Program-made: the position numbers and the translations under genes
Notes under the pieces: generated by a model
Databases searched by the model: none
Told to the model about the DNA's origin: nothing
What the model saw: the letters and a program-made list of their open reading frames with translations, nothing else
DNA from: Prevotella sp. oral taxon 299 str. F0039
GTDB taxonomy: Bacteria; Bacteroidota; Bacteroidia; Bacteroidales; Bacteroidaceae
NCBI RefSeq assembly: GCF_000163055.2
Contig: NC_022111.1
Span: forward strand, 558,001 to 622,000
DNA: 64,000 bases
Direction: 5' to 3'
Shown: positions 1 through 64,000 of the stretch, in pieces
Numbering within the stretch: the first letter of the stretch is position 1
Layout of the letters: each line of letters starts with the position of its first letter

Positions 1-1153
1 CTTGCATGTGAACAACAGCTTTTCCGCATGAGCCAGGTACGAAAGCATTGTGATCTGCATAAGCAATAATAGGTGCACATTCAGTTGTTCCATATCCAAC
101 AGTGTAAGGGAAGTTGATCTTATGCAAGAAATGTTCAATCTCTTGATTAAATGCCGCACCACCAACAATTATCTCATAGAAGCGGCCGCCAAAGGCATTC
201 TTCACCTCTTCACAAATCTTTTGATTTACTTTCTTGCTCACAACTGGCATGTTAAGCAATAGCTTCATCAAATTGTTTTGAATCTTTGGGAATACTTTTT
301 TACGGATAATTTTTTCAATCACTAATGGAACTGCAATGATAACAGCTGGCTTCACCTCTGCAAATGCTTGTGCTATGATTGCAGGACTAGGTATTCTTGT
401 TAAGAAATAGATGTGGCATCCTACGAGGAATTCGAATAAGAATTCGAACATCATGCCATACATGTGTGCCATTGGCAAGATGCTTATGATGTTATCGCCA
501 CGAGAAATCTTATCACCTAATACTCCAGTAGCAAAGTCATAGTTACTCCATAGAGCTCTTGCAGGGATCATTACCCCTTTAGAAAAGCCTGTAGTTCCAC
601 TTGTATAATTGATAAGCAGAAGTTGTTCTGAACTTTCTTCCTTATAATAATTAACGTGTTCTTGTCTGAAATACTTTGGATATTTTTGCCCAAATATTTC
701 ATTTAGATGTTCTCTTGCATAAGTAAGTTTATCGCTTCTCGAAACAAGTAGAGAAAAATCAGGAATAAACAAGATACCTTCCAGGTGAGGCATTTCCTCT
801 TCTTTGATAGTTGGAGCAACCATATCACCCACGAAAAGCAATTTTGATTCACTATGATTCACTATATTATGAACCTGATCAGGCATAAATTCGTGTAAAA
901 TAGGTACAGCAACAGCACCATAAGTAAGGGTAGCAAGGAATACAACAGCCCAGTTTGAGCTATTTCTTCCGCATATTGCTATCTTGTCACCTTTGTCTAT
1001 TCCACTGTTTTGGAAGATAATATGAAGCTTCTCGATCTTACGAGCTACGTCACGATATTGTAGGGTTGCGCCCTTATAATCTGTTAAAGCATCAAGCTCC
1101 CAATTCTTGATTATTGACTGTTCAATAAGGCTATTAAAACTAGGTATTTCCAT
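1..1153 (-). CDS. AMP-dependent acyl-CoA ligase (partial, C-terminus outside window)
   Basis: Translation of the minus strand from the ATG at 1153 is open for 384 codons to the window edge, so the C-terminal part is missing. It is a member of the ANL superfamily (long-chain fatty acid-CoA ligase type), which adenylates a fatty acid and transfers it to CoA at the membrane. Seen directly are the P-loop motif YTSGTTGFSKG (minus strand, near 590-620) and the A5-type motif GYGTTECAPI (near 65-95). The start is supported by a promoter about 130 nt upstream (TTTG at 1316-1319, 19 nt, TATCTTTG at 1289-1296). The exact acyl substrate cannot be told from sequence. Family is certain, chain-length specificity is inference. 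Confidence 0.9.
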   Translation of the reverse strand, partial: MEIPSFNSLIEQSIIKNWELDALTDYKGATLQYRDVARKIEKLHIIFQNSGIDKGDKIAICGRNSSNWAVVFLATLTYGAVAVPILHEFMPDQVHNIVNHSESKLLFVGDMVAPTIKEEEMPHLEGILFIPDFSLLVSRSDKLTYAREHLNEIFGQKYPKYFRQEHVNYYKEESSEQLLLINYTSGTTGFSKGVMIPARALWSNYDFATGVLGDKISRGDNIISILPMAHMYGMMFEFLFEFLVGCHIYFLTRIPSPAIIAQAFAEVKPAVIIAVPLVIEKIIRKKVFPKIQNNLMKLLLNMPVVSKKVNQKICEEVKNAFGGRFYEIIVGGAAFNQEIEHFLHKINFPYTVGYGTTECAPIIAYADHNAFVPGSCGKAVVHMQ

Positions 1154-1288
1154 TTTTCTTTGTATTCAAAATCAATATTCAATCTCGTTTTGTATGTTCT
1201 CTTCACTATCACATCTTGATTGTGTTGGCATTCATTCTTTACCTGTTGAAAAACAAAAAAAGATATGCACATTGAAGAGAATTATGTG

Positions 1289-1319
1289 CAAAGATAATGT
1301 TAATTTATCTGTTAACAAA
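1289..1319 (-). promoter_or_regulatory. Bacteroidetes-type promoter of the acyl-CoA ligase
   Basis: On the minus strand TTTG (1316-1319) is followed after exactly 19 nt by TATCTTTG (1289-1296), matching the -33/-7 consensus TTTG-N19-TAnnTTTG. The transcription start would fall near 1282, leaving a leader of about 130 nt. Confidence 0.7.
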
Positions 1320-1728
1320 ATTTTTTTCTTCCTTTTATTGTTTATGATACGGGGGCTGATTCAGTATTTTTCTATAATATTGGTGTATTTATAATGAAAA
1401 TGTTTATCAGATTATAATAAAATTAAGGTGTATTCGTCTATGTCCTTTATTTTGAATTGATAGTTAAGCTGTTTTATAGTATTCTTTTTTTATATTTTGC
1501 ACCCTTATTATACCTAAAATAAAACTTTACTTTTATAATTTTGTGTGAAACTACTTTGTAGAAGTAGTCTCTTTAGAGCATTATTAATATTAATGTGTAT
1601 GGCATGCTTCCATTGAATTTGTATAAATACAAGTTAAAAAACTTATTATAAATCATGAGAAGAGGTATTTTATCCTTATAAATTATATGTTTTTAACCTT
1701 TAAGAGGGCGTACTTTTTTAGTAGTTCA

Positions 1729-1760
1729 TTTGTTCTATTCGTTTTTTTTCGTTTATTTTG
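1729..1760 (+). promoter_or_regulatory. Probable galactose operon promoter
   Basis: TTTG (1729-1732), 20 nt, then TTATTTTG (1753-1760), close to the Bacteroidetes consensus. The first ATG of galM lies 24 nt downstream, giving a short leader. Confidence 0.55.
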
Positions 1761-1784
1761 CATAAATGTTAAGCTAAACAATTT

Positions 1785-2876
1785 ATGATGAACACAACAG
1801 CAAAAGAATATCTTTGTGGTTTAAAACGCTCAGACTTTCAAACCACAATTGACGGCAAAGAGACTGATTTGTTTCTTTTGACTAATGAGAATGGAAACGA
1901 AGTTGCCATAAGCAATTATGGTGGTGCAATTGTTTCTATTATGGTACCCGATAAAAATGGAAATTATGCCAATGTTATTCAGAGTCATGATAGTATCCAA
2001 AGTTTAATTAATTCGCCAGAACCTTATTTGTCTACATTGATTGGACGATATGGAAATCGTATTGCAAAAGGTCGTTTCCAGTTAGATAAGAAGGAATATT
2101 TTTTGCATATTAATAATGGTCCTAATTCTCTACATGGAGGTAAAACGGGTTTTAATGCAAAAGTCTGGGATGCTCTCCAAATGAACAATCACACATTGGT
2201 TTTGAAGTATATCAGTCCTTATGGAGAAGAAGGTTATTCTGGAGAAGTAAAAATAACGGTGGTATATACCTTCACAAATGACGATGAATTGGTTATTGAA
2301 TATATGGCAACTACCAATAAAAAGACCATTATTAACCTTACTAGTCACGGATTCTTTTCATTAACAGGCATTGGAAATCCAACTCCAACTATTGATACTT
2401 TAGAGTGCGAAATCAATGCAAACTATTATCTTCCAATTGATGATACATCTATTCCTACTGGTGAAATACGTTTTGTAGAAGGTACTCCCTTTGACTTTAG
2501 AACATCAAAAGCTGTTGGAAAAGATATTGATGCAAACCATGAACAAATAAAGAATGGTGCAGGTTACGACCATTGTTTTGTTCTAAATAAGAAGGAAGAA
2601 GGTGAGCTGAGCTTTGCTGCAAGAATTAAAGAACCAGTTTCAGGACGCACAATGGAAGTGTATACAACAGAACCTGGCATGCAATTCTATTCAGATAACT
2701 GGGCAGATGGTTTCGCAGGACAACACGGTGCAACTTATCCACGACGCAGTGCAGTATGTTTTGAAGCACAACACTTCCCCGATACTCCTAATCATTCATA
2801 TTTCCCTTCTGTAGTATTACGTCCAGGAGAGCAATATAAACAAAAAACAATCTATAAATTCGGAGTAGAGAAGTAA
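1785..2876 (+). CDS. galM: Aldose 1-epimerase (galactose mutarotase)
   Basis: Interconverts the alpha and beta anomers of galactose and glucose so that galactokinase receives its alpha substrate. At 363 residues it has normal length. Catalytic residues of the family are in place: His117 in LHGG, His188 in INLTSHGFF and the general base Glu327 in CFEAQHFPDTPNH. There is no signal peptide, unlike several secreted Bacteroides mutarotases, so it should act in the cytoplasm. Two ATGs occur in tandem (1785, 1788); either may be used. It is the first gene of a galM-transporter-galK unit, an order also known in Bacteroides, which strongly supports a role in galactose use. Confidence 0.95.
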   Translation: MMNTTAKEYLCGLKRSDFQTTIDGKETDLFLLTNENGNEVAISNYGGAIVSIMVPDKNGNYANVIQSHDSIQSLINSPEPYLSTLIGRYGNRIAKGRFQLDKKEYFLHINNGPNSLHGGKTGFNAKVWDALQMNNHTLVLKYISPYGEEGYSGEVKITVVYTFTNDDELVIEYMATTNKKTIINLTSHGFFSLTGIGNPTPTIDTLECEINANYYLPIDDTSIPTGEIRFVEGTPFDFRTSKAVGKDIDANHEQIKNGAGYDHCFVLNKKEEGELSFAARIKEPVSGRTMEVYTTEPGMQFYSDNWADGFAGQHGATYPRRSAVCFEAQHFPDTPNHSYFPSVVLRPGEQYKQKTIYKFGVEK

Positions 2877-3032
2877 GCCAAGATATAAAACTATTTATCG
2901 TATGTTCTCAGTATTATTGAAGATTGCAGAACCGTATCTTAGTAGAAACAACCGCTATAAAGTATTTTGTAATTTATAAATACTCGAGAATAACAAACTA
3001 AAAACTAAAAATAATAAATAAATAACTAGAAA

Positions 3033-4346
3033 ATGGAAAAAGTAAAGAAGCAACAAGGAAGCATTATTGCTATTATAACAATGATGTTTTTGTATGCAAT
3101 GATTTCGTTTGTAACAAACTTAGCTGCACCAATTGGTGTGATTTGGAAAGGTGCTTTCCAAGGAGAAAGTGCTAACGTTGTAGGTATGTTAGGTAATGCT
3201 ATGAACTTCTTGGCTTATCTTTTCATGGGTATTCCTGCAGGAAAACTATTGACAAAGATTGGTTATAAGAAGACTGCATTGGTTGGTATCGCTTTTGGTT
3301 TCGTGGGAGTGTTCGTACAATTCCTTTCAGGAGCTATCGGTTCTTCTTCTAACTACACAGGTTTTACAATTTATCTATTAGGTGCATTCATTGCAGGTTT
3401 CTCTGTATGTATCCTAAATACTGTTGTAAATCCAATGCTTAACCTACTCGGTGGTGGTGGAAATCGTGGTAACCAACTTAACCTTATCGGTGGTACACTT
3501 AACTCTTTGACAGGTACTTTGACTCCAATCTTCGTAGGAGCATTGATTGGTACCGTAACTGCAAGCACAAAGATTGCAGACGTTAACATGGTGTTATACA
3601 TTGCAATGGCTGTATTTGTATTGGCTTTTGTCGTTCTTTTGTTCATTCCTATCTCAGATCCAGAAGGTGCTTCTGTTACAGAATCAACTGTATTTGAGGC
3701 AAGTCCATGGTCATTCCGTCACTTCGTACTTGGTGCTATCGGTATTTTCCTATATGTAGGTATCGAAGTTGGTATTCCAGGAACACTTATTTTCTATCTT
3801 TCTGATACTACAGAAAAAGGTGGTGGTATCTTAGGTAACGCAACCTCTATTGCAGGAACCGTTGCAGCTACATACTGGTTCTTGATGCTTGTAGGTCGTT
3901 TCACTGCAGGGTTCATTGCAAACAAAGTATCAAGTAAAGCAATGATGATAACCACAAGTGGTGTCGGAGTTTTCCTTATACTTATTGCTATGTTTGTGCA
4001 AAGTGCTGACAAGATCTTTATGCCAGTGTTTACAGGGCAGTCTTTCGAAATGGTTCAAGTGCCATTAGCTGCATTATTTCTTGTTCTATGTGGTTTATGC
4101 ACTTCGGTAATGTGGCCTTCGGTATTTAATCTTGCAACAGAAGGATTAGGTAAATACACAGCAGCTGCATCAGGAATCTTCATGATGATGGTAGTAGGTG
4201 GAGGAGTATTGCCACTTATCCAATCATTCATCGCAGACAAATCAGGCTATTTGATTTCATATATCGTGCCTCTAGCAGGTTTGGCTTACCTCTTCTTCTA
4301 TGCAATCATAGGAAGCAAGAACATCAATAAAGATATTCCAGTTTAA
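3033..4346 (+). CDS. MFS glucose/galactose (FucP-type) sugar symporter
   Basis: A 437-residue inner-membrane protein with about 12 predicted membrane segments and no signal peptide, resembling the FucP/GluP branch of the major facilitator superfamily that imports hexoses with protons. Visible family traits are the N-terminal FVTNLAAPIGVIWK segment, the cytoplasmic loop GIPAGKLLTKIGYKKTAL (an MFS loop 2-3 motif) and the glycine-rich segment LLGGGGNRGNQLN. It sits between galM and galK with a gap of 156 nt upstream and 76 nt downstream, so galactose is the probable substrate; glucose or both cannot be excluded from sequence. Confidence 0.88.
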   Translation: MEKVKKQQGSIIAIITMMFLYAMISFVTNLAAPIGVIWKGAFQGESANVVGMLGNAMNFLAYLFMGIPAGKLLTKIGYKKTALVGIAFGFVGVFVQFLSGAIGSSSNYTGFTIYLLGAFIAGFSVCILNTVVNPMLNLLGGGGNRGNQLNLIGGTLNSLTGTLTPIFVGALIGTVTASTKIADVNMVLYIAMAVFVLAFVVLLFIPISDPEGASVTESTVFEASPWSFRHFVLGAIGIFLYVGIEVGIPGTLIFYLSDTTEKGGGILGNATSIAGTVAATYWFLMLVGRFTAGFIANKVSSKAMMITTSGVGVFLILIAMFVQSADKIFMPVFTGQSFEMVQVPLAALFLVLCGLCTSVMWPSVFNLATEGLGKYTAAASGIFMMMVVGGGVLPLIQSFIADKSGYLISYIVPLAGLAYLFFYAIIGSKNINKDIPV

Positions 4347-4422
4347 TTAAACATATAATGAACCTTGCCCTGTCAATGTGCAAGGTTCACTATTATCGTT
4401 AACCCCTTTAATACAAGTAAGT

Positions 4423-5583
4423 ATGGACATCGAACACGTAAGAAGTAGATTCATCAAACATTTTGATGGAAAGACAGGTAATATTTATGCTTCACCTGGT
4501 CGTATTAACCTTATAGGAGAGCACACTGATTATAACGGAGGATTTGTTTTCCCAGGTGCAGTAGATAAAGGTATTATGGCAGAAGTGCGCCCAAATGGAA
4601 CTGATACGGTAATGTGCTATTCAATAGACCTTAAAGATCGTGTTGAATTTAAAGTAACAGATCCAGAAAGTCCACATACTTCATGGGCAAAATATATTTA
4701 TGGTATTGTTCAAGAAATGCGCAAACTAGGTGTTGATGTAAAAGGTTTCAACACAGCATTTGCTGGAGATGTGCCCTTAGGAGCAGGTATGTCATCATCA
4801 GCAGCACTTGAAAGTTGTTTTGCTTTTGCATTAAACGATCTTTTCGGAGATAACAAAATTGCGAAGTGGGACATGGTTTTAGCTGGTCAAGCAACCGAAC
4901 ATAACTATGTAGGTGTTAAGTGCGGAATCATGGATCAATTTGCAAGTGTATTTGGAAAAGAAGGAAAATTGATGCGACTAGATTGTCGTTCAAGAGAATT
5001 TGAATATTTCCCATTCGATCCCAAGGGCTATCGTTTAGTGCTTGTTGATTCAAAAGTAAAACACGAATTGGCTTCTTCTGCATATAACAAACGCCGTCAA
5101 AGCTGTGAAAATGTAGTAGCAGAACTTCAAAAGAAATATGCAGACAAGGTGATTGAAACACTTCGTGATGCAGATTGGGATATGCTTGAATCAGTGAGAA
5201 CTAATGTTTCTGAAGAAGATTACAAGCGTGCTCATTTCGTATTAGGTGAGAAAGACAGAGTTCTTGCAGTATGTGATGCACTTGAAAAAGGCGACTATGA
5301 AACAGTAGGAGCTAAGATGTATGAAACTCATCACGGTTTAAGCAAAGAATATGAAGTATCTTGTGAAGAACTAGATTACCTCAATGAAGTTGCTAAAGAA
5401 AATGGAGTTACAGGTAGTAGAATTATGGGTGGAGGCTTCGGAGGCTGCACAATTAACCTTGTAAAAGAAGAACTTTACGACAAATTTATTGCAGATGCTA
5501 AAGCAAAATACGAAGCAAAGTATGGTAAAACACCTGCTGTTTACGACGTAGTAATTAGCGAAGGCTCTAGAAGAATATCATAA
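4423..5583 (+). CDS. galK: Galactokinase
   Basis: Phosphorylates alpha-D-galactose with ATP to galactose-1-phosphate, the committed Leloir step. From the ATG at 4423 it is 386 residues, the usual length. GHMP-kinase signatures are clear: galactose-binding GRINLIGEHTDYNGG (26-40), the phosphate loop PLGAGMSSSAAL (about 117-128) and the C-terminal GSRIMGGGFGGCT motif. The frame is open upstream to 4378, but residues coded there do not resemble the family N-terminus, so MDIEHVRSRF is chosen as the start. galT and galE are not in the window. Confidence 0.96.
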   Translation: MDIEHVRSRFIKHFDGKTGNIYASPGRINLIGEHTDYNGGFVFPGAVDKGIMAEVRPNGTDTVMCYSIDLKDRVEFKVTDPESPHTSWAKYIYGIVQEMRKLGVDVKGFNTAFAGDVPLGAGMSSSAALESCFAFALNDLFGDNKIAKWDMVLAGQATEHNYVGVKCGIMDQFASVFGKEGKLMRLDCRSREFEYFPFDPKGYRLVLVDSKVKHELASSAYNKRRQSCENVVAELQKKYADKVIETLRDADWDMLESVRTNVSEEDYKRAHFVLGEKDRVLAVCDALEKGDYETVGAKMYETHHGLSKEYEVSCEELDYLNEVAKENGVTGSRIMGGGFGGCTINLVKEELYDKFIADAKAKYEAKYGKTPAVYDVVISEGSRRIS

Positions 5584-5765
5584 TCAAGATATAAAAGGGT
5601 AGTAGTTGTGATGTAAAAGTATTGTTTTTAAGACCTAAAAGAATTACAATTATAATATAAAAGCATCACTATTACAAAATGATATATCATTGATTATAGA
5701 CAAAGAAAATGGCAATTATAGATCAATATAATTATAATTTTCAAACAATAAAGCATTTATAGCAT

Positions 5766-5804
5766 GGCAGATTATAACTCTTAAAAGTTATAGTCTGCCT
5801 TTTT
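5766..5804 (+). terminator. Terminator downstream of galK
   Basis: GGCAG at 5766-5770 begins a long stem (GGCAGA-TTATAACT pairing with AGTTATA-GTCTGCC) followed by TTTTTCTTTT. It lies 180 nt beyond the galK stop and before the TetR promoter, closing the galactose operon. Confidence 0.85.
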
Positions 5805-5883
5805 CTTTTCCATTATCATTCTTAACGCCTCTTGGTAACGATGTTTTCGAATTGTTACTTTACAATAAAAACACCCTAACATG

Positions 5884-5936
5884 TTGCGAGGTTCAAATAA
5901 TTATTATACTTTTGCACATAAGAGAACATTGTGCAA
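5884..5936 (+). promoter_or_regulatory. tetR promoter with overlapping operator candidate
   Basis: TTG (5884-5886) is followed after 20 nt by TACTTTTG (5907-5914). A perfect inverted repeat TTGCACA (5912-5918), 11-nt spacer, TGTGCAA (5930-5936) overlaps the -7 element and covers the predicted start of transcription. This is the geometry expected for autorepression by the adjacent TetR protein; the link is inference. Confidence 0.6.
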
Positions 5937-5963
5937 GCAATATTAAACATTAAGAAAAGTATT

Positions 5964-6560
5964 ATGTCAATATCTAAAACACGGCAAAAATTAGTTGATG
6001 TTGCCCGACAGCTGTTTGCTAAAAACGGAATAGCCAACACCACAATGAATGATATTGCTATTGCTTCTGGAAAAGGACGACGAACTCTTTATACTTATTT
6101 TAGTAAGAAAGACGACGTTTATTATGCTGTTATTGAATCAGAGTTAGAACGTTTGTCTGACCGATTAGATGAGGTGGCAGCAATGAAAATGCGTCCTCAA
6201 GATAAGATTATTGAGCTTATCTACACCCATTTAAGTATGATTAAAGAGACCGTTGTACGCAATGGAAATCTAAGAGCTGAGTTCTTTCGAAATATCTGGA
6301 TGGTAGAAAAGGTTCGAAAAAAATTTGATGAAGACGAAATAGAATTGTTTCGAAAGGTTTATGCCGAAGGAAAGGCAGAAGGAGAGTTCGATGTAGAGAA
6401 TGTAGAACTTGTGGCAGATATCACTCATTATTGTATTAAAGGACTTGAGGTGCCCTTCATTTATGGACGATTAGGGCATGGATTAACAGCCGAAAGCAGT
6501 AAGCCTTTGGTGGCAAGGGTTGTGTATGGTGCCTTAGGTAAAACGGGTTTAATTATTTAA
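5964..6560 (+). CDS. TetR/AcrR family transcriptional regulator
   Basis: A 198-residue one-component regulator. The N-terminal helix-turn-helix is well preserved (about residues 8-55, with ANTTMNDIAIASGKGRRTLYTYF), followed by the variable ligand-binding domain. The start at ATG 5964 is chosen because the upstream in-frame GTG at 5931 lies inside the promoter/operator repeat. It stands 81 nt before a fabG-type reductase in the same direction, so fatty-acid or envelope-lipid control is a fair guess, but the ligand is unknown. Confidence 0.9.
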   Translation: MSISKTRQKLVDVARQLFAKNGIANTTMNDIAIASGKGRRTLYTYFSKKDDVYYAVIESELERLSDRLDEVAAMKMRPQDKIIELIYTHLSMIKETVVRNGNLRAEFFRNIWMVEKVRKKFDEDEIELFRKVYAEGKAEGEFDVENVELVADITHYCIKGLEVPFIYGRLGHGLTAESSKPLVARVVYGALGKTGLII

Positions 6561-6641
6561 ATCAAGTCAATTAGTAAATAAAAAATATTGATTCTTAAAT
6601 AAAGAATATATAATAGTATTAATAATAAACAACATCAAAAC

Positions 6642-7388
6642 ATGGGATTATTAACAGGTAAGACTGCTTTAGTAACAGGAGCAGCTCGTGGTATTGGTAA
6701 GGCAATCGCTTTAAGATTTGCCGCAGAAGGCGCAAATGTAGCGTTTACAGACCTTGTAATAGATGAAAATGGTAAACAAACCGAAGAAGAACTTCTTGCA
6801 TTAGGCGTAAAAGCTAAAGGTTATGCTAGCAATGCTGCTGATTTTGAACAATCTGCTCAAGTTGTTAATCAAGTCAAAGAAGAATTTGGTTCAATCGATA
6901 TTTTGGTTAATAATGCAGGAATCACAAAAGATGGATTAATGCTTCGCATGACAGAAGCACAATGGGATGCCGTTATTGGTGTGAATCTTAAGAGTGCATT
7001 TAACTTCATTCACGCTTGTACTCCAATTATGATGCGTCAACGTGGTGGTTCAATTATCAACATGGCAAGCGTTGTTGGTGTACATGGTAATGCTGGACAA
7101 GCAAATTATGCTGCATCAAAAGCAGCTATGATTGCACTTGCTAAGAGTGTAGCTCAAGAGATGGGACCTAAGGGAGTGCGTGCAAATGCAATTGCTCCAG
7201 GCTTTATCGACACTGCAATGACACAAGCATTGAGCGACGAAGTTCGTAAAGAATGGACAAGCAAGATACCTCTTCGCCGTGGTGGTACAGTGGAAGATAT
7301 CGCTTCTTGTGCTTTATTCTTAGCTTCAGACATGTCTAGTTACATCAGCGGACAAGTTATTCAGGTTGATGGTGGCATGAATATGTAA
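6642..7388 (+). CDS. fabG: 3-oxoacyl-[acyl-carrier-protein] reductase (SDR family)
   Basis: Classical short-chain dehydrogenase of 248 residues that reduces 3-oxoacyl-ACP with NADPH in fatty-acid elongation. Seen are the cofactor motif TGAARGIG (12-19), NNAG (90-93), the catalytic Ser143, Tyr156 and Lys160 in MASVVGVHGNAGQANYAASK, and the C-terminal SGQVIQVDGGMNM typical of FabG. Other SDRs are similar, but the C-terminus and length favour FabG. It follows the tetR gene and is closed by a hairpin 14 nt after its stop. Confidence 0.92.
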   Translation: MGLLTGKTALVTGAARGIGKAIALRFAAEGANVAFTDLVIDENGKQTEEELLALGVKAKGYASNAADFEQSAQVVNQVKEEFGSIDILVNNAGITKDGLMLRMTEAQWDAVIGVNLKSAFNFIHACTPIMMRQRGGSIINMASVVGVHGNAGQANYAASKAAMIALAKSVAQEMGPKGVRANAIAPGFIDTAMTQALSDEVRKEWTSKIPLRRGGTVEDIASCALFLASDMSSYISGQVIQVDGGMNM

Positions 7389-7401
7389 TGATGATAATCA
7401 G

Positions 7402-7485
7402 CAAAGTGAATTCTTAATACTTGTAAATCAACTCCTTTGGGGGTAATTAAGATTGTAAGCGTTAATAATTCACTTTGTTTTTATA
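7402..7485 (+). terminator. Structured terminator after fabG
   Basis: CAAAGTGAATTCTTAA (7402-7417) pairs with TTAATAATTCACTTTG (7462-7477) with a single mismatch, followed by TTTTTAT. The 44-nt loop itself can fold (ACTCC-TTTG-GGGGT). The unusually large folded loop separates it from an ordinary short terminator. Confidence 0.7.
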
Positions 7486-7577
7486 TCATTCTTTCAAATC
7501 AATAATACTCCCTTTTACTTGTAAGTGGAATGGGGTATTATTTTAACTCGTTATTCTTAAACTCAAAGAAGCATTTT

Positions 7578-8246
7578 ATGCAGGTTCTTTACGAAGACAA
7601 TCACATTATTATTGTGCATAAAAATAGTGGTGAAATTGTGCAAGGCGATAAAACAGGCGACACCCCTTTAAGCGATATTGTTAAAGCTTATATCAAAGAA
7701 AAGTATGCTAAGCCAGGCAATGTTTTTGTTGGAGTGGTTCATCGTTTAGATCGTCCTGTGTCTGGAATCGTGGTCTTTGCCAAAACCTCAAAAGCCTTGT
7801 CACGTCTTAATACGATGTTTAGTAAAGGCGAAGTGCATAAAACCTATTGGGCGATAACAGCCAACACACCAAAAGAAGAGCAAGGAACACTTGTTAATTG
7901 GTTGGTTCGTAATGAAAAACAAAACAAGAGTTACGCTTACGATGAAGAGAAACCTAATAGTAAGAAGGCTATTCTTAATTACCAACTTATTTCTAAAAGT
8001 GAGCGATATGCATTGTTAGAGGTGGCTCTTCTCACAGGAAGACATCATCAAATACGTTGCCAATTAGCACACATGGGATGTGTTATAAAAGGAGATCTTA
8101 AGTATGGTGCACCTAGAAGCAATCCAGATGCAAGTATTTCTCTATTAGCACGTCGTATAGAATTTATCCATCCCGTGTCTAAAGAAGCTATCGTTGTAGA
8201 GGCTCCATTGCCTGATGATAATCTATGGAGAGCGATAAAACCTTAA
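7578..8246 (+). CDS. RluA-family RNA pseudouridine synthase
   Basis: Isomerises uridine to pseudouridine in rRNA or tRNA. The catalytic motif HRLDRPVSG (55-63, nucleophile Asp58) and the later RHHQIRCQLAHMGC segment are diagnostic for the RluA family. Start at ATG 7578 gives 223 residues and the usual N-terminus (VLYEDNHIIIVHK); the 16 residues encoded upstream do not fit. No S4 domain is present, so it is the short form (RluA/TruC-like). The exact target uridine cannot be read from the sequence. Confidence 0.92.
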   Translation: MQVLYEDNHIIIVHKNSGEIVQGDKTGDTPLSDIVKAYIKEKYAKPGNVFVGVVHRLDRPVSGIVVFAKTSKALSRLNTMFSKGEVHKTYWAITANTPKEEQGTLVNWLVRNEKQNKSYAYDEEKPNSKKAILNYQLISKSERYALLEVALLTGRHHQIRCQLAHMGCVIKGDLKYGAPRSNPDASISLLARRIEFIHPVSKEAIVVEAPLPDDNLWRAIKP

Positions 8247-8459
8247 AATAATATTGTTTTAATATCTATTTTTTTATTTTCTATCATTGCTACTTATTAT
8301 AAAAAATAAAGAAGAAAGTATTGTTCTTAAGAGTCTTTTTGTACTTTTGTAAATAAATAAAAAGTATATTACTTAATAATCTTTTGAAAACAAAATAAAT
8401 ATCTTGTGAGAATTTTGAATTTTAACAAGAATATTTATGATAAGAATAAAATCTATATT

Positions 8460-8630
8460 ATGAAAGCATATATTAAACCTAAGATACATTGCATATTTTA
8501 TGAAGATATACATTTAATATGCAACACAATACCGAAAGTACACGACAAACATAGTAATGAACGTCAACTTTCTCTTCCAGATTTTTTACCTACAACCATT
8601 GATAATATAGATGAAGAGAAAGAAGATTAA
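8460..8630 (+). CDS. Short peptide with MKxYIKPxI N-terminus, function unknown
   Basis: A 56-residue frame starting at ATG 8460 (MKAYIKPKIHCIFYEDIHL...). Short Bacteroidales peptides with a MKxYxKPxI opening and a small variable tail are common and uncharacterised; this has that layout, with two Cys and an acidic C-terminus ending EEKED. A promoter-like TACTTTTG with an upstream TTG precedes it near 8320-8350. The frame is open upstream to 8406, but the MKxYIKP opening decides the start. It is followed by a PagL-like gene in the same direction. No maturation or export partner is visible. Confidence that it is a real gene is moderate. Confidence 0.6.
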   Translation: MKAYIKPKIHCIFYEDIHLICNTIPKVHDKHSNERQLSLPDFLPTTIDNIDEEKED

Positions 8631-8715
8631 ATTATATTGTCAAACAAAATGGATGGAATTTCAAACTCCCCAAATGCATAACGACACCACAATGTCCTAA
8701 AATTTGAATAAAAAA

Positions 8716-10008
8716 ATGATAAACAGTCTCCCTTATATTCCGATATGCCATAAGAAATATCAACTTATTCTCTTATTGTGTATATATTTCTTTGTAATTC
8801 CTTCATATCTGAAGGCAGAAAATAAGGATAGTGTGGCTTCTAATCATGGTTTTTCGGTGTCTATAGAGCCTGCAAAAGTTTTGGTTTTAGATGAGTATGT
8901 ACACAAATGGCTTAAAAAGCGCAACACGACGTCTGTAGAAATGTCCTATAACTACACCGCACTACCTAAAGATCGTAATAGTTATTCGAACGATTATAAC
9001 TATCCAACATTGGGCGTTGCCATGCGATATACGATGTCGAATGTAACTATGCATCGTGAAAAAGATAGTGATTGGGGGTTATTAGAGCCCGTGAATTATC
9101 AATCAAAGTTAGGTTGTATAACTAGTGTTTATGGCTTTTTCTATCGTCCTATCTTTCGAACAAAGCATTGGGACTTTGCTTATCAGTTGAATTTTGGTGG
9201 AGCTTATGCACTAAAAAAATATAATAAACTAACCAATGCTGATAACGAATTTATTGGTTCTCATCTGCTTATTTATTTTGGATCGGCTCTAAAAGCCACC
9301 TATTATCTTAACGACCAATGGGGAGTAAGGGCAGGTTTGGATTTCTTTCACCATAGTAATGGAGCGCTTAATCGCCCCAACAAAGGCGCAAACTATTTCG
9401 GTCCAACACTAGGTTTGGTATATTCTCCTGATCGAAAAGCCATTCTCAACCATATAAGAGATAGCGTTCAAAAGTGTTTTAAACCTTATTTCTATACTCA
9501 GTTTACCTTTGGCTTAGGCGGAAAGACGCTTAATGAAGAATGGCAGAGAACACAATTTGGAACACAACCCACCGACCCTGAATATCGAACAGGAAACTTT
9601 AAATTTTACACTGCTTATTCGTTTCGTAGCGATTTGATGTATCGTTATGCTCAAAGATGGGCTTCTGGAGTTGGAGTAGATGTTTTTTATGGTACTTATG
9701 CCAATAGAGTGAGAGAGTTAGATCAAAGTCATGGTATAGCAATGAAGCATAGTAGATGGTCGTTTGGCGTTGCTGCTAAACATCAGGTCTTTTATAATAA
9801 TCTCTCATTGTCTGTAGGCTTGGGTTATTATCTCTATCGAGCAATGGGTGAAAACGCCTCAATTATAGAGAAACCCTACTACGAACATGTGGGTATTTAC
9901 TACACTTTCAACAAGTTAAAGAATCTCACTCTTGGTGCACAAGTAAAGGCTCATGCCACTAAAGCTGATTTAACAGAGTTTATTTTGGCTATTCCTATAA
10001 AAATATAA
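8716..10008 (+). CDS. PagL-like acyloxyacyl hydrolase family outer-membrane protein
   Basis: About 430 residues with an N-terminal hydrophobic export segment (LILLLCIYFFVIPSYLKA) and alternating aromatic-rich strands of a beta-barrel. The segment FFHHSNGALNRPNKGANYFGP matches the His-x-Ser-Asn signature of the lipid A 3-O-deacylase/acyloxyacyl hydrolase family. PagL itself is about 150-190 residues, so this is a much longer version with extra barrel strands at the C-terminal half; catalytic activity on lipid A is inferred only. A TTG codon lies 12 nt upstream in frame, but ATG 8716 is preferred. Confidence 0.75.
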   Translation: MINSLPYIPICHKKYQLILLLCIYFFVIPSYLKAENKDSVASNHGFSVSIEPAKVLVLDEYVHKWLKKRNTTSVEMSYNYTALPKDRNSYSNDYNYPTLGVAMRYTMSNVTMHREKDSDWGLLEPVNYQSKLGCITSVYGFFYRPIFRTKHWDFAYQLNFGGAYALKKYNKLTNADNEFIGSHLLIYFGSALKATYYLNDQWGVRAGLDFFHHSNGALNRPNKGANYFGPTLGLVYSPDRKAILNHIRDSVQKCFKPYFYTQFTFGLGGKTLNEEWQRTQFGTQPTDPEYRTGNFKFYTAYSFRSDLMYRYAQRWASGVGVDVFYGTYANRVRELDQSHGIAMKHSRWSFGVAAKHQVFYNNLSLSVGLGYYLYRAMGENASIIEKPYYEHVGIYYTFNKLKNLTLGAQVKAHATKADLTEFILAIPIKI

Positions 10009-10108
10009 TCAAGAAATAAAAGTTGAAGTGGTGTAGTTCTCACTTTTTTTATTACATTTGCAATACAATTCAAACGCATTATCAGTATTATTTTAATATA
10101 TCAGCACA

Positions 10109-11389
10109 ATGGAAAGAGATAATCAGATTTTCGATCTTATCAAATTAGAGCATCAAAGACAATTAAAAGGAGTTGAACTTATTGCTTCAGAAAACTTTGT
10201 TAGTGATGAAGTGATGGCTGCAATGGGCTCTTATTTAACCAATAAGTATGCCGAGGGACTACCAGGTCGCCGTTATTATGGTGGTTGTGAAGTAGTAGAT
10301 CAAGTTGAAACACTTGCAATTGAACGAGTTAAACAACTTTTTGGTGCCGAGTTTGCTAATGTTCAACCTCACTCTGGTGCGCAAGCTAACCAAGCAGTGT
10401 TTCTTTCTGTTCTTAAACCTGGTGACACCTTTATGGGGTTAAATCTTGCACATGGAGGTCACTTGAGTCACGGAAGTGCTGTAAACACATCTGGTTTGCT
10501 TTATAATCCTATTGGTTATAATGTAAAAGAAGAAACAGGACGTGTTGATTATGACGAAATGGAGCGTCTTGCTCATCAACATAAACCAAAGTTAATTATA
10601 GGTGGTGGTTCGGCTTATAGTCGTGAATGGGATTACAAACGCATGCGTGAAATTGCAGATGCTGTAGGTGCAATTCTTGTAGTAGATATGGCTCACCCTG
10701 CAGGTTTAATTGCTGCAGGTTTGCTAGATAACCCTGTTAAATATGCGCATATCGTAACCTCAACAACTCACAAGACACTACGTGGTCCTCGTGGAGGTAT
10801 TATTTTGATGGGTAAAGATTTTGAAAATCCTTGGGGATTAACTACTCCTAAGGGTGAAGTGAAGATGATGAGCCAAATAATTAACTCATCGGTGTTCCCT
10901 GGAATACAAGGAGGACCACTTGAACACGTTATTGGTGCAAAGGCTGTAGGATTCTATGAAAACCTTCAACCATCTTGGAAAGAATATGCATTGCAAGTGA
11001 AGAAAAACGCAAATGTATTGGCTAATGAACTTATTGCACGTGGATTTGGTATCATAAGTGGTGGTACAGACAATCACTCTATGTTGGTAGATCTTCGTTC
11101 TAAATATCCAGATTTAACAGGAAAGATTGCGGAAAAGGCACTAGTTGAGGCTGATATCACTGCTAACAAGAATATGGTTCCATTCGATTCTCGTTCTGCT
11201 TTCCAAACATCAGGAATTCGTTTAGGAACTCCAGCTATTACAACACGTGGTGCAAAAGAAGATTTAATGGTACTTGTTGCTGAACTAATTGAGCAAGTAT
11301 TGAATAATCCTGAAGATGAAAGAGTAATTAAGATGGTGAAAGAAAAGGTTAATGCAACAATGAAAGATTATCCTTTATTCGCTTATTAA
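10109..11389 (+). CDS. glyA: Serine hydroxymethyltransferase
   Basis: PLP enzyme interconverting serine and glycine with tetrahydrofolate, the main source of one-carbon units. 426 residues, full length. The PLP lysine is Lys222 in [13 protein letters not shown]; other family segments are SENFVSDEV near the N-terminus, [15 protein letters not shown] and [23 protein letters not shown] box at 10053-10060 is a plausible promoter. It stands alone, closed by a hairpin at 11417. Confidence 0.98.
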
Positions 11390-11416
11390 TATAGAAACGC
11401 ACAACTGAAATATAGC

Positions 11417-11450
11417 TATAGGGGCGATTTTACGTCCCTATACTTCTTTT
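11417..11450 (+). terminator. glyA terminator
   Basis: TATAGGGGCG / CGTCCCTATA stem around a 6-nt loop, followed by CTTCTTTT. It ends only 3 nt before the next start codon at 11453, so the next gene either needs read-through or is initiated within this short stretch. Confidence 0.75.
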
Positions 11451-11452
11451 AT

Positions 11453-11641
11453 ATGATACAGTATTTAATTGTTTTTATAGTTCTTGCCATAACTTTAGGC
11501 TATGTATTAGTGTATCTTTATAATAGTTTTACTAAAAAGAAAACAGGTTGCGAAGGTTGCACTGGATGTGATTTGCATAATAAAATAGAGCAATCGAAGG
11601 CAATAAAACACTCTAAAAGCAGTTGTTCTGTTAAAAAGTGA
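11453..11641 (+). CDS. FeoB-associated Cys-rich membrane protein
   Basis: A 62-residue protein with a single N-terminal membrane helix (about residues 3-24) followed by a basic stretch and the motif GCEGCTGCDL, with a further Cys near the end. This is the layout of the FeoB-associated Cys-rich family (sometimes FeoC-like or P12), thought to assist ferrous iron uptake. No feoA or feoB is next to it here, which is unusual; it lies between glyA and tRNA-Cys. The metal-binding role is inference from the family. Confidence 0.8.
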   Translation: MIQYLIVFIVLAITLGYVLVYLYNSFTKKKTGCEGCTGCDLHNKIEQSKAIKHSKSSCSVKK

Positions 11642-11650
11642 ACCGAAAAT

Positions 11651-11681
11651 TTTGTAGAGTCGGATAAAAACTATACCTTTG
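11651..11681 (+). promoter_or_regulatory. tRNA-Cys promoter
   Basis: TTTG (11651-11654), exactly 19 nt, TACCTTTG (11674-11681): a full match to the Bacteroidetes housekeeping promoter, ending 18 nt before the mature tRNA. Confidence 0.8.
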
Positions 11682-11699
11682 CACTCACATAAAGGATAT

Positions 11700-11770
11700 G
11701 GCATCTTGGCCGATCGGTTAGGTAACGGTCTGCAAAACCGTGTAGAGCAGTTCGACTCTGCTAGATGCCT
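11700..11770 (+). tRNA. tRNA-Cys (GCA)
   Basis: Cloverleaf of 71 nt: acceptor GGCATCT (11700-11706) pairs with AGATGCC (11763-11769), discriminator T; anticodon stem ACGGT/ACCGT around CT-GCA-AA with anticodon at 11732-11734; T-arm AGCAG-TTCGACT-CTGCT. CCA is not encoded. Confidence 0.97.
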
Positions 11771-11774
11771 CTTA

Positions 11775-11810
11775 TTAAAGAGTTATTTCTATTTGGAAAT
11801 AACTCTTTAA
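11775..11810 (+). terminator. Terminator after tRNA-Cys
   Basis: TTAAAGAGTTATTTC (11775-11789) and GAAATAACTCTTTAA (11796-11810) form a perfect 15-bp stem with a 6-nt loop just 5 nt after the tRNA. No strong T-run follows, but the AT-rich stem supplies one in part. Confidence 0.75.
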
Positions 11811-11942
11811 TATTTGAATAATATTTATTTTTTTTGTTTCTAACTATTTTAGGCTAAAAGGTAGTGTGCTACCATTATTGGTTGTTTTGATTCAAGTCTT
11901 TTATGGTGTAGCAATAATAAGAGGCATACGAGAGATTTCTGC

Positions 11943-12815
11943 CTACCATATGTACTTTGAGTCCCAAATTCTAATGATTCGAATACCGAGTTGATATTTT
12001 TGGGTTTGCATATATTGATATAATGTCATTTTTTCGTCTACAACTTTACCTCTAATTCGTGAGGCATTTAAAAGATGTAGTTGTCCATTATGCCAAGAAG
12101 CAAAACCTAAATGCGAAGTATCTAATCCCTTTCTGGCAGTTACTATGGCTATGATATCCCCATCTTTAATAACATCTTTTATTAGAGATGTGTTGTTCAA
12201 AATGCCTTTTGGAATATAGTTTACTGTTTTTCCTGATACTACTTTTTCCATTCTTCTAATTTCTTTAATCCATAAAGGATTCTGAATCAACATAGGATAT
12301 TTGTTATGTTGGGTTGACATATAGTGCAAATCAAGAATTTGTTGAGAATTAAAAGGTGGATTAGGGATGTCTATCTCTTTAACAAATCCTTGTTTGGTGT
12401 TGTCGTTTATCCATTCAGAAAAATAGTGAAGTCGGGTAGGATAAGATATAACTCCATTATTATAACGAATCTTTTGCAGAAAAATGCAGAACTGACTGAA
12501 AGTGTATTGCTTTGTTTGGGCACAAAGAGTGAGGGCAAGAACATTTTCTACAAGTGTGGTGCAATCTAATTCTTGTAAGTTGATAACAAGCTTTTCTGTT
12601 TTGTTTCGCTCAAGAGTTGAGGCTACATAGCGTATTCCTATAAACTTATTAGCAAAGTAGAGGGGAAAGTTTGTGTCTTCTTTTTCTGTTCTAGCTTCGT
12701 CTAATAAAGCAACAATTTTAGTGCTATCTATTTTTGAATATTGCCATAGCTGATTGTTTGCCCATATTATTCTGGGTGATAAAAGAAAGACAAGAAGAGC
12801 TAAAAGTATTTTCAT
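11943..12815 (-). CDS. DUF1460 family (N-acetylmuramoyl-L-alanine amidase-like) exported protein
   Basis: 290 residues from the ATG at 12815, with a signal peptide (MKILLALLVFLLSPRIIWA). The segment ELDCTTLVENVLAL carries the presumed nucleophilic Cys of this NlpC/P60-related family, and the later DTSHLGFASWHNGQLHLLNAS supplies the conserved His. Members are periplasmic or lipid-attached peptidoglycan-processing enzymes. The start at 12815 is preferred over 12833 because it gives a normal signal peptide; with it, the gene begins 2 nt after the upstream DUF4421 stop, pointing to co-translation. Confidence 0.85.
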   Translation of the reverse strand: MKILLALLVFLLSPRIIWANNQLWQYSKIDSTKIVALLDEARTEKEDTNFPLYFANKFIGIRYVASTLERNKTEKLVINLQELDCTTLVENVLALTLCAQTKQYTFSQFCIFLQKIRYNNGVISYPTRLHYFSEWINDNTKQGFVKEIDIPNPPFNSQQILDLHYMSTQHNKYPMLIQNPLWIKEIRRMEKVVSGKTVNYIPKGILNNTSLIKDVIKDGDIIAIVTARKGLDTSHLGFASWHNGQLHLLNASRIRGKVVDEKMTLYQYMQTQKYQLGIRIIRIWDSKYIW

Positions 12816-12816
12816 A

Positions 12817-13899
12817 TTATTTTCTTCTACCAAAGTTTACACCTGCATAGATATTGAGTGTGCCAAAAATATTATTCGTTGAGAATTGTTTTTTGTGGTA
12901 ATTATATCCATGTAGAATAGCACTTGAACCTGCATACCACCTCTTATTGTTCCATACTAAGCCGAAACGTCCAATACCATCGAGATTGAAATTTTGTAAA
13001 GAAAATGATGTGTTGGTTCCTGAAGTGTTGTTGGTGTTACCCTTACTATGTTTATATCCAATTGCAAGAGATAGCGAACCTGCTAATAACCAATTGTGCG
13101 CAAATGCCCAGTTATAGGCATATCCACAAGAAAGAGATATATCTGTGTATTTTATTCGCTCAAATCTAATGCTTGAATCTAATACTGCTTGATTGGTGAT
13201 GTTTAACTTCTCTTTGAGAAGATTTTCCATGTTATCCCAGTCAACACCTATAGAATGGTTGGTTACACCAATTCCTATAAGCATAGAACCTGCACTTTTG
13301 CGTTGTATTGTGCTTTGACTGAAGGCCGCAGGATAAGAGAATTTATGGTGGTTGAATATGTAATAAAGATTGAAACCTTTGATACTTGCTTCGAATACAT
13401 TAAACTCTAGGTTGTTAATGTTTTTTGATGATATTTTATTTCCTAGATCTATATTCTTTATCTTATAGTCATTTCCTGTTTTCTTGTAGAATAAATCAAT
13501 TCCAATTTGAGCACTATACAGACTTAAATTGAATTCTTGTTTACCACTATTATCGTTTAAATGACTGATATCAAAGGTATAACCAAGAAATATCCAACGC
13601 CAACCAAAGAACGGACCAACCTTTACTGAAGGGTTAGGAGCAAGAGTAACGCTTTGGTTCTTTTCGCTCTTTAAACGATAAAGTTCGTAAGTGTTGGTGT
13701 TTTGAAGCATGAATGCGAAATTGAATTGCTGTGGTTCTATATAGCTACTATCAATACGTGTGAAGCTGGAAAGAAACTTTTTAATGCCTCTTTCTCTCAC
13801 TTCTTTTGATTGATTGGTATTTACAGACAAAGAATCACTTTGTGCATATATACCATTATTTATCAATATTATAAATAGAATGCACAGAAATTTTCTCAT
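12817..13899 (-). CDS. DUF4421 family outer-membrane beta-barrel protein
   Basis: 360 residues with signal peptide MRKFLCILFIILINNGIYAQ. The mature part has alternating hydrophobic and aromatic strands, a VGPFFGWRWIFLGYTFDISHL segment typical of the DUF4421 family, and ends in an aromatic-rich final strand before a basic tail (GVNFGRRK). Function of the family is unknown; location in the outer membrane is inferred. It is directly upstream of the DUF1460 gene and 13 nt downstream of the oxidoreductase gene, so the three form one minus-strand unit. Confidence 0.8.
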   Translation of the reverse strand: MRKFLCILFIILINNGIYAQSDSLSVNTNQSKEVRERGIKKFLSSFTRIDSSYIEPQQFNFAFMLQNTNTYELYRLKSEKNQSVTLAPNPSVKVGPFFGWRWIFLGYTFDISHLNDNSGKQEFNLSLYSAQIGIDLFYKKTGNDYKIKNIDLGNKISSKNINNLEFNVFEASIKGFNLYYIFNHHKFSYPAAFSQSTIQRKSAGSMLIGIGVTNHSIGVDWDNMENLLKEKLNITNQAVLDSSIRFERIKYTDISLSCGYAYNWAFAHNWLLAGSLSLAIGYKHSKGNTNNTSGTNTSFSLQNFNLDGIGRFGLVWNNKRWYAGSSAILHGYNYHKKQFSTNNIFGTLNIYAGVNFGRRK

Positions 13900-13912
13900 T
13901 TATGCATAATTA

Positions 13913-14896
13913 TTATAGTTTACCTAGAATCCTGTCCATTACCCAATTGACAGGAGTTGCACTGATACTGGTACTTTCGCAGATACCAAGTCCTTGTAAA
14001 TCTTCAATAACGTCTTTGATTATTGGAAGTTGAACGTATGGGGGATTTTCTACAGTTATATTGTTTGTTCCGTTACTTGTGATAATTTGAATGGGCTTAT
14101 AGTCAAATACAGAGAATGTAATTAGTCCCTTTTCGCCAATTACTTCAATGCAATCTTCTCTTGCACTTTGGTGTCCAACAAAGCACCAAGAGGCACTCCC
14201 AGGGAGTCCATTCTCAAATAGAAAGCAGGCGCTAATAGTATCTTCGGCTTTATAAAGATTAGCTATATTGGCATAATAGCCATGCGCTTTAGTAATGATT
14301 CCAAATAAGTTCTGGAGAATATCAAGCTGATGTGGAGCTAAATCATAAAAATATCCGCCTCCAGCAATATCAGGTTGTAGACGCCAAGGTTTATTATTTT
14401 GACTATTATAGTCTAATTCTCGTGGTGGAACAGAGAATCTTAATTGAACATTAGTTACCTTTCCTATTATTCCAGAGTTGATAAGTTCTTTCACTTTTAT
14501 AAAGTAAGGAAGGTATCTTCTGTAGTAAGCCACGAAGCAAGGAACGCCTGTTTCTAACGAAATTCGGTTTATTCGGGCGCAATCTTCATAGCTTGAAGCT
14601 AGTGGTTTCTCTATATATACAGGCTTTCCTGCCTTCATCGCCATGATAGCAAATGTAGCATGACTAGAAGGAGGAGTAGCAATGTATATAGCATTTACAT
14701 TGGAGTCGTTAATGAGTTCTTGTGCATCAGTATACCATTTCTTTATCTGATGGTGTTCTGCATATAAGCGAGCCTTCTCTTCGCTTCGACTCATTACAGC
14801 CTCAACATGCGAACCTTCTACCTTATTAAAGGCAGGACCAGACTTTTTTTCGGTAACTTCTCCACAACCAATAAATCCCCAATGTATTTCTTTCAT
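13913..14896 (-). CDS. Gfo/Idh/MocA family NAD(P)-dependent oxidoreductase
   Basis: 327 residues. The N-terminal Rossmann fold begins WGFIGCGEVTEKKSGPAF; the family's EKP motif appears as GKPVYIEKPLASS, and the second domain contains GGGYFYDLAPHQLD with the catalytic His-like position. Such enzymes oxidise or reduce sugars and cyclitols. The substrate is not evident: neighbours are a purine permease upstream and envelope proteins downstream. Six nucleotides separate it from the permease stop, so co-transcription is likely. Confidence 0.88.
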   Translation of the reverse strand: MKEIHWGFIGCGEVTEKKSGPAFNKVEGSHVEAVMSRSEEKARLYAEHHQIKKWYTDAQELINDSNVNAIYIATPPSSHATFAIMAMKAGKPVYIEKPLASSYEDCARINRISLETGVPCFVAYYRRYLPYFIKVKELINSGIIGKVTNVQLRFSVPPRELDYNSQNNKPWRLQPDIAGGGYFYDLAPHQLDILQNLFGIITKAHGYYANIANLYKAEDTISACFLFENGLPGSASWCFVGHQSAREDCIEVIGEKGLITFSVFDYKPIQIITSNGTNNITVENPPYVQLPIIKDVIEDLQGLGICESTSISATPVNWVMDRILGKL

Positions 14897-14901
14897 ATTT
14901 C

Positions 14902-16206
14902 TTAATCCTTAGTAATGAAATAAAGTACAAATAGAATTGATAAGATAACAAGTGTTATATTAACAGATTTCCATTGTGAAGTGCAAAGCTTAAGAATTAC
15001 ATAACTTAAGATACCCATGTAGATTCCGTCTGCAATTGAATAGCATAAAACCATGGTAATCATTGTTATGAATGCTGGGAACGCTTCAGAAACATCGTTA
15101 AATTCAATCTTTTGAACACTGTCAATCATAAGTACTCCAACTAAAACTAGAGCACCACTTGTTGCTGCACTAGGGATAAGTAAGAAGATCGGAGAAAGGA
15201 ATAGTGATACAATAAAGAATAAACCAACGACAAGGGCAGTTAAACCTGAACGACCGCCTTCTGCAATCCCCGATGCACTTTCGATATAAGTTGTGATTGT
15301 TGATGAACCAAGCATTGCACCAGCAGTTGTTCCTATGGCATCACTCATCATTGCTTCTTTCACATTTGGAATGCTTCCATCTTGCTTAACAATACCTGTT
15401 TTTTCTGCAAGTCCAACTAAAGTTCCGATAGTATCAAAGATGTTCACCATGAGTAGAGATAATACTACCAAGCAAGTTTTAAGTGATAAGAAACCTGTAA
15501 AATCGAATTTACAGAAGATTGGAGTTACTGAATGAGGCATAGAAATAGGCAACCAACCTTCTGGAATAATTGTAACACCCATTGGAATACCAATCAATGT
15601 TGCTATAACAATTCCGTAGAAGAGTGAACCTTTTACTTTTCTAGCCATTAGAATTCCACTTAATACAATTGCAATAATACCTAAAATGGCAGTTGGAGTA
15701 AATGCACCAAGAGTAACATAAGTCGCAGGACTTGATACGATTATACCTGCATTCTTTAGTCCAATAAAGGCAATAAACATACCAATACCTGCAGATATCG
15801 CATATCTTAGGTTTTTAGGAATGCTTGCCAGAATTAGTTCTCGAACATTAAAGAAGGTAATAGCAATAAAGATAAGACCTTCAATAAGCATAATCGCAAG
15901 TGATTGTTCCCACGAATAATTCATTGCTTGACAAAGAGTATAAGCAAAAAAGGCATTCAAACCCATACTAGGAGCTTGCGCAAAAGGAAGCTTAGCCATA
16001 AAAGCTAAGAGCAAAGTAGCTATTGCAGATGCTACGGCAGTTGCAGTAAATAACGCTCCTTTATCCATGCCTGTATCAGAAAGGATAGATGGATTTACAG
16101 CTAGAATATAGCTCATTGTTAAGAATGTTGTTGCACCCGCAATAAGTTCTGTGCGGAATGAGTGTTTACTTGGATTAAAGCCAAGTGCTTTTTCTAAAAT
16201 GTTCAT
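14902..16206 (-). CDS. NCS2 family purine (hypoxanthine/guanine) permease
   Basis: 434 residues from ATG 16206, polytopic inner-membrane protein. The AzgA/PbuG branch of NCS2 is indicated by the opening FNPSKHSFRTELIAGATTFLTMSYILAVNP, the segment APSMGLNAFFAYTLC, and SSTITTYIESASGIAEGGRSG, which carries the substrate-binding glutamate region. It imports nucleobases by proton symport. The start at 16206 is chosen because the family begins close to this Met; the first 11 codons of the longer frame overlap the nudC gene. Confidence 0.9.
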   Translation of the reverse strand: MNILEKALGFNPSKHSFRTELIAGATTFLTMSYILAVNPSILSDTGMDKGALFTATAVASAIATLLLAFMAKLPFAQAPSMGLNAFFAYTLCQAMNYSWEQSLAIMLIEGLIFIAITFFNVRELILASIPKNLRYAISAGIGMFIAFIGLKNAGIIVSSPATYVTLGAFTPTAILGIIAIVLSGILMARKVKGSLFYGIVIATLIGIPMGVTIIPEGWLPISMPHSVTPIFCKFDFTGFLSLKTCLVVLSLLMVNIFDTIGTLVGLAEKTGIVKQDGSIPNVKEAMMSDAIGTTAGAMLGSSTITTYIESASGIAEGGRSGLTALVVGLFFIVSLFLSPIFLLIPSAATSGALVLVGVLMIDSVQKIEFNDVSEAFPAFITMITMVLCYSIADGIYMGILSYVILKLCTSQWKSVNITLVILSILFVLYFITKD

Positions 16207-16220
16207 TTTTATAGTTGTTG

Positions 16221-16991
16221 TTAAAATTGTTTCAACCACTTGTCTATCAGTTTGCGTGCAAGGCTTGCATTATCAGGAATAAGAGGCAGCTCATTATATT
16301 TGAACCATGCTCCTGCAGTTAATTCTGATTCTTGAAGAGTTATATCTCCTGATTTATATTCAGCCGTAAAGCCTGCCATTAAGTTAGAAGGGTAGGGCCA
16401 TGGTTGAGAACTTTGATATTGAATGTTCGTTACTTCTAGTCCCGTTTCTTCCTTAATCTCACGTATTACTGCTTCTTCTAGACTTTCTCCTGTCTCAACA
16501 AAGCCTGCAACTAATCCGTATAAGTTCTCTCTAAAATTTTTTGCATGTACCAATAGGACTTCGTCTTTCTTGTATATTAGTACAATAATAGCTATTGCTA
16601 GCTGTGGCCAAACTTCGTTCTTGCAATGCAAACATATTTTAGATATATTGCTATTCCATATTAATTTTGTTCCACATCGTGAACAATAATGGTTATTTGT
16701 GTGCCAATGAAGTAGCTCAAAACATTTTCCTGCAAGATTATAGTTTTCTTTTGATAATCCTTTATGAGAAGCTCTTAATCCCAACCATTTATAAGTTGTT
16801 CCGATATTCTCAGGAAATGATATGTCTAAAGCATAGATATCGTTTGAGCAGAATGTTTTCTTTATAACGATTTTACTATTGATATATTTTTCTGTTATTG
16901 GTGTAGTAGGAGAAAAGGGAATGTTATAAGAACCATTCTCTTGCTCTTCTATCAGTAGATTTCCATTATGAAATATAAACCAATAATGCAT
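16221..16991 (-). CDS. nudC: NAD+/NADH pyrophosphatase (Nudix, also RNA deNADding type)
   Basis: 256 residues. A zinc ribbon of four cysteines (C103, C106, C120, C123) precedes the Nudix box GFVETGESLEEAVIREIKEE and the family-specific SQPWPYPSNLM (195-205) that distinguishes NudC from other Nudix enzymes. It hydrolyses NAD(H) to NMN(H) and AMP and in other bacteria removes NAD caps from RNA. It lies 14 nt upstream of the purine permease and 21 nt downstream of a 5'-nucleotidase, which suggests a nucleotide-salvage set. Confidence 0.93.
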   Translation of the reverse strand: MHYWFIFHNGNLLIEEQENGSYNIPFSPTTPITEKYINSKIVIKKTFCSNDIYALDISFPENIGTTYKWLGLRASHKGLSKENYNLAGKCFELLHWHTNNHYCSRCGTKLIWNSNISKICLHCKNEVWPQLAIAIIVLIYKKDEVLLVHAKNFRENLYGLVAGFVETGESLEEAVIREIKEETGLEVTNIQYQSSQPWPYPSNLMAGFTAEYKSGDITLQESELTAGAWFKYNELPLIPDNASLARKLIDKWLKQF

Positions 16992-17012
16992 ACTTGTTAA
17001 TATCTTACATTT

Positions 17013-18773
17013 TTATTTAGTTTCAAAGATGAGTTCTTTGTCTCTTTGAATTGCTTTTTTTGTCCATTTTGAAGGTACAAATCTCCAATTGTTATTGGGT
17101 TTAGGTTTTATAACCTTTTCTTTCTCAATCTTCTTTAATAAGTAATAGCGAATGTCATTATCGCTTTCAAATTCGATACGTTCTTTAATTTTCTTGCGTT
17201 CGATACCTGCGCCCTTTGTTAAAAGCTCGCCTCCGCCATTTCCTCGATAGCTATTCATTGCTACTTTATAGCATTTCTTTTCATCGAAAGGTCTACCGTT
17301 GCTAAACTTAAGAATTTTTACTTTCTTTCCATTTGGTTGAGTTACATCTACAATATAGTCGATTCCTGCTGCACTATCAAAGTTAAATGTCAAATTTTTA
17401 AAACCATATCGTTGCATATCTTGTTGGTTATTTGTTTCTAATTGCATGATGTGGTCACTTGAAGAACTCATGGTATTAGTCCAAAGATCATAGCTTAACT
17501 CTAGGTGTTTTCTAATTTCTTCACCTGTCATATTAAGGATATAAATCTTGTTCTCATACTTATATAAATTAAATAAGTCGCTTATACGAATATCTCCAAC
17601 ATCAAGTTTTGTATCGAAACCTAGTGGAGCTGTAAATGATAAGTCTGCCTTTGTAATTTCTAATTGTAGATTGTGGATTAAATCTGTAAAGGGAGCACTA
17701 CCAAAGAAGCAGTCTTTATTATATATAGGACGTGTTAATGTGCCTACTTTTATATTGATAAAAGAATCTATCTTTTGAATTTCTGGTTGGAAATGTGCCA
17801 TAAACTGATCGTTAATAGGCTGATTTTCTATATTGACAATCTTACCGTCAATGTTCTTCTTGATAGTTCTTTCTGCTCGTTTGGTATTCTTGTTAAAAGT
17901 TGAATCTATCTCAATTCTAATTTGAACATCTCCTACAGCCTTAGCATAACACGACGGATTGATGCACAAGATGGTATCATTATTATTTGAAATAATGTTC
18001 TTTATAAATCGAGTATGGTCGTGCCCGTAAAGAATTAAATCAATTCCTTTTACCTTTTTAGCTACATCAAAAGATGCATCTTCCTTTATTTTATTGGTTG
18101 TTATACCGCCATTTCTACCAGAATGGAATAGTCCAATAATGATATCAGGATGTTCTTTCTCTTGAATTATATCCACCCATTGCTGAGTTGTTGTTACAAT
18201 ATCCTCAAAAGATAAACCACTCCAGGTCTTTTCATTCAACCAGAATGGAATTGCAGGAGTTAACATTCCCAACACTGCAATTTTGATATTATCACGTTGA
18301 ATAATAGTATATGGAGTTAAGTAGCATTTCTTTTCAGAGTTTAAAACATTGGCTCCAAGAACAGGACATTGTACTTCTGAAATCCACTTGTCGTAAACTC
18401 TGTGCCCAGGTTCAATATCATGATTCCCAATTGTTTGAGCATCATACTTCATATAGTTGATAACAGATGCTGCAATGTTGGGAGATTTTGTATTAAGGAA
18501 GTTGTAAAAATAAGATGTAGGCTGTCCTTGTAGAATGTCTCCACTATCTAATAACAATAATTTATTGCCATAGATATGACGTAATGAATCTACATAGCTT
18601 GCTATTCTTGCTACCGATCCAGATAAAGGCTTACGATTGATGTAATCGTAAGGAAAGAAGTGACCATGAATATCAGTTGTATGTATTATTCGAAAGTCTA
18701 TTGTTTTCTTCTCTGCAAATGTTTTTACACAAGTAGATAATAGTAAAAAGAAAAATATTGATATTCTTAGCAT
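17013..18773 (-). CDS. Exported 5'-nucleotidase / 2',3'-cyclic phosphodiesterase (UshA/CpdB family)
   Basis: 586 residues with a signal peptide cleaved after about residue 20. The N-terminal metallophosphatase domain has FRIIHTTDIHGHFFP (metal ligands Asp34, His36), GDILQGQP, GNHDIEPG and YGHDHTR; the C-terminal nucleotide-binding domain contains YRGNGGGELLTKGAG. It dephosphorylates nucleotides outside the cytoplasm so nucleosides or bases can be imported. With nudC and the purine permease downstream it forms a coherent purine-salvage cluster. Confidence 0.9.
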   Translation of the reverse strand: MLRISIFFFLLLSTCVKTFAEKKTIDFRIIHTTDIHGHFFPYDYINRKPLSGSVARIASYVDSLRHIYGNKLLLLDSGDILQGQPTSYFYNFLNTKSPNIAASVINYMKYDAQTIGNHDIEPGHRVYDKWISEVQCPVLGANVLNSEKKCYLTPYTIIQRDNIKIAVLGMLTPAIPFWLNEKTWSGLSFEDIVTTTQQWVDIIQEKEHPDIIIGLFHSGRNGGITTNKIKEDASFDVAKKVKGIDLILYGHDHTRFIKNIISNNNDTILCINPSCYAKAVGDVQIRIEIDSTFNKNTKRAERTIKKNIDGKIVNIENQPINDQFMAHFQPEIQKIDSFINIKVGTLTRPIYNKDCFFGSAPFTDLIHNLQLEITKADLSFTAPLGFDTKLDVGDIRISDLFNLYKYENKIYILNMTGEEIRKHLELSYDLWTNTMSSSSDHIMQLETNNQQDMQRYGFKNLTFNFDSAAGIDYIVDVTQPNGKKVKILKFSNGRPFDEKKCYKVAMNSYRGNGGGELLTKGAGIERKKIKERIEFESDNDIRYYLLKKIEKEKVIKPKPNNNWRFVPSKWTKKAIQRDKELIFETK

Positions 18774-18907
18774 GATGCAAAAGTACTAGAATTTATTAAT
18801 ATAACAAAACAAATGCAATAGAAGATGATTACTAATTTGGGGATAATTGTTGGGCTTTTGAAAAGTATTTTTGTGTTATAGAAGATGTATATTGTCTGAT
18901 ATGGAGA

Positions 18908-18950
18908 TAAAAAACAAACACCGCCTCTATAAAAACTATAGAAACGGTGC
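18908..18950 (-). terminator. Terminator after the fucosidase gene
   Basis: On the minus strand CACCG-TTTCTATA pairs with TATAGA-GGCGGTG around a short T-rich loop, followed by TTTGTTTTTTAT. It starts 9 nt after the fucosidase stop. Confidence 0.8.
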
Positions 18951-18958
18951 TTAAAATA

Positions 18959-21208
18959 TTAGTAAAGGTCTATTTCCGCAATGGCTGTTTGTGTTCCATT
19001 TCCTGCAATTCTTTTAGCCTCTATCATTATTTCTTGTGATGAGAATGGCTTCTTGAATGAGTGGAAACGTTGAGTTGGACTATTGATAAGGTTACCAAAT
19101 TCAATCTCTTCTACAAGAACCCATTGTCCTTTTTTATTCTTTGTATAAACATCCATCACTTCAATCATTCCATTCTTGTTATCTGTAGGAGGTGTATAAG
19201 CTATACCCTTTATTTTTTCAATAGTTGGAAGTGTAATGGTGATGTGTTGTTTTTTACCTTCACTACTTAACCAATAGCTTTGCTTGTCAGCATCAATTGC
19301 ATTTTGAGCGTCAAACTTTTCGGTTGCACTACTTACACTTGTTATTCTCCAAAGTTTCTTAGTTTTACCTAATTGTTCTGTTGTGATAGCTCCTTTATCA
19401 TTTTTTGCAATAGCAATCGCCTTAATTGTTCCACTAGTTGGGAATACAAATGGCTTTTGATATAGCTTGCTTTTTGTGGTAGGAGTAGAACCATCGGTGG
19501 TGTAATAGATGTTATATTCTAACGAAGATTTGATATGTTCTTTCTTCTTACCATGCCATTTAAACACTTGTTGCTTTTCTGTTATTTCAACAAATCCATC
19601 TTTATTCTTTGCAATTGAAAGCATTGGTGGACGCTCTTGGTAGAAATAAGCAGAGAAAGTGCTGATTGCTGGTGTTGCTCTTGAAGCCAAAACTCTTAGT
19701 CGCAATTTATTTGTTTCTACCTCATTAAAACGTAAGATGCGCTTATAACCAATGTTTGTCGCATGTGCAATTTCTTTCCATTCGTTGTTTATCCATGCGT
19801 CTACTGCATGTTCTTCAACTCTCTCACTGCGTTTTAAAATTGCTTCTTGAATAGCTACTCTATTTATTTTGATTATATTGGGTAACTCAATCACAAGAGG
19901 TTCTGTGTAATCTATATATGATTGGTCGTCATTATCAAGAAGTTCTTTTGGTGCTTTAACTGCATTTTGTAACAGATTGGTAGAGTAGGTCTTACGAATT
20001 CTATTACCAACTTCATTTAATACCTCTACATCTTTTGCCGAAAAGAGTCCTTCTCTGTTAGGTGGAATATTTAAAATGAGTGTTGCATTACCACCTATTG
20101 TGCGTTCATAGATGTCGAATACATCGTCTGCACTACGCACATTTTGTGTTTCATCGTCTCTATAGAACCAACCTTCTCTTATCGAAGTGTCAACTTCAGC
20201 TTGTTGATAGTGTAGATAATTACCTTCAAAAAGCTTAGTTCTGCTACCCAAATCACCCCCCATTAAATCGTGGAAACGATTCATTTCGTTTGGATTTAGT
20301 TGGTAAGGAATGACATTCCACTCTGTCTCTCGAGTATTACCTGCCTCATTTCCTGCCCATCTAACATCTTCTTTACCAAAGATAACTGCATTAGGAGCAA
20401 GTGTTCTTATTAACTTTTTCCAAGCAAGATAGTCATATGTTTGTCCACCTTTATTCTTTGGGTGAGCACCATCGAACCACACTTCGCTTATTTCCCCATA
20501 TTCAGTGAGAAGCTCGAATAATTGATTTAAGAAATATTCGTTATAATCATCAACTTCAAATTGGAAAGTTGTTTTGTTTGCAAACGGTCTTCCTTCTACA
20601 GGACGAGGTATTGTTCTAAGTGTTTTTTTGCTTGAATTTCCATATAAACCCTCATCGTTCATTTGGTATAAGTCTGCAGGTGAGAGATAAACACCTAACT
20701 TTAATCCGTATTTCTTACAAGAAGCTGCTAGATCTTTCATAATATCTCCTTGACCATTCTTATATGGTGAAGACATAATACCATGTTTGGTATATCGTGT
20801 TTGCCATAATACAAAGCCGTCGTGGTGTTTTGTTGTTAATACAACCATTCGCATTCCTGCATTTTTTAGAGCCTCACACCATTGATCGGTATTAAGGTTG
20901 TTGGGAGTAAAAATATTAGGATTTTCTTCTCCTGTTCCCCATTCTTTACGTGTAAAGGTGTTTGGTCCCAGGTGAATAAAGGCAATAAACTCATTTCTAA
21001 GTGCATCAAGTTGTATTTTTTTAGGTACAACATGGCTAGCTTTGTTGATGATAACATCGTGTGAGTCGGTTTTATACACCTTTATCGTGTTACTATATTG
21101 AATTGTGTCTGCACTATTTTGAGCAGACAAACCGATTGGAGTAGCAGTCAAAAGACTTAGTAATATAGCTACTGGGGTTTTCTTTTTTAAAGATTGTTTA
21201 TTATTCAT
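18959..21208 (-). CDS. GH29 alpha-L-fucosidase with chitobiase-like and F5/8 type C domains
   Basis: About 749 residues from ATG 21208, with a signal peptide (TPVAILLSLLTATPIGLSAQ). The GH29 catalytic domain has FIHLGPNTFTRKEWGTGEE, LTTKHHDGFVLW and the presumed nucleophile Asp246 in EVWFDGAHPK. It is followed by a galactose-binding-like segment, then a Fn3-associated/chitobiase C-terminal-like domain (YYTTDGSTPTTKSKLY, about 570-620) and a C-terminal discoidin domain. It removes fucose from host glycans or similar. The family catalytic layout is of the less strict GH29-B type by eye, which I infer only. There is no SusCD pair or fucose pathway nearby. Confidence 0.9.
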   Translation of the reverse strand: MNNKQSLKKKTPVAILLSLLTATPIGLSAQNSADTIQYSNTIKVYKTDSHDVIINKASHVVPKKIQLDALRNEFIAFIHLGPNTFTRKEWGTGEENPNIFTPNNLNTDQWCEALKNAGMRMVVLTTKHHDGFVLWQTRYTKHGIMSSPYKNGQGDIMKDLAASCKKYGLKLGVYLSPADLYQMNDEGLYGNSSKKTLRTIPRPVEGRPFANKTTFQFEVDDYNEYFLNQLFELLTEYGEISEVWFDGAHPKNKGGQTYDYLAWKKLIRTLAPNAVIFGKEDVRWAGNEAGNTRETEWNVIPYQLNPNEMNRFHDLMGGDLGSRTKLFEGNYLHYQQAEVDTSIREGWFYRDDETQNVRSADDVFDIYERTIGGNATLILNIPPNREGLFSAKDVEVLNEVGNRIRKTYSTNLLQNAVKAPKELLDNDDQSYIDYTEPLVIELPNIIKINRVAIQEAILKRSERVEEHAVDAWINNEWKEIAHATNIGYKRILRFNEVETNKLRLRVLASRATPAISTFSAYFYQERPPMLSIAKNKDGFVEITEKQQVFKWHGKKKEHIKSSLEYNIYYTTDGSTPTTKSKLYQKPFVFPTSGTIKAIAIAKNDKGAITTEQLGKTKKLWRITSVSSATEKFDAQNAIDADKQSYWLSSEGKKQHITITLPTIEKIKGIAYTPPTDNKNGMIEVMDVYTKNKKGQWVLVEEIEFGNLINSPTQRFHSFKKPFSSQEIMIEAKRIAGNGTQTAIAEIDLY

Positions 21209-21260
21209 AGCGTTATTAATATATTTCAAATGTATTGTTTTTCTGTTGTTTTACTAATGC

Positions 21261-22130
21261 TCATTCTTGTTCTTTAAAAGTAATTCGAACATGTATGTGT
21301 TTTAATACTAGTAATTTCCAAATGTCAACTCCACACAATAAGGTTGTGCATAATGTTCCACTTATAATCATAAGAGCTGTGAAATAACTTGGAAGATTGG
21401 CAGGGTCTCCACCAAGAACACCATCTAAAGAAAACAATTTTGCAAATGTTATAATGGTTGTTGGTAGCATAATAAGACCACCTAAGCATATTCCCACTAA
21501 CAAAATTGTAAATGATATGGTTATTAATAGACCTATATTTCTCATTCCTATAAGATATTTTGCACCTAACTTGTGTGTTAGTTTATCTGTAGGATTAAAC
21601 ATATGATTAGCAAAGAGGTATATACTTGGCAAAATGATAATGAAAGTAATAACTAAGCCAACCACGATGTATGATACAATATACCATAAAGGAGATGATT
21701 CTTGCATCTTATCTACAGAAAGTTGAATAGTATTTAATGTATAACGGAAATATAAGAATGCTCCTAATGAACCATATAAAATGCTTAAAAAACTATAGAA
21801 TGCAGAGAATTTAAGTACTCTTTTTAGGTTAAAAAGCAATTTGTATTTATTGATGTTACTTGACACTTGAGCAGTAAAAGCAGAGAATGACAATATGAAA
21901 AGAAGTGTCATTATCGATAATAAGATAGCATTTTGCATTACGTCTTTTAAGCTAATGACTGTTTCTATAATTATAAAAGGAGCGTAAGTTATGAGGATTG
22001 CGAATAAAAAAGAAGTGATTGCAATCCATGGAGCTACAGCTTTTACTTCTTTCTTTTTAGCCTTTAGCATTTGAGTTAGCGCATATTTCGCAATAGTTGG
22101 AATACTTTTTTGACGTATTAATTTCTTCAT
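21261..22130 (-). CDS. Conserved multi-pass membrane protein, function unknown
   Basis: 289 residues with about six predicted membrane helices, a positively charged N-terminus (MKKLIRQKSIPTIAKYALTQMLKAKKKEVKA) and a large GGDPANLPS loop between the last two helices. I do not recognise the family. Its start overlaps the stop of the TrmH-type gene by 4 nt (ATGA type), so the two are translationally coupled; whether the fucosidase 50 nt downstream belongs to the same transcript is unclear. Confidence 0.75.
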   Translation of the reverse strand: MKKLIRQKSIPTIAKYALTQMLKAKKKEVKAVAPWIAITSFLFAILITYAPFIIIETVISLKDVMQNAILLSIMTLLFILSFSAFTAQVSSNINKYKLLFNLKRVLKFSAFYSFLSILYGSLGAFLYFRYTLNTIQLSVDKMQESSPLWYIVSYIVVGLVITFIIILPSIYLFANHMFNPTDKLTHKLGAKYLIGMRNIGLLITISFTILLVGICLGGLIMLPTTIITFAKLFSLDGVLGGDPANLPSYFTALMIISGTLCTTLLCGVDIWKLLVLKHIHVRITFKEQE

Positions 22131-22876
22131 ACTAAATTCTGTCTTTTAAACTCTGCACATGTAATAGCAGTTGCGATGGCAACATTTAAGCTATCAATTG
22201 CGCTCTGAGGGTGATAGTTGGGAATCAATAGTTTGTGTGTAAACAGCTGCTTTATGGCAGTAGAAACACCTTTACCTTCATTTCCCATTACGATAATTCC
22301 TTTGCTTGAAAGCGTTTGGTTATAGATATTTTCACCATCTAAGCATGTTCCGTATACAGGAACTTTAGGGGCAATATTTTCTATAAAGTTCTTTAAATCG
22401 CAATAATTCACCGACACTTGTGCTACACTTCCCATACTTGCTTGGATCACTTTAGGATTATAAACATCAACGGTGTCTTCACTACACACAATGTTTTTAA
22501 TGCCAAACCAGTCGGCAATGCGTATAATTGTACCTAAATTTCCTGGGTCTTGAACTCCATCTAATGCTAATATTAATTGATTCTGTGGTGTTGCTTCGGT
22601 TGTAGGAAAGAAAGGAAAGACAGCTAAAACTTGTTGAGGATGTTGCAAAAAGCTAATCTTCGACAATTCAGAGTCGGTTATTTCGATGATGTTATCAGCC
22701 TGTTTGCTCGAGAATTCTTTGAGCTTCGAGGAAGTAGAGAATATTGTGTGTGCCTTTATTTTTGTCAAAAGGTCAGCAATAACCTTTGGTCCTTCGGCAA
22801 CAAATAAACGCTCTTGTTGTCTGTTTTTCTTGAGTTCAAGAGAGCGAATGAATTTTATCTTATTCTTACCTAGCAT
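22127..22876 (-). CDS. TrmH/SpoU family RNA 2'-O-methyltransferase
   Basis: From ATG 22876, 249 residues. N-terminal substrate-binding domain (IKFIRSLELKKNRQQERLFVAEGPKVI) and C-terminal SPOUT domain with the three motifs: NLGTIIRIADWFG, IVMGNEGKGVS and IDSLNVAIATAITC. It transfers a methyl group from SAM to a ribose in rRNA or tRNA. A TATCTTTG box at 22895-22902 (minus) would start transcription near 22889, which excludes the longer start at 22897. Confidence 0.92.
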   Translation of the reverse strand: MLGKNKIKFIRSLELKKNRQQERLFVAEGPKVIADLLTKIKAHTIFSTSSKLKEFSSKQADNIIEITDSELSKISFLQHPQQVLAVFPFFPTTEATPQNQLILALDGVQDPGNLGTIIRIADWFGIKNIVCSEDTVDVYNPKVIQASMGSVAQVSVNYCDLKNFIENIAPKVPVYGTCLDGENIYNQTLSSKGIIVMGNEGKGVSTAIKQLFTHKLLIPNYHPQSAIDSLNVAIATAITCAEFKRQNLV

Positions 22877-23002
22877 TTTATGGGTGTTATACTGCAAAGA
22901 TAAAGAAATAAAGTGATATTAAGATGAAATCGAATAAAATAATTTCAAATTATAAAAGTACTAAAGACTATAGTGATATTACCGAGAGAAGACCCCTCTA
23001 TA

Positions 23003-23590
23003 TTATTCGTCTTGAAGGTCAATCAGTTTGTAAAACTCTTTTCGTAGTTCATTATCTGTTTGAAAAATTCCTGTTAAACGTGCCACTGTCATTTTTCCGT
23101 TGTTCTTAACACCTCTCATACTTTTGCATAAGTGAGTGCCTTTCATAACGATAGCAAATCCTAATGCTTGGTTGTTTAGTGCTTCTGAAAGCATATCTAT
23201 AATGTCTTTTGCAAGTCGTTCTTGTAGCTGTAATCGTGCCGAAAAATAGCCAACAACGCGTGCGATCTTACTTATTCCTAATATTCTTCCATCGGGATGA
23301 GGGATATAAGCAAAGTAGTATTTACCAAAAAAAGGAAGCATGTGATGTTCGCACATAGAAAAGTAATCGCCCGAATCAAAAACTAAATCGCTTGTGTGTT
23401 CATCGTTTTCAAATGTGGTGATAGTTGGTTTTTGGCTATTATCATAGCCTCTAAATATCTCTTGCCACATTTTTATAATTCGTTGAGGTGTGCCTTGCAG
23501 TCCTTCTCTATTGGGATTTTCTCCAATTGTTTCGAGAATAAGTTTTAGGGCATGTTCAATATTTTGTGTGTTTGTAGGGATAATCTCCAT
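23003..23590 (-). CDS. folE: GTP cyclohydrolase I
   Basis: 195 residues. Makes 7,8-dihydroneopterin triphosphate from GTP, the first step of folate and of queuosine synthesis. Zinc/active-site segments are CEHHMLPFFGK, GISKIARVVGYFSARLQLQERL and GTHLCKSMRGVKNNGKM. Its first 46 nt overlap the end of queE in another frame, so translation is probably coupled. Directly upstream are queE and queD, which use its product, so this copy may serve 7-deazaguanine synthesis as well as folate. Confidence 0.96.
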   Translation of the reverse strand: MEIIPTNTQNIEHALKLILETIGENPNREGLQGTPQRIIKMWQEIFRGYDNSQKPTITTFENDEHTSDLVFDSGDYFSMCEHHMLPFFGKYYFAYIPHPDGRILGISKIARVVGYFSARLQLQERLAKDIIDMLSEALNNQALGFAIVMKGTHLCKSMRGVKNNGKMTVARLTGIFQTDNELRKEFYKLIDLQDE

Positions 23591-24123
23591 TTGGGGTTCT
23601 TTTTTATATATTCAATTACTTGGTTTATAATTTTTTTATTCTTTGTTTCGTCTTGTAAATCGCATGGCTGTAAGAAATAATGGTCGGCTTTTATTGTTTC
23701 GTATACTGACATGTTATTACTTCCATCGTACACCACTTTAAGTTCATTGATACGCTCAGCCTTTATTTCTGCTCGTTTGCAATATTCAAATTTAGGCGAT
23801 ACTGTTATCCAATCGGTATTTGGGGGAGGAATAATAGTGCCATTTGTTTCTATTTGCACCTTTTTACCTATAGCATGAAGTTTGTGAATGAGAGACTCTG
23901 TTAATTGTATTGTAGGCTCTCCACCAGTGATAACTACCCATGTTGAAGGAAACTTATTAATGGATATCACTATTTCTTCTTCGCTCATAGACGTGTAAGT
24001 TTCGTGTTGAGTGTCGCAAAATGAGCATGTGAGGTTACAACCCGCAAAACGCAAAAATACAGCAGCTCTGCCTGTATGGGCGCCTTCTCCTTGTAGTGTA
24101 TAAAATATTTCGTTTACTCTCAT
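23545..24123 (-). CDS. queE: 7-carboxy-7-deazaguanine synthase (radical SAM)
   Basis: 192 residues. Radical-SAM cluster motif CX3CX2C at Cys29, Cys33 and Cys36 (GCNLTCSFCDTQ), plus the ITGGEPT segment that contacts SAM. Converts 6-carboxytetrahydropterin to 7-carboxy-7-deazaguanine. Starts 7 nt after queD stop and overlaps folE. Confidence 0.95.
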   Translation of the reverse strand: MRVNEIFYTLQGEGAHTGRAAVFLRFAGCNLTCSFCDTQHETYTSMSEEEIVISINKFPSTWVVITGGEPTIQLTESLIHKLHAIGKKVQIETNGTIIPPPNTDWITVSPKFEYCKRAEIKAERINELKVVYDGSNNMSVYETIKADHYFLQPCDLQDETKNKKIINQVIEYIKKNPKWRLSLQTHKILNMP

Positions 24124-24130
24124 AAATCCT

Positions 24131-24574
24131 TTAAGGGTTTAATTGGGCGGTAACAGAACATTTACGGGTTTCTTCTATTTTGCATTTTGTTAAGGTGCAA
24201 CCATATTCTTTCAATAGTGTTGGTGCTATATGATTGAGCATATAAAGTGCAATATTTTCTGCGGTGGGGTTAAAAGGTACTACTACAATACTCTCTTTAG
24301 ATAGATTTTGTAGGGTAGGGAGAAAAGGATCTTCTTGCCAAAGGAGGAATTTATGGTCCCATTGGTCTTCTAACCACTGACAGAGAACTTGTTTAATGAT
24401 CGAGAAATCTATCACTCTTCCTACATTATCAAGGGTATTTGCTTCTATAGAAAAGTGGAAACGATAGTTGTGTCCGTGCAAATTTTTACACTTACCTTCG
24501 TGTTCTACAACTCTATGCCCACACGAAATGTCATGATGTCGTTCGGCTGTTATAGTGGTATTTGTATGAGTCAT
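24131..24574 (-). CDS. queD: 6-carboxy-5,6,7,8-tetrahydropterin synthase
   Basis: 147 residues of the 6-pyruvoyl tetrahydropterin synthase family. The QueD signature CxxxHGH is present (Cys29, His33, His35), with the third zinc ligand His20. First gene of the queD-queE-folE unit for preQ0. No preQ1 riboswitch could be recognised in the upstream region. queC and queF are not in the window. Confidence 0.95.
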   Translation of the reverse strand: MTHTNTTITAERHHDISCGHRVVEHEGKCKNLHGHNYRFHFSIEANTLDNVGRVIDFSIIKQVLCQWLEDQWDHKFLLWQEDPFLPTLQNLSKESIVVVPFNPTAENIALYMLNHIAPTLLKEYGCTLTKCKIEETRKCSVTAQLNP

Positions 24575-24702
24575 TGTTTGATATATATGTGATTCGGTGT
24601 TTTGAAAAGTGCTTTATAGAGCCAAAATACTGCTATTCTAGTCTTTTTAGTGTACTTTTATAACTTGTAAAAGTGTGAAAACGATGATAATAATAAATAA
24701 AT

Positions 24703-24748
24703 GAAAAGAAAAAGAGAACACCAACAAGCAGCGCTCTCTCTTTCTTTT
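24703..24748 (-). terminator. Terminator overlapping the rng stop
   Basis: On the minus strand AAAAGAAAGAGAG pairs with TTCTCTTTTTCTTTT around a loop of about 18 nt, and the descending arm doubles as the T-run. It overlaps the last bases of rng. Confidence 0.65.
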
Positions 24749-26321
24749 ATTTTGTTTCTATTTCTTCCTGCATATCTATAAACTGCTTTTGTGGGTCGAA
24801 AAACTCGTATTGTAGGAATGCGAGCTTTTGTGATGGAATGATATGAACACCAAATCCATATTTAAACTGCCATTTTCTTTTTATAGACCATAATCCTTTG
24901 TTGAGATAAGCTGCAACATAAGGGTGTACATGAAGATAGAATTTGTGAATGCCAATCTTGTTGATTAGTTGGTCAATCTTACTCTCTAATTGTTCTGTAA
25001 ATAGTACACTTGAGCGTATTTTCCCTTTTCCAAAGCAAGTGGGGCAGGTCTCTTCTACATTAACATCAATAGCTGGACGTACCCTCTGACGTGTTATTTG
25101 CATTAAACCAAACTTACTTAAAGGCAGAATGTTGTGTCTTGCGCGGTCTTTTTGCATGTTTTTACACATTCGTTCATATAACAATTGTCTGTCTTCTGCC
25201 AAGTGCATGTCGATAAAATCTACAACAATGATACCTCCCATGTCTCTTAATCTGAGTTGACGGGCAAGCTCATCAGCCGCACCTAAATTGACATCGAGCG
25301 CATTAGCTTCTTGTCCATTTTCGGAACGAGTGCGGTTTCCGCTATTTACATCTACAACATGAAGTGCTTCTGTATGTTCTATAATAAGATAAGCACCATG
25401 TTTGTAGTTTATAGTTTTACCAAAGCTTGATTTTATCTGTTTAGTGATGTTGAAGTTGTCGAATATCGGAACTGTTCCTGAATACATCTTAACAATGCTT
25501 GCTTTATCAGGGGCAATGAGTTCAAGATAGTTCTTTATTTCTGCAAAAACTTCTTCATCATTAACATAAATATTTTCAAATGAGGGATTAAACAGATCTC
25601 TTAATAATGCTATTGTTCGTCCTGTTTCCTCATAAATCAATTGTGGACGTTTTTGAGTTTTTTGTATTTTAAGGATAGCAGCTTCCCATCTGTTGTTCAA
25701 AACTTTTAGTTCGGCGTCTAATTCGGCTACCCTTTTACCCTCAGCAACAGTCCTAACAATTACTCCACAATTTTTTGGTTTAATGCTATGGATTAGTTGT
25801 TTAAGTCGTGCTCTTTCTTCTCCGCTTTTAATTTTAGAAGATACAGATACTTGATTGCTAAAAGGAATAAGTACTAAATATCTTCCTGCGAAACTCAACT
25901 CGCCTGTTAAACGAGGTCCTTTAGTCGATATTGGCTCTTTAACAATTTGAACTAATACCTCTTGTCCTACGCTTAAGGTGCTTTGAATACTACTATCTTT
26001 CTTTATTTCGGGAAGTTTTAGAGCTTTAGAGAAAGGAGATAGTTTCTTTCTATCACTCTGTACTTGTTTTATATACTTATCGTACGAGTTAAATTGGCTT
26101 CCTAAGTCAAGATAATGAAGAAAGGCATCACGTTCATAACCTAAATCTACGAAACAGGCATTGAGCCCTGGCATGAGCTTCTTAACTTTGGCAATGTAAA
26201 CATTACCCACAGAAAATGAAGCTGATCGGGACTCGTTTTGATACTCTACAAGGTTTTTATCTTCAAGCAGAGCTATCGAAATTTCCTTCTCTCGTGCATC
26301 AATTATGATTTCACTTGTCAT
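24747..26321 (-). CDS. rng: Ribonuclease G (RNase E/G family)
   Basis: 524 residues, endoribonuclease that processes rRNA and starts mRNA decay. Domains in order: S1 RNA-binding segment near the N-terminus (VGNVYIAKVKKLMPGLNACFVDLGYERDAFLH), catalytic DNase I-like part with the metal ligands in VVDVNSGNRT and IVVDFIDMH, and the zinc link CPTCFGKGK near the C-terminus. No long RNase E-type tail. The 100 nt upstream contain a strong hairpin (26351-26400). Cotranscription with HU and the 29-residue peptide gene is likely. Confidence 0.95.
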   Translation of the reverse strand: MTSEIIIDAREKEISIALLEDKNLVEYQNESRSASFSVGNVYIAKVKKLMPGLNACFVDLGYERDAFLHYLDLGSQFNSYDKYIKQVQSDRKKLSPFSKALKLPEIKKDSSIQSTLSVGQEVLVQIVKEPISTKGPRLTGELSFAGRYLVLIPFSNQVSVSSKIKSGEERARLKQLIHSIKPKNCGVIVRTVAEGKRVAELDAELKVLNNRWEAAILKIQKTQKRPQLIYEETGRTIALLRDLFNPSFENIYVNDEEVFAEIKNYLELIAPDKASIVKMYSGTVPIFDNFNITKQIKSSFGKTINYKHGAYLIIEHTEALHVVDVNSGNRTRSENGQEANALDVNLGAADELARQLRLRDMGGIIVVDFIDMHLAEDRQLLYERMCKNMQKDRARHNILPLSKFGLMQITRQRVRPAIDVNVEETCPTCFGKGKIRSSVLFTEQLESKIDQLINKIGIHKFYLHVHPYVAAYLNKGLWSIKRKWQFKYGFGVHIIPSQKLAFLQYEFFDPQKQFIDMQEEIETK

Positions 26322-26350
26322 TCTTTTCCTTCCTGCTTAGTTTAAATTTG

Positions 26351-26400
26351 AAAGGGTATGTCAAAAATATTCGTCTGAAATCTCTGACATACCCCTCTTT
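26351..26400 (-). promoter_or_regulatory. Stem-loop in the rng leader
   Basis: GGGTATGTCA (26354-26363) and TGACATACCC (26385-26394) are a perfect 10-bp inverted repeat with a 21-nt loop; the stem extends through AAAG/CTTT on both sides. On the minus strand it lies 30 nt before the rng start and is not followed by a T-run, so a regulatory or processing role is likelier than termination. Confidence 0.6.
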
Positions 26401-26420
26401 CGATAGACGTTAAGGGGACA

Positions 26421-26510
26421 TTATTTGCTCTTATGTCTATTCTTTCTTAGTCTCTTTTTACGTTTGTGAGTAGCCATCTTGTGGCCCTTTTTCTTTTTAC
26501 CGTTTGGCAT
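26421..26510 (-). CDS. 29-residue highly basic peptide, COX24/AURKAIP1-like (possible ribosomal protein bL38-type)
   Basis: Too short for usual gene calling. ATG 26510 to TAA 26421 encodes 29 residues beginning MPNGKKKKGHKMATHKRKKR and ending NRHKSK; about 60 percent are Lys, Arg or His. The KRKKRLRKNRHK core resembles the COX24/AURKAIP1 (mS38) domain, and near-identical peptides between HU and rng genes are known in Bacteroidetes. I recall a small extra protein of this kind in Bacteroidetes ribosomes, called bL38; that identity is from memory and not certain. RNA binding is very likely from composition. Confidence 0.8.
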   Translation of the reverse strand: MPNGKKKKGHKMATHKRKKRLRKNRHKSK

Positions 26511-26584
26511 AACTGTATTGTTTTAAATTATTATTGTGTTATTTTTATATCTTTATTTTCTAAAAAAATAATGTAAGAATATAT

Positions 26585-26866
26585 TTATCCTTGTTTCATT
26601 TTTTCTGCAAAACTTTTTGCAGGTTTGAAACTTGGGAAGTCATGTGCATCAATTGTCATTGTTGTATTTTTAAGAATATTACGTGCAGTCTTTGCAGCTC
26701 TGTGTTTGATTGTGAAACTACCAAAACCACGAAGATATACGTTTTCTTTTTTGTTGAGCAGGCTATCTTTGATAGTTCCCATTAGACTTTCTACAACAAC
26801 CGAAACGTCTTTCTTTTGTAAGCCTGTTGATAAGGCTATTTCATTAATGATATCCGCTTTTGTCAT
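26585..26866 (-). CDS. HU/IHF family DNA-binding protein
   Basis: 93 residues, normal length. MTKADIINEIALSTGLQKKDVSVVVESL forms the helical dimerisation part; GFGSFTIKHRAAKTARN is the beta-arm signature that binds the minor groove, and FKPAKSFAEKM closes the fold. A nucleoid-shaping protein. Leader contains CAAATATA (TATATTTG on minus, 26918-26925) and an inverted repeat at 26895-26913. First gene of the HU, basic peptide, rng unit. Confidence 0.95.
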   Translation of the reverse strand: MTKADIINEIALSTGLQKKDVSVVVESLMGTIKDSLLNKKENVYLRGFGSFTIKHRAAKTARNILKNTTMTIDAHDFPSFKPAKSFAEKMKQG

Positions 26867-26894
26867 TTTATCTTTATCTTTATATGTCTTTTCC

Positions 26895-26925
26895 CCTTAT
26901 TCTCTAAATAAGGTTTGCAAATATA
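26895..26925 (-). promoter_or_regulatory. HU promoter with inverted repeat at the start site
   Basis: TATATTTG on the minus strand (26918-26925) followed directly by CCTTATT (26895-26901) / AATAAGG (26907-26913), a perfect 7-bp repeat with a 5-nt spacer at the expected transcription start. It could be an operator or a 5' stabilising hairpin. Confidence 0.5.
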
Positions 26926-27056
26926 CAATTTTTCGATGTTATATGGAAATTTATTATTACTTTTTTCTCATAAATGCTTGCTAATCTTGCATTTTTATAT
27001 CTTTCAGTATTAATCTTTTGGTATTTTGAAGAAAGAATATTTCATCTTTTCCTCTT

Positions 27057-28739
27057 CTATTGTGTTATCCTAAAATATCCTATAAGACTTCCTTTGTTAT
27101 GCTTATTGATCGTTTTTAAGACATATTCTCCTTGTGGAATACCTTTTATGTTCACTTGGTTATCCTTTATACTTCTAGTGTATAATGGAGTTCCTTGTAG
27201 CGTTTCAATAGCAACAAATGATGATGTATATTGTATGTCTTGCGATAGTAAGATACTATTATCATTCGTTTTGAGCCACAATAAGGGTGCTTTTGAAGTG
27301 TAAACGCTATGCTTTTTTTCTTGAATTGCATTGCTTTCGTTGCCATATCTGTCCATAGCTGTAACAGCATAGAATAGCTTGTTGTTATTAGGAATGGTGG
27401 CACTCTCTTCTTTTAAGCGTGTTTGAACAAGGTTTCCAGGATTGTTTATGTCTACAGGAGACTTGCTGTCGGCATATATATTATATAATAGGTAGGGAGC
27501 ATTGCTGTTGTCTTTTGCACCACTCCATGAGATTTTGCCATTTACCTTATCTATATTGATGGCTTGAGGAGCCGTTGGGGCTATGCTGTGACGCCAGGTT
27601 ATAGCAGGAATAAGAGCAGGATATCTGTTATAATTGTTTGCAACGAAGAAATATAATCCTTTTAGATTATCTGTGAAAAACTTACTTCTAAAGTATGCAT
27701 TGCCAAGATGATATTGTCTTAAAACATTGAGTTCTTGTGTGATTGTTTCGAGAGACCAGTTCTTTTCCTTTGGATCCATAAAGTAAATGCCTAGGCCTGG
27801 TGCTATAGTCTTACCGTAATTGTTCTCAGACCAGTCTATTGCAAAGGGATAAAATTGATTTCCTTTGAAATACATCATGGGATATAACTCATCCATTAGA
27901 TTGTCTTTCAACCAAAGTTGAGCATCTTGGCACACCTTGTGATAGGCATTCCAACCATGACTCCAATATCTACTAAGGTCGTTAAATTTTCCAATAGGAG
28001 AACAACTCATCTTTACCCATGGCTTAAGTCCATATACTTTAGAGCTAATTGCTTTAACAATATTAGTGATATGATTCCTACCTGTTTCTTTAAGAACCTT
28101 TATGTTCCATGTTTCTGGATATCGAATATAGTCTAAGTGAATACCATCAATATCGTATTTGCTTGTTATTTCTCCACAAATATTAGCGAGATATTGAGCC
28201 GTTTGAGGATTTTCCATATCCATAAAGCCTTCTTCTCCAATCCTTTTCAGTAGAGATGGGTATCTATTGCGAAGATTTTTGCAGCCTTCTTGATTCCATT
28301 TCCCCATAGGAATAGTTACAATCCACGCTTGAATTTCCATTCCCCTTTTATGACATTCTTCGATAGCAAACCCTAAAGCGTCATATCCTGGTGACTTGTT
28401 AGGTGTTCCTGACAAGCAACCATCCCATGGTTCATAATCTGAGGAATATACAACGGTTCCTCTAATACGTGTTTGAAATAAGACGGTATTGATGCCTGCA
28501 AGTTTCAATTGATCGAGTATTACTTGTAATTCTTTCTTTTGTTTGGTGATTGAAGTAGGGCTTTGAGCGTAGCTATGAGGCCAATCTAGTCCTCCAATAG
28601 TGGTTAACCACACCGCACGTACCTCTCTTTTAGGTGATAAACTTGATTGAAAGTTGAACAAAGAAGAATTGAAATTTGTTTGACCTTTTATTGTTTGTAT
28701 TGCAAATAAAGTCAATATTAGAAATAGAACTTTTTTCAT
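27057..28739 (-). CDS. Glycosyl hydrolase-like 10 (GHL10/FenI type) exported protein
   Basis: About 560 residues from ATG 28739, with signal peptide MKKVLFLILTLFAIQTIKGQ. The GHL10 domain starts at REVRAVWLTTIGGLDWPHSY and contains VLFQTRIRGTVVYSSDYEPWDG, DGIHLDYIRYP and VKMSCSPIGKF; a fibronectin III-like segment and a strand-rich tail follow. Family members are assumed to cut glycosidic bonds, possibly in peptidoglycan or glycans, but the substrate is unknown. A TATCTTTG at 28794-28801 rules out the longer start at 28796. Confidence 0.85.
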   Translation of the reverse strand: MKKVLFLILTLFAIQTIKGQTNFNSSLFNFQSSLSPKREVRAVWLTTIGGLDWPHSYAQSPTSITKQKKELQVILDQLKLAGINTVLFQTRIRGTVVYSSDYEPWDGCLSGTPNKSPGYDALGFAIEECHKRGMEIQAWIVTIPMGKWNQEGCKNLRNRYPSLLKRIGEEGFMDMENPQTAQYLANICGEITSKYDIDGIHLDYIRYPETWNIKVLKETGRNHITNIVKAISSKVYGLKPWVKMSCSPIGKFNDLSRYWSHGWNAYHKVCQDAQLWLKDNLMDELYPMMYFKGNQFYPFAIDWSENNYGKTIAPGLGIYFMDPKEKNWSLETITQELNVLRQYHLGNAYFRSKFFTDNLKGLYFFVANNYNRYPALIPAITWRHSIAPTAPQAINIDKVNGKISWSGAKDNSNAPYLLYNIYADSKSPVDINNPGNLVQTRLKEESATIPNNNKLFYAVTAMDRYGNESNAIQEKKHSVYTSKAPLLWLKTNDNSILLSQDIQYTSSFVAIETLQGTPLYTRSIKDNQVNIKGIPQGEYVLKTINKHNKGSLIGYFRITQ

Positions 28740-28909
28740 CTGTATAAATATTTCACACACTTGTGTTTTAATATATTGTTTATAAACCGTTTGCAAAGAT
28801 AATATAATTATTAGATTTAGCTCTACGACTTAGACAAAATGTATGTTATTGAATGGCTTAATAAATCAATATGAAACAGTCTCAACAGGCAATCTTCTTG
28901 TCAAATCAC

Positions 28910-28945
28910 TGCCAAAAATGTCTTTGGCATAGTTTTTGATAATTC
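28910..28945 (+). promoter_or_regulatory. groESL upstream inverted repeat
   Basis: TGCCAAA (28910-28916), 6-nt spacer, TTTGGCA (28923-28929), a perfect 7-bp inverted repeat about 57 nt before groES. The right arm continues TTGGCATAGTTTTTGAT, which is one base short of a sigma-54 -24/-12 pattern (GG-N10-GC expected, GG-N10-GA seen). No CIRCE element is present. Confidence 0.5.
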
Positions 28946-28985
28946 ACATTAGTAGAAAATAATATAAGTAATAAATATAAATTTA

Positions 28986-29264
28986 ATGATTATGAATATC
29001 AAACCATTGGCAGACAGAGTGCTTGTACTACCTGCACAAGCTGAAGAAAAAGTAGGAGGAATAATAATTCCAGACACAGCAAAAGAGAAACCATTAAAAG
29101 GAAACGTTATTGCTGTTGGAGAAGGAACTAAAGACGAACCTATGATTTTGAAAGAAGGCGATGAAGTTCTTTATGGAAAATATAGTGGTACAGAGCTTGA
29201 ATTAGAAGGAACTAAATACCTTATAATGCGCCAAAGTGATGTCTTGGCAGTTTTTAATAAATAA
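28986..29264 (+). CDS. groES: Co-chaperonin GroES
   Basis: 92 residues. The cpn10 signature [23 protein letters not shown], including the mobile loop, and [11 protein letters not shown] are clear. Caps GroEL during folding cycles. A second in-frame ATG at 28992 is an equally good start ([10 protein letters not shown]). 32 nt before groEL, same operon. Confidence 0.97.
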
Positions 29265-29284
29265 AATACGGAACAATAATATAA

Positions 29285-30925
<1,641 letters not shown>

Positions 30926-30946
30926 AAATAGTTATTTCTAATGTAC

Positions 30947-30990
30947 AAAAGAGGGTGAAGCATTTATTGTGTTTCACCCTCTTTTATGTT
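30947..30990 (+). terminator. groEL terminator
   Basis: AAAAGAGGGTGAA (30947-30959) pairs with TTCACCCTCTTTT (30972-30984) over 13 bp, 12-nt loop, ending in the T-rich descending arm. Confidence 0.9.
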
Positions 30991-31137
30991 TTATAATTAT
31001 TTCCTTAGTATTAAATTGTTTTGAATACGGGTATTTATGTCATCTCTGTTGATTCTAAAAGGTTATAAAAGTATGAGAAAGTTTCTACTATTTCATTACT
31101 TTTTTATAATTTTGTAAGAAAAGAGAGGACTATATAA

Positions 31138-31941
31138 ATGTTGAATTTTGTGTCGTGGGGTAGCGGAAGTAGTGGTAATTGCTATTTCCTTTATACTGAG
31201 AATGAGGGACTATTAATTGATGCAGGAGTTGGAGTTCGTACGATTAAAAAGTATTTTAGAGAATATGGATTAAAGCTCTCACAAATCAATAATATTCTAA
31301 TAACACATGATCATGCCGATCATGTCAAGGCTGTTGGTGCCTTAAGCATTGAAACTGGAGCAAAAGTGTGGTCAACTAAGCCCGTACATATTGGTATTAT
31401 GAAGAACTTTTGTGTAAGAAAGAAAGTCCCAGAAGATAATATCTCTATTATAGAAACAGGTTCAATGTTTAGCATTGGCTCATTTGATATCCAATCATGT
31501 CATGTTCCTCACGATAGCATGGATAACAATGGTTACCTCGTAAAGTATGAAAATATATCACTAGGACTTATTACTGATATTGGAAGTATTACTCAAGATA
31601 TTGCCCATATTGTTGCAAATGTAAACTATTTAGTGGTAGAAGCCAATCATGATATCAATTTATTATTGAGCGGAAAGTATCCCCAACGTCTTAAAGAACG
31701 TATCCTTTCATCACACGGACATTTATCAAATAAAGACTGTGGACAGCTACTTGCAACTTATGGAACAGCCAACTTGCAGCGTGTTTGGCTATGCCATTTA
31801 AGCGAAGATAATAACCAACCAGAAATAGCTCTTAGCGATATTAAGGAAATCATTGCTGATACAGTGTTCTATAAGAATCCTGATTTCAAAATAGAAACAC
31901 TTGAAAGAAAACGTCCTACTGGTGTTTTTGAATTGAAATAA
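31138..31941 (+). CDS. MBL-fold metallo-hydrolase (YycJ/WalJ-like)
   Basis: 267 residues. The metal-binding HxHxDH is at His57-His62 (THDHADH), preceded by the family opening FVSWGSGSSGNCYFL and followed by DIGSITQD and VEANHD. Members are exonucleases or phosphodiesterases; the YycJ/WalJ branch is linked to DNA repair in Firmicutes. A TAATTTTG box lies at 31107-31114. Its 3' end overlaps the convergent GT2 gene by 26 nt. Confidence 0.88.
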   Translation: MLNFVSWGSGSSGNCYFLYTENEGLLIDAGVGVRTIKKYFREYGLKLSQINNILITHDHADHVKAVGALSIETGAKVWSTKPVHIGIMKNFCVRKKVPEDNISIIETGSMFSIGSFDIQSCHVPHDSMDNNGYLVKYENISLGLITDIGSITQDIAHIVANVNYLVVEANHDINLLLSGKYPQRLKERILSSHGHLSNKDCGQLLATYGTANLQRVWLCHLSEDNNQPEIALSDIKEIIADTVFYKNPDFKIETLERKRPTGVFELK

Positions 31942-32818
31942 AAAAGCCAACCTTGTATAGCTTCAATAAGAGCAAAGATGGATTTTTGCTATAAATAAGC
32001 TGTTTTTCTATCTTGTTTTGTGCTAAAAGAAAAAAACTGCTTACAACATCAGTAAGATGTAATCTTTTAATTAAATTCATAGCAACCACCAGTTGAGAGT
32101 GATTTTGCACCTTATTTTGATTATAAAACAAGGTAGTAAGAGCCGTTTTTATCTTATTTAGATAGGTTTTATTGTCTTCGAACTCGCAGATTAGAATAGG
32201 GTTGTCGATGTGTTGTATTATAATACCATGTTGTTCTAAAGTTCTTCCCAATATAACATCTTCATAACCATAAGCTTTTATACTTTCATCGAAAGGGTGA
32301 TTAAGTATTACTTCTTTATTAATTAAAAAGTTAGGAGTGCAGAAAGAGCGATAAGGAGAAGCCCTCCGATGCTGTAAATCGTGTTTACTTTCACTAGTTT
32401 TTTCGTATTTATAGCGTAGATTTCCTTTCCATTTATTTTTGTTATTATCGTTTATTGTGCCACCATAAACAACTGATGCAGAATCAATAATTTCAATATA
32501 TTGCCGTAAAAATAATGGTGTTGGTAAATAAACGTCGCTATCTAAGAATAGTAATTGAGGATATTGGGCTTGTGAAGCCAAAAAGTTTCGAATAGAAGAT
32601 CTACCTACATTAGTTTCTCTAATGATGTACTTGCAATGTGGAAATTGATTAATTATTTTATTTTCTATAATTGTTTCTTTGCTTTCAGATCCATCATCAG
32701 CAACAATAACCTCAAAAATAAGGTCTTGAATGGCTGTTGCTTGTTTCACTAACTCTTTAATAAGGCGAGTGCAAACATAATCTTTTGTAGGTATAAGTAT
32801 TGATAATTCTTTCTTCAT
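31916..32818 (-). CDS. Glycosyltransferase family 2 protein
   Basis: 300 residues with a GT-A fold: opening ELSILIPTKDY, nucleotide-sugar site VIVADDGSES, metal motif LFLDSDVY (DxD) and the acceptor region FDESIKAYGYEDVILGRTLEQHG, which resembles chondroitin-synthase-like and galactosyl GT2 enzymes. No membrane helix, so it probably acts on lipid-linked or surface glycans at the cytoplasmic face. It is 33 nt downstream of recQ in the same direction; the acceptor is unknown. Confidence 0.85.
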   Translation of the reverse strand: MKKELSILIPTKDYVCTRLIKELVKQATAIQDLIFEVIVADDGSESKETIIENKIINQFPHCKYIIRETNVGRSSIRNFLASQAQYPQLLFLDSDVYLPTPLFLRQYIEIIDSASVVYGGTINDNNKNKWKGNLRYKYEKTSESKHDLQHRRASPYRSFCTPNFLINKEVILNHPFDESIKAYGYEDVILGRTLEQHGIIIQHIDNPILICEFEDNKTYLNKIKTALTTLFYNQNKVQNHSQLVVAMNLIKRLHLTDVVSSFFLLAQNKIEKQLIYSKNPSLLLLKLYKVGFFISIQKHQ

Positions 32819-32851
32819 GTCATTGTAAAATATAAAAAGGTAAGCTACACT

Positions 32852-34759
32852 TTAATCGTTTTTCTTTATGTATCCATCAATAGAAGTGAGCCATTCTTCA
32901 TTAGATAAATAAGTTAGAGCTTCAAAAAGATACCTTTCTGGGATATTTATCTTGTATAAGTCAGTGATAATATGCTCTTTACCATCGCTTAATAGATCTT
33001 TAATTTCCATTATAGCATGATCTATAGAGGTTTTAAAATTAGGATCTTCGAGGTGTTCAAGACATACATCACATTGTTTACAATCGTGAGAACGTTCTTC
33101 ACCAAAGTATCGAAGAAGCTGTCTACTACGGCAAACATCGTGATACTTAGCGTAAGTTATAACTGATTTTATGCGTAAACTAAATTGCTCTTTTCTTCTT
33201 TCATATACTTCAGGAGGTATAATTAGTTTGTTGGGATCAGCTCTTTCACAAAGAAAAGTGATGTAAGGTATCTTCTTTTGAGGGATATAATGTAAGATAT
33301 GTCGCTGACTTAAGCCTTTTAATAAAAGATATATCTCTTTACGAGTTAAGCCAGAACGCTCAGAAATAAGATCTTCATCTATATAAACATAATCAATAAA
33401 TAAACCCCCATATAACCTTAATAAAGTTGTAATGACAAGGTCTTCTTTGGGTGAAAGACTTTGAAGTAGATATAGATCATTGCGTTGTAGCAAGAAGATA
33501 GCACGAGACGAGGCATCAGGGTCGTGTTCAAATTCAATATAACCAGCCCTCATAAGGATAGTAAGAGCAGATTGTAATTGAGCAGGAAAATGTTTAAATA
33601 CTCTACAGAACTTATCGATGTCGAAAACAAAAGTGCGTCCTCTTCCAGTTCCGTAGGCTACTTGAAAGAAGTAAGCCAAATGTGCATAAACCTGTTTTAT
33701 ATAATCTTTTTCAGGAAAAGAAGTAGCTATTCGTTTATTTAGTTTGCGCTCATCACTATCGTTATACAACAAAACTGCCCATGCTTTATTGCCATCTCTA
33801 CCTGCTCTACCTGCTTCTTGAAAGTAAGCTTCTATAGAATCGGGGCAATCAATATGTATAACGAGTCGTACGTCGCTTTTATCAATTCCCATTCCAAACG
33901 CATTTGTAGCAACCATTACACGCACTTCGCTGTTTTGCCAGGCTGCTTGGTGCTTGTCTTTTACGCTGTGTTCCAGTCCAGCATGATAGAAAGTAGAGTG
34001 TATTCCGTTCTCGTTAAGTAACTTCGACACTTCCTTTGCTCTTAAACGACTTCTCACATACACCACAGCACTACCATTAACAGAGTTCAGAATATGCATT
34101 AGTTCTTCTTCCTTGCCATTTGTTTCGCGGACAATATATGCCAAGTTCTTTCGTTCAAAACTCATTTTAAAGATATTTTCTTCTTTAAAATGTAATTGCT
34201 GTTGAATGTCTTTTATAACCAAAGGGGGAGCAGTTGCAGTTAAAGCAAGTATCGGAGTGTTGGGTATTAATTGGCGAATCTCCGCAATATTTAAGTAAGA
34301 AGGGCGAAAATCATATCCCCATTGACTAATACAATGAGCTTCATCGACAGTTATGAAGCTAACTTTTATGTGTTGAAGTTTCTTTTTAAAGAAGTCTGAA
34401 GATAAACGTTCGGGAGATACATACAACAACTTTATATTCCCTAAGATACAATTATCGAGTGTAGTAATAACCTCTTGGCGAGACATTCCAGAATGAATTG
34501 CAACTGCAGTTATAGATCTTTTGCGTAAGTTCTGTACTTGATCTTTCATTAATGCAATGAGTGGAGTTATAACTATGCATGTTCCTTCCAATAATAAGGC
34601 AGGAACTTGAAAGGTAATAGATTTACCCCCACCTGTAGGCATCAATCCTAATGTATCTTTTTTATCACAGATACTGGTGATGATATCTTCTTGAATGCCT
34701 CTAAAACTCGTATATCCCCAATATTCTTGGAGAATCTCTTTATGCCGGGTTAGTTGCAT
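32852..34759 (-). CDS. recQ: ATP-dependent DNA helicase RecQ
   Basis: 635 residues. 3'-5' helicase. Walker A MPTGGGKS (40-47), DEAH box TVDEAHCISQWGYDFRPSY, helicase motif VI QEAGRAGRDG, and a zinc-binding C-terminal region with CRSRQLLRYFGE and CKQCDVC. It ends shortly after this RQC region, so the HRDC domain of E. coli RecQ appears to be absent. It begins 3 nt after recJ, which points to a shared recombination-repair transcript. Confidence 0.95.
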   Translation of the reverse strand: MQLTRHKEILQEYWGYTSFRGIQEDIITSICDKKDTLGLMPTGGGKSITFQVPALLLEGTCIVITPLIALMKDQVQNLRKRSITAVAIHSGMSRQEVITTLDNCILGNIKLLYVSPERLSSDFFKKKLQHIKVSFITVDEAHCISQWGYDFRPSYLNIAEIRQLIPNTPILALTATAPPLVIKDIQQQLHFKEENIFKMSFERKNLAYIVRETNGKEEELMHILNSVNGSAVVYVRSRLRAKEVSKLLNENGIHSTFYHAGLEHSVKDKHQAAWQNSEVRVMVATNAFGMGIDKSDVRLVIHIDCPDSIEAYFQEAGRAGRDGNKAWAVLLYNDSDERKLNKRIATSFPEKDYIKQVYAHLAYFFQVAYGTGRGRTFVFDIDKFCRVFKHFPAQLQSALTILMRAGYIEFEHDPDASSRAIFLLQRNDLYLLQSLSPKEDLVITTLLRLYGGLFIDYVYIDEDLISERSGLTRKEIYLLLKGLSQRHILHYIPQKKIPYITFLCERADPNKLIIPPEVYERRKEQFSLRIKSVITYAKYHDVCRSRQLLRYFGEERSHDCKQCDVCLEHLEDPNFKTSIDHAIMEIKDLLSDGKEHIITDLYKINIPERYLFEALTYLSNEEWLTSIDGYIKKND

Positions 34760-34762
34760 ATT

Positions 34763-36502
34763 CTACTGTTCTTCTGTTGAATCGTCTTCTATTGGGCGTA
34801 TGTCTTCAATTTGTAGTTGAACGAGATTGCGTTTAAAGGTATTTTCTTCTAGGGTATAAGCAATGTCAAATCCTCTTTTAGACTTGATATATCGAGCTGA
34901 TTTACTTTGTCCAAATGCAATACCATTCATCACATGGCTTGATTTTGAATCAACCAGTTCAAGTTTTATATGCTCTTGTTCACGCCCCACAACTTTACTT
35001 GTTCCATAATCAAACACACCCTTTGTTATAAATCTTGGTTTGGGATTCGATGGACCAAAAGGTGCAAAACGCTTTAAATCGTGGAAGAATTTTTTTGAAA
35101 TATCTTTAAAGTCGATTTGTGCATCAATCTCTAGTGTCGCTTCTTTTTGCTCTGGAAGAATATGATTTTCAATATATTCTTGAAAACGTTGCTTGAACTT
35201 TGGAATGTCGTCCCAGTGCAAAGTTAATCCTGCTGCATAGGTATGTCCACCAAAGTTAAGTAATAAATCTCTGCAATGTTTTATTGCAGCATACACATCA
35301 ACACCCATAATGCTTCGTGCAGAGCCTGTTGCAAGGTTTCCGTCTTTAGTTAATACAATGGTAGGACGGAAGTATATTTCGGTTAATCGGGATGCAACAA
35401 TTCCAACAACACCTTTCTTCCAGTTTTCATCATAAACAACAATAGACGATTGTTGCTTTTGATTTTCAATGCGAGAGACAATTTGATTCGCCTCTTCGGT
35501 CATCTGTTTATCAATATCTTTGCGTTGTTCGTTATACTCATCGATATGCTTTGCTTGTTGAAGGGCTTTAGAATAGTCTTTTTCAACCAATAAGTCTACG
35601 CTTTGCTTTCCATTGTCTATGCGTCCAGAAGCATTGATTCTAGGACCAATCTTAAAGATGATATCGCTCATCGACACATCTTTTTCCTCCAAGCCACAGA
35701 TATCTATAATAGCTTTTAAGCCAATACTAGGATTTTGGTTTAATTGTTTTAATCCATGATAAGCAAGTATTCTGTTCTCACCTTCAACAGGAACGAGATC
35801 AGCGGCAATGCTAACAGCACAGAAATCGAGTAGAGGAGCTAGACGAGAGAATGATATTCCATTATTTTTAGCAAAGGCTTGCATGAGTTTGAAGCCTACA
35901 CCACAGCCACAAAGATGTTTAAAGGGATAGGTGTCATCTGGTCTTTTGGGGTTGATAATGGCCACAGCTGGTGGCATTTCCTCATCAGGTACGTGATGGT
36001 CACATATAATAAAGTCGATACCAAGGCTTTTTGCTAGTGTAATTTCTTCGATTGCTTTAATTCCGCAATCAAGAATTATAATGAGCTTAACATCATTTTT
36101 ATAAGCATAGTCAATACCTTTTTGACTTACTCCATAGCCTTCTTCGTAGCGATCAGGAATGTAATATTCTATATTTGAATAGTATTGGCGAAGGAATTTA
36201 TATACTAAGGCAACAGAAGTGCAACCATCTACATCATAATCTCCATATACAAGAATTCGTTCTTTGCGTCCCATGGCATCGTTAAGGCGGTCGACTGCCA
36301 CATCCATATCTTTTAAAAGAAATGGATTAATCAATTCTGATAGCTGAGGGTGAAAAAACCTTTTAGCCGCAGACTCGGTCTTTATTCCACGACGAACAAG
36401 CAATAAAGATAGTATATTGCTTAAATTGAGTTTCTCACCTAATGCCTTTGCTTCAGATATTTCTTCTTGATTTGGAGGAAGATATTTCCATTTAAAATGC
36501 AT
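34763..36502 (-). CDS. recJ: Single-stranded-DNA-specific exonuclease RecJ
   Basis: 579 residues. DHH-phosphoesterase with YGDYDVDGCTS, ICDHHVP and the DHHA1-type segment LLNFGGHTYAAGLTL, followed by the OB-fold region. Degrades 5' ends in recF-type repair and mismatch repair. First gene of recJ-recQ-GT2. Confidence 0.95.
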   Translation of the reverse strand: MHFKWKYLPPNQEEISEAKALGEKLNLSNILSLLLVRRGIKTESAAKRFFHPQLSELINPFLLKDMDVAVDRLNDAMGRKERILVYGDYDVDGCTSVALVYKFLRQYYSNIEYYIPDRYEEGYGVSQKGIDYAYKNDVKLIIILDCGIKAIEEITLAKSLGIDFIICDHHVPDEEMPPAVAIINPKRPDDTYPFKHLCGCGVGFKLMQAFAKNNGISFSRLAPLLDFCAVSIAADLVPVEGENRILAYHGLKQLNQNPSIGLKAIIDICGLEEKDVSMSDIIFKIGPRINASGRIDNGKQSVDLLVEKDYSKALQQAKHIDEYNEQRKDIDKQMTEEANQIVSRIENQKQQSSIVVYDENWKKGVVGIVASRLTEIYFRPTIVLTKDGNLATGSARSIMGVDVYAAIKHCRDLLLNFGGHTYAAGLTLHWDDIPKFKQRFQEYIENHILPEQKEATLEIDAQIDFKDISKKFFHDLKRFAPFGPSNPKPRFITKGVFDYGTSKVVGREQEHIKLELVDSKSSHVMNGIAFGQSKSARYIKSKRGFDIAYTLEENTFKRNLVQLQIEDIRPIEDDSTEEQ

Positions 36503-36989
36503 GATAGCCTTTATTTATATACTTTTATTTCATCGAATAGACTAATAAAATCTACTTTTATGATTATGTTTATTTGTACTTAGAGTGTAAAGTTACGAAT
36601 AAAAAATAAAAGGGAATCATTATTTGTATGAAAAAGCAAATGTTTTTTTGTTTTATCTTTGTGAACAGTGTCATATTAGTCAAATAAGTTTAAGAAAGAA
36701 TTTTTATATACTAAGTAATATAAGAGTATTCAAAACTATACCAATTGTTCGTTATTATCCTGTTCTATTATAAATAATAAGGTGAAAATATTCTCTGTTT
36801 AGTCATCACACTTTTTATCTTTACACCAAGAAAATTTTAGATATTCATTCGTGTTGCTAATTTATTCTATCTAATCACATTATCTTTTCGCAAACGTTTG
36901 CACAAGTATAATTGTTAATTTATTTTATCTATTTTAATTCATATCACATTGTTTCACTACTTTTATCTTAAAACCTAAAAATTAAAAAC
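36503..36989. other. Divergent intergenic region recJ / alpha-amylase
   Basis: 487 nt without a gene. It must carry the recJ promoter (minus, TAACTTTA-like near 36590) and that of the amylase. The perfect palindrome GCAAACGTTTGC is at 36890-36901. The rest is AT-rich and featureless to my eye. Confidence 0.5.
36890..36901. promoter_or_regulatory. LacI-family type operator candidate before alpha-amylase
   Basis: GCAAACGTTTGC is a 12-bp perfect palindrome with central CG, the classic LacI/GalR/MalR operator form. It lies 88 nt before the amylase start, in line with maltose- or starch-responsive control; no LacI gene is in the window. Confidence 0.6.
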
Positions 36990-38753
36990 ATGAAACGATT
37001 AAATTTACTATTTTTTTTCGTATTAACCCTATTAAATGTAGATGCACAAGGCTGGCCAAGTAAGTATCAAGGTGTAATGTTACAAGGCTTTTATTGGGAC
37101 AGTTATGGTGACACACAATGGTCTAATCTCAGCAATCAAGCCAACGAATTATCTAAGTATTTCAGTGCAATATGGGTTCCACAATCAGGATATTGCAACA
37201 CAACAAGCAACCAAATGGGTTATGCTCCTGTATGGTGGTTCAATCATACAAGTGCTTTTGGTTCTGAAAACGATTTGCGTTCGATGATTAAAACATTTAA
37301 AGAAAAGAATGTAGACATTATAGAAGACGTTGTTATTAACCACCGAAATGGAAACACTAATTGGTGCGATTTTCCTGAAGAAACCTGGAAAAACCAAACC
37401 ACGCATTGGTCATTGGCAGACATTTGTGCACATGATGACAATGGGAAAACTGCAAAAGCAGGTTTTATTACAACTGGTGCAGCAGATACAGGCGATGATT
37501 TTGACGGTGCAAGAGATCTTGATCATACATCAGATAATGTAAGAAAGAACATAAAACTTTATCTACACTTTCTAAAAGAAGACCTACAATATGCTGGCTT
37601 TCGCTATGATATGGTAAAAGGATTTAGTGCTAAATATGTTGGAGAATACAACTTGGACGCAAATCCTAAATATTCTGTGGGTGAATATTGGGATGGAGAC
37701 CCTTATAAACTTAAGGCTTGGATAAACGGAACCAAAGTTAATGGACAAATACAAAGTGCTGCTTTCGACTTTGCCCTTAAATATTATATCAACGATGCCA
37801 TAGGTAAAGAACAGTGGGAAAGACTTAACGGGGATTGTCCTGCTAAGGATCCTAATTATAGCAGATATGCTGTAACATTTGTAGATAACCACGATACCGA
37901 TAGAGATGGAAACAGACTTCAACGTAATCACCTTGCAGCAAACGCTTATATCTTAGCTATGCCAGGAACTCCCTGCATCTTTTTAAGTCATTGGAAATTA
38001 TATAAGACCCAAATAAAGAAACTTATTTTAGCAAGAAAAGCTGCGGGTATCACGAACGAAAGTAAAATTCTAAAATCTGAAAAGAAAGGTAATGGATATG
38101 CTGTAATTGTAGAAGGAGATAAAGGAAAGGTATTATTAACCTTAGGAAACGTTTATGGTTACCAAGAAGATGGTTATAAATTAGCACTTAGCGACGGCAA
38201 TTTTAAATTCTATGTATCAAACGAGGTAGACTTAACAGAGCTTGATAAGGTTAAAGAAGAAACATCTACAACCTTCACACCTCCTACCTTTTGCAAGGTA
38301 AACGAAGGGGAAACATGTGCATTTTTTGAAGCTCCTACTACATGGAACGCTCAAGTTTATTGCTGGAAATGGGATAACCAAGCAAACTATACAGGTGGAA
38401 TTTGGCCTGGTGTAGTTTGTGATCAAGTGGGAACAACACAAGATGGTAAGAAGGTATATAAATGGACATGGAATAATACAAAGTCTCTTCAAAGTAGTAC
38501 TAATTCTGGAATAATTTTTAATAATGGTAACGGACAAGCTCAAACTTCTGATTTGAAGTTTGTAAATGGTGGATACTATGATAATTTTTCAGGATCGGCT
38601 CCCAAAGCAATTATTAAGGTTTCTACAGGCATTAGCTCAATTCATGCAGATAAACAAGATAATGAATGGTACACCATAACAGGTATTAAGCTAAATAAGC
38701 CACAAAAAAAAGGAGTGTATATTTACAATAGAAAGAAAGTTTTATTTAACTAA
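36990..38753 (+). CDS. Secreted alpha-amylase (GH13) with starch-binding domain
   Basis: 587 residues, signal peptide to about residue 19 (MKRLNLLFFFVLTLLNVDA). The (beta/alpha)8 GH13 domain opens VMLQGFYWDSYGD and has VVINHRNG, catalytic Asp207 (GFRYDMVKGF), Glu232 (SVGEYWDG) and Asp302 (FVDNHDTD). After a beta-domain a CBM26-like starch-binding module follows (AFFEAPTTWNAQVYCWKWDN, about 435-540), then a Prevotella-style tail WYTITGIKLNKPQKKGVYIY that resembles C-terminal secretion or anchoring tails. Hydrolyses alpha-1,4-glucans outside the cell. Confidence 0.93.
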   Translation: MKRLNLLFFFVLTLLNVDAQGWPSKYQGVMLQGFYWDSYGDTQWSNLSNQANELSKYFSAIWVPQSGYCNTTSNQMGYAPVWWFNHTSAFGSENDLRSMIKTFKEKNVDIIEDVVINHRNGNTNWCDFPEETWKNQTTHWSLADICAHDDNGKTAKAGFITTGAADTGDDFDGARDLDHTSDNVRKNIKLYLHFLKEDLQYAGFRYDMVKGFSAKYVGEYNLDANPKYSVGEYWDGDPYKLKAWINGTKVNGQIQSAAFDFALKYYINDAIGKEQWERLNGDCPAKDPNYSRYAVTFVDNHDTDRDGNRLQRNHLAANAYILAMPGTPCIFLSHWKLYKTQIKKLILARKAAGITNESKILKSEKKGNGYAVIVEGDKGKVLLTLGNVYGYQEDGYKLALSDGNFKFYVSNEVDLTELDKVKEETSTTFTPPTFCKVNEGETCAFFEAPTTWNAQVYCWKWDNQANYTGGIWPGVVCDQVGTTQDGKKVYKWTWNNTKSLQSSTNSGIIFNNGNGQAQTSDLKFVNGGYYDNFSGSAPKAIIKVSTGISSIHADKQDNEWYTITGIKLNKPQKKGVYIYNRKKVLFN

Positions 38754-38787
38754 CTTATGAAGTTCTTTATGAAATAAATGTTATTTT

Positions 38788-38820
38788 AAGCGACTAAGAA
38801 ATTATCTAGTCGCTTTTTTA
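38788..38820 (+). terminator. Alpha-amylase terminator
   Basis: AAGCGACTA (38788-38796) pairs with TAGTCGCTT (38807-38815), 10-nt loop, followed by TTTT. Confidence 0.85.
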
Positions 38821-38987
38821 CATATAAATAAAGAAATATAGATGTTGATAAACATTGATGTAAAACTTGTATATCTACTCTTCATTAGAAAAATTATAGA
38901 TATAGAAAGAATTTTCATAAATATATTCGGAATGAGTGATATCTATCTTGTAAAAATAAGAATATTTGAATAAAAGTCAAGAAAAAA

Positions 38988-39018
38988 TTTGCTAGTAAAA
39001 AAAAAAAGTGTACCTTTG
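38988..39018 (+). promoter_or_regulatory. tRNA-Asp promoter
   Basis: TTTG (38988-38991), exactly 19 nt, TACCTTTG (39011-39018). The first tRNA starts 31 nt later. Confidence 0.8.
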
Positions 39019-39048
39019 CAAACGCAAAATAGCAATAGATCCTTAAGA

Positions 39049-39122
39049 GGTGCGTTAGTTCAGTTGGTTAGAATACATGCCTGTCACGCATGGGGTCACG
39101 GGTTCGAGTCCCGTACGCACCG
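39049..39122 (+). tRNA. tRNA-Asp (GTC), copy 1
   Basis: 74 nt cloverleaf: acceptor GGTGCGT with ACGCACC, anticodon GTC at 39083-39085 in CCTGTCACG, T-loop GGTTCGAGTCC, discriminator G. CCA not fully encoded (GCA follows). Identical to the copy 110 nt downstream. Confidence 0.97.
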
Positions 39123-39158
39123 CATAAGAGTTTAATTGTTTTTTTAGTACCTTTAAGA

Positions 39159-39232
39159 GGTGCGTTAGTTCAGTTGGTTAGAATACATGCCTGTCACGCA
39201 TGGGGTCACGGGTTCGAGTCCCGTACGCACCG
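39159..39232 (+). tRNA. tRNA-Asp (GTC), copy 2
   Basis: Exact copy of the first tRNA-Asp, anticodon at 39193-39195. The AAGAGG immediately before each copy is also shared, so the duplication includes 5' flank. Both are probably on one transcript ending at the hairpin that follows. Confidence 0.97.
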
Positions 39233-39234
39233 CA

Positions 39235-39262
39235 AGAGAGTCTAAAGAGGCTCTCTTTTTTC
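39235..39262 (+). terminator. Terminator after the tRNA-Asp pair
   Basis: GAGAG stem with CTCTC around TCTAAAGAGG, followed by TTTTTTCTTTTT. Confidence 0.8.
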
Positions 39263-39305
39263 TTTTTATATATTCTGTTTTAATAATAATCACTATCTTT
39301 GCAAC

Positions 39306-39479
39306 ATGAAAAAAATAGGAATAAGTTGGAAAGTTTTTGTAGTATTTCTCATTATTACATGTGGTCTGCTTTATATAACCCAATCCTTCGTTATGTCATT
39401 GGGTATTGTTTTGTTACTCTTTGTCATTGAACATTTCTTTATCGAGTTCTTTTCAAAGAAGAAAAATGATAATTTTTAG
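39306..39479 (+). CDS. Small two-helix membrane protein, unknown
   Basis: 57 residues from ATG 39306 to TAG 39477-39479; not listed by frame length alone. MKKIGISWKVFVVFLIITCG starts a first helix, then FVMSLGIVLLLFVIEHFFIEFF a second, with a lysine-rich cytoplasmic tail. A TATCTTTG box ends 7 nt before the ATG, so the transcript would have almost no leader. It precedes the kinase-RapZ fusion gene by 21 nt and probably shares its transcript. No known family recognised. Confidence 0.65.
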   Translation: MKKIGISWKVFVVFLIITCGLLYITQSFVMSLGIVLLLFVIEHFFIEFFSKKKNDNF

Positions 39480-39500
39480 ACCAATAATACTATTGTGATT

Positions 39501-40997
39501 ATGGAAAAGATTGCTCAGTTATATTTTGAATACAAAGGCTTTTATGCCGAGAAAATAGAACAACTTGCAGGAGCAGGAAGTAACCGTTGCTATTACAGAT
39601 GTTACGATAAACAAGGTGAAACGCTTATTGCCGTAAAAGGAACAAGCATTGAGGAGAATGAATCTTTTATTTATTTGTCTTCTCATTTTAATGCTCTTCA
39701 TTTACCAATTCCTGAAGTTCTTGCTGTAAGTAACGATCGGTTGTATTATTTGCAGACCGATTTAGGTTCTGTTTCTTTGTTTGATGCCTTGAAAGAAGGA
39801 AGAAAAAATGGAGGAAAGTATAATGAATCGGAAGTTACACTACTGGAAGATACTATCAAACAATTACCGCTTATTCAGATAAAGGGAGCTGAAAACCTTG
39901 ATTGGAGTCGTTGTTATCCACAGCCAGAGTTTGACAAAGAGAATGTAATGTTTGATTTAAACTATTTCAAATATTGTTTCTTAAAGCTTACAAACGTTGA
40001 CTTTAATGAGATTAAATTGCAACATGATTTCTATTATTTGACTGATTGCCTCACACAATTTTCGGGTAATTATTTTATGTATCGTGATTTTCAGGCTCGT
40101 AATGTAATGCTAACAGAAGGAACAAAACCTTGCTTTATCGATTTTCAAGGAGGTAGAAAAGGGCCTTTTTATTACGACTTAGCTTCGTTCTTGTGGCAGG
40201 CTTCTGCTCAATATAGCGATGATTTGCGTGCACATTTAATAGAGATCTATTATCAAGAACTTAGGAAATGGGTAGAAATAGGTTCTTTAGAAAAGTTTAG
40301 AAGTGATCTAAACCTGTTTGTTTTATTTAGAACCTTGCAAGTATTGGGCGCCTATGGATTTAGAGGATATATCGAAGAAAAGAGCTATTTTGTAAAAAGT
40401 ATACCATTTGCCATCAATAATTTAAAGGCATTACTTCAGAATGAAGACCTGTTGAAGCCTTATTCTTATTTAAAAGAGATATTAGAAAAACTGGTAAGCC
40501 TTCCACAATTTGATAGCAATTCGATAGCTAATACAACCGCTCCTCAATGTAACGTAACTGCTAGTCAAGAGGTATCGAATAATAAAAAACTAAAAGTTTT
40601 AGTGTATAGTTTTTCTTATCATCGTGGAATACCTAAGGATTTATCTGGTAATGGGGGAGGATATGTGTTTGATTGTAGAGCTGTTCATAATCCTGGAAGA
40701 TATGCTCAATATAAGAAATTAACTGGAAGAGATATTGAGGTTATTCAGTTCTTAGAAGACGATGGTGAGATAACAGAATTTTTAACTCATGTTTATGGAC
40801 TTGTGGATATGCATGTTTCAAGATATATAGAACGTGGGTTCACAAACTTAATGTTTTCTTTTGGCTGTACTGGAGGTCAGCATAGAAGTGTTTATTCTGC
40901 TCAGCATATAGCCGAATATATAAATGAAAAGTTTGGTTGTGCAGTGCAGTTAATTCACAGAGAACAGCATATTGAAGAATATTACGATGCAAAGTAG
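39501..40997 (+). CDS. Sugar kinase (AmgK-like) fused to RapZ C-terminal domain
   Basis: 498 residues from ATG 39501 (a GTG at 39495 is in frame). N-terminal aminoglycoside-phosphotransferase-like kinase: GAGSNRCYYRC as phosphate loop, catalytic YRDFQARNVML and metal motif CFIDFQGGRKGP; this matches AmgK-type cell-wall sugar kinases. After a linker, about residues 360-498 form a RapZ C-terminal domain with VFDCRAVHNPGR and GCTGGQHRSVY, the parts that bind GlcN6P in RapZ. Fusion suggests metabolite-gated phosphorylation of GlcNAc or MurNAc in cell-wall recycling; this is inference. No murU is adjacent. Confidence 0.85.
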   Translation: MEKIAQLYFEYKGFYAEKIEQLAGAGSNRCYYRCYDKQGETLIAVKGTSIEENESFIYLSSHFNALHLPIPEVLAVSNDRLYYLQTDLGSVSLFDALKEGRKNGGKYNESEVTLLEDTIKQLPLIQIKGAENLDWSRCYPQPEFDKENVMFDLNYFKYCFLKLTNVDFNEIKLQHDFYYLTDCLTQFSGNYFMYRDFQARNVMLTEGTKPCFIDFQGGRKGPFYYDLASFLWQASAQYSDDLRAHLIEIYYQELRKWVEIGSLEKFRSDLNLFVLFRTLQVLGAYGFRGYIEEKSYFVKSIPFAINNLKALLQNEDLLKPYSYLKEILEKLVSLPQFDSNSIANTTAPQCNVTASQEVSNNKKLKVLVYSFSYHRGIPKDLSGNGGGYVFDCRAVHNPGRYAQYKKLTGRDIEVIQFLEDDGEITEFLTHVYGLVDMHVSRYIERGFTNLMFSFGCTGGQHRSVYSAQHIAEYINEKFGCAVQLIHREQHIEEYYDAK

Positions 40998-41386
40998 AGA
41001 AAGATAACTTGTATAGTGGAAAAAGATAGAATATATTTTTGTTTCTAAAAAGATTGCTTTTTGAATGTAATAGTAATGCTTTTAAGATACAAAATCAATA
41101 TTTTTGTGATGTAATATCAATGAGTTTATAATTAAACATAATAGAAGTGTATTCTTACTACTAAGAAGATGCACTTTTGTTATTTGTATGATTGAAAGAT
41201 AGAGTAAGGAAAAGAATAAATCAAGAATATTCTTTGAGAAATGTGTATCTTGTAGAAAGATAATGAAGATTATTTTTTTATCTCTTGATTATTATAATAA
41301 AAGAAAATTCTATGATGGATTTGAAAACATATATTCAAAACTTCATAGAATTTTCTCTTATTATCTAAATGCAATAAAACAAGCTT
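40998..41386. other. Convergent intergenic region
   Basis: 389 nt between the kinase fusion and glgP. No gene seen. It contains the strong hairpin at 41303-41355. The remainder is AT-rich with several poly-A/T runs. Confidence 0.5.
41303..41355 (-). terminator. glgP terminator-like double hairpin
   Basis: GAAAATTCTATGA (41303-41315) and TCATAGAATTTTC (41343-41355) are a perfect 13-bp stem; inside it TTTGAA/TTCAAA forms a second stem around AACATATA. On the minus strand TTTTATTA follows. Confidence 0.75.
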
Positions 41387-43948
41387 TTAGTTGAGCCACT
41401 TAATGTAGCAGAAGTCTTGTCTGTGTGGTAAATGAACATTCTTAGGGAACATGCGAACAGCAATTCGGTATGCACCAGCCTTTGCAGGTTCTATATTAGC
41501 TTCGAAAGTATAAAGATTTCCTTCGCTACCAACCATTTCGAATTGATGAATGCTGTATAATTCATGATCGTCTTGTCCTTGAATACCCTTTAAGGCAACC
41601 AGCTCTAATCCTACAGCGTCATTTAACCCTTGTTCGTCTATTACATATCTTAGTTTATAAGGAACACCTGTTTCGACTCCATCAATAAGAGTATTAGCTT
41701 CTTGAGACACTACATGAATAGAATCCCAACGCTCTGCTACGGTCTCTTTCCATAGAGCAATTTCTTTAGCAAGGGCATTATCGTTAGCTGATAGTTCTTT
41801 AAAGCGTTTTGCTTCTTTGTTATAGAACTTATCAAAGTAATCGTCTAATTGACGCTTCATTGTATAATGAGGAGCAATAGTTGCTATTGAGTTCTTAATA
41901 ACTTTGATCCATTCTTCGCTAAATCCTTGTTGGTTCTTAGCGTAGTACATTGGAAGAATATCATTTTCTAATAGACCATAGATCGTTGCAGCATCTAATT
42001 GATCTTGATATTCTTGATTATCATAAGTACGTTTTTCAGTTAATGCCCATCCTGCACCTTCACGATAGCCTTCAAGCCACCATCCATCTAACACAGAAAG
42101 GTTAACAACACCATTCATCTCTGCCTTTTCTCCAGATGTGCCAGAAGCCTCTAGAGGTCTTGTTGGAGTATTCATCCAAATGTCAACACCAGAAACTAAG
42201 CGACGAGCAAGTTGCATATCGTAGTCTTCTAAGAAGATAATCTTACCTAAGAATTCTGGACGTTGGCTAATTTCGTATATACGTTTGATTAGTCCTTGAC
42301 CAGCTCCGTCTGCTGGGTGTGCTTTTCCTGAGAAGAAGAATAATACAGGACGTTCAGGGTTGTTAACGATTTTAGCAAGTCTATCTAAGTCTGTGAAAAG
42401 AAGGTGAGCACGTTTGTAAGTTGCAAAACGACGGCAGAAACCAATCATTAGCGCATTAGGGTTGATGCGCTCTAATAGCGACATTACACGAGATGGATCG
42501 CCTTGGTTCTTCAACCAGTTTTGAGTAAACTTCTCACGGATATAGTTAACCAATTTCTTCTTTAAGGTCATACGAGTTTCCCAAATCTCTGCATCAGGAC
42601 AATTGTATATACCATGCCAAATACTTTCATTACTTTGGTCGTTAATGAAATTTTTATCAAAGTACTTATCGTATAATTCACGGAATTCAGAAGAAGTCCA
42701 AGTTGGTAAGTGAACACCATTAGTTACATAACCAACGTGGTTTTCTTCAGGATAGTAGCCACTCCAAATGTTAGCAAACATCTTTTGACTTACCCAACCA
42801 TGAAGCTTACTTACACCGTTAACTTCTTGACAAGTATTGCACGCAAATGTTGATAAACAGAAACGTTCATTATGGTCGTCTGGGTTTTCTCTACCCATTC
42901 CAATAAATTCGTCCCATGAAATTCCTAGGCGAGATGGATAACCTCCCATGTATTTGCCAAATAAATTCTCATCGAAATAGTCGTGCCCTGCAGGAACAGG
43001 AGTGTGTACTGTATAAAGAGAAGATGCACGAACAAGCTCCATTGCTTGGTTAAATGAAAGACCGCTATCTACATAATCGCATAGTCTTTGTAAGTTACAA
43101 AGAGCAGCGTGACCCTCATTACAGTGATAAATATCTTTCTTTATACCTAACTTCTTAAGCATAAGCATACCACCAATACCAAGAAGAATCTCTTGTTTCA
43201 AACGGTTTTCCCAGTCACCGCCATAGAGTGAGTGTGTAATTGGTTTGTCGAAATCAGAGTTAAGGTTGTTATCTGTATCTAGAAGATATAGTTTAATACG
43301 ACCAACATTTGCGCACCATACGTATGCATGTACGTGATAATTAAGGTAAGGAACCTCAACAACCATAGGATCGCCATTGCTATCGTAAACACGTTCGATA
43401 GGTAATGAGTTGAAATTCTGAGCGTTATATTGTGCAACTTGTTGTCCATCGATGCTTAATGATTGTGTGAAGTAGCCATAGCGATATAAGAAACCAACAG
43501 CACACATATCAACATTACTATCTGAAGCTTCTTTTATATAATCTCCAGCAAGTACACCTAAACCTCCAGAATAGATCTTTAAGGTTTGATTTAATCCGTA
43601 CTCCATACAGAAATAGGCAACAGAAGGACGCTTGTTATTTGGCTTTACGTCCATGTAAGTGCGGAATTTTTTGTATACATCCTTCACTTTTTTCATCATT
43701 GCCTTATCTTTTGTTATAGCAACTTTTCTGTCGTAACTTAAACGATCGAGCAATAAGACAGGATTGCCTTGAACTTCTTGATATAATTCTTCGTCAAGAC
43801 TCTGGAATAGGTTTTGTGCATCATAGTTCCAAGCCCACCATAAGTTGTGAGCAAGTTCATCTAAACACTTTAGTTCTTCAGGGAGCTTTGACTTAATAGT
43901 AAGCTCTTTCCATTGAGGAATGTTAGTGTAATCTGCTTTGATTTTCAT
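41387..43948 (-). CDS. glgP: Alpha-glucan phosphorylase (GT35)
   Basis: 853 residues. Releases glucose-1-phosphate from glycogen or maltodextrin with phosphate. N-terminal DUF3417-type segment ([20 protein letters not shown]) followed by the phosphorylase fold; PLP lysine lies in [14 protein letters not shown], and [12 protein letters not shown] and [14 protein letters not shown] mark the active-site cleft. This is the shorter bacterial/archaeal alpha-glucan type rather than the E. coli type. 35 nt downstream of the glycogen synthase. Confidence 0.94.
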
Positions 43949-43983
43949 AAATTTCGATATTCGTTTATGTGTGAATTTTGTTG

Positions 43984-45633
43984 TTAATTTCTCTCTTCTG
44001 CCTTTTTAAGCGCATGATCATAAGCACTATCATAATAGGCAATGAACTTATTCCATAGTGCTTTCTTAGATATTTTGCAAGCATTGTTGCGTGCTTTCTT
44101 AATATCTTCATTATTCAATGTTGAATATTTAATAATGGTATTCTTAATTTCTTCTGTAACGTCCCAATAGTTATAGTCTGTTCTATCGATTACTTTTACA
44201 CCACTAATGATGTCGTTCTCAAATCCTTTTAAGCCTTTAGCCCATAGTCCAAAGCCTGCTAAGTTTGTAGTGATGCAAGGAACCTTAAATGCAACAGCTT
44301 CAAGAGGAGTGTATCCCCATGGTTCATAATAAGAAGGATAAACGCAAAGGTCGTTTCCAAGAATCAAGTCATAATAATTCATATTTAATATTCCATCATC
44401 TCCATTTAAGTAAGATGGAATAAAGATAATTGTAACATCTTCTTCTTTCTTGTTGTAGAAACCAAATGAATGTAACATATTTAGAATATTATCATTATCC
44501 ATTTGATTTAACCAATGTGTAATATAGGGTTGCTCTAATGGGGTTGTATAAGTTGTTGACTTAGCTAAACGTTCTACTAAATCTTTTCTTGCATCGTTTA
44601 CCCAAGCTGGAACTTCAATGAAAGCAACAATCTCTTTCTTTAAGTTTGAATCAAATCGAAGCTTATTAATAGCCTCAACAAATACGTCTATACCTTTATT
44701 TCTAAACTCGTATCGACCACTTGTTGATACCAGAATAGCATCATTGTTGAATTCTTTTCCTGTTAGAGCATTTGCAACTCTTAGCAGAGTTTCTCTGGCT
44801 TTCTTTCTTTGGGAAGTGAAACTATTTCCTTTGGGGACAAAATCGTCCTCGAATCCATTTGGAAGAACAACGTCCACTTCACGATCTAGTAATTCTTTAC
44901 ACTCTAAAGCAGTGATATCACTCACTGTAGTAAAGCAATCTACATTATGCGCTGTTTGTCGTTCTATTGAATGTTTACTTTGCATGTTCAACTCATCTGC
45001 CATCTGATTGCCATTGTAAGCCCCTAGATATTGGTAGAGAGGTTTGTTGTTTCCTGCGATACTTCTACCGATACTTGTAGCGTGAGTCGTAAAAATAGTA
45101 GCTACTTGTGGTAGATGTAAGCGCAAATATAATAAGCCCATACAAGTCATCCATTCGTTGCCGTGATAGATAACCTTTTGATTATCCTTAATATAATAAT
45201 GGTAGAAAGATTCAACAACACGTGCGGCAGCGTATGAAAACATTGATGCTTCATCATAATCTCCATAGGCGTGCAAACTATCTACGCCAAAATGCTCCCA
45301 AATCTCAGTATATATATTGTCTTTATCTTTATAGAAAGTAGAAAAATCTACAAGTATTGCAATAGGATTTCCAGGTATATTCCACCTTCCAATTCTTAAA
45401 CTTAAGTTTTCAGAAAGTTGCTTTTTCCAATCTTTAAAAAGCTTTTTATCTTCAGTGAAATAGGGACATTCATTTTCTTTCCAACAATCTGGACCAATAA
45501 AAATTAGATGGTCTTTAAATCTCTCTTGTAACGTTTTTGCACGTGTAGAAAGCACAGTATATATACCACCTACTTTGTTACAAACTTCCCAACTAGATTC
45601 AAAAATGTAGTTAGGAACTAATTTTTCTGCCAT
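43984..45633 (-). CDS. Glycogen synthase of the GT3 (eukaryote-like) family
   Basis: 549 residues. Unlike GlgA (GT5), it opens [21 protein letters not shown] and continues [13 protein letters not shown] and [13 protein letters not shown]-type [17 protein letters not shown], which are the conserved segments of animal and fungal glycogen synthases (GT3). The [10 protein letters not shown] stretch holds the acid/base Glu. No regulatory phosphorylation tails. Donor is probably UDP-glucose, as in the GT3 family; this is inference. Promoter TTTG-N19-TATCTTTG at 45656-45686. Confidence 0.9.
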
Positions 45634-45655
45634 GATAAATTATATTATAGTTGCG

Positions 45656-45686
45656 CAAAGATAGCATAAAAAACGAATATACCAAA
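45656..45686 (-). promoter_or_regulatory. Promoter of the glycogen synthase-phosphorylase operon
   Basis: On the minus strand TTTG (45683-45686), exactly 19 nt, TATCTTTG (45656-45663). Transcript start near 45650 leaves about 17 nt before the ATG. Confidence 0.75.
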
Positions 45687-45858
45687 TTTAAGGAAATATA
45701 TTTTCTATAAAATTGCCGTTTTCTTGATCAATAATCTTTATCTTTGTATTTTGACTAGAGAATATAACTTCTTTTCGTGAAAGTATAAAAATATTTGTAG
45801 AATATAAGATGGAAAGGAGTTTTCTCGTGATAATTATTTATTAAATAAGTTTTGTATA

Positions 45859-46296
45859 ATGATAAAGTTCTTTAAAATAATATTTATTTCGTTTTTATGT
45901 ATTGTTCTTTTCCCCAATTCGCTTTTTTCACAAGAAAGTAATCCCTTTAAAGGGACCTATTATAATAAGGAGTTGGATATATATATAGTGCTAGACTTTT
46001 ATAAAAGCAAACTACTTGTTCCTGGACAAAGCGTTCTTGGAGAAGTTTCAGGATACTTAGGAGATAATAGAGATTCACGAAAATGGATTTTTTTAGATGC
46101 AATGCCTGTTGATAAGCTTTCGTATAAGGCAGATGTAATAAATGATTATGGAAGTGAAGATTTAATAGCTTCATTTGTGAATGATACAGATTCTACAATA
46201 GTTCTAAAACAATTGGAGGGTAGTGCGATAAAAATTGCTCGCAATAGTAAGTGGCAGAGATTGCCAAAACAGATTACTTTTATTCGAAAGAAATAA
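45859..46296 (+). CDS. Secreted protein of unknown function
   Basis: 145 residues with a clear signal peptide (MIKFFKIIFISFLCIVLFPNSLFSQ) and a mature part of about 120 residues rich in beta-strand (GTYYNKELDIYIVLDFYKSKLLV...). No Cys lipobox, no repeat. I recognise no family. A TATCTTTG box near 45760 is the likely promoter. It is flanked by the divergent glycogen operon and, 220 nt on, the FAD dehydrogenase. Confidence 0.7.
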   Translation: MIKFFKIIFISFLCIVLFPNSLFSQESNPFKGTYYNKELDIYIVLDFYKSKLLVPGQSVLGEVSGYLGDNRDSRKWIFLDAMPVDKLSYKADVINDYGSEDLIASFVNDTDSTIVLKQLEGSAIKIARNSKWQRLPKQITFIRKK

Positions 46297-46515
46297 GAAG
46301 TTTTCTTGCATTTTATTTCTTTTGAAAGTAAAAAAAGAATGGGTTGGGCAAGAAACCTCATATTTAATATATACCTTTGCAAGCGATTAACGGAATACAA
46401 AGCCTTTAATTTGTTTAATCTTCTTAGTATATAAAATATTATAATCATGATATTCTATTAAAAATCAGGTTATTGTATTTTTCTGTTAAACATATTTACG
46501 AATATAAATAAACAT

Positions 46516-48087
46516 ATGATATACGAACTATCTTTGCGAGTTTTTCCTCAACAGGCTTATAATGAAAACACATTAAAAGACGTTGTGGCTAGTGAAAAGA
46601 ATATAGATGTAAGAACAATAACAAAGATCAGAATTCTAAAGCGTAGTATAGATGCACGTCAACGTACTATTTTTGTTAATTTAACTCTTAGGGTATACGT
46701 TAATGAAGAACCTTCTGATGATGATTTTATACACACAGAATATGGCGATGTGTCGCAAAAGCCAGCTGTAGTTGTGGTGGGAGAGGGTCCTGCAGGGTTA
46801 TTTGCTGCATTAAAACTCATAGAGCTAGGTTGTAGACCTATTGTTCTTGAACGAGGAAAAAGTGTAAATGAACGCAAGAAAGATATTGCAGCAATAACAA
46901 AAAATCAAAGTGTTGATCCAGAAAGTAACTATAGTTATGGTGAAGGAGGTGCTGGAGCATTTTCTGATGGAAAGTTATATACTCGTTCAAAGAAAAGAGG
47001 TTCTATTTCAAAAATTTTGAATGTATTTTGTCAGCATGGTGCTTCTACAAGTATATTGGCAGATGCTCATCCACATATAGGTACCGATAAGTTACCTAAG
47101 GTGATTGAGAATATGCGTAAGACAATAGAGCAATGTGGAGGAGAAGTGCACTTTCAAACCAAGATGACTGCGCTGATTATTCAGGGAAATAAGGTTATTG
47201 GTGTTGAAGCCTTTCAGGTTTTAACAAATAAGCAATGTACTTTTATGGGGCCAGTGATTCTTGCAACAGGGCATAGTGCACATGATGTTTATCATTATTT
47301 ATGTAATGCAAAGATTGAAATCGAGGCAAAAGGTATTGCGGTAGGTGTGCGTCTGGAACATCCTGCGGAGCTAATAGACCAAATACAATACCATAATAAA
47401 AATGGAAGAGGTAAATATTTACCTGCTGCAGAATATAGTTTTGTTACTCAAGCTGCTGACAGAGGAGTTTATTCGTTCTGTATGTGTCCTGGAGGCTTTG
47501 TTATTCCTGCAGCAACAAGTGATAAACAAATCGTTGTCAATGGCATGAGTCCTAGCAATAGGGGCGGTAAATGGAGCAATAGTGGAATGGTTGTTGAAAC
47601 TCGTCCTGAAGATATTGAAGGAGATGATGTCTTGAAAATGATGCATTTCCAAGAACAAATAGAACAGAATTGTTGGCAACAAGGGAATATGAAACAAACA
47701 GCTCCTGCTCAAAGAATGGTTGACTTTGTAAATAAGAAATTAAGTTTTGATTTGCCTAAAAGCTCTTATTCTCCAGGTTTGATAAGCAGTCCACTCCATT
47801 TTTGGATGCCAAACGCAGTTGTTAGTCGTTTACAAGAGGGATTTAAAAAGTTTGGTTCAATGAGTAGGGGCTTTTTAACTAACGAGGCAGTAATGATTGC
47901 CGCAGAGACAAGAACTTCATCTCCAGTTCGTATTTTACGAGATAGAGAAACATTACAGCATGTTCGTTTAGAAGGACTTTATCCATGTGGAGAGGGTGCT
48001 GGCTATGCTGGTGGTATCGTTTCTGCTGCTATGGACGGAGAAAAATGTGCCGATATGTGTGCAAGTTATTTGCTAGCAACTAATTAA
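46516..48087 (+). CDS. Uncharacterised FAD-dependent dehydrogenase (COG2509-type)
   Basis: 523 residues. N-terminal 90 residues form a conserved extra domain (YELSLRVFPQQAYNENTLKDVV), then the dinucleotide fold VVVVGEGPAGLFAALKLIELG and FAD-linked parts YGEGGAGAFSDGKLYTR, ILATGHSAHDV and YPCGEGAGYAGGIVSAAMDG. The reaction is not known; homologues are widespread in anaerobes. A TACCTTTG box at 46372-46379 precedes it. It is followed 38 nt later by nspC, probably in one transcript. Confidence 0.88.
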   Translation: MIYELSLRVFPQQAYNENTLKDVVASEKNIDVRTITKIRILKRSIDARQRTIFVNLTLRVYVNEEPSDDDFIHTEYGDVSQKPAVVVVGEGPAGLFAALKLIELGCRPIVLERGKSVNERKKDIAAITKNQSVDPESNYSYGEGGAGAFSDGKLYTRSKKRGSISKILNVFCQHGASTSILADAHPHIGTDKLPKVIENMRKTIEQCGGEVHFQTKMTALIIQGNKVIGVEAFQVLTNKQCTFMGPVILATGHSAHDVYHYLCNAKIEIEAKGIAVGVRLEHPAELIDQIQYHNKNGRGKYLPAAEYSFVTQAADRGVYSFCMCPGGFVIPAATSDKQIVVNGMSPSNRGGKWSNSGMVVETRPEDIEGDDVLKMMHFQEQIEQNCWQQGNMKQTAPAQRMVDFVNKKLSFDLPKSSYSPGLISSPLHFWMPNAVVSRLQEGFKKFGSMSRGFLTNEAVMIAAETRTSSPVRILRDRETLQHVRLEGLYPCGEGAGYAGGIVSAAMDGEKCADMCASYLLATN

Positions 48088-48125
48088 GCATGAGTATTTT
48101 ATATTGAAAATAAGAATAAATAAGA

Positions 48126-49298
48126 ATGAAAGTTGATAGAATCACATTTCAAGAGATAAAAGAACCAACTTATATATTAGAGGAACAGTTATTAAGAAGA
48201 AATCTCACTCTTATATCAAATGTAGCTCAAAAAGCTGATGTAGAAATTATCTTAGCTTTTAAAGCCTATGCTTTGTGGAAAACATTTCCTATATTTAAAG
48301 AATATATAAATGCAACAACGGCAAGCTCTTTGAGTGAAGCTAAATTGGGATATCAGGAGTTTGGATCCTTAACACATACGTTCTCGCCAGCTTATATTGA
48401 TTATGAAATAGACGAAATCGCAAGCTGTTCTAGTCATTTAACATTTAATTCTCTTTCTCAATATGAACGTTTTTCTGGTAGAGCGATATCTGTCCAGCCT
48501 GAAATAAGTATTGGATTGAGAGTCAATCCAGAGTATTCAGAAGTGGGAACAGATCTTTATAACCCTTGTGCGCCAGGCACAAGATTTGGAGTTTCTGCAG
48601 ATAAATTACCGAAAAAGTTACCTTCTTTGCTCGAAGGATTTCATTGCCATTGTCATTGCGAGAGCGGTTCTGATGTTTTTGTAAGAACATTAAAGCATAT
48701 AGAAGAAAAGTTTTCTCCTTGGTTTTCTCAATTGAAATGGATTAATTTTGGTGGAGGTCATCTAATGACTCGTTCTGATTATGATGTAGAATTGCTTATT
48801 TCTACTTTGCAAGAGTTTAAAAAGCGTTATCCACATTTACATGTTATATTAGAACCCGGTAGTGCTTTTGCTTGGCAAACAGGTCCACTTGTGGCTCATG
48901 TTGTTGATATTGTGGAAGATAAAGGTTATCAAACCGCAATATTAGATGTAAGCTTTACTTGTCACATGCCAGATTGTTTAGAAATGCCTTATATGCCAGT
49001 TGTGCGTAATGCCGTAATTGCTGAGGAGGAAGAAGCACAACCTGAGGATTATAGATACAGGTATAGGTTTGGCGGAAATAGTTGCTTATCTGGTGATTTT
49101 ATGGGAGATTGGATCTTTGATCATGAATTACAAGTGGGCGAAAATATTATATTTGAAGATATGTTGCATTATACTACCGTTAAAACGAATATGTTTAATG
49201 GTATAACTCATCCATCTATTGCGCTATTAAAAACTAATGGTGAATTAGAAATCTTGCGTAAATATACGTACAAAGATTATAAAAATAGAATGGATTAA
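48126..49298 (+). CDS. nspC: Carboxynorspermidine/carboxyspermidine decarboxylase
   Basis: 390 residues, PLP-dependent fold-III decarboxylase finishing (nor)spermidine synthesis. PLP lysine in LAFKAYALW near residue 43, phosphate-binding glycines in INFGGGHLM, and the ILEPGSAFAWQTG and CLSGDFMGDW segments that distinguish NspC from ornithine decarboxylase. The partner dehydrogenase (CASDH) is not in the window. Confidence 0.94.
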   Translation: MKVDRITFQEIKEPTYILEEQLLRRNLTLISNVAQKADVEIILAFKAYALWKTFPIFKEYINATTASSLSEAKLGYQEFGSLTHTFSPAYIDYEIDEIASCSSHLTFNSLSQYERFSGRAISVQPEISIGLRVNPEYSEVGTDLYNPCAPGTRFGVSADKLPKKLPSLLEGFHCHCHCESGSDVFVRTLKHIEEKFSPWFSQLKWINFGGGHLMTRSDYDVELLISTLQEFKKRYPHLHVILEPGSAFAWQTGPLVAHVVDIVEDKGYQTAILDVSFTCHMPDCLEMPYMPVVRNAVIAEEEEAQPEDYRYRYRFGGNSCLSGDFMGDWIFDHELQVGENIIFEDMLHYTTVKTNMFNGITHPSIALLKTNGELEILRKYTYKDYKNRMD

Positions 49299-49372
49299 CC
49301 CATCAATTACTTTATTCTTAACAATGAAAATATTTTTTATTTCTTTTACCAATATTTCGGAATAGTAGAAAT

Positions 49373-50212
49373 TTAGTGGGGATAAACATTATCGATATAT
49401 CGTCTTATAAAGTTCTTCCCGACAGCTGTTTTCTTGATGAATAAGCTCCAAAGAGAAACACCTAACAGGGTAACAGCTATACCTAGAAACACATCTATTA
49501 TGTAATGATGCGAGCTATAAACAGCAGTAAACCATATTCCAACACAGATAAAAGCAAATGAAATACATATTATTCTGCTCTGTTTCGTAATGAATGCATA
49601 GATTGTTGTTATCAACATGTAAGCTGCATGCAATGAAGGTATGGCTGCAAAAACATTAGCATTTTTGCCGTAGAGCATCTTAAAGACTGCTATTCCTGTG
49701 AGTTGGTCGAATCTTTCCAATCCTGCTGTGTTTCCAGGAGTATTCAATATTGGTTCAAATCCATATTGTAGCGCATACCATGGTGGTGCTGCAGGGTGAA
49801 TATAGTAGCCACAAAAACCTAATAAATTAACGAAAAGAAAGGCCATGGAGAATTGAATATAGCCTTTTTTATTTCCGTTTAAATATAGATAGATGGCGAA
49901 TCCCAAAGGAACAGGTATCCAACATAAATAAAAGAATCCTGCAAGTATATCTAAAAAGGTAGAGTGGTGTAATGCAAAATATTGAGAAGGAATAATCACT
50001 TCGCCATTAGTTGACTGGATTCCGAATAGCATCTTCTCAGCATCGAATAAGTCTTTTACGTCTATAGGGTTTACTTTATAGTTGGGATAAAGGCGCATCC
50101 AATCGTAACAACAAGCAAAAATGAGCCAAGGAAGTAGGGCTATTGCCATCTTTCTTGTTGGCTTTATCACAGCAAGTAGGACCCATAAAAGAATTATATA
50201 AATACTAAACAT
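49373..50212 (-). CDS. PAP2/AUR1-like inositol-phosphoryl transferase (probable inositol phosphorylceramide synthase)
   Basis: 279 residues, about six membrane helices. The AUR1-type signatures are there: IPSLHAAYM (201-209, His205) and SSHHYIIDVFLG (243-254, His246, Asp250), plus PAAPPWY (150-156). In Bacteroides the corresponding gene of an inositol-lipid locus moves phosphoinositol from PI to ceramide. It is the last gene of a four-gene minus-strand operon and starts at the base next to the stop of the CDP-alcohol transferase gene. Function by context and motif, moderately sure. Confidence 0.82.
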   Translation of the reverse strand: MFSIYIILLWVLLAVIKPTRKMAIALLPWLIFACCYDWMRLYPNYKVNPIDVKDLFDAEKMLFGIQSTNGEVIIPSQYFALHHSTFLDILAGFFYLCWIPVPLGFAIYLYLNGNKKGYIQFSMAFLFVNLLGFCGYYIHPAAPPWYALQYGFEPILNTPGNTAGLERFDQLTGIAVFKMLYGKNANVFAAIPSLHAAYMLITTIYAFITKQSRIICISFAFICVGIWFTAVYSSHHYIIDVFLGIAVTLLGVSLWSLFIKKTAVGKNFIRRYIDNVYPH

Positions 50213-50845
50213 TTACTTTCCCTTTAGTTGTTTGTAGCAATATGTAATGCGCCAAAAAGCTGTTATGTTAGCCAATAGGGCAATAAGTATCATAGGAATG
50301 GCAAGACCCCACAACGAGTTGCATACTCCGCATACTATTGATCCAATGGCAGTAACGACTACTCGCTCGGGACGTTGCATGAAACCAACCTTAACATCAA
50401 TGCCTAATCCTTCGCCTCTTGCCCTTACATAGCTCACCATAATAGATCCTATGATGGCTAAAAAGGTGATAATTCCCGAGTAAATCCATTGATTTGCAAG
50501 CAAATAGAATTGTATTCCAAATAGAGTAAATAGTTCACTATATCGGTCTAAGGTAGAATCCCATAGCGCACCAAAAGTTGATTGCATATTACCTAAACGT
50601 GCTAAATGGCCGTCCATCATATCAAATAAGCCTGCAAAGATAATTACTCCTCCTGCATAGCCAATGATATTGGTGTTATAAGGGGCATAAATTGCAGCAT
50701 AAATCATAAGACCTGTGGCAAATAAGTTAAGTGTAAACCCTGTAGTTGTTATGAAGTTAGGAGTGATTCCAATCTTTATCATTCCTTTAATCAATGGATT
50801 TATAAGATAATAAATCACTTTTTGTAAGAAATCTCTATAGTTCAT
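50213..50845 (-). CDS. CDP-alcohol phosphatidyltransferase (probable phosphatidylinositol-phosphate synthase)
   Basis: 210 residues with about six helices. The complete motif D-x2-D-G-x2-A-R-x8-G-x3-D-x3-D is at 75-100 (D75, D78, G79, A82, R83, G92, D96, D100). It joins CDP-diacylglycerol to an alcohol; given the neighbours, inositol-3-phosphate is the likely acceptor. Phosphatidylglycerophosphate synthase is the alternative. Overlaps the GtrA gene by 4 nt. Confidence 0.85.
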
Positions 50846-51240
50846 ATCTTCTTAAAAACAAATTTTTGTTGCATTTGATAATTCCAACAAATAGCTACAC
50901 AAATAGCTGTTATAATTTTAGAATATAGGTAGTTGATATCGAAAGACTCTTTTATGAAAGCGGTTCCCATTGTGTTTAGAGCAATACTTGTGCCCCATAC
51001 GATACTATAACGCCATGCAATATCTTTCTTTTTCTTATCTTTTACTTTAAAAACCCATTTATAATTGGTTACACAATTGCATATTCCGCCAGAACAAGCA
51101 CCAATAAATGTAGAGTAAACATACCATAGATAGACTACTTCAGTAAGGAATATGGTTACTAAAAAATCAACTACTGATGCGCTAGAGGCAGATACTTGAG
51201 CCTTAATGAATTGTGAAAGTGAACGCTTTATATTGTCCAT
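50842..51240 (-). CDS. GtrA-like membrane protein
   Basis: 132 residues with four helices ([42 protein letters not shown], ...), the GtrA/DPMS fold that often flips or supports lipid-linked sugars. In this operon it probably serves inositol-lipid or glycolipid assembly. Start overlaps pgpA by 13 nt, end overlaps the next gene by 4 nt. Confidence 0.82.
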
Positions 51241-51704
51241 CGTATAATAAGAACAATAAAAAGACTGTAAATGCCAGCTAAAATGTCGTCAGCCATCACC
51301 CAAAATGCTCCCTTCCTTTTATCTAATGATCTTATTCCTAAAGGCTTCAGAATGTCGAAAAACCTAAATAAAAAGAGTGAAAGAAGGGTATATTCAAGAC
51401 TCATAGCAGGAGAAGCGAGAAGCGGAATCCATACTCCTATCATCTCGTCGATAACGACTTTCGATGGATCTTCACCCCAATAAGGCATTAATTTGTTTGT
51501 TGCCCATGTGCCAATGACGGTTGCAATGATAATAGCAGCAAGTGTTACGCATACTAAAGTGGTTGCCTCTAGTAGGTACGAGGTAGCAAACCACATGATG
51601 GTTGCAAGTATTGCACCTGCTGTTCCAGGTGCTTTGGGCGCAAATCCACTGCCTAGTCCTGTGGCAATTATGGTGGGTATTAAAGGTATTTTGCTCATAT
51701 TCAC
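51228..51704 (-). CDS. pgpA: Phosphatidylglycerophosphatase A-like phosphatase
   Basis: 158 residues, four helices. The PgpA signature GLGSGFAPKAPGTAGA (about 16-31) and KVVIDEMIGVWIPLL are present. PgpA dephosphorylates phosphatidylglycerophosphate; in the Bacteroides inositol-lipid locus the equivalent dephosphorylates phosphatidylinositol phosphate. First gene of the operon; a TAATTTTG box on the minus strand lies about 8 nt before its ATG, so the mRNA would be nearly leaderless. Confidence 0.88.
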   Translation of the reverse strand: MNMSKIPLIPTIIATGLGSGFAPKAPGTAGAILATIMWFATSYLLEATTLVCVTLAAIIIATVIGTWATNKLMPYWGEDPSKVVIDEMIGVWIPLLASPAMSLEYTLLSLFLFRFFDILKPLGIRSLDKRKGAFWVMADDILAGIYSLFIVLIIRWTI

Positions 51705-51829
51705 TGCAAAATTACTGAAAAAACAATAAAAGGAAATAGTTTTCTAACCTTTTATATATATTATTTCTAACTTTGTAATTTATTCTGGATAATGGAAATA
51801 AATTTGAATTTTATTAGATAAACGATAAA

Positions 51830-54391
51830 GTGAAAAGATTATTTATAATATTTTGTTTGGAGATTGTTGCCTTTATCAGTATCAATGCTCAAATAAGTGG
51901 AGAAATAGTAGATAAATATGGGTACGCAATACCTCATGCAAGTGCAATGTATAAGGGACATCATATCGCTACAGCAAGTGACATGAACGGTATGTTTTCA
52001 ATCGAAAGACACGAAGGATGGACTTTAACTATTAGCTCTGTGGGGTTTCGTTCGCAAACAATAAAGGTCGGTATGTCAACCCCAAGTTATCTAAAAATTG
52101 TATTAGAAGAAGATTCTAAGAGTCTAAATGAGGTGATTGTTAAATCTAAACGTGCACGTTATTCTCGTAAAGATAACCCTGCTGTAGCCTTAATGCGTAG
52201 AGTTATTGCTGCAAAAAGCAAGACACACCTTGATAATCACGATTATTATCAGTTTAATAAGTACCAAAAGATAACTCTATCAATGAACGACTTACAACCA
52301 CAAGACCTTGAAACTGGAATGTTTAAAAAGTCTTCTTGGTTGTTAGACCAAATAGAAACGAGTCCATATAACAATAAACTTATTCTTCCTTTGTCTGTAG
52401 ATGAAACGGTAACTCAACATGTTTATCGTAAAAATCCAAAGACAGAGCGTGAAATTGTGATGGGACAAAAGACCGAAGGAATCAATAAAGTGATTCAAAC
52501 TGGTGAAATTCTTAATACACTCCTAAAGGATATCTTTACCGATGTAGACATTTATGACGATTATGTACGTCTTCTTCAATATCCTTTTACCAGTCCAATA
52601 GGTAAGACTGCCATTTCTTTCTATCGATATTATATACAAGATACAGTTTATGTAGATAGAGATTTGTGCTATCATATCAACTTTATTCCGAATAATCAAC
52701 AAGACTTTGGATTTAGAGGAGATCTTTATGTGCTTGCTGATTCTACCTTGCATGTAAAGAAATGTACGATGACTATTCCTGCTCGCAGTGATGTAAACTT
52801 TGTTGAAAATATGAAGATTGAGCAAGAATACACACGTTTGCAAGATGGAGATTGGGTACTTACAAAAGATGATATGTTTGCAGAACTAAAATTAAACAAA
52901 CTATTTAATAAGCTATTGGTTGTGAGAACAACCCGTTTAAATGATTACGCTTTTGATGAATTGCCAAACAAGTTGTTTAAAGGTAAGGCGAAAGTGAGAC
53001 ATGAAGCAGATGCTATGGTTAGAGATGAAGCTTTTTGGGAACAATATAGAAGCGTGGATTTAACTAAGGGAGAGACCTCTATGAATTCGTTTCTTCATAA
53101 AATGCAACAGTCGAAAGGATATAAATGGGTTATCTTTGGTTTAAGAGCTTTCCTTGAAAATTATGTTGAAACAGCCTCAACAAATATGCCAAGTAAGTTC
53201 GATTTTGGTCCTGTCACAACGATGGTGTCTAGTAATTTCGTTGATGGTTTACGCTTTAGACTAAGTGGAAGAACCACAGCTAACCTCAATAAACATTGGT
53301 TCTGGAGTGGATATTATGCTTATGGTTCTAAGAGTCACAAACATTATTATAGTTCAGAGGTTACCTATAGTTTGAATAAGAAAAAGAATTTGCCATTTGA
53401 ATTTCCTCAAAGAAACATCACTTTTGAGACTTCTTGTGATATAATGTCACCTTCAGATAAGTTCTTACGTCATAATAAAGATAATATCTTTATGGCTTTT
53501 AGAACTCAAAAAGTACAACAACTGTATTTCTACAATAGACAAAAGTTGAGTTTTGATTATGAAACAGACTGGGGATTTAGCTTTAATACGTCGATAAAAG
53601 CTGAGAGTAATGAGCCAACGGGAGATCTTGTATTTAAGAGAATGCCTGCTTCTTCGCAGATATTGACAGACCCATTTGTAGAAAAAATACGCACAACAGA
53701 ATTGGTAGTAGGTATTCGTTATAATCCAGGACAGACCTATATGAATACTAAACAACGTCGTCTGCCTGTTAATTTAGATTCTCCAGAGTTCAAACTTTCT
53801 CACACGATGGGATTAAGACGGGTTTTGGGAGGCCAATATCAACTTAATAGAACAGAACTAGGGGTATATAAACGTTTCTGGATAGGTAGTTGGGGATATT
53901 TTGATACATATTTAAATGGCGGAATTGAGTGGAACAAAGTTCCCTTCCCATTCTTGATTATGCCTCCTGTTAACTTATCATTCTTTGAGCACAAGAATAC
54001 TTTTAGTATGATGAAGAATATGGAATTCTTGAATGATAGATATGCATTCTGGTCTGTAGCATGGGACTTAAACGGAAAACTTCTAAATCGTTTGCCTCTT
54101 ATAAGGCACCTAAAATGGCGTGAATATGTTGCCTTTAAAGGAATGTGGGGAATGCTTACAGACAAGAATAATCCTCGTTTGCTAACTCAAAATGCAACAG
54201 ATGAGTTGCTATTTGAATTGCCTTCAACAACTCAATTGATGGATAAGAAGGTTCCATATATGGAGTTCGTGGTGGGAGTTCATAATATCTTTAAGTTCTT
54301 TGCCATTGATTATGTACATCGATTTAATTATAACGATGTTCCTGGAACAAAGAAAAATGGTATTCGTTTTGGCTTTAATATGAGTTTCTAA
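51830..54391 (+). CDS. DUF5686 family outer-membrane protein with carboxypeptidase-like domain
   Basis: 853 residues, GTG start at 51830, signal peptide to about residue 20 (ending SINAQ). Residues 21-100 are a carboxypeptidase-D regulatory-like/CarboxypepD_reg domain (ISGEIVDKYGYAIPHASAMYKG), as at the N-terminus of TonB-dependent receptors. The rest is DUF5686, rich in alternating strands and ending GIRFGFNMSF, typical of a barrel. No TonB plug is seen. Role unknown, probably outer-membrane transport or assembly. TAACTTTG box at about 51769 supports the start. Confidence 0.85.
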   Translation: MKRLFIIFCLEIVAFISINAQISGEIVDKYGYAIPHASAMYKGHHIATASDMNGMFSIERHEGWTLTISSVGFRSQTIKVGMSTPSYLKIVLEEDSKSLNEVIVKSKRARYSRKDNPAVALMRRVIAAKSKTHLDNHDYYQFNKYQKITLSMNDLQPQDLETGMFKKSSWLLDQIETSPYNNKLILPLSVDETVTQHVYRKNPKTEREIVMGQKTEGINKVIQTGEILNTLLKDIFTDVDIYDDYVRLLQYPFTSPIGKTAISFYRYYIQDTVYVDRDLCYHINFIPNNQQDFGFRGDLYVLADSTLHVKKCTMTIPARSDVNFVENMKIEQEYTRLQDGDWVLTKDDMFAELKLNKLFNKLLVVRTTRLNDYAFDELPNKLFKGKAKVRHEADAMVRDEAFWEQYRSVDLTKGETSMNSFLHKMQQSKGYKWVIFGLRAFLENYVETASTNMPSKFDFGPVTTMVSSNFVDGLRFRLSGRTTANLNKHWFWSGYYAYGSKSHKHYYSSEVTYSLNKKKNLPFEFPQRNITFETSCDIMSPSDKFLRHNKDNIFMAFRTQKVQQLYFYNRQKLSFDYETDWGFSFNTSIKAESNEPTGDLVFKRMPASSQILTDPFVEKIRTTELVVGIRYNPGQTYMNTKQRRLPVNLDSPEFKLSHTMGLRRVLGGQYQLNRTELGVYKRFWIGSWGYFDTYLNGGIEWNKVPFPFLIMPPVNLSFFEHKNTFSMMKNMEFLNDRYAFWSVAWDLNGKLLNRLPLIRHLKWREYVAFKGMWGMLTDKNNPRLLTQNATDELLFELPSTTQLMDKKVPYMEFVVGVHNIFKFFAIDYVHRFNYNDVPGTKKNGIRFGFNMSF

Positions 54392-54408
54392 AGAAAAATA
54401 AATATCAT

Positions 54409-54444
54409 AAACTTAATGTGAATTCATCGAACTCACGTTAAGTT
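54409..54444 (+). terminator. Terminator after the DUF5686 gene
   Basis: AACTTAATGTGA / TCACGTTAAGTT stem with one mismatch and an 11-nt loop, followed by ATACTTTTATT. Confidence 0.75.
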
Positions 54445-54511
54445 ATACTTTTATTGGCAGAGTTAGTTTAACTCATATTAGAGCCTTCGTAATATTATAT
54501 AAATGTTCTTT

Positions 54512-54560
54512 TATAAAAAGTCTAGTGCTTAATTCCTTTTTAGGAGTAAAGCACTAGACC
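54512..54560 (-). terminator. Terminator after phosphoglucomutase
   Basis: GTCTAGTGCTT (54520-54530) pairs with AAGCACTAGAC (54549-54559), and an inner TCCT/AGGA pair extends it. On the minus strand it is followed by TTTTTATAAAA. Confidence 0.85.
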
Positions 54561-54596
54561 TAATATTAAATTAATTCTAATTCTATTATAACTAAT

Positions 54597-56345
54597 TTAG
54601 TCTAAAGAAAGTTCTTTTTTGAACTCTTCAATCTTTTCAAGTGCTTCTTTCACACAACGTTCATAGCAGTCAGCACACTTCATTTCGCCTTTCACTTCGA
54701 AGTAGAATTTAATCTTAGGTTCAGTTCCTGAAGGACGAACACTTACCTTGTCACCATTCTCACAGAACCATTGTAAGACGTTACTTGTATCTGGCATCTC
54801 TAGTTTTGTAACATTTCCGTTAGCATCTCTTTGTTCTAACTTAAGGAAATCTTTTGTAATTATAATTGGAGAATCTCCAAGTTGTTTTGGAGGATTATTT
54901 CTAAAGTTCTCCATCATCTGTTTTATTTCATCTGCACCAGTCTTTCCAGGACGAACAACATTAACAGTAAACTCATGTGAGAAACCATATTCTAGGTAGA
55001 TTTCCATTAGCAAGTCGTATAGAGTCTTACCTTGATCTTTAGCGTATGCACAAATTTCTGCGAGCAAACACATTGCAGAAACAGCATCTTTATCACGCAC
55101 AAAGTCTTCTGCCATGAATCCATAACTCTCTTCACCACCACCAATATATTGTTTAACTCCTTCGAATTCTCTAATCTCTCTAGCAATCCATTTGAAGCCA
55201 GTAAAGCAGTCTATCATCTCAACATTGTTCTTATCAGCAATCTTCTTGATAAGTTCTGTTGTAACAATAGTCTTCACAATGAAATCATTAGGTTGCATTT
55301 TGCCTGTCTTAATTCTGTTTGTAATGATGTAATAGAGGAAGATAAGACATGTTTGATTACCATTAATAAGCACCCATTCTCCTTTATCATTCTTACAAGC
55401 CATACCTACTCGGTCTGCATCTGGGTCAGAAGCCATTACGATATCTGCATCAATTTCTTTTGCATCACGTAGCGCAAGAGTTAAAGCTTCACCGTTTTCA
55501 GGGTTAGGACTTACAACTGTTGGGAAGTTTCCGTCTTTTACCATTTGCTCTTTCACTGTATAAACTTTTTCAAATCCCCATCTCTTTAAGCTCTCAGGAA
55601 TAAGAGTTCGGCCTGCACCATGTAATGGAGTATAAACAATTTTAAGGTCTTTATGGCGTTCAATAACGGCAGGATCAATACTTAAAGTCTTTATTCTATC
55701 TAAATAAAGATCATCAATTTCCTTACCAATGATTTGAATTAAGTCGTTGTTTGCACCAAATTGAACATCTTCAATCTTCACTTTTTCCACCTCATCAATA
55801 ATACCTTTATCGTGAGGAGCAAGCACTTGAGCACCATCATCCCAATAAGCTTTGTAGCCATTGTATTCTTTTGGATTATGACTTGCAGTTAGATTCACAC
55901 CTCCTTGACATTTTAATTCACGAATAGCGAATGACACCTCTGGTGTAGGACGTAAGTCATCAAATAGATAAACCTTTATTCCATTGGCAGAGAAGATAGC
56001 TGCAACAGTCTCAGCAAACAATCTACTATTGTTACGACAATCATGTCCAACAACAACAGAGATAGTTTCCTTATTTGCAAAAGACTTCTTAAGATAATTA
56101 GCAAAGCCTTGAGTTGCCATTCCAACAGTGTAGATATTCATTCTATTAGAGCCTGCTCCCATGATACCACGCAATCCTCCTGTACCGAATTCGAGATCTT
56201 TATAGAAACTATCTATTAGTTCTGTTTTGTCTGCATTATCAAGCATAGCTTGCACTTCTTTTTTGGTTTCTTCATTGAAAGAAGAAGACAACCATTCCTT
56301 TGCTTTCTTTTCGCAAGAAATAATTAGTTCTTGGTTACTTTCCAT
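54597..56345 (-). CDS. Phosphoglucomutase/phosphomannomutase (alpha-D-phosphohexomutase)
   Basis: 582 residues. Phosphoserine loop LTASHNPKEYNGYK, metal loop ASDPDADRVGMA, sugar loop GGGEESYGF and phosphate loop RPSGTEPKIKFY, in the right order for the superfamily. Length and sequence fit the PgcA/PGM2-like group that links glucose-1-P from GlgP and galactokinase routes to glycolysis. A TATTTTTG box on the minus strand at 56402-56409 is the probable promoter. Confidence 0.94.
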   Translation of the reverse strand: MESNQELIISCEKKAKEWLSSSFNEETKKEVQAMLDNADKTELIDSFYKDLEFGTGGLRGIMGAGSNRMNIYTVGMATQGFANYLKKSFANKETISVVVGHDCRNNSRLFAETVAAIFSANGIKVYLFDDLRPTPEVSFAIRELKCQGGVNLTASHNPKEYNGYKAYWDDGAQVLAPHDKGIIDEVEKVKIEDVQFGANNDLIQIIGKEIDDLYLDRIKTLSIDPAVIERHKDLKIVYTPLHGAGRTLIPESLKRWGFEKVYTVKEQMVKDGNFPTVVSPNPENGEALTLALRDAKEIDADIVMASDPDADRVGMACKNDKGEWVLINGNQTCLIFLYYIITNRIKTGKMQPNDFIVKTIVTTELIKKIADKNNVEMIDCFTGFKWIAREIREFEGVKQYIGGGEESYGFMAEDFVRDKDAVSAMCLLAEICAYAKDQGKTLYDLLMEIYLEYGFSHEFTVNVVRPGKTGADEIKQMMENFRNNPPKQLGDSPIIITKDFLKLEQRDANGNVTKLEMPDTSNVLQWFCENGDKVSVRPSGTEPKIKFYFEVKGEMKCADCYERCVKEALEKIEEFKKELSLD

Positions 56346-56718
56346 AGTTATATGTAATTTATAATAATTTCTATAGTTTCATTTTCTATTTTAGATGATA
56401 GCAAAAATAATTAATAATTTTAAAACTACAAAATTTTTATATTCAATATTACATAGCCATATTTTTAAAGTATTATTTATTTTTGCTTATGTATAAAAAA
56501 CATAACAAAATAAGTACCTTTAAAATATAATTACTATCTTTGCAATAGGTAATTACCTATTTACATATAAGATTAAAGATTATATTTTCATTCTGTTTCA
56601 TAAATAAACAGAATAATCTTTATACTTAAATTATAAGATCTGGTATTCTTTATCAATTGGATATAAGAACCATTAAGATGTAACAAAAAATATAGTTATT
56701 TAATTATAAGCGAATACA
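56346..56718. other. Divergent regulatory region between phosphoglucomutase and aminotransferase
   Basis: 373 nt without a gene. It contains the mutase promoter (minus), the aminotransferase promoter, an 18-bp perfect palindrome and a leader hairpin, described separately. Confidence 0.5.
56535..56621 (+). promoter_or_regulatory. Aminotransferase promoter with 18-bp palindrome and leader hairpin
   Basis: TATCTTTG (56535-56542) is followed by the perfect palindrome AATAGGTAATTACCTATT (56544-56561), located at the predicted transcription start. Downstream a hairpin combines AAAGATT/AATCTTT (56575-56581, 56615-56621) with the perfect inner stem ATTCTGTTT/AAACAGAAT (56590-56598, 56606-56614). No T-run follows. 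The start codon is at 56719. Confidence 0.65.
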
Positions 56719-57918
56719 ATGCCTGAAATATCAGTTCGTGGGATAGAAATGCCAGAGTCACCCATACGTAAATTGGCACCTTTATCACTTGCTGCTAAGA
56801 AGCGAGGAGTGAAGGTCTATCATTTAAATATCGGTCAACCCGACCTTCCAACACCACAAGTTGGACTCGATGCACTAAAGAATATTGACCGAAAAGTATT
56901 AGAATATTCTCCTAGTCAAGGCATTGCTTCATACCGAGAAAGGCTCGTTGGATATTATAATAAATACAACATCAACATCGACATCGATGATATTATCATC
57001 ACAACAGGTGGCTCAGAGGCTGTTCTTTTTGCCTTTTTCTCATGCTTAAACCCTGGAGATGAGATTATAATTCCAGAGCCTGCGTATGCCAATTACATGG
57101 CTTTTGCAATTGCAGCAGGTGCAAAAATCCGTACAATTACAACTACTATAGAGGAAGGTTTCAGTCTTCCTAAAGTCGAAAAGTTCGAAGAACTCATCAA
57201 CGAACGTACTCGTGCCATCCTCATTTGTAATCCAAACAACCCCACAGGTTATCTTTATACAAAGCGAGAGATGAATCAAATTAGAGATCTTGTAAAGAAA
57301 TACGATCTCTATCTCTTCTCTGATGAGGTGTATAGAGAATACATTTACACAGGATCTCCTTACATTTCGGCTTGTCATCTTGAAGGAATTGAGCAGAATG
57401 TCATTCTTATTGACTCTGTTTCAAAGCGTTATAGTGAATGTGGTATTCGTGTTGGAGCTCTCATAACCAAAAATAAAGACGTGCGTTCTGCCGTTATGAA
57501 GTTCTGTCAAGCACGCCTTTCTCCCCCTCTTCTTGGTCAACTTGTGGCAGAAGCATCATTAGATGCGCCCATAGAATACTATCAAGATGTTTACGATGAA
57601 TATGTGGAACGACGCAATACACTTATAGATGGACTCAACAGAATACCTGGAGTGTACTCTCCAATACCTATGGGTGCGTTCTATACTGTGGCACAATTGC
57701 CTGTAGATAATGCAGAAAATTTCTGCAGATGGTGTCTTGAAGAATTCCAATACGACGGTCAAACCATTATGATGGCACCCGCTTCAGGATTTTATACCAC
57801 ATCTGGTGTAGGCGTAAATCAAGTTCGTATTGCCTATGTCTTAGAGAAATCGGAACTCGAAAAGGCGTTAGTTGTATTAAGAAAAGCTTTAGAAGCATAT
57901 CCAGGAAGAGTAGAATAG
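56719..57918 (+). CDS. Class I/II PLP-dependent aminotransferase
   Basis: 399 residues, fold-I aminotransferase. PLP lysine is Lys236 in SVSKRYSECGIRVG; NPNNPTGYLYTKREM and the substrate-carboxylate Arg region close to VNQVRIAYV agree with the aspartate/aromatic aminotransferase group. Which amino acid it uses is not readable. It directly precedes the FtsX-type permease (1 nt gap). Confidence 0.93.
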   Translation: MPEISVRGIEMPESPIRKLAPLSLAAKKRGVKVYHLNIGQPDLPTPQVGLDALKNIDRKVLEYSPSQGIASYRERLVGYYNKYNINIDIDDIIITTGGSEAVLFAFFSCLNPGDEIIIPEPAYANYMAFAIAAGAKIRTITTTIEEGFSLPKVEKFEELINERTRAILICNPNNPTGYLYTKREMNQIRDLVKKYDLYLFSDEVYREYIYTGSPYISACHLEGIEQNVILIDSVSKRYSECGIRVGALITKNKDVRSAVMKFCQARLSPPLLGQLVAEASLDAPIEYYQDVYDEYVERRNTLIDGLNRIPGVYSPIPMGAFYTVAQLPVDNAENFCRWCLEEFQYDGQTIMMAPASGFYTTSGVGVNQVRIAYVLEKSELEKALVVLRKALEAYPGRVE

Positions 57919-57919
57919 T

Positions 57920-59167
57920 ATGAATTTACCATTGTTTTTAGCTCGAAAGATTTATTCAACTCAAAAGAATAAAGAGCATATTTCACGCCCTGCAATCAAC
58001 ATTGCAACAGCTGGAGTAGCCATTGGAATTATTATAATGACACTCTCCTTATGTGTTGTTTTGGGCTTTAAACAAACAGTAAAGAATAAAGTTATTGGTT
58101 TCGGAGGTGACATTCAAGTAACCAATTTCATTACTCTTCAAACTTCAGAGTCGTATCCTATTCAAGCTTCAGACTCGATTATAAAGGTCATTCAGAAAAC
58201 AAATGGTGTAAAACACGTTCAAAAATATGCCTTTAAACAAGGAATATTAAAAACCGAGAAGGATTTTCTTGGAGTGACTTTTAAAGGAGTAGACCAAAGT
58301 TTTGATTCAACTTTTATAGCCAATAACCTTATTAGTGGACGAATACCTCATTTCTCTAATAAGGAAAATACAAAGGAATTACTCATTTCTAAGTCGATAG
58401 CTAACCGATTGAAGGTGAATACTGGCGACAAAATTTATGCTTATTTTGTAGATCAAAGTGGCATAAGAGTGCGTCCTTTTCTCATTGCTGGCATCTATGA
58501 AACAAATCTTTCTCAATATGATAAGATTATGTGTTTCACCGACTTGTATAACATCATCAAACTAAACAATTGGGAATCAGATCAAGTTACGGGCATTGAA
58601 ATAGCATTAAAAGACTTCAATCAGCTCAATGATGTGCAAGCAAATCTTGCCAACAAAATCAATAAAACGGTTGATAACTATGGCGGAACCTATGCAACGG
58701 CAAGTATAAAAGAAATTACTCCACAAATATTTTCATGGTTAGACCTATTAGATCTCAACATTTGGATTATTCTTATCTTAATGATCCTCGTAGCAAGTAT
58801 AACCATGATATCAGGACTTTTAATTATTATTCTTGAGCGAACCAATATGATTGGCTTGTTAAAAGCCATGGGAGCACGCACCATTTTAATAAGAAAAAGC
58901 TTTTTATGGTTTGCCGTTTTCATTATTGGTAAAGGATTATTGATAGGTAATATTGTGTCAATAGTTCTTCTTCTTGTTCAACGCTACACTGGAATAGTAA
59001 CCCTCGATGCTAACACTTATTATGTAAAGGCAGTGCCAGTGGAAATCAACATCCCTATTCTTTTACTTCTAAATGTGGCAACAATTATCATCAGTACTTC
59101 AGTTTTAATTGTTCCAAGCTATCTCATTGCGCACATACACCCAGCTAAAGCAATGCGATACGAATAA
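57920..59167 (+). CDS. FtsX/LolC-type ABC transporter permease
   Basis: 415 residues: one N-terminal helix (INIATAGVAIGIIIMTLSLCVVLGF), a periplasmic MacB-like domain of about 200 residues and three C-terminal helices, the FtsX/LolCE layout. In other species such a protein extracts lipoproteins; the ATPase (LolD-like) is not adjacent, which is common in Bacteroidales. Starts 1 nt after the aminotransferase stop, so translation is coupled. Confidence 0.88.
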   Translation: MNLPLFLARKIYSTQKNKEHISRPAINIATAGVAIGIIIMTLSLCVVLGFKQTVKNKVIGFGGDIQVTNFITLQTSESYPIQASDSIIKVIQKTNGVKHVQKYAFKQGILKTEKDFLGVTFKGVDQSFDSTFIANNLISGRIPHFSNKENTKELLISKSIANRLKVNTGDKIYAYFVDQSGIRVRPFLIAGIYETNLSQYDKIMCFTDLYNIIKLNNWESDQVTGIEIALKDFNQLNDVQANLANKINKTVDNYGGTYATASIKEITPQIFSWLDLLDLNIWIILILMILVASITMISGLLIIILERTNMIGLLKAMGARTILIRKSFLWFAVFIIGKGLLIGNIVSIVLLLVQRYTGIVTLDANTYYVKAVPVEINIPILLLLNVATIIISTSVLIVPSYLIAHIHPAKAMRYE

Positions 59168-59271
59168 GTATCGGCAGGATTTTCAATTAGAATTTAAAGT
59201 GATAAAAATAGATTGGAAGTGCTATTTCCATTGTATTTCCAACCTATACGCATAGTATTTTCAGACCATAC

Positions 59272-60636
59272 TCATTGTTCTTTATACCATGAACCAGTCT
59301 TCCACTCTCGCATTAAATTCTCAATAAATCGCTTTTCTTTTACCTTCATTTCCTTACAGAATTCTTCATAAGAAGTAGAAGTTTTACTTATCTCAATTCC
59401 AAAGATTGAAATAGGCGTTCCAAGGTGCTTTAAGCGTGAGGTTAGAACACTGAGTTGCTCATTTTGAAGAGGAACAATAAAGCCGCCTCTTTTGCCATTT
59501 ATAGCTACAATATAGGTAACAATTTGATGAATATCGTCTCGGTTTACCTTCCCGACCTCATGATATTTCTCCAATCTTTTATACTTTGCATCAAGCACAA
59601 TATCATTTTCTATATAAAAATCTGGATATCGTTTACCTGTATTATCATCAAAAATAGATATCTCCCCCTTACGAAGTTTATTCTCAGCATGCTGAAAGTT
59701 CAAATCTTTTATGATGGTATAAACATATTCTTCCCATAACCATGCACCATCAAACAATATTCCAGACAACTCTTTTTCGTCCTTTCCATATCTCACTCCT
59801 TCCATTCTTAAAATCTGCATACAAAGCGTTTGAAGCGCAACATAGGCAGTATAATAAGGATGAATCTTTGTTTTTATATTGCTATTGATAACAGAATGGC
59901 GTGCATTTCTATTATATAAAGGTGTGGCTCTGATGATTGTTTTTACATTATCTTTTGTTTCTGAATCGATATTTAAAATAGATTGCCCATACTTTTTCGT
60001 TTTCATAAACTCAATAGTGTGCCTAATCAATTCAGTAATATCATTGTCTTGCGCATATTCACGAGTGGAATATGCCACCTTTCCCATAAAAGGAACATTC
60101 TTTGCAATATATTTATTGACATCGATAGTTCCCTTTATCTTCGAATCATTATATTTAAAAGTTTGATATTCTCTATAAAGTCCTTGTTGCAAGGCAGATC
60201 TTAAAAGAGCAGGAAACATAAACATCAAAAAGTCGAAGACATCTTCTTGCTCATTATTATGATTGAGATCGAAAAGATTAAACGACATCACTCGCTGAAG
60301 CATATAATGCAAAAAGTAGTCGTTACGACCGCTATCGAATCGGGATTTGATTTTTATTTTTAAGTCACCTATCCCAATAAAGCCCATCATATTACCAGTA
60401 GTGATACGCACTTTAGCTATATTTTCAGTGCTTTCTATGTTGAATATACATTCATGTAGAATTTTATCTTTTGTCTTTTTGATTGCATCGGGAAAGATAA
60501 GTAGATTGTTATTCTCTCTACAAAGAGCATCTATCGTTTTATTGGCAATAGGAAATAGAGGTGCTATTGATTTTCTATCCAACACACCTTCACTTCTATT
60601 AGCTCTATTATTGTCCGTTAGTTCTATTTTCATCAA
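59272..60636 (-). CDS. mcrC: McrC-type nuclease subunit of a McrBC restriction system
   Basis: 454 residues. PD-(D/E)xK nuclease: RYPDFYIENDIVLDAKYK (about residues 340-360) carries the Asp, Asp/Glu and Lys, with an upstream conserved WEEY in DGAWLWEEYVY. The N-terminal half is the helical part that joins the McrB ring. McrC is recruited to and stimulates the GTPase McrB at methylated DNA. Starts 8 nt after the mcrB stop. Confidence 0.93.
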   Translation of the reverse strand: MMKIELTDNNRANRSEGVLDRKSIAPLFPIANKTIDALCRENNNLLIFPDAIKKTKDKILHECIFNIESTENIAKVRITTGNMMGFIGIGDLKIKIKSRFDSGRNDYFLHYMLQRVMSFNLFDLNHNNEQEDVFDFLMFMFPALLRSALQQGLYREYQTFKYNDSKIKGTIDVNKYIAKNVPFMGKVAYSTREYAQDNDITELIRHTIEFMKTKKYGQSILNIDSETKDNVKTIIRATPLYNRNARHSVINSNIKTKIHPYYTAYVALQTLCMQILRMEGVRYGKDEKELSGILFDGAWLWEEYVYTIIKDLNFQHAENKLRKGEISIFDDNTGKRYPDFYIENDIVLDAKYKRLEKYHEVGKVNRDDIHQIVTYIVAINGKRGGFIVPLQNEQLSVLTSRLKHLGTPISIFGIEISKTSTSYEEFCKEMKVKEKRFIENLMREWKTGSWYKEQ

Positions 60637-60643
60637 TTACCTT

Positions 60644-62080
60644 CTACACCGTAGCTTCTTCATTTTCGTTCTTTTCGTAATACACGTCTTTAAAGTTTTT
60701 CAATAACTTTTCGGCATCACGAAAGCCACGAAGATATTCTTTTAACAAAGGTTCTATATTCATAGTCCATAGTTTATGGAAATTATTTCCATTCTTTTCT
60801 AATTTCTTAAAGTAAGCAGGACCAATTTGGTAAGCATCTCCCAAGCCTTCAGTTTTGGCTATTTCAGCATTTAAAGCCGCCATTTTTTCTTGTGCTTCTT
60901 GTGCTTTTCCAAGATTAGATAGCATATAATTGGTATCAGCAGGGGTTATTTCTTTCCAAACAAAACGTCTACGCATCGCAAAATCCATACACTCTACCGA
61001 TCTATCGATATCGTTCATGGTGGCAAGAATATAAACATTTTCGGGAACATAGAATCCTTTTGCAAACACATCTGTATCAGAAACAAGGTTTTGATATTGC
61101 GTCTGCACCAAATTTTCAGTCTGTCCTCTATATCCAGGGTCTATTGCATAGAACAATTCACCAAATATTTTAGACGCATCTCCACGATTTATCTCATCAA
61201 TAATCAACACAAAAGGTTTTTCATTCACCTTTTGAACATTACTAACTGCAACCTTTTTCTTTTGTTCTCGCAAAGCTTTAACTATTGCATAGATATAAGA
61301 ATCTTCCTGTCTACCATACTTGTTACCCAAATATTCCCTAATACTCATAACCTTATCCAACTTTACGTCATTTATAAGTAAGGTAAGAATCTCATCTATT
61401 TTAATCCAAATTTTTGGCGTTTTCTCGTTATTCTTATTATAAACAGCTAAGGAATTATTTTTTACATCTGATATAATAAATTCTCCTTTTGTTGCTGTAT
61501 GGTAAGTTTTTTCTGTTTCAATAGACTCCGAAATAAATTCATCTAATTTGTCTTTCCACGACACTTCATTTTTTATTTCTGAAATATTTTTCTTCGAATC
61601 TTTTAAGTTTGTGATTGCTTCACGACAAAAATCCTTGAAAATTCCATCTTTACGCTCAAAGCCTATTTGTCCATCTATAGAGTCAGTAGGACGCAATCCC
61701 TCAACAAAGTCGGTATAATCATATGATGGATGAAACTGAACAAATTTTATTTCTGCTCCCATCTTCTTCGCAACTTCACATGCCATATAGGTTTTTCCCG
61801 TGCCAGGTGCACCTGTTAAAATAAGATTATGGTTTGCTTTTAGCAAGTTTATTATCTCATCATATAATTCTTTTTCTGCCATCTTTGTATTATCTTTTAT
61901 CTGTATTTCAGTATTCTTCTTATTCTCTTTCAAATAAAGTTGCAAGGCATCAGCCAACTCTTTGCGCAATTGCCATTGAAAACCATCCTTTGCTTTCCAG
62001 CCTTTTTGCATTGTGATGCACCAATATAAGTCACTTCCATCAACATTTTGAAGCTTAAACCTATTGAGTTTTGCTTGCAC
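60644..62080 (-). CDS. mcrB: McrB AAA+ GTPase, C-terminal part of an interrupted gene
   Basis: 478 residues as an open frame starting at GTG 62080, immediately after an in-frame TAG. AAA+ motifs: Walker A GAPGTGKT (90-97), Walker B/sensor region VLIIDEINRGDASKIFGE, and FAMRRRFVWKEI; these fit the McrB family, which hydrolyses GTP to translocate DNA. Residues 1-50 (KLNRFKLQNVDGSDLYWCITMQKGWKAKDGFQW) continue the domain coded before the TAG. Whether the GTG is used by reinitiation or the stop is read through, or the gene is dead, cannot be settled from sequence. Confidence 0.9.
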   Translation of the reverse strand: MQAKLNRFKLQNVDGSDLYWCITMQKGWKAKDGFQWQLRKELADALQLYLKENKKNTEIQIKDNTKMAEKELYDEIINLLKANHNLILTGAPGTGKTYMACEVAKKMGAEIKFVQFHPSYDYTDFVEGLRPTDSIDGQIGFERKDGIFKDFCREAITNLKDSKKNISEIKNEVSWKDKLDEFISESIETEKTYHTATKGEFIISDVKNNSLAVYNKNNEKTPKIWIKIDEILTLLINDVKLDKVMSIREYLGNKYGRQEDSYIYAIVKALREQKKKVAVSNVQKVNEKPFVLIIDEINRGDASKIFGELFYAIDPGYRGQTENLVQTQYQNLVSDTDVFAKGFYVPENVYILATMNDIDRSVECMDFAMRRRFVWKEITPADTNYMLSNLGKAQEAQEKMAALNAEIAKTEGLGDAYQIGPAYFKKLEKNGNNFHKLWTMNIEPLLKEYLRGFRDAEKLLKNFKDVYYEKNENEEATV

Positions 62081-62323
62081 CTACTTTGAAAAGTTCGTTA
62101 TTTTGCCATTGAAATGAGAGGGCGTTTTATCATATTTCAGAGCAAGACTCTTACACGAAGTGGTGTAATTAGGTTCGCTAAGAAAATAAGAAAGTACTTC
62201 AATATAACGCTCTGCGCCCTTATCTTGAAGCAAACTCAACCACTCGTCTACTGATATTTCAACCTCATTACAACTATATTGGCCATTTTCAACAGCAACC
62301 TTATATAATTTAAGAGTGTTCAT
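62081..62323 (-). pseudogene. mcrB: N-terminal fragment of McrB, ended by an in-frame TAG
   Basis: 80 residues from ATG 62323 (MNTLKLYKVAVENGQYSCNEV...ITNFSK) to TAG 62083-62081, in the same frame as the large McrB ORF. The break lies inside the N-terminal DNA-recognition domain: the text runs FSK, stop, VQAKLNRF with no gap or overlap. A single base change (for example TAG from TGG or CAG) would restore one protein of about 559 residues. The upstream promoter is at 62507-62538. A sequencing error is the simplest alternative. Confidence 0.8.
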
Positions 62324-62506
62324 TTATTTTTCTTTGTTTTCTATTTATTCTATTCTTCATTAAAATAGCAAGTCAACCTAAGCATTCGTTATGATATATG
62401 AAAAATATGTAGATCGTTCTAATATTGAAATAGATTGTTTAACTGCATCTATCCTCAACGCTCTTCTTGTAGAAAAAGAATGTTTTGAATATGTAATTAT
62501 TTCCTA

Positions 62507-62538
62507 CAAAGTTAATATTTTGAAACAAATAAAACAAA
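62507..62538 (-). promoter_or_regulatory. Probable mcrBC promoter
   Basis: TTTG (62535-62538 on the minus strand), 20 nt, TAACTTTG (62507-62514). Transcript would have a leader of about 180 nt. Confidence 0.55.
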
Positions 62539-62543
62539 GAAAT

Positions 62544-62662
62544 AAGGAGATAAAGATTTACCTCCTTTTCTTTACATTTTAATAACAATGACTTTACTGC
62601 GCAATATCAATGCTTTTAGGTTGCAAAAGCATTGATATTCTTACCTAAAAGCAATGCTTTTA
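62544..62662. repeat. Cluster of competing hairpins
   Basis: AAGGAG/CTCCTT (62544-62549, 62562-62567) with inner TAAA/TTTA; AATATCAATGCTTTT (62603-62617) and AAAAGCATTGATATT (62625-62639), a perfect 15-bp stem; GCTTTTAGGT (62612-62621) and ACCTAAAAGC (62643-62652), a perfect 10-bp stem that cannot form at the same time as the previous one; and TAAAAGC-AAT-GCTTTTA (62646-62662). CAATGCTTTTA is repeated at 62608 and 62652. Confidence 0.75.
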
Positions 62663-62821
62663 TATAATGATTGCTATTCTCCCTGATCTATAGAGCAATA
62701 TAGAATTAGTATTCTTTCTACACTTCTATTTCTTTTAAGAAAGTGAATTTAATTATTATTATTAATATTAAAGGGTAGTATGTCATTGAATTATACTACT
62801 TTTGTAATATTAAATATAGTT

Positions 62822-63418
62822 ATGATGAAAAGAAATATAATAAGCTCAATGTTATTCTTGTGTTCTTGTATGTGCACTATTTCAGCTCAAACGCCAACAA
62901 GTAATAAGCCAGAAACACTTGGAAATAAGATTTCTAAAATATTAAACAAAGCGAGAAAAACTGCAAATAAAGTTGGAAAACAAGTGGGGTATACCCTAGA
63001 TGCAGATGGACGTTTGAATAAAGAAAACGACCTTATAAAGGTTAACGGCTTATATTATATGCCACTATACACGGTAAACCTATATCAAGGTAAAGAAGCT
63101 GCAGAGTTTAAAGACTTTGTTCGAAAGAAATTTGTGGAGAAATATCCTCATACTAAACTGCAAAGTGTGGTGATTCCTCAAACAGATTGGTTGCACGAAC
63201 CAGTGGAAAAGGGCGATGTTATTGTTGGTTATTTGCAAACGATGTATTGTTATGCTATTGCGCAAGATGGTGAAGAGGGATATATTAACGCAAAATTCAC
63301 CTTTCAACGATATAGAGAAGTGGGAGGAGAATATCAACCTTTGCAAGAGAAATGGCCTAAGTGGGAACGCACAGATGTGCTTTCTGATAAGGTATATAAT
63401 AAGTTGTTGACAAAATAA
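62822..63418 (+). CDS. Exported protein of unknown function
   Basis: 198 residues from ATG 62822 (MMKRNIISSMLFLCSCMCTISAQTPTS), with a signal peptide. A Lys/Arg-rich linker (KISKILNKARKTANKVGKQVG) precedes a folded part containing NGLYYMPLYTVNLYQGKEAAEF and QTDWLHEPVEKGDVIVGYLQTMYCYAIAQDGEEGYINAKFTFQRY. I recognise no family. The promoter TACTTTTG at 62797-62804 rules out the longer start at 62780. Confidence 0.75.
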   Translation: MMKRNIISSMLFLCSCMCTISAQTPTSNKPETLGNKISKILNKARKTANKVGKQVGYTLDADGRLNKENDLIKVNGLYYMPLYTVNLYQGKEAAEFKDFVRKKFVEKYPHTKLQSVVIPQTDWLHEPVEKGDVIVGYLQTMYCYAIAQDGEEGYINAKFTFQRYREVGGEYQPLQEKWPKWERTDVLSDKVYNKLLTK

Positions 63419-63748
63419 TAGTTGTTAATAGAGTGTAGAACAGAATTTTATTGCTTCATTTTTATATTGATATATGATGTTATAAGACTCTGATTTTCAG
63501 AAGAAAATAAAAGTATATAAAATTTTTTTATGTCTATGCTGTATTCAGTTAACAACTTGGGTGGAGCTGAATGTAAAATAGATACAGATTTATTTAAATT
63601 CTTTATTTTAAATAGTTGCAAATGAGTTGTAAAATAAGTAGTATTGAAATAAAATTACATTGATAATAAGAACAGTTCTAATATTATCTATAATTTATAT
63701 TGTTTTTTGTATCTTTGCATTGATAGGAATAAAGATATTGACGAAAAG
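63419..63748. other. Intergenic region before the terminal lipoprotein gene
   Basis: 330 nt, AT-rich. Only the promoter element TATCTTTG (63710-63717) is recognised. A 31-codon frame at 63530-63625 has no promoter and is not called. Confidence 0.4.
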
Positions 63749-64000
63749 ATGAAAAATAGTTGTTTCAAAATGCAGTATTTATTCTTTGCTTTCGCCTTAT
63801 TTACTGCATTCTCATGCGGAAATAGCAAAGAAAAAGAACTTGATCGACTTGTTGTTAGTTTAGCTTCAGAAGATAAAGAGATAGACTCTAAAGACTGGCA
63901 AGAAATTATTTCACTCATTAATTCAGATAAAAGAACATTTAATGACTTTTGTAATTCAAATGGAGATGTTGATGAAGCGAAGCTCAAAAGCTATATTGTT
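63749..64000 (+). CDS. Probable lipoprotein (partial, C-terminus outside window)
   Basis: 84 codons open to the window edge. Signal peptide MKNSCFKMQYLFFAFALFTA followed by a lipobox-like FSCGN, so acylation at Cys is likely. The mature part starts NSKEKELDRLVVSLASEDKEIDSKDWQEI. Too little is visible for a family call. Promoter box at 63710-63717, 31 nt upstream. Confidence 0.7.
   Translation, partial: MKNSCFKMQYLFFAFALFTAFSCGNSKEKELDRLVVSLASEDKEIDSKDWQEIISLINSDKRTFNDFCNSNGDVDEAKLKSYIV

What the first reader, a model, noticed from the sequence alone, without database searches (positions are those of the whole stretch)
60644..62323. In-frame amber codon splits the McrB recognition domain
The N-terminal frame ends at TAG (62083-62081) and the next codon, GTG at 62080, continues the same domain without any shift. 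All downstream motifs (Walker A, Walker B, McrC) look intact, so decay is not general. Either a very recent nonsense mutation or sequencing error, stop-restart translation (TAG followed at once by GTG) producing separate recognition and motor parts, or read-through. A stop inside the recognition domain could also be phase-like on/off control of a restriction system.
Basis: partly seen in the sequence, partly recalled or inferred. Interest (0 to 1): 0.75.

Follow-up and report, generated by a model that had tools for sequence, protein, structure and literature searches.

The report
Restriction gene with a premature stop
A bacterial DNA-cutting defence gene carries one stop signal inside the part that should recognise foreign DNA, most likely an ordinary recent loss of function, although a conserved internal start site may still let its motor part be made.

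Summary
On the minus strand TAG (62083-62081) ends an 80-codon frame; the next codon, GTG, continues the same frame for 478 codons, and McrC follows. In 29 of 29 homologous N-domains examined, this column holds a sense codon and none is split there. In a confident homologue model the break cuts a long helix of a winged-helix-like domain. None of 48 tRNAs found reads UAG; no second copy was found. The halves before and after the stop diverged in ordinary proportion, so the stop looks young. Comparable lesions recur: four other interior stops and several frameshifts in mcrBC genes. Best reading: an ordinary recent nonsense allele that switches recognition off. One addition: an in-frame ATG at 61882 marks the recognition/motor boundary. 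23 of 32 fused homologue clusters have a Met there (21% expected) in A-rich, start-like context, and seven motor-only McrB clusters begin there, as E. coli McrB-S does at an internal start. So the short form and McrC may still be made; that part is inferred.

The parts
62081..62323 (-). first frame of mcrB: ATG, 80 codons, ending at the interior TAG
62081..62083 (-). in-frame amber codon inside the N-terminal domain
   Evidence: sense codon in 29 of 29 homologues examined
60644..62080 (-). same frame continued, 478 codons from GTG to the native TAG
   Evidence: PF07728 AAA_5 E 2.1e-18
61925..62305 (-). predicted winged-helix-like N-terminal (recognition) domain, cut by the stop
   Evidence: homology; homologue model; Foldseek (none at E <= 0.001)
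61880..61882 (-). in-frame ATG at the recognition/motor boundary; possible internal start of a motor-only (McrB-S-like) protein
   Evidence: inferred, not shown
61790..61813 (-). Walker A motif GAPGTGKT of the McrB motor
   Evidence: read
60998..61018 (-). McrB signature MNDIDRS (NxxD type)
   Evidence: read; NxxD as described in PMC11090510 (passages)
59272..60633 (-). mcrC, open, starting ten bases after the native mcrB stop
   Evidence: PF10117 E 1.1e-50; translation

Best explanation
This is a Type IV (McrBC-type) restriction operon whose mcrB carries a single, recent nonsense lesion inside its N-terminal winged-helix-like domain (position and intact homologues shown). Full-length McrB is then not made at normal levels, so target recognition is lost and modification-dependent restriction is off (inferred). 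The motor and McrC frames are open (shown). They may still be translated from the conserved in-frame ATG at 61882, giving a motor-only, McrB-S-like protein plus McrC (inferred, about even odds). In E. coli such a short form comes from an internal in-frame start and can interfere with the long form by forming complexes with McrC that cannot bind DNA (PMC3874153, passage).
For: 29 of 29 homologues have a sense codon there and none is split there. The break lies inside helix 68-86 of a confident homologue model, pLDDT 93.8. Pre- and post-stop divergence is ordinary: 0.143 against 0.067-0.234 for 28 homologues, so the halves evolved as one domain until recently. No CUA tRNA among 48. No second copy of motor or N-domain. 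Comparable lesions recur in mcrBC genes: interior stops in G353, G071, G126 and G140, motor frameshifts in L034, L054, L075, and a deletion with frame change in G168. A frameshifted mcrB beside mcrC is reported in C. jejuni (PMC8713573, passages). Short form: 23 of 32 fused clusters have a boundary Met; seven motor-only clusters start there.
Against: No reads or sister strains could be checked, so age and reality of the stop are indirect. Only one genome per species is held. Nine of 32 fused clusters lack the boundary Met, and six of eight distant fused McrBs lack it; it may be a scar of domain fusion rather than a used start. The main ATG 62323 also has T at -3, so start context is a weak guide.
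Confidence: 0.8

Rival explanations
1. Sequencing or assembly base error: the organism's gene is intact.
For: A single substitution in an otherwise open operon; no reads available.
Against: The genome is in two contigs at 99.99% completeness, and similar interior stops occur in other genomes, some of them draft assemblies, so error there is not excluded either.
Confidence: 0.1
2. Stop-restart: TAG followed at once by GTG makes separate recognition and motor proteins that work together.
For: TAG and GTG are adjacent; motor-only McrB genes exist in nature, seven clusters.
Against: Motor-only genes start at the domain boundary, not inside the domain. The cut falls in a helix. No homologue of 29 is split there. 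GTG has T at -3 and 40% A upstream against 65% at ATG 61882.
Confidence: 0.04
3. Read-through of TAG, by the host or by a suppressor tRNA that an infecting phage brings.
For: Four of the five other-or-own interior stops that I found in mcrBC genes are TAG (window, G353, G071, G126) and one is TAA (G140); crAss-like gut phages read TAG as glutamine and carry predicted suppressor tRNAs (PMC9523058, abstract and passages).
Against: Four of five is only nominally unusual (0.047 with a TAG share of 0.336 by single substitutions) and the count is post hoc. None of 48 host tRNAs reads UAG. RNA around the stop folds no better than shuffles, z 0.70.
Confidence: 0.04
4. Phase-like on/off switching of the restriction system.
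For: Switching of Type I specificity genes is reported in Prevotella intermedia (PMC5608340, passages).
Against: A substitution-type stop; the one direct and one inverted repeat found nearby do not include it; no second N-domain copy in the genome.
Confidence: 0.01

Closest known systems
E. coli K-12 McrBC with McrB-L and McrB-S
   Same: GTPase motor with NxxD signature followed by McrC; possible short form from an internal in-frame start (PMC3874153, passage)
   Different: N-terminal domain is not recognised by Pfam as DUF3578/ADAM and is cut by a stop here; internal start is only inferred
Frameshifted mcrB pseudogene beside mcrC in Campylobacter jejuni (PMC8713573, abstract and passages)
   Same: mcrB broken, mcrC kept; loss of DNA recognition inferred
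   Different: Frameshifts rather than one nonsense codon; there an intact mcrB in another strain was deleted and changed sensitivity to 17 of 43 phages
McrBC-like systems of Prevotella intermedia (PMC5608340, passages)
   Same: McrBC-like operons in a likely related organism, target unknown
   Different: No lesion is described in the passages that I saw

Membership tests
McrBC-type Type IV restriction system | McrB motor with Walker A and NxxD signature | tested here: met
   GAPGTGKT and MNDIDRS; AAA_5 match; PDB phmmer hits to E. coli McrB, E 4.4e-38
McrBC-type Type IV restriction system | McrC gene next to mcrB | tested here: met
   PF10117 E 1.1e-50; ten bases downstream
McrBC-type Type IV restriction system | N-terminal recognition domain joined to the motor in one product | tested here: not met
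   Domain present but interrupted by TAG
McrBC-type Type IV restriction system | Cleavage of modified DNA | not testable with these tools
   needs biochemistry
McrB-L/McrB-S two-product mcrB | Internal in-frame start giving a motor-only protein | tested here: inconclusive
   ATG 61882; boundary Met in 23 of 32 fused clusters, A-rich upstream; no expression data
Nonsense-inactivated (pseudo)gene | Premature stop at a place where relatives have a sense codon | tested here: met
   29 of 29
Stop-codon read-through gene | A decoding tRNA in the host | tested here: not met
   48 tRNAs found by model, none with anticodon CUA; an unusual tRNA could be missed
Phase-variable restriction gene | Slippage tract, invertible segment or silent copy | tested here: not met
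   no tract seen, no second copy, no repeat spanning the stop

The most novel reading that the evidence does not exclude
In this McrB clade each mcrB gene normally makes two proteins, a long one with a swappable recognition domain and a motor-only one from a conserved internal ATG; the amber allele is a natural 'long form off, short form on' variant in which motor plus McrC keep a role of their own, for example working with another recognition protein or damping restriction. A bolder extension, much less likely (about 0.02), is that the amber acts as a gate: restriction stays off until a TAG-reading phage brings a suppressor tRNA that lets full-length McrB be made.
Probability: 0.12. Interest if true: 0.6.

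Novelty: new member of a known kind. Interest (0 to 1): 0.28.

Why it matters
As a nonsense allele of a defence gene it is ordinary, and similar lesions turned up in other mcrBC genes of the family. The wider value is a testable prediction: the McrB-S internal start, known from E. coli, may be a conserved feature of this McrB clade, so that lesions upstream of it would leave motor and nuclease without a targeting domain. The N-terminal domain is also a recurrent McrB front end with no Pfam or NCBIfam entry.

Tried and rejected
'1 TAG' counts in several other genomes looked like a shared amber. In the four loci checked first (L055, L057, L059, L066) and in L189 and L191 (G603, G422) no stop lies inside the match; the query code reads TAG as X, so terminal stops are the likely cause. 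G413 is a motor frameshift (L075). A later check found real interior stops that I had first passed over: G353 McrB, 46 codons before the next stop; G071 McrC; G126 McrC-like; all TAG; and G140 McrB-like, TAA. The amber bias this suggests is weak (0.047, post hoc).

Separate recognition genes beside short McrBs: of nine neighbours scanned for eight loci, four of them motor-only, families were mixed or absent, so no consistent split partner was shown. Of six motor-only loci searched for remnants of a recognition part, only L125 (G168) showed one. RNA structure at the stop: rejected. Selection by self-methylation: the genome has one C5, two N6/N4 and six N6_Mtase-family matches, compatible with a cost of active McrBC (PMC2614495, abstract and passages), but the target is unknown. 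Phylum-wide replication of the boundary ATG found too few relatives (3 of 395 genomes, own included). Of extra loci, four fused GAPGTGKT-type relatives (L137-L140) have a Met at -28 to -23; of eight distant fused ones (L142-L147, L149, L150) only L142 and L150 have one at -30 to -17; L141 is nearly motor-only and L148 gave no Walker A. A defence-island scan failed and was not repeated.

Full report
Observation. The minus-strand frame from ATG 62323 has 80 codons, TAG at 62083-62081, then runs on without a shift for 478 codons to a native TAG at 60646-60644; mcrC begins ten bases later. The motor carries Walker A and the NxxD signature, and McrC matches PF10117.

Setting. The window lies in a 2.48-Mb genome of two contigs, 99.99% complete. 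Named hits to the motor are mostly Bacteroidales, including Prevotella multiformis, with one Verrucomicrobia MAG; the species was not determined. The genome holds one match to the motor and one to the N-domain.

Homologues across the break. I examined 29 loci carrying the N-domain: five from the named genome scan, seven from the family search and the seventeen listed in the genus search that span the column. One search did not list all its matches. All 29 have a sense codon in the stop's column. In 27, N-domain and at least the start of the motor share one frame. L037 runs off its contig, and L086 is a stand-alone 138-aa frame that also reads through the column. So the split is not normal here, and the GTG after the stop stands where relatives mostly have a valine.

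The domain. It has no Pfam or NCBIfam match and no convincing PDB sequence match (best E 0.1). A homologue, unchanged, was modelled from a five-sequence alignment: mean pLDDT 93.8, pTM 0.87. Foldseek's top PDB matches are mostly ArsR- and MarR-type winged helices (best E 0.022, probability 0.99; none at E <= 0.001), so winged-helix-like is suggestive, not proven. The stop corresponds to residue 81, inside helix 68-86. A separate 80-aa product would end within that helix.

Age. Against 28 homologues (L086 left out) the window's identity after the stop exceeds that before it by 0.143 on average; the same figure for each homologue against the others is 0.067 to 0.234. Neither half has drifted unusually. 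With no other lesion in mcrB or mcrC, the stop is recent, or an error.

Read-through, restart, switching. ARAGORN typed all 48 tRNAs that the tRNA model found; none has a CUA anticodon. The RNA around the stop folds no better than shuffles (z 0.70). The GTG has T at -3 and an upstream A fraction of 0.40; ATG 61882 has A at -3 and -6 and 0.65. In Flavobacterium johnsoniae A at -3, -6, -12 and -13 favours initiation (PMC6847099, abstract and passages). As a caution, the main ATG 62323 also has T at -3. No slippery tract, second copy or repeat spanning the stop was found.

The boundary ATG. From 62 homologous motor contexts in the loci held at that point, clustered at 70% identity into 41, 32 are fused to at least 110 residues ahead of Walker A, seven are motor-only and two lie between, one of them the window. 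These loci are the best matches of capped searches, not a full census. Among the 32, 23 have a Met 17 to 26 residues before Walker A; the local background predicts 0.213 (nominal binomial P 1.3e-9, relatedness not corrected), and the best ten-residue window elsewhere holds 12. The window's own Met lies at -23 and is not counted. Upstream A fraction is 0.513 at these 26 ATGs, 0.332 at 492 other internal ATGs, 0.500 at seven motor-only starts and 0.411 at the same offsets without a Met. Motor-only proteins, seven clusters from six genomes, start 19 to 25 residues before Walker A. This fits either a used internal start, as for E. coli McrB-S (PMC3874153, passage), or a scar of fusion onto a motor-only gene. 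Nine of 32 lack it, and distant McrBs mostly do. A search for McrBs with McrBC or internal translation listed seven papers; I saw passages of two of them and claim nothing wider about what is in print.

Other lesions. Scanning the loci held at that point (123, with overlaps) and 30 McrC loci gave interior stops in G353 McrB, G071 McrC, G126 McrC-like (all TAG) and G140 McrB-like (TAA), besides the window. Motors are frameshifted in L034, L054 and L075. In G168 a deletion with a frame change has destroyed the recognition part while motor and McrC stay open from the boundary ATG. So lesions fall in every part, with no clear sparing of the motor. Four TAG of five stops is nominally 0.047 against a single-substitution share of 0.336, post hoc and weak. 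It keeps open, barely, the idea that ambers could be read when a TAG-reading phage brings a suppressor tRNA; such phages exist (PMC9523058, abstract and passages).

Literature parallel. A frameshifted mcrB next to mcrC is reported in C. jejuni, and deleting an intact mcrB in another strain made it sensitive to 17 of 43 phages (PMC8713573, abstract and passages).

Conclusion. A recent nonsense allele of mcrB that switches off target recognition in an otherwise intact operon is the best reading (0.8). A base error is the main rival (0.1). Whether a short motor form is still made from 61882 is open, about even.

Noticed in passing
window 62602-62661 and 41068-41127: Clusters of a short AT-rich repeat like AAAAGCATTGATATTG, 10 matches with up to 3 mismatches in the window against 2.76 expected.
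   Followed up: no
window 62544-62567 (-): Terminator-like hairpin upstream of mcrB, one found against a shuffle mean of 0.0.
   Followed up: no
L129 (G124), 1963-4741 in the motor's orientation: Two McrB motor genes in tandem before McrC, with an upstream gene carrying an HTH_26 match.
   Followed up: no
L086 (G008), ORF 1795-2208 (-): Stand-alone 138-aa frame with the N-domain and no motor match in the stretch held.
   Followed up: no
L125 (G168) 3918-5553: Recognition part destroyed by deletion and frame change, motor and McrC open from the boundary ATG.
   Followed up: partly
L084 (G353), L169 (G071), L181 (G126), L176 (G140): Interior in-frame stops in McrB or McrC homologues, three TAG and one TAA.
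   Followed up: partly
G000:C1:470899-471984: One C5-type DNA methyltransferase in the same genome, plus N6/N4 types: a possible cost of an active McrBC.
   Followed up: no
phage records H81-H88: McrB-motor-like matches in eight phage records; no N-domain match in that collection.
   Followed up: no
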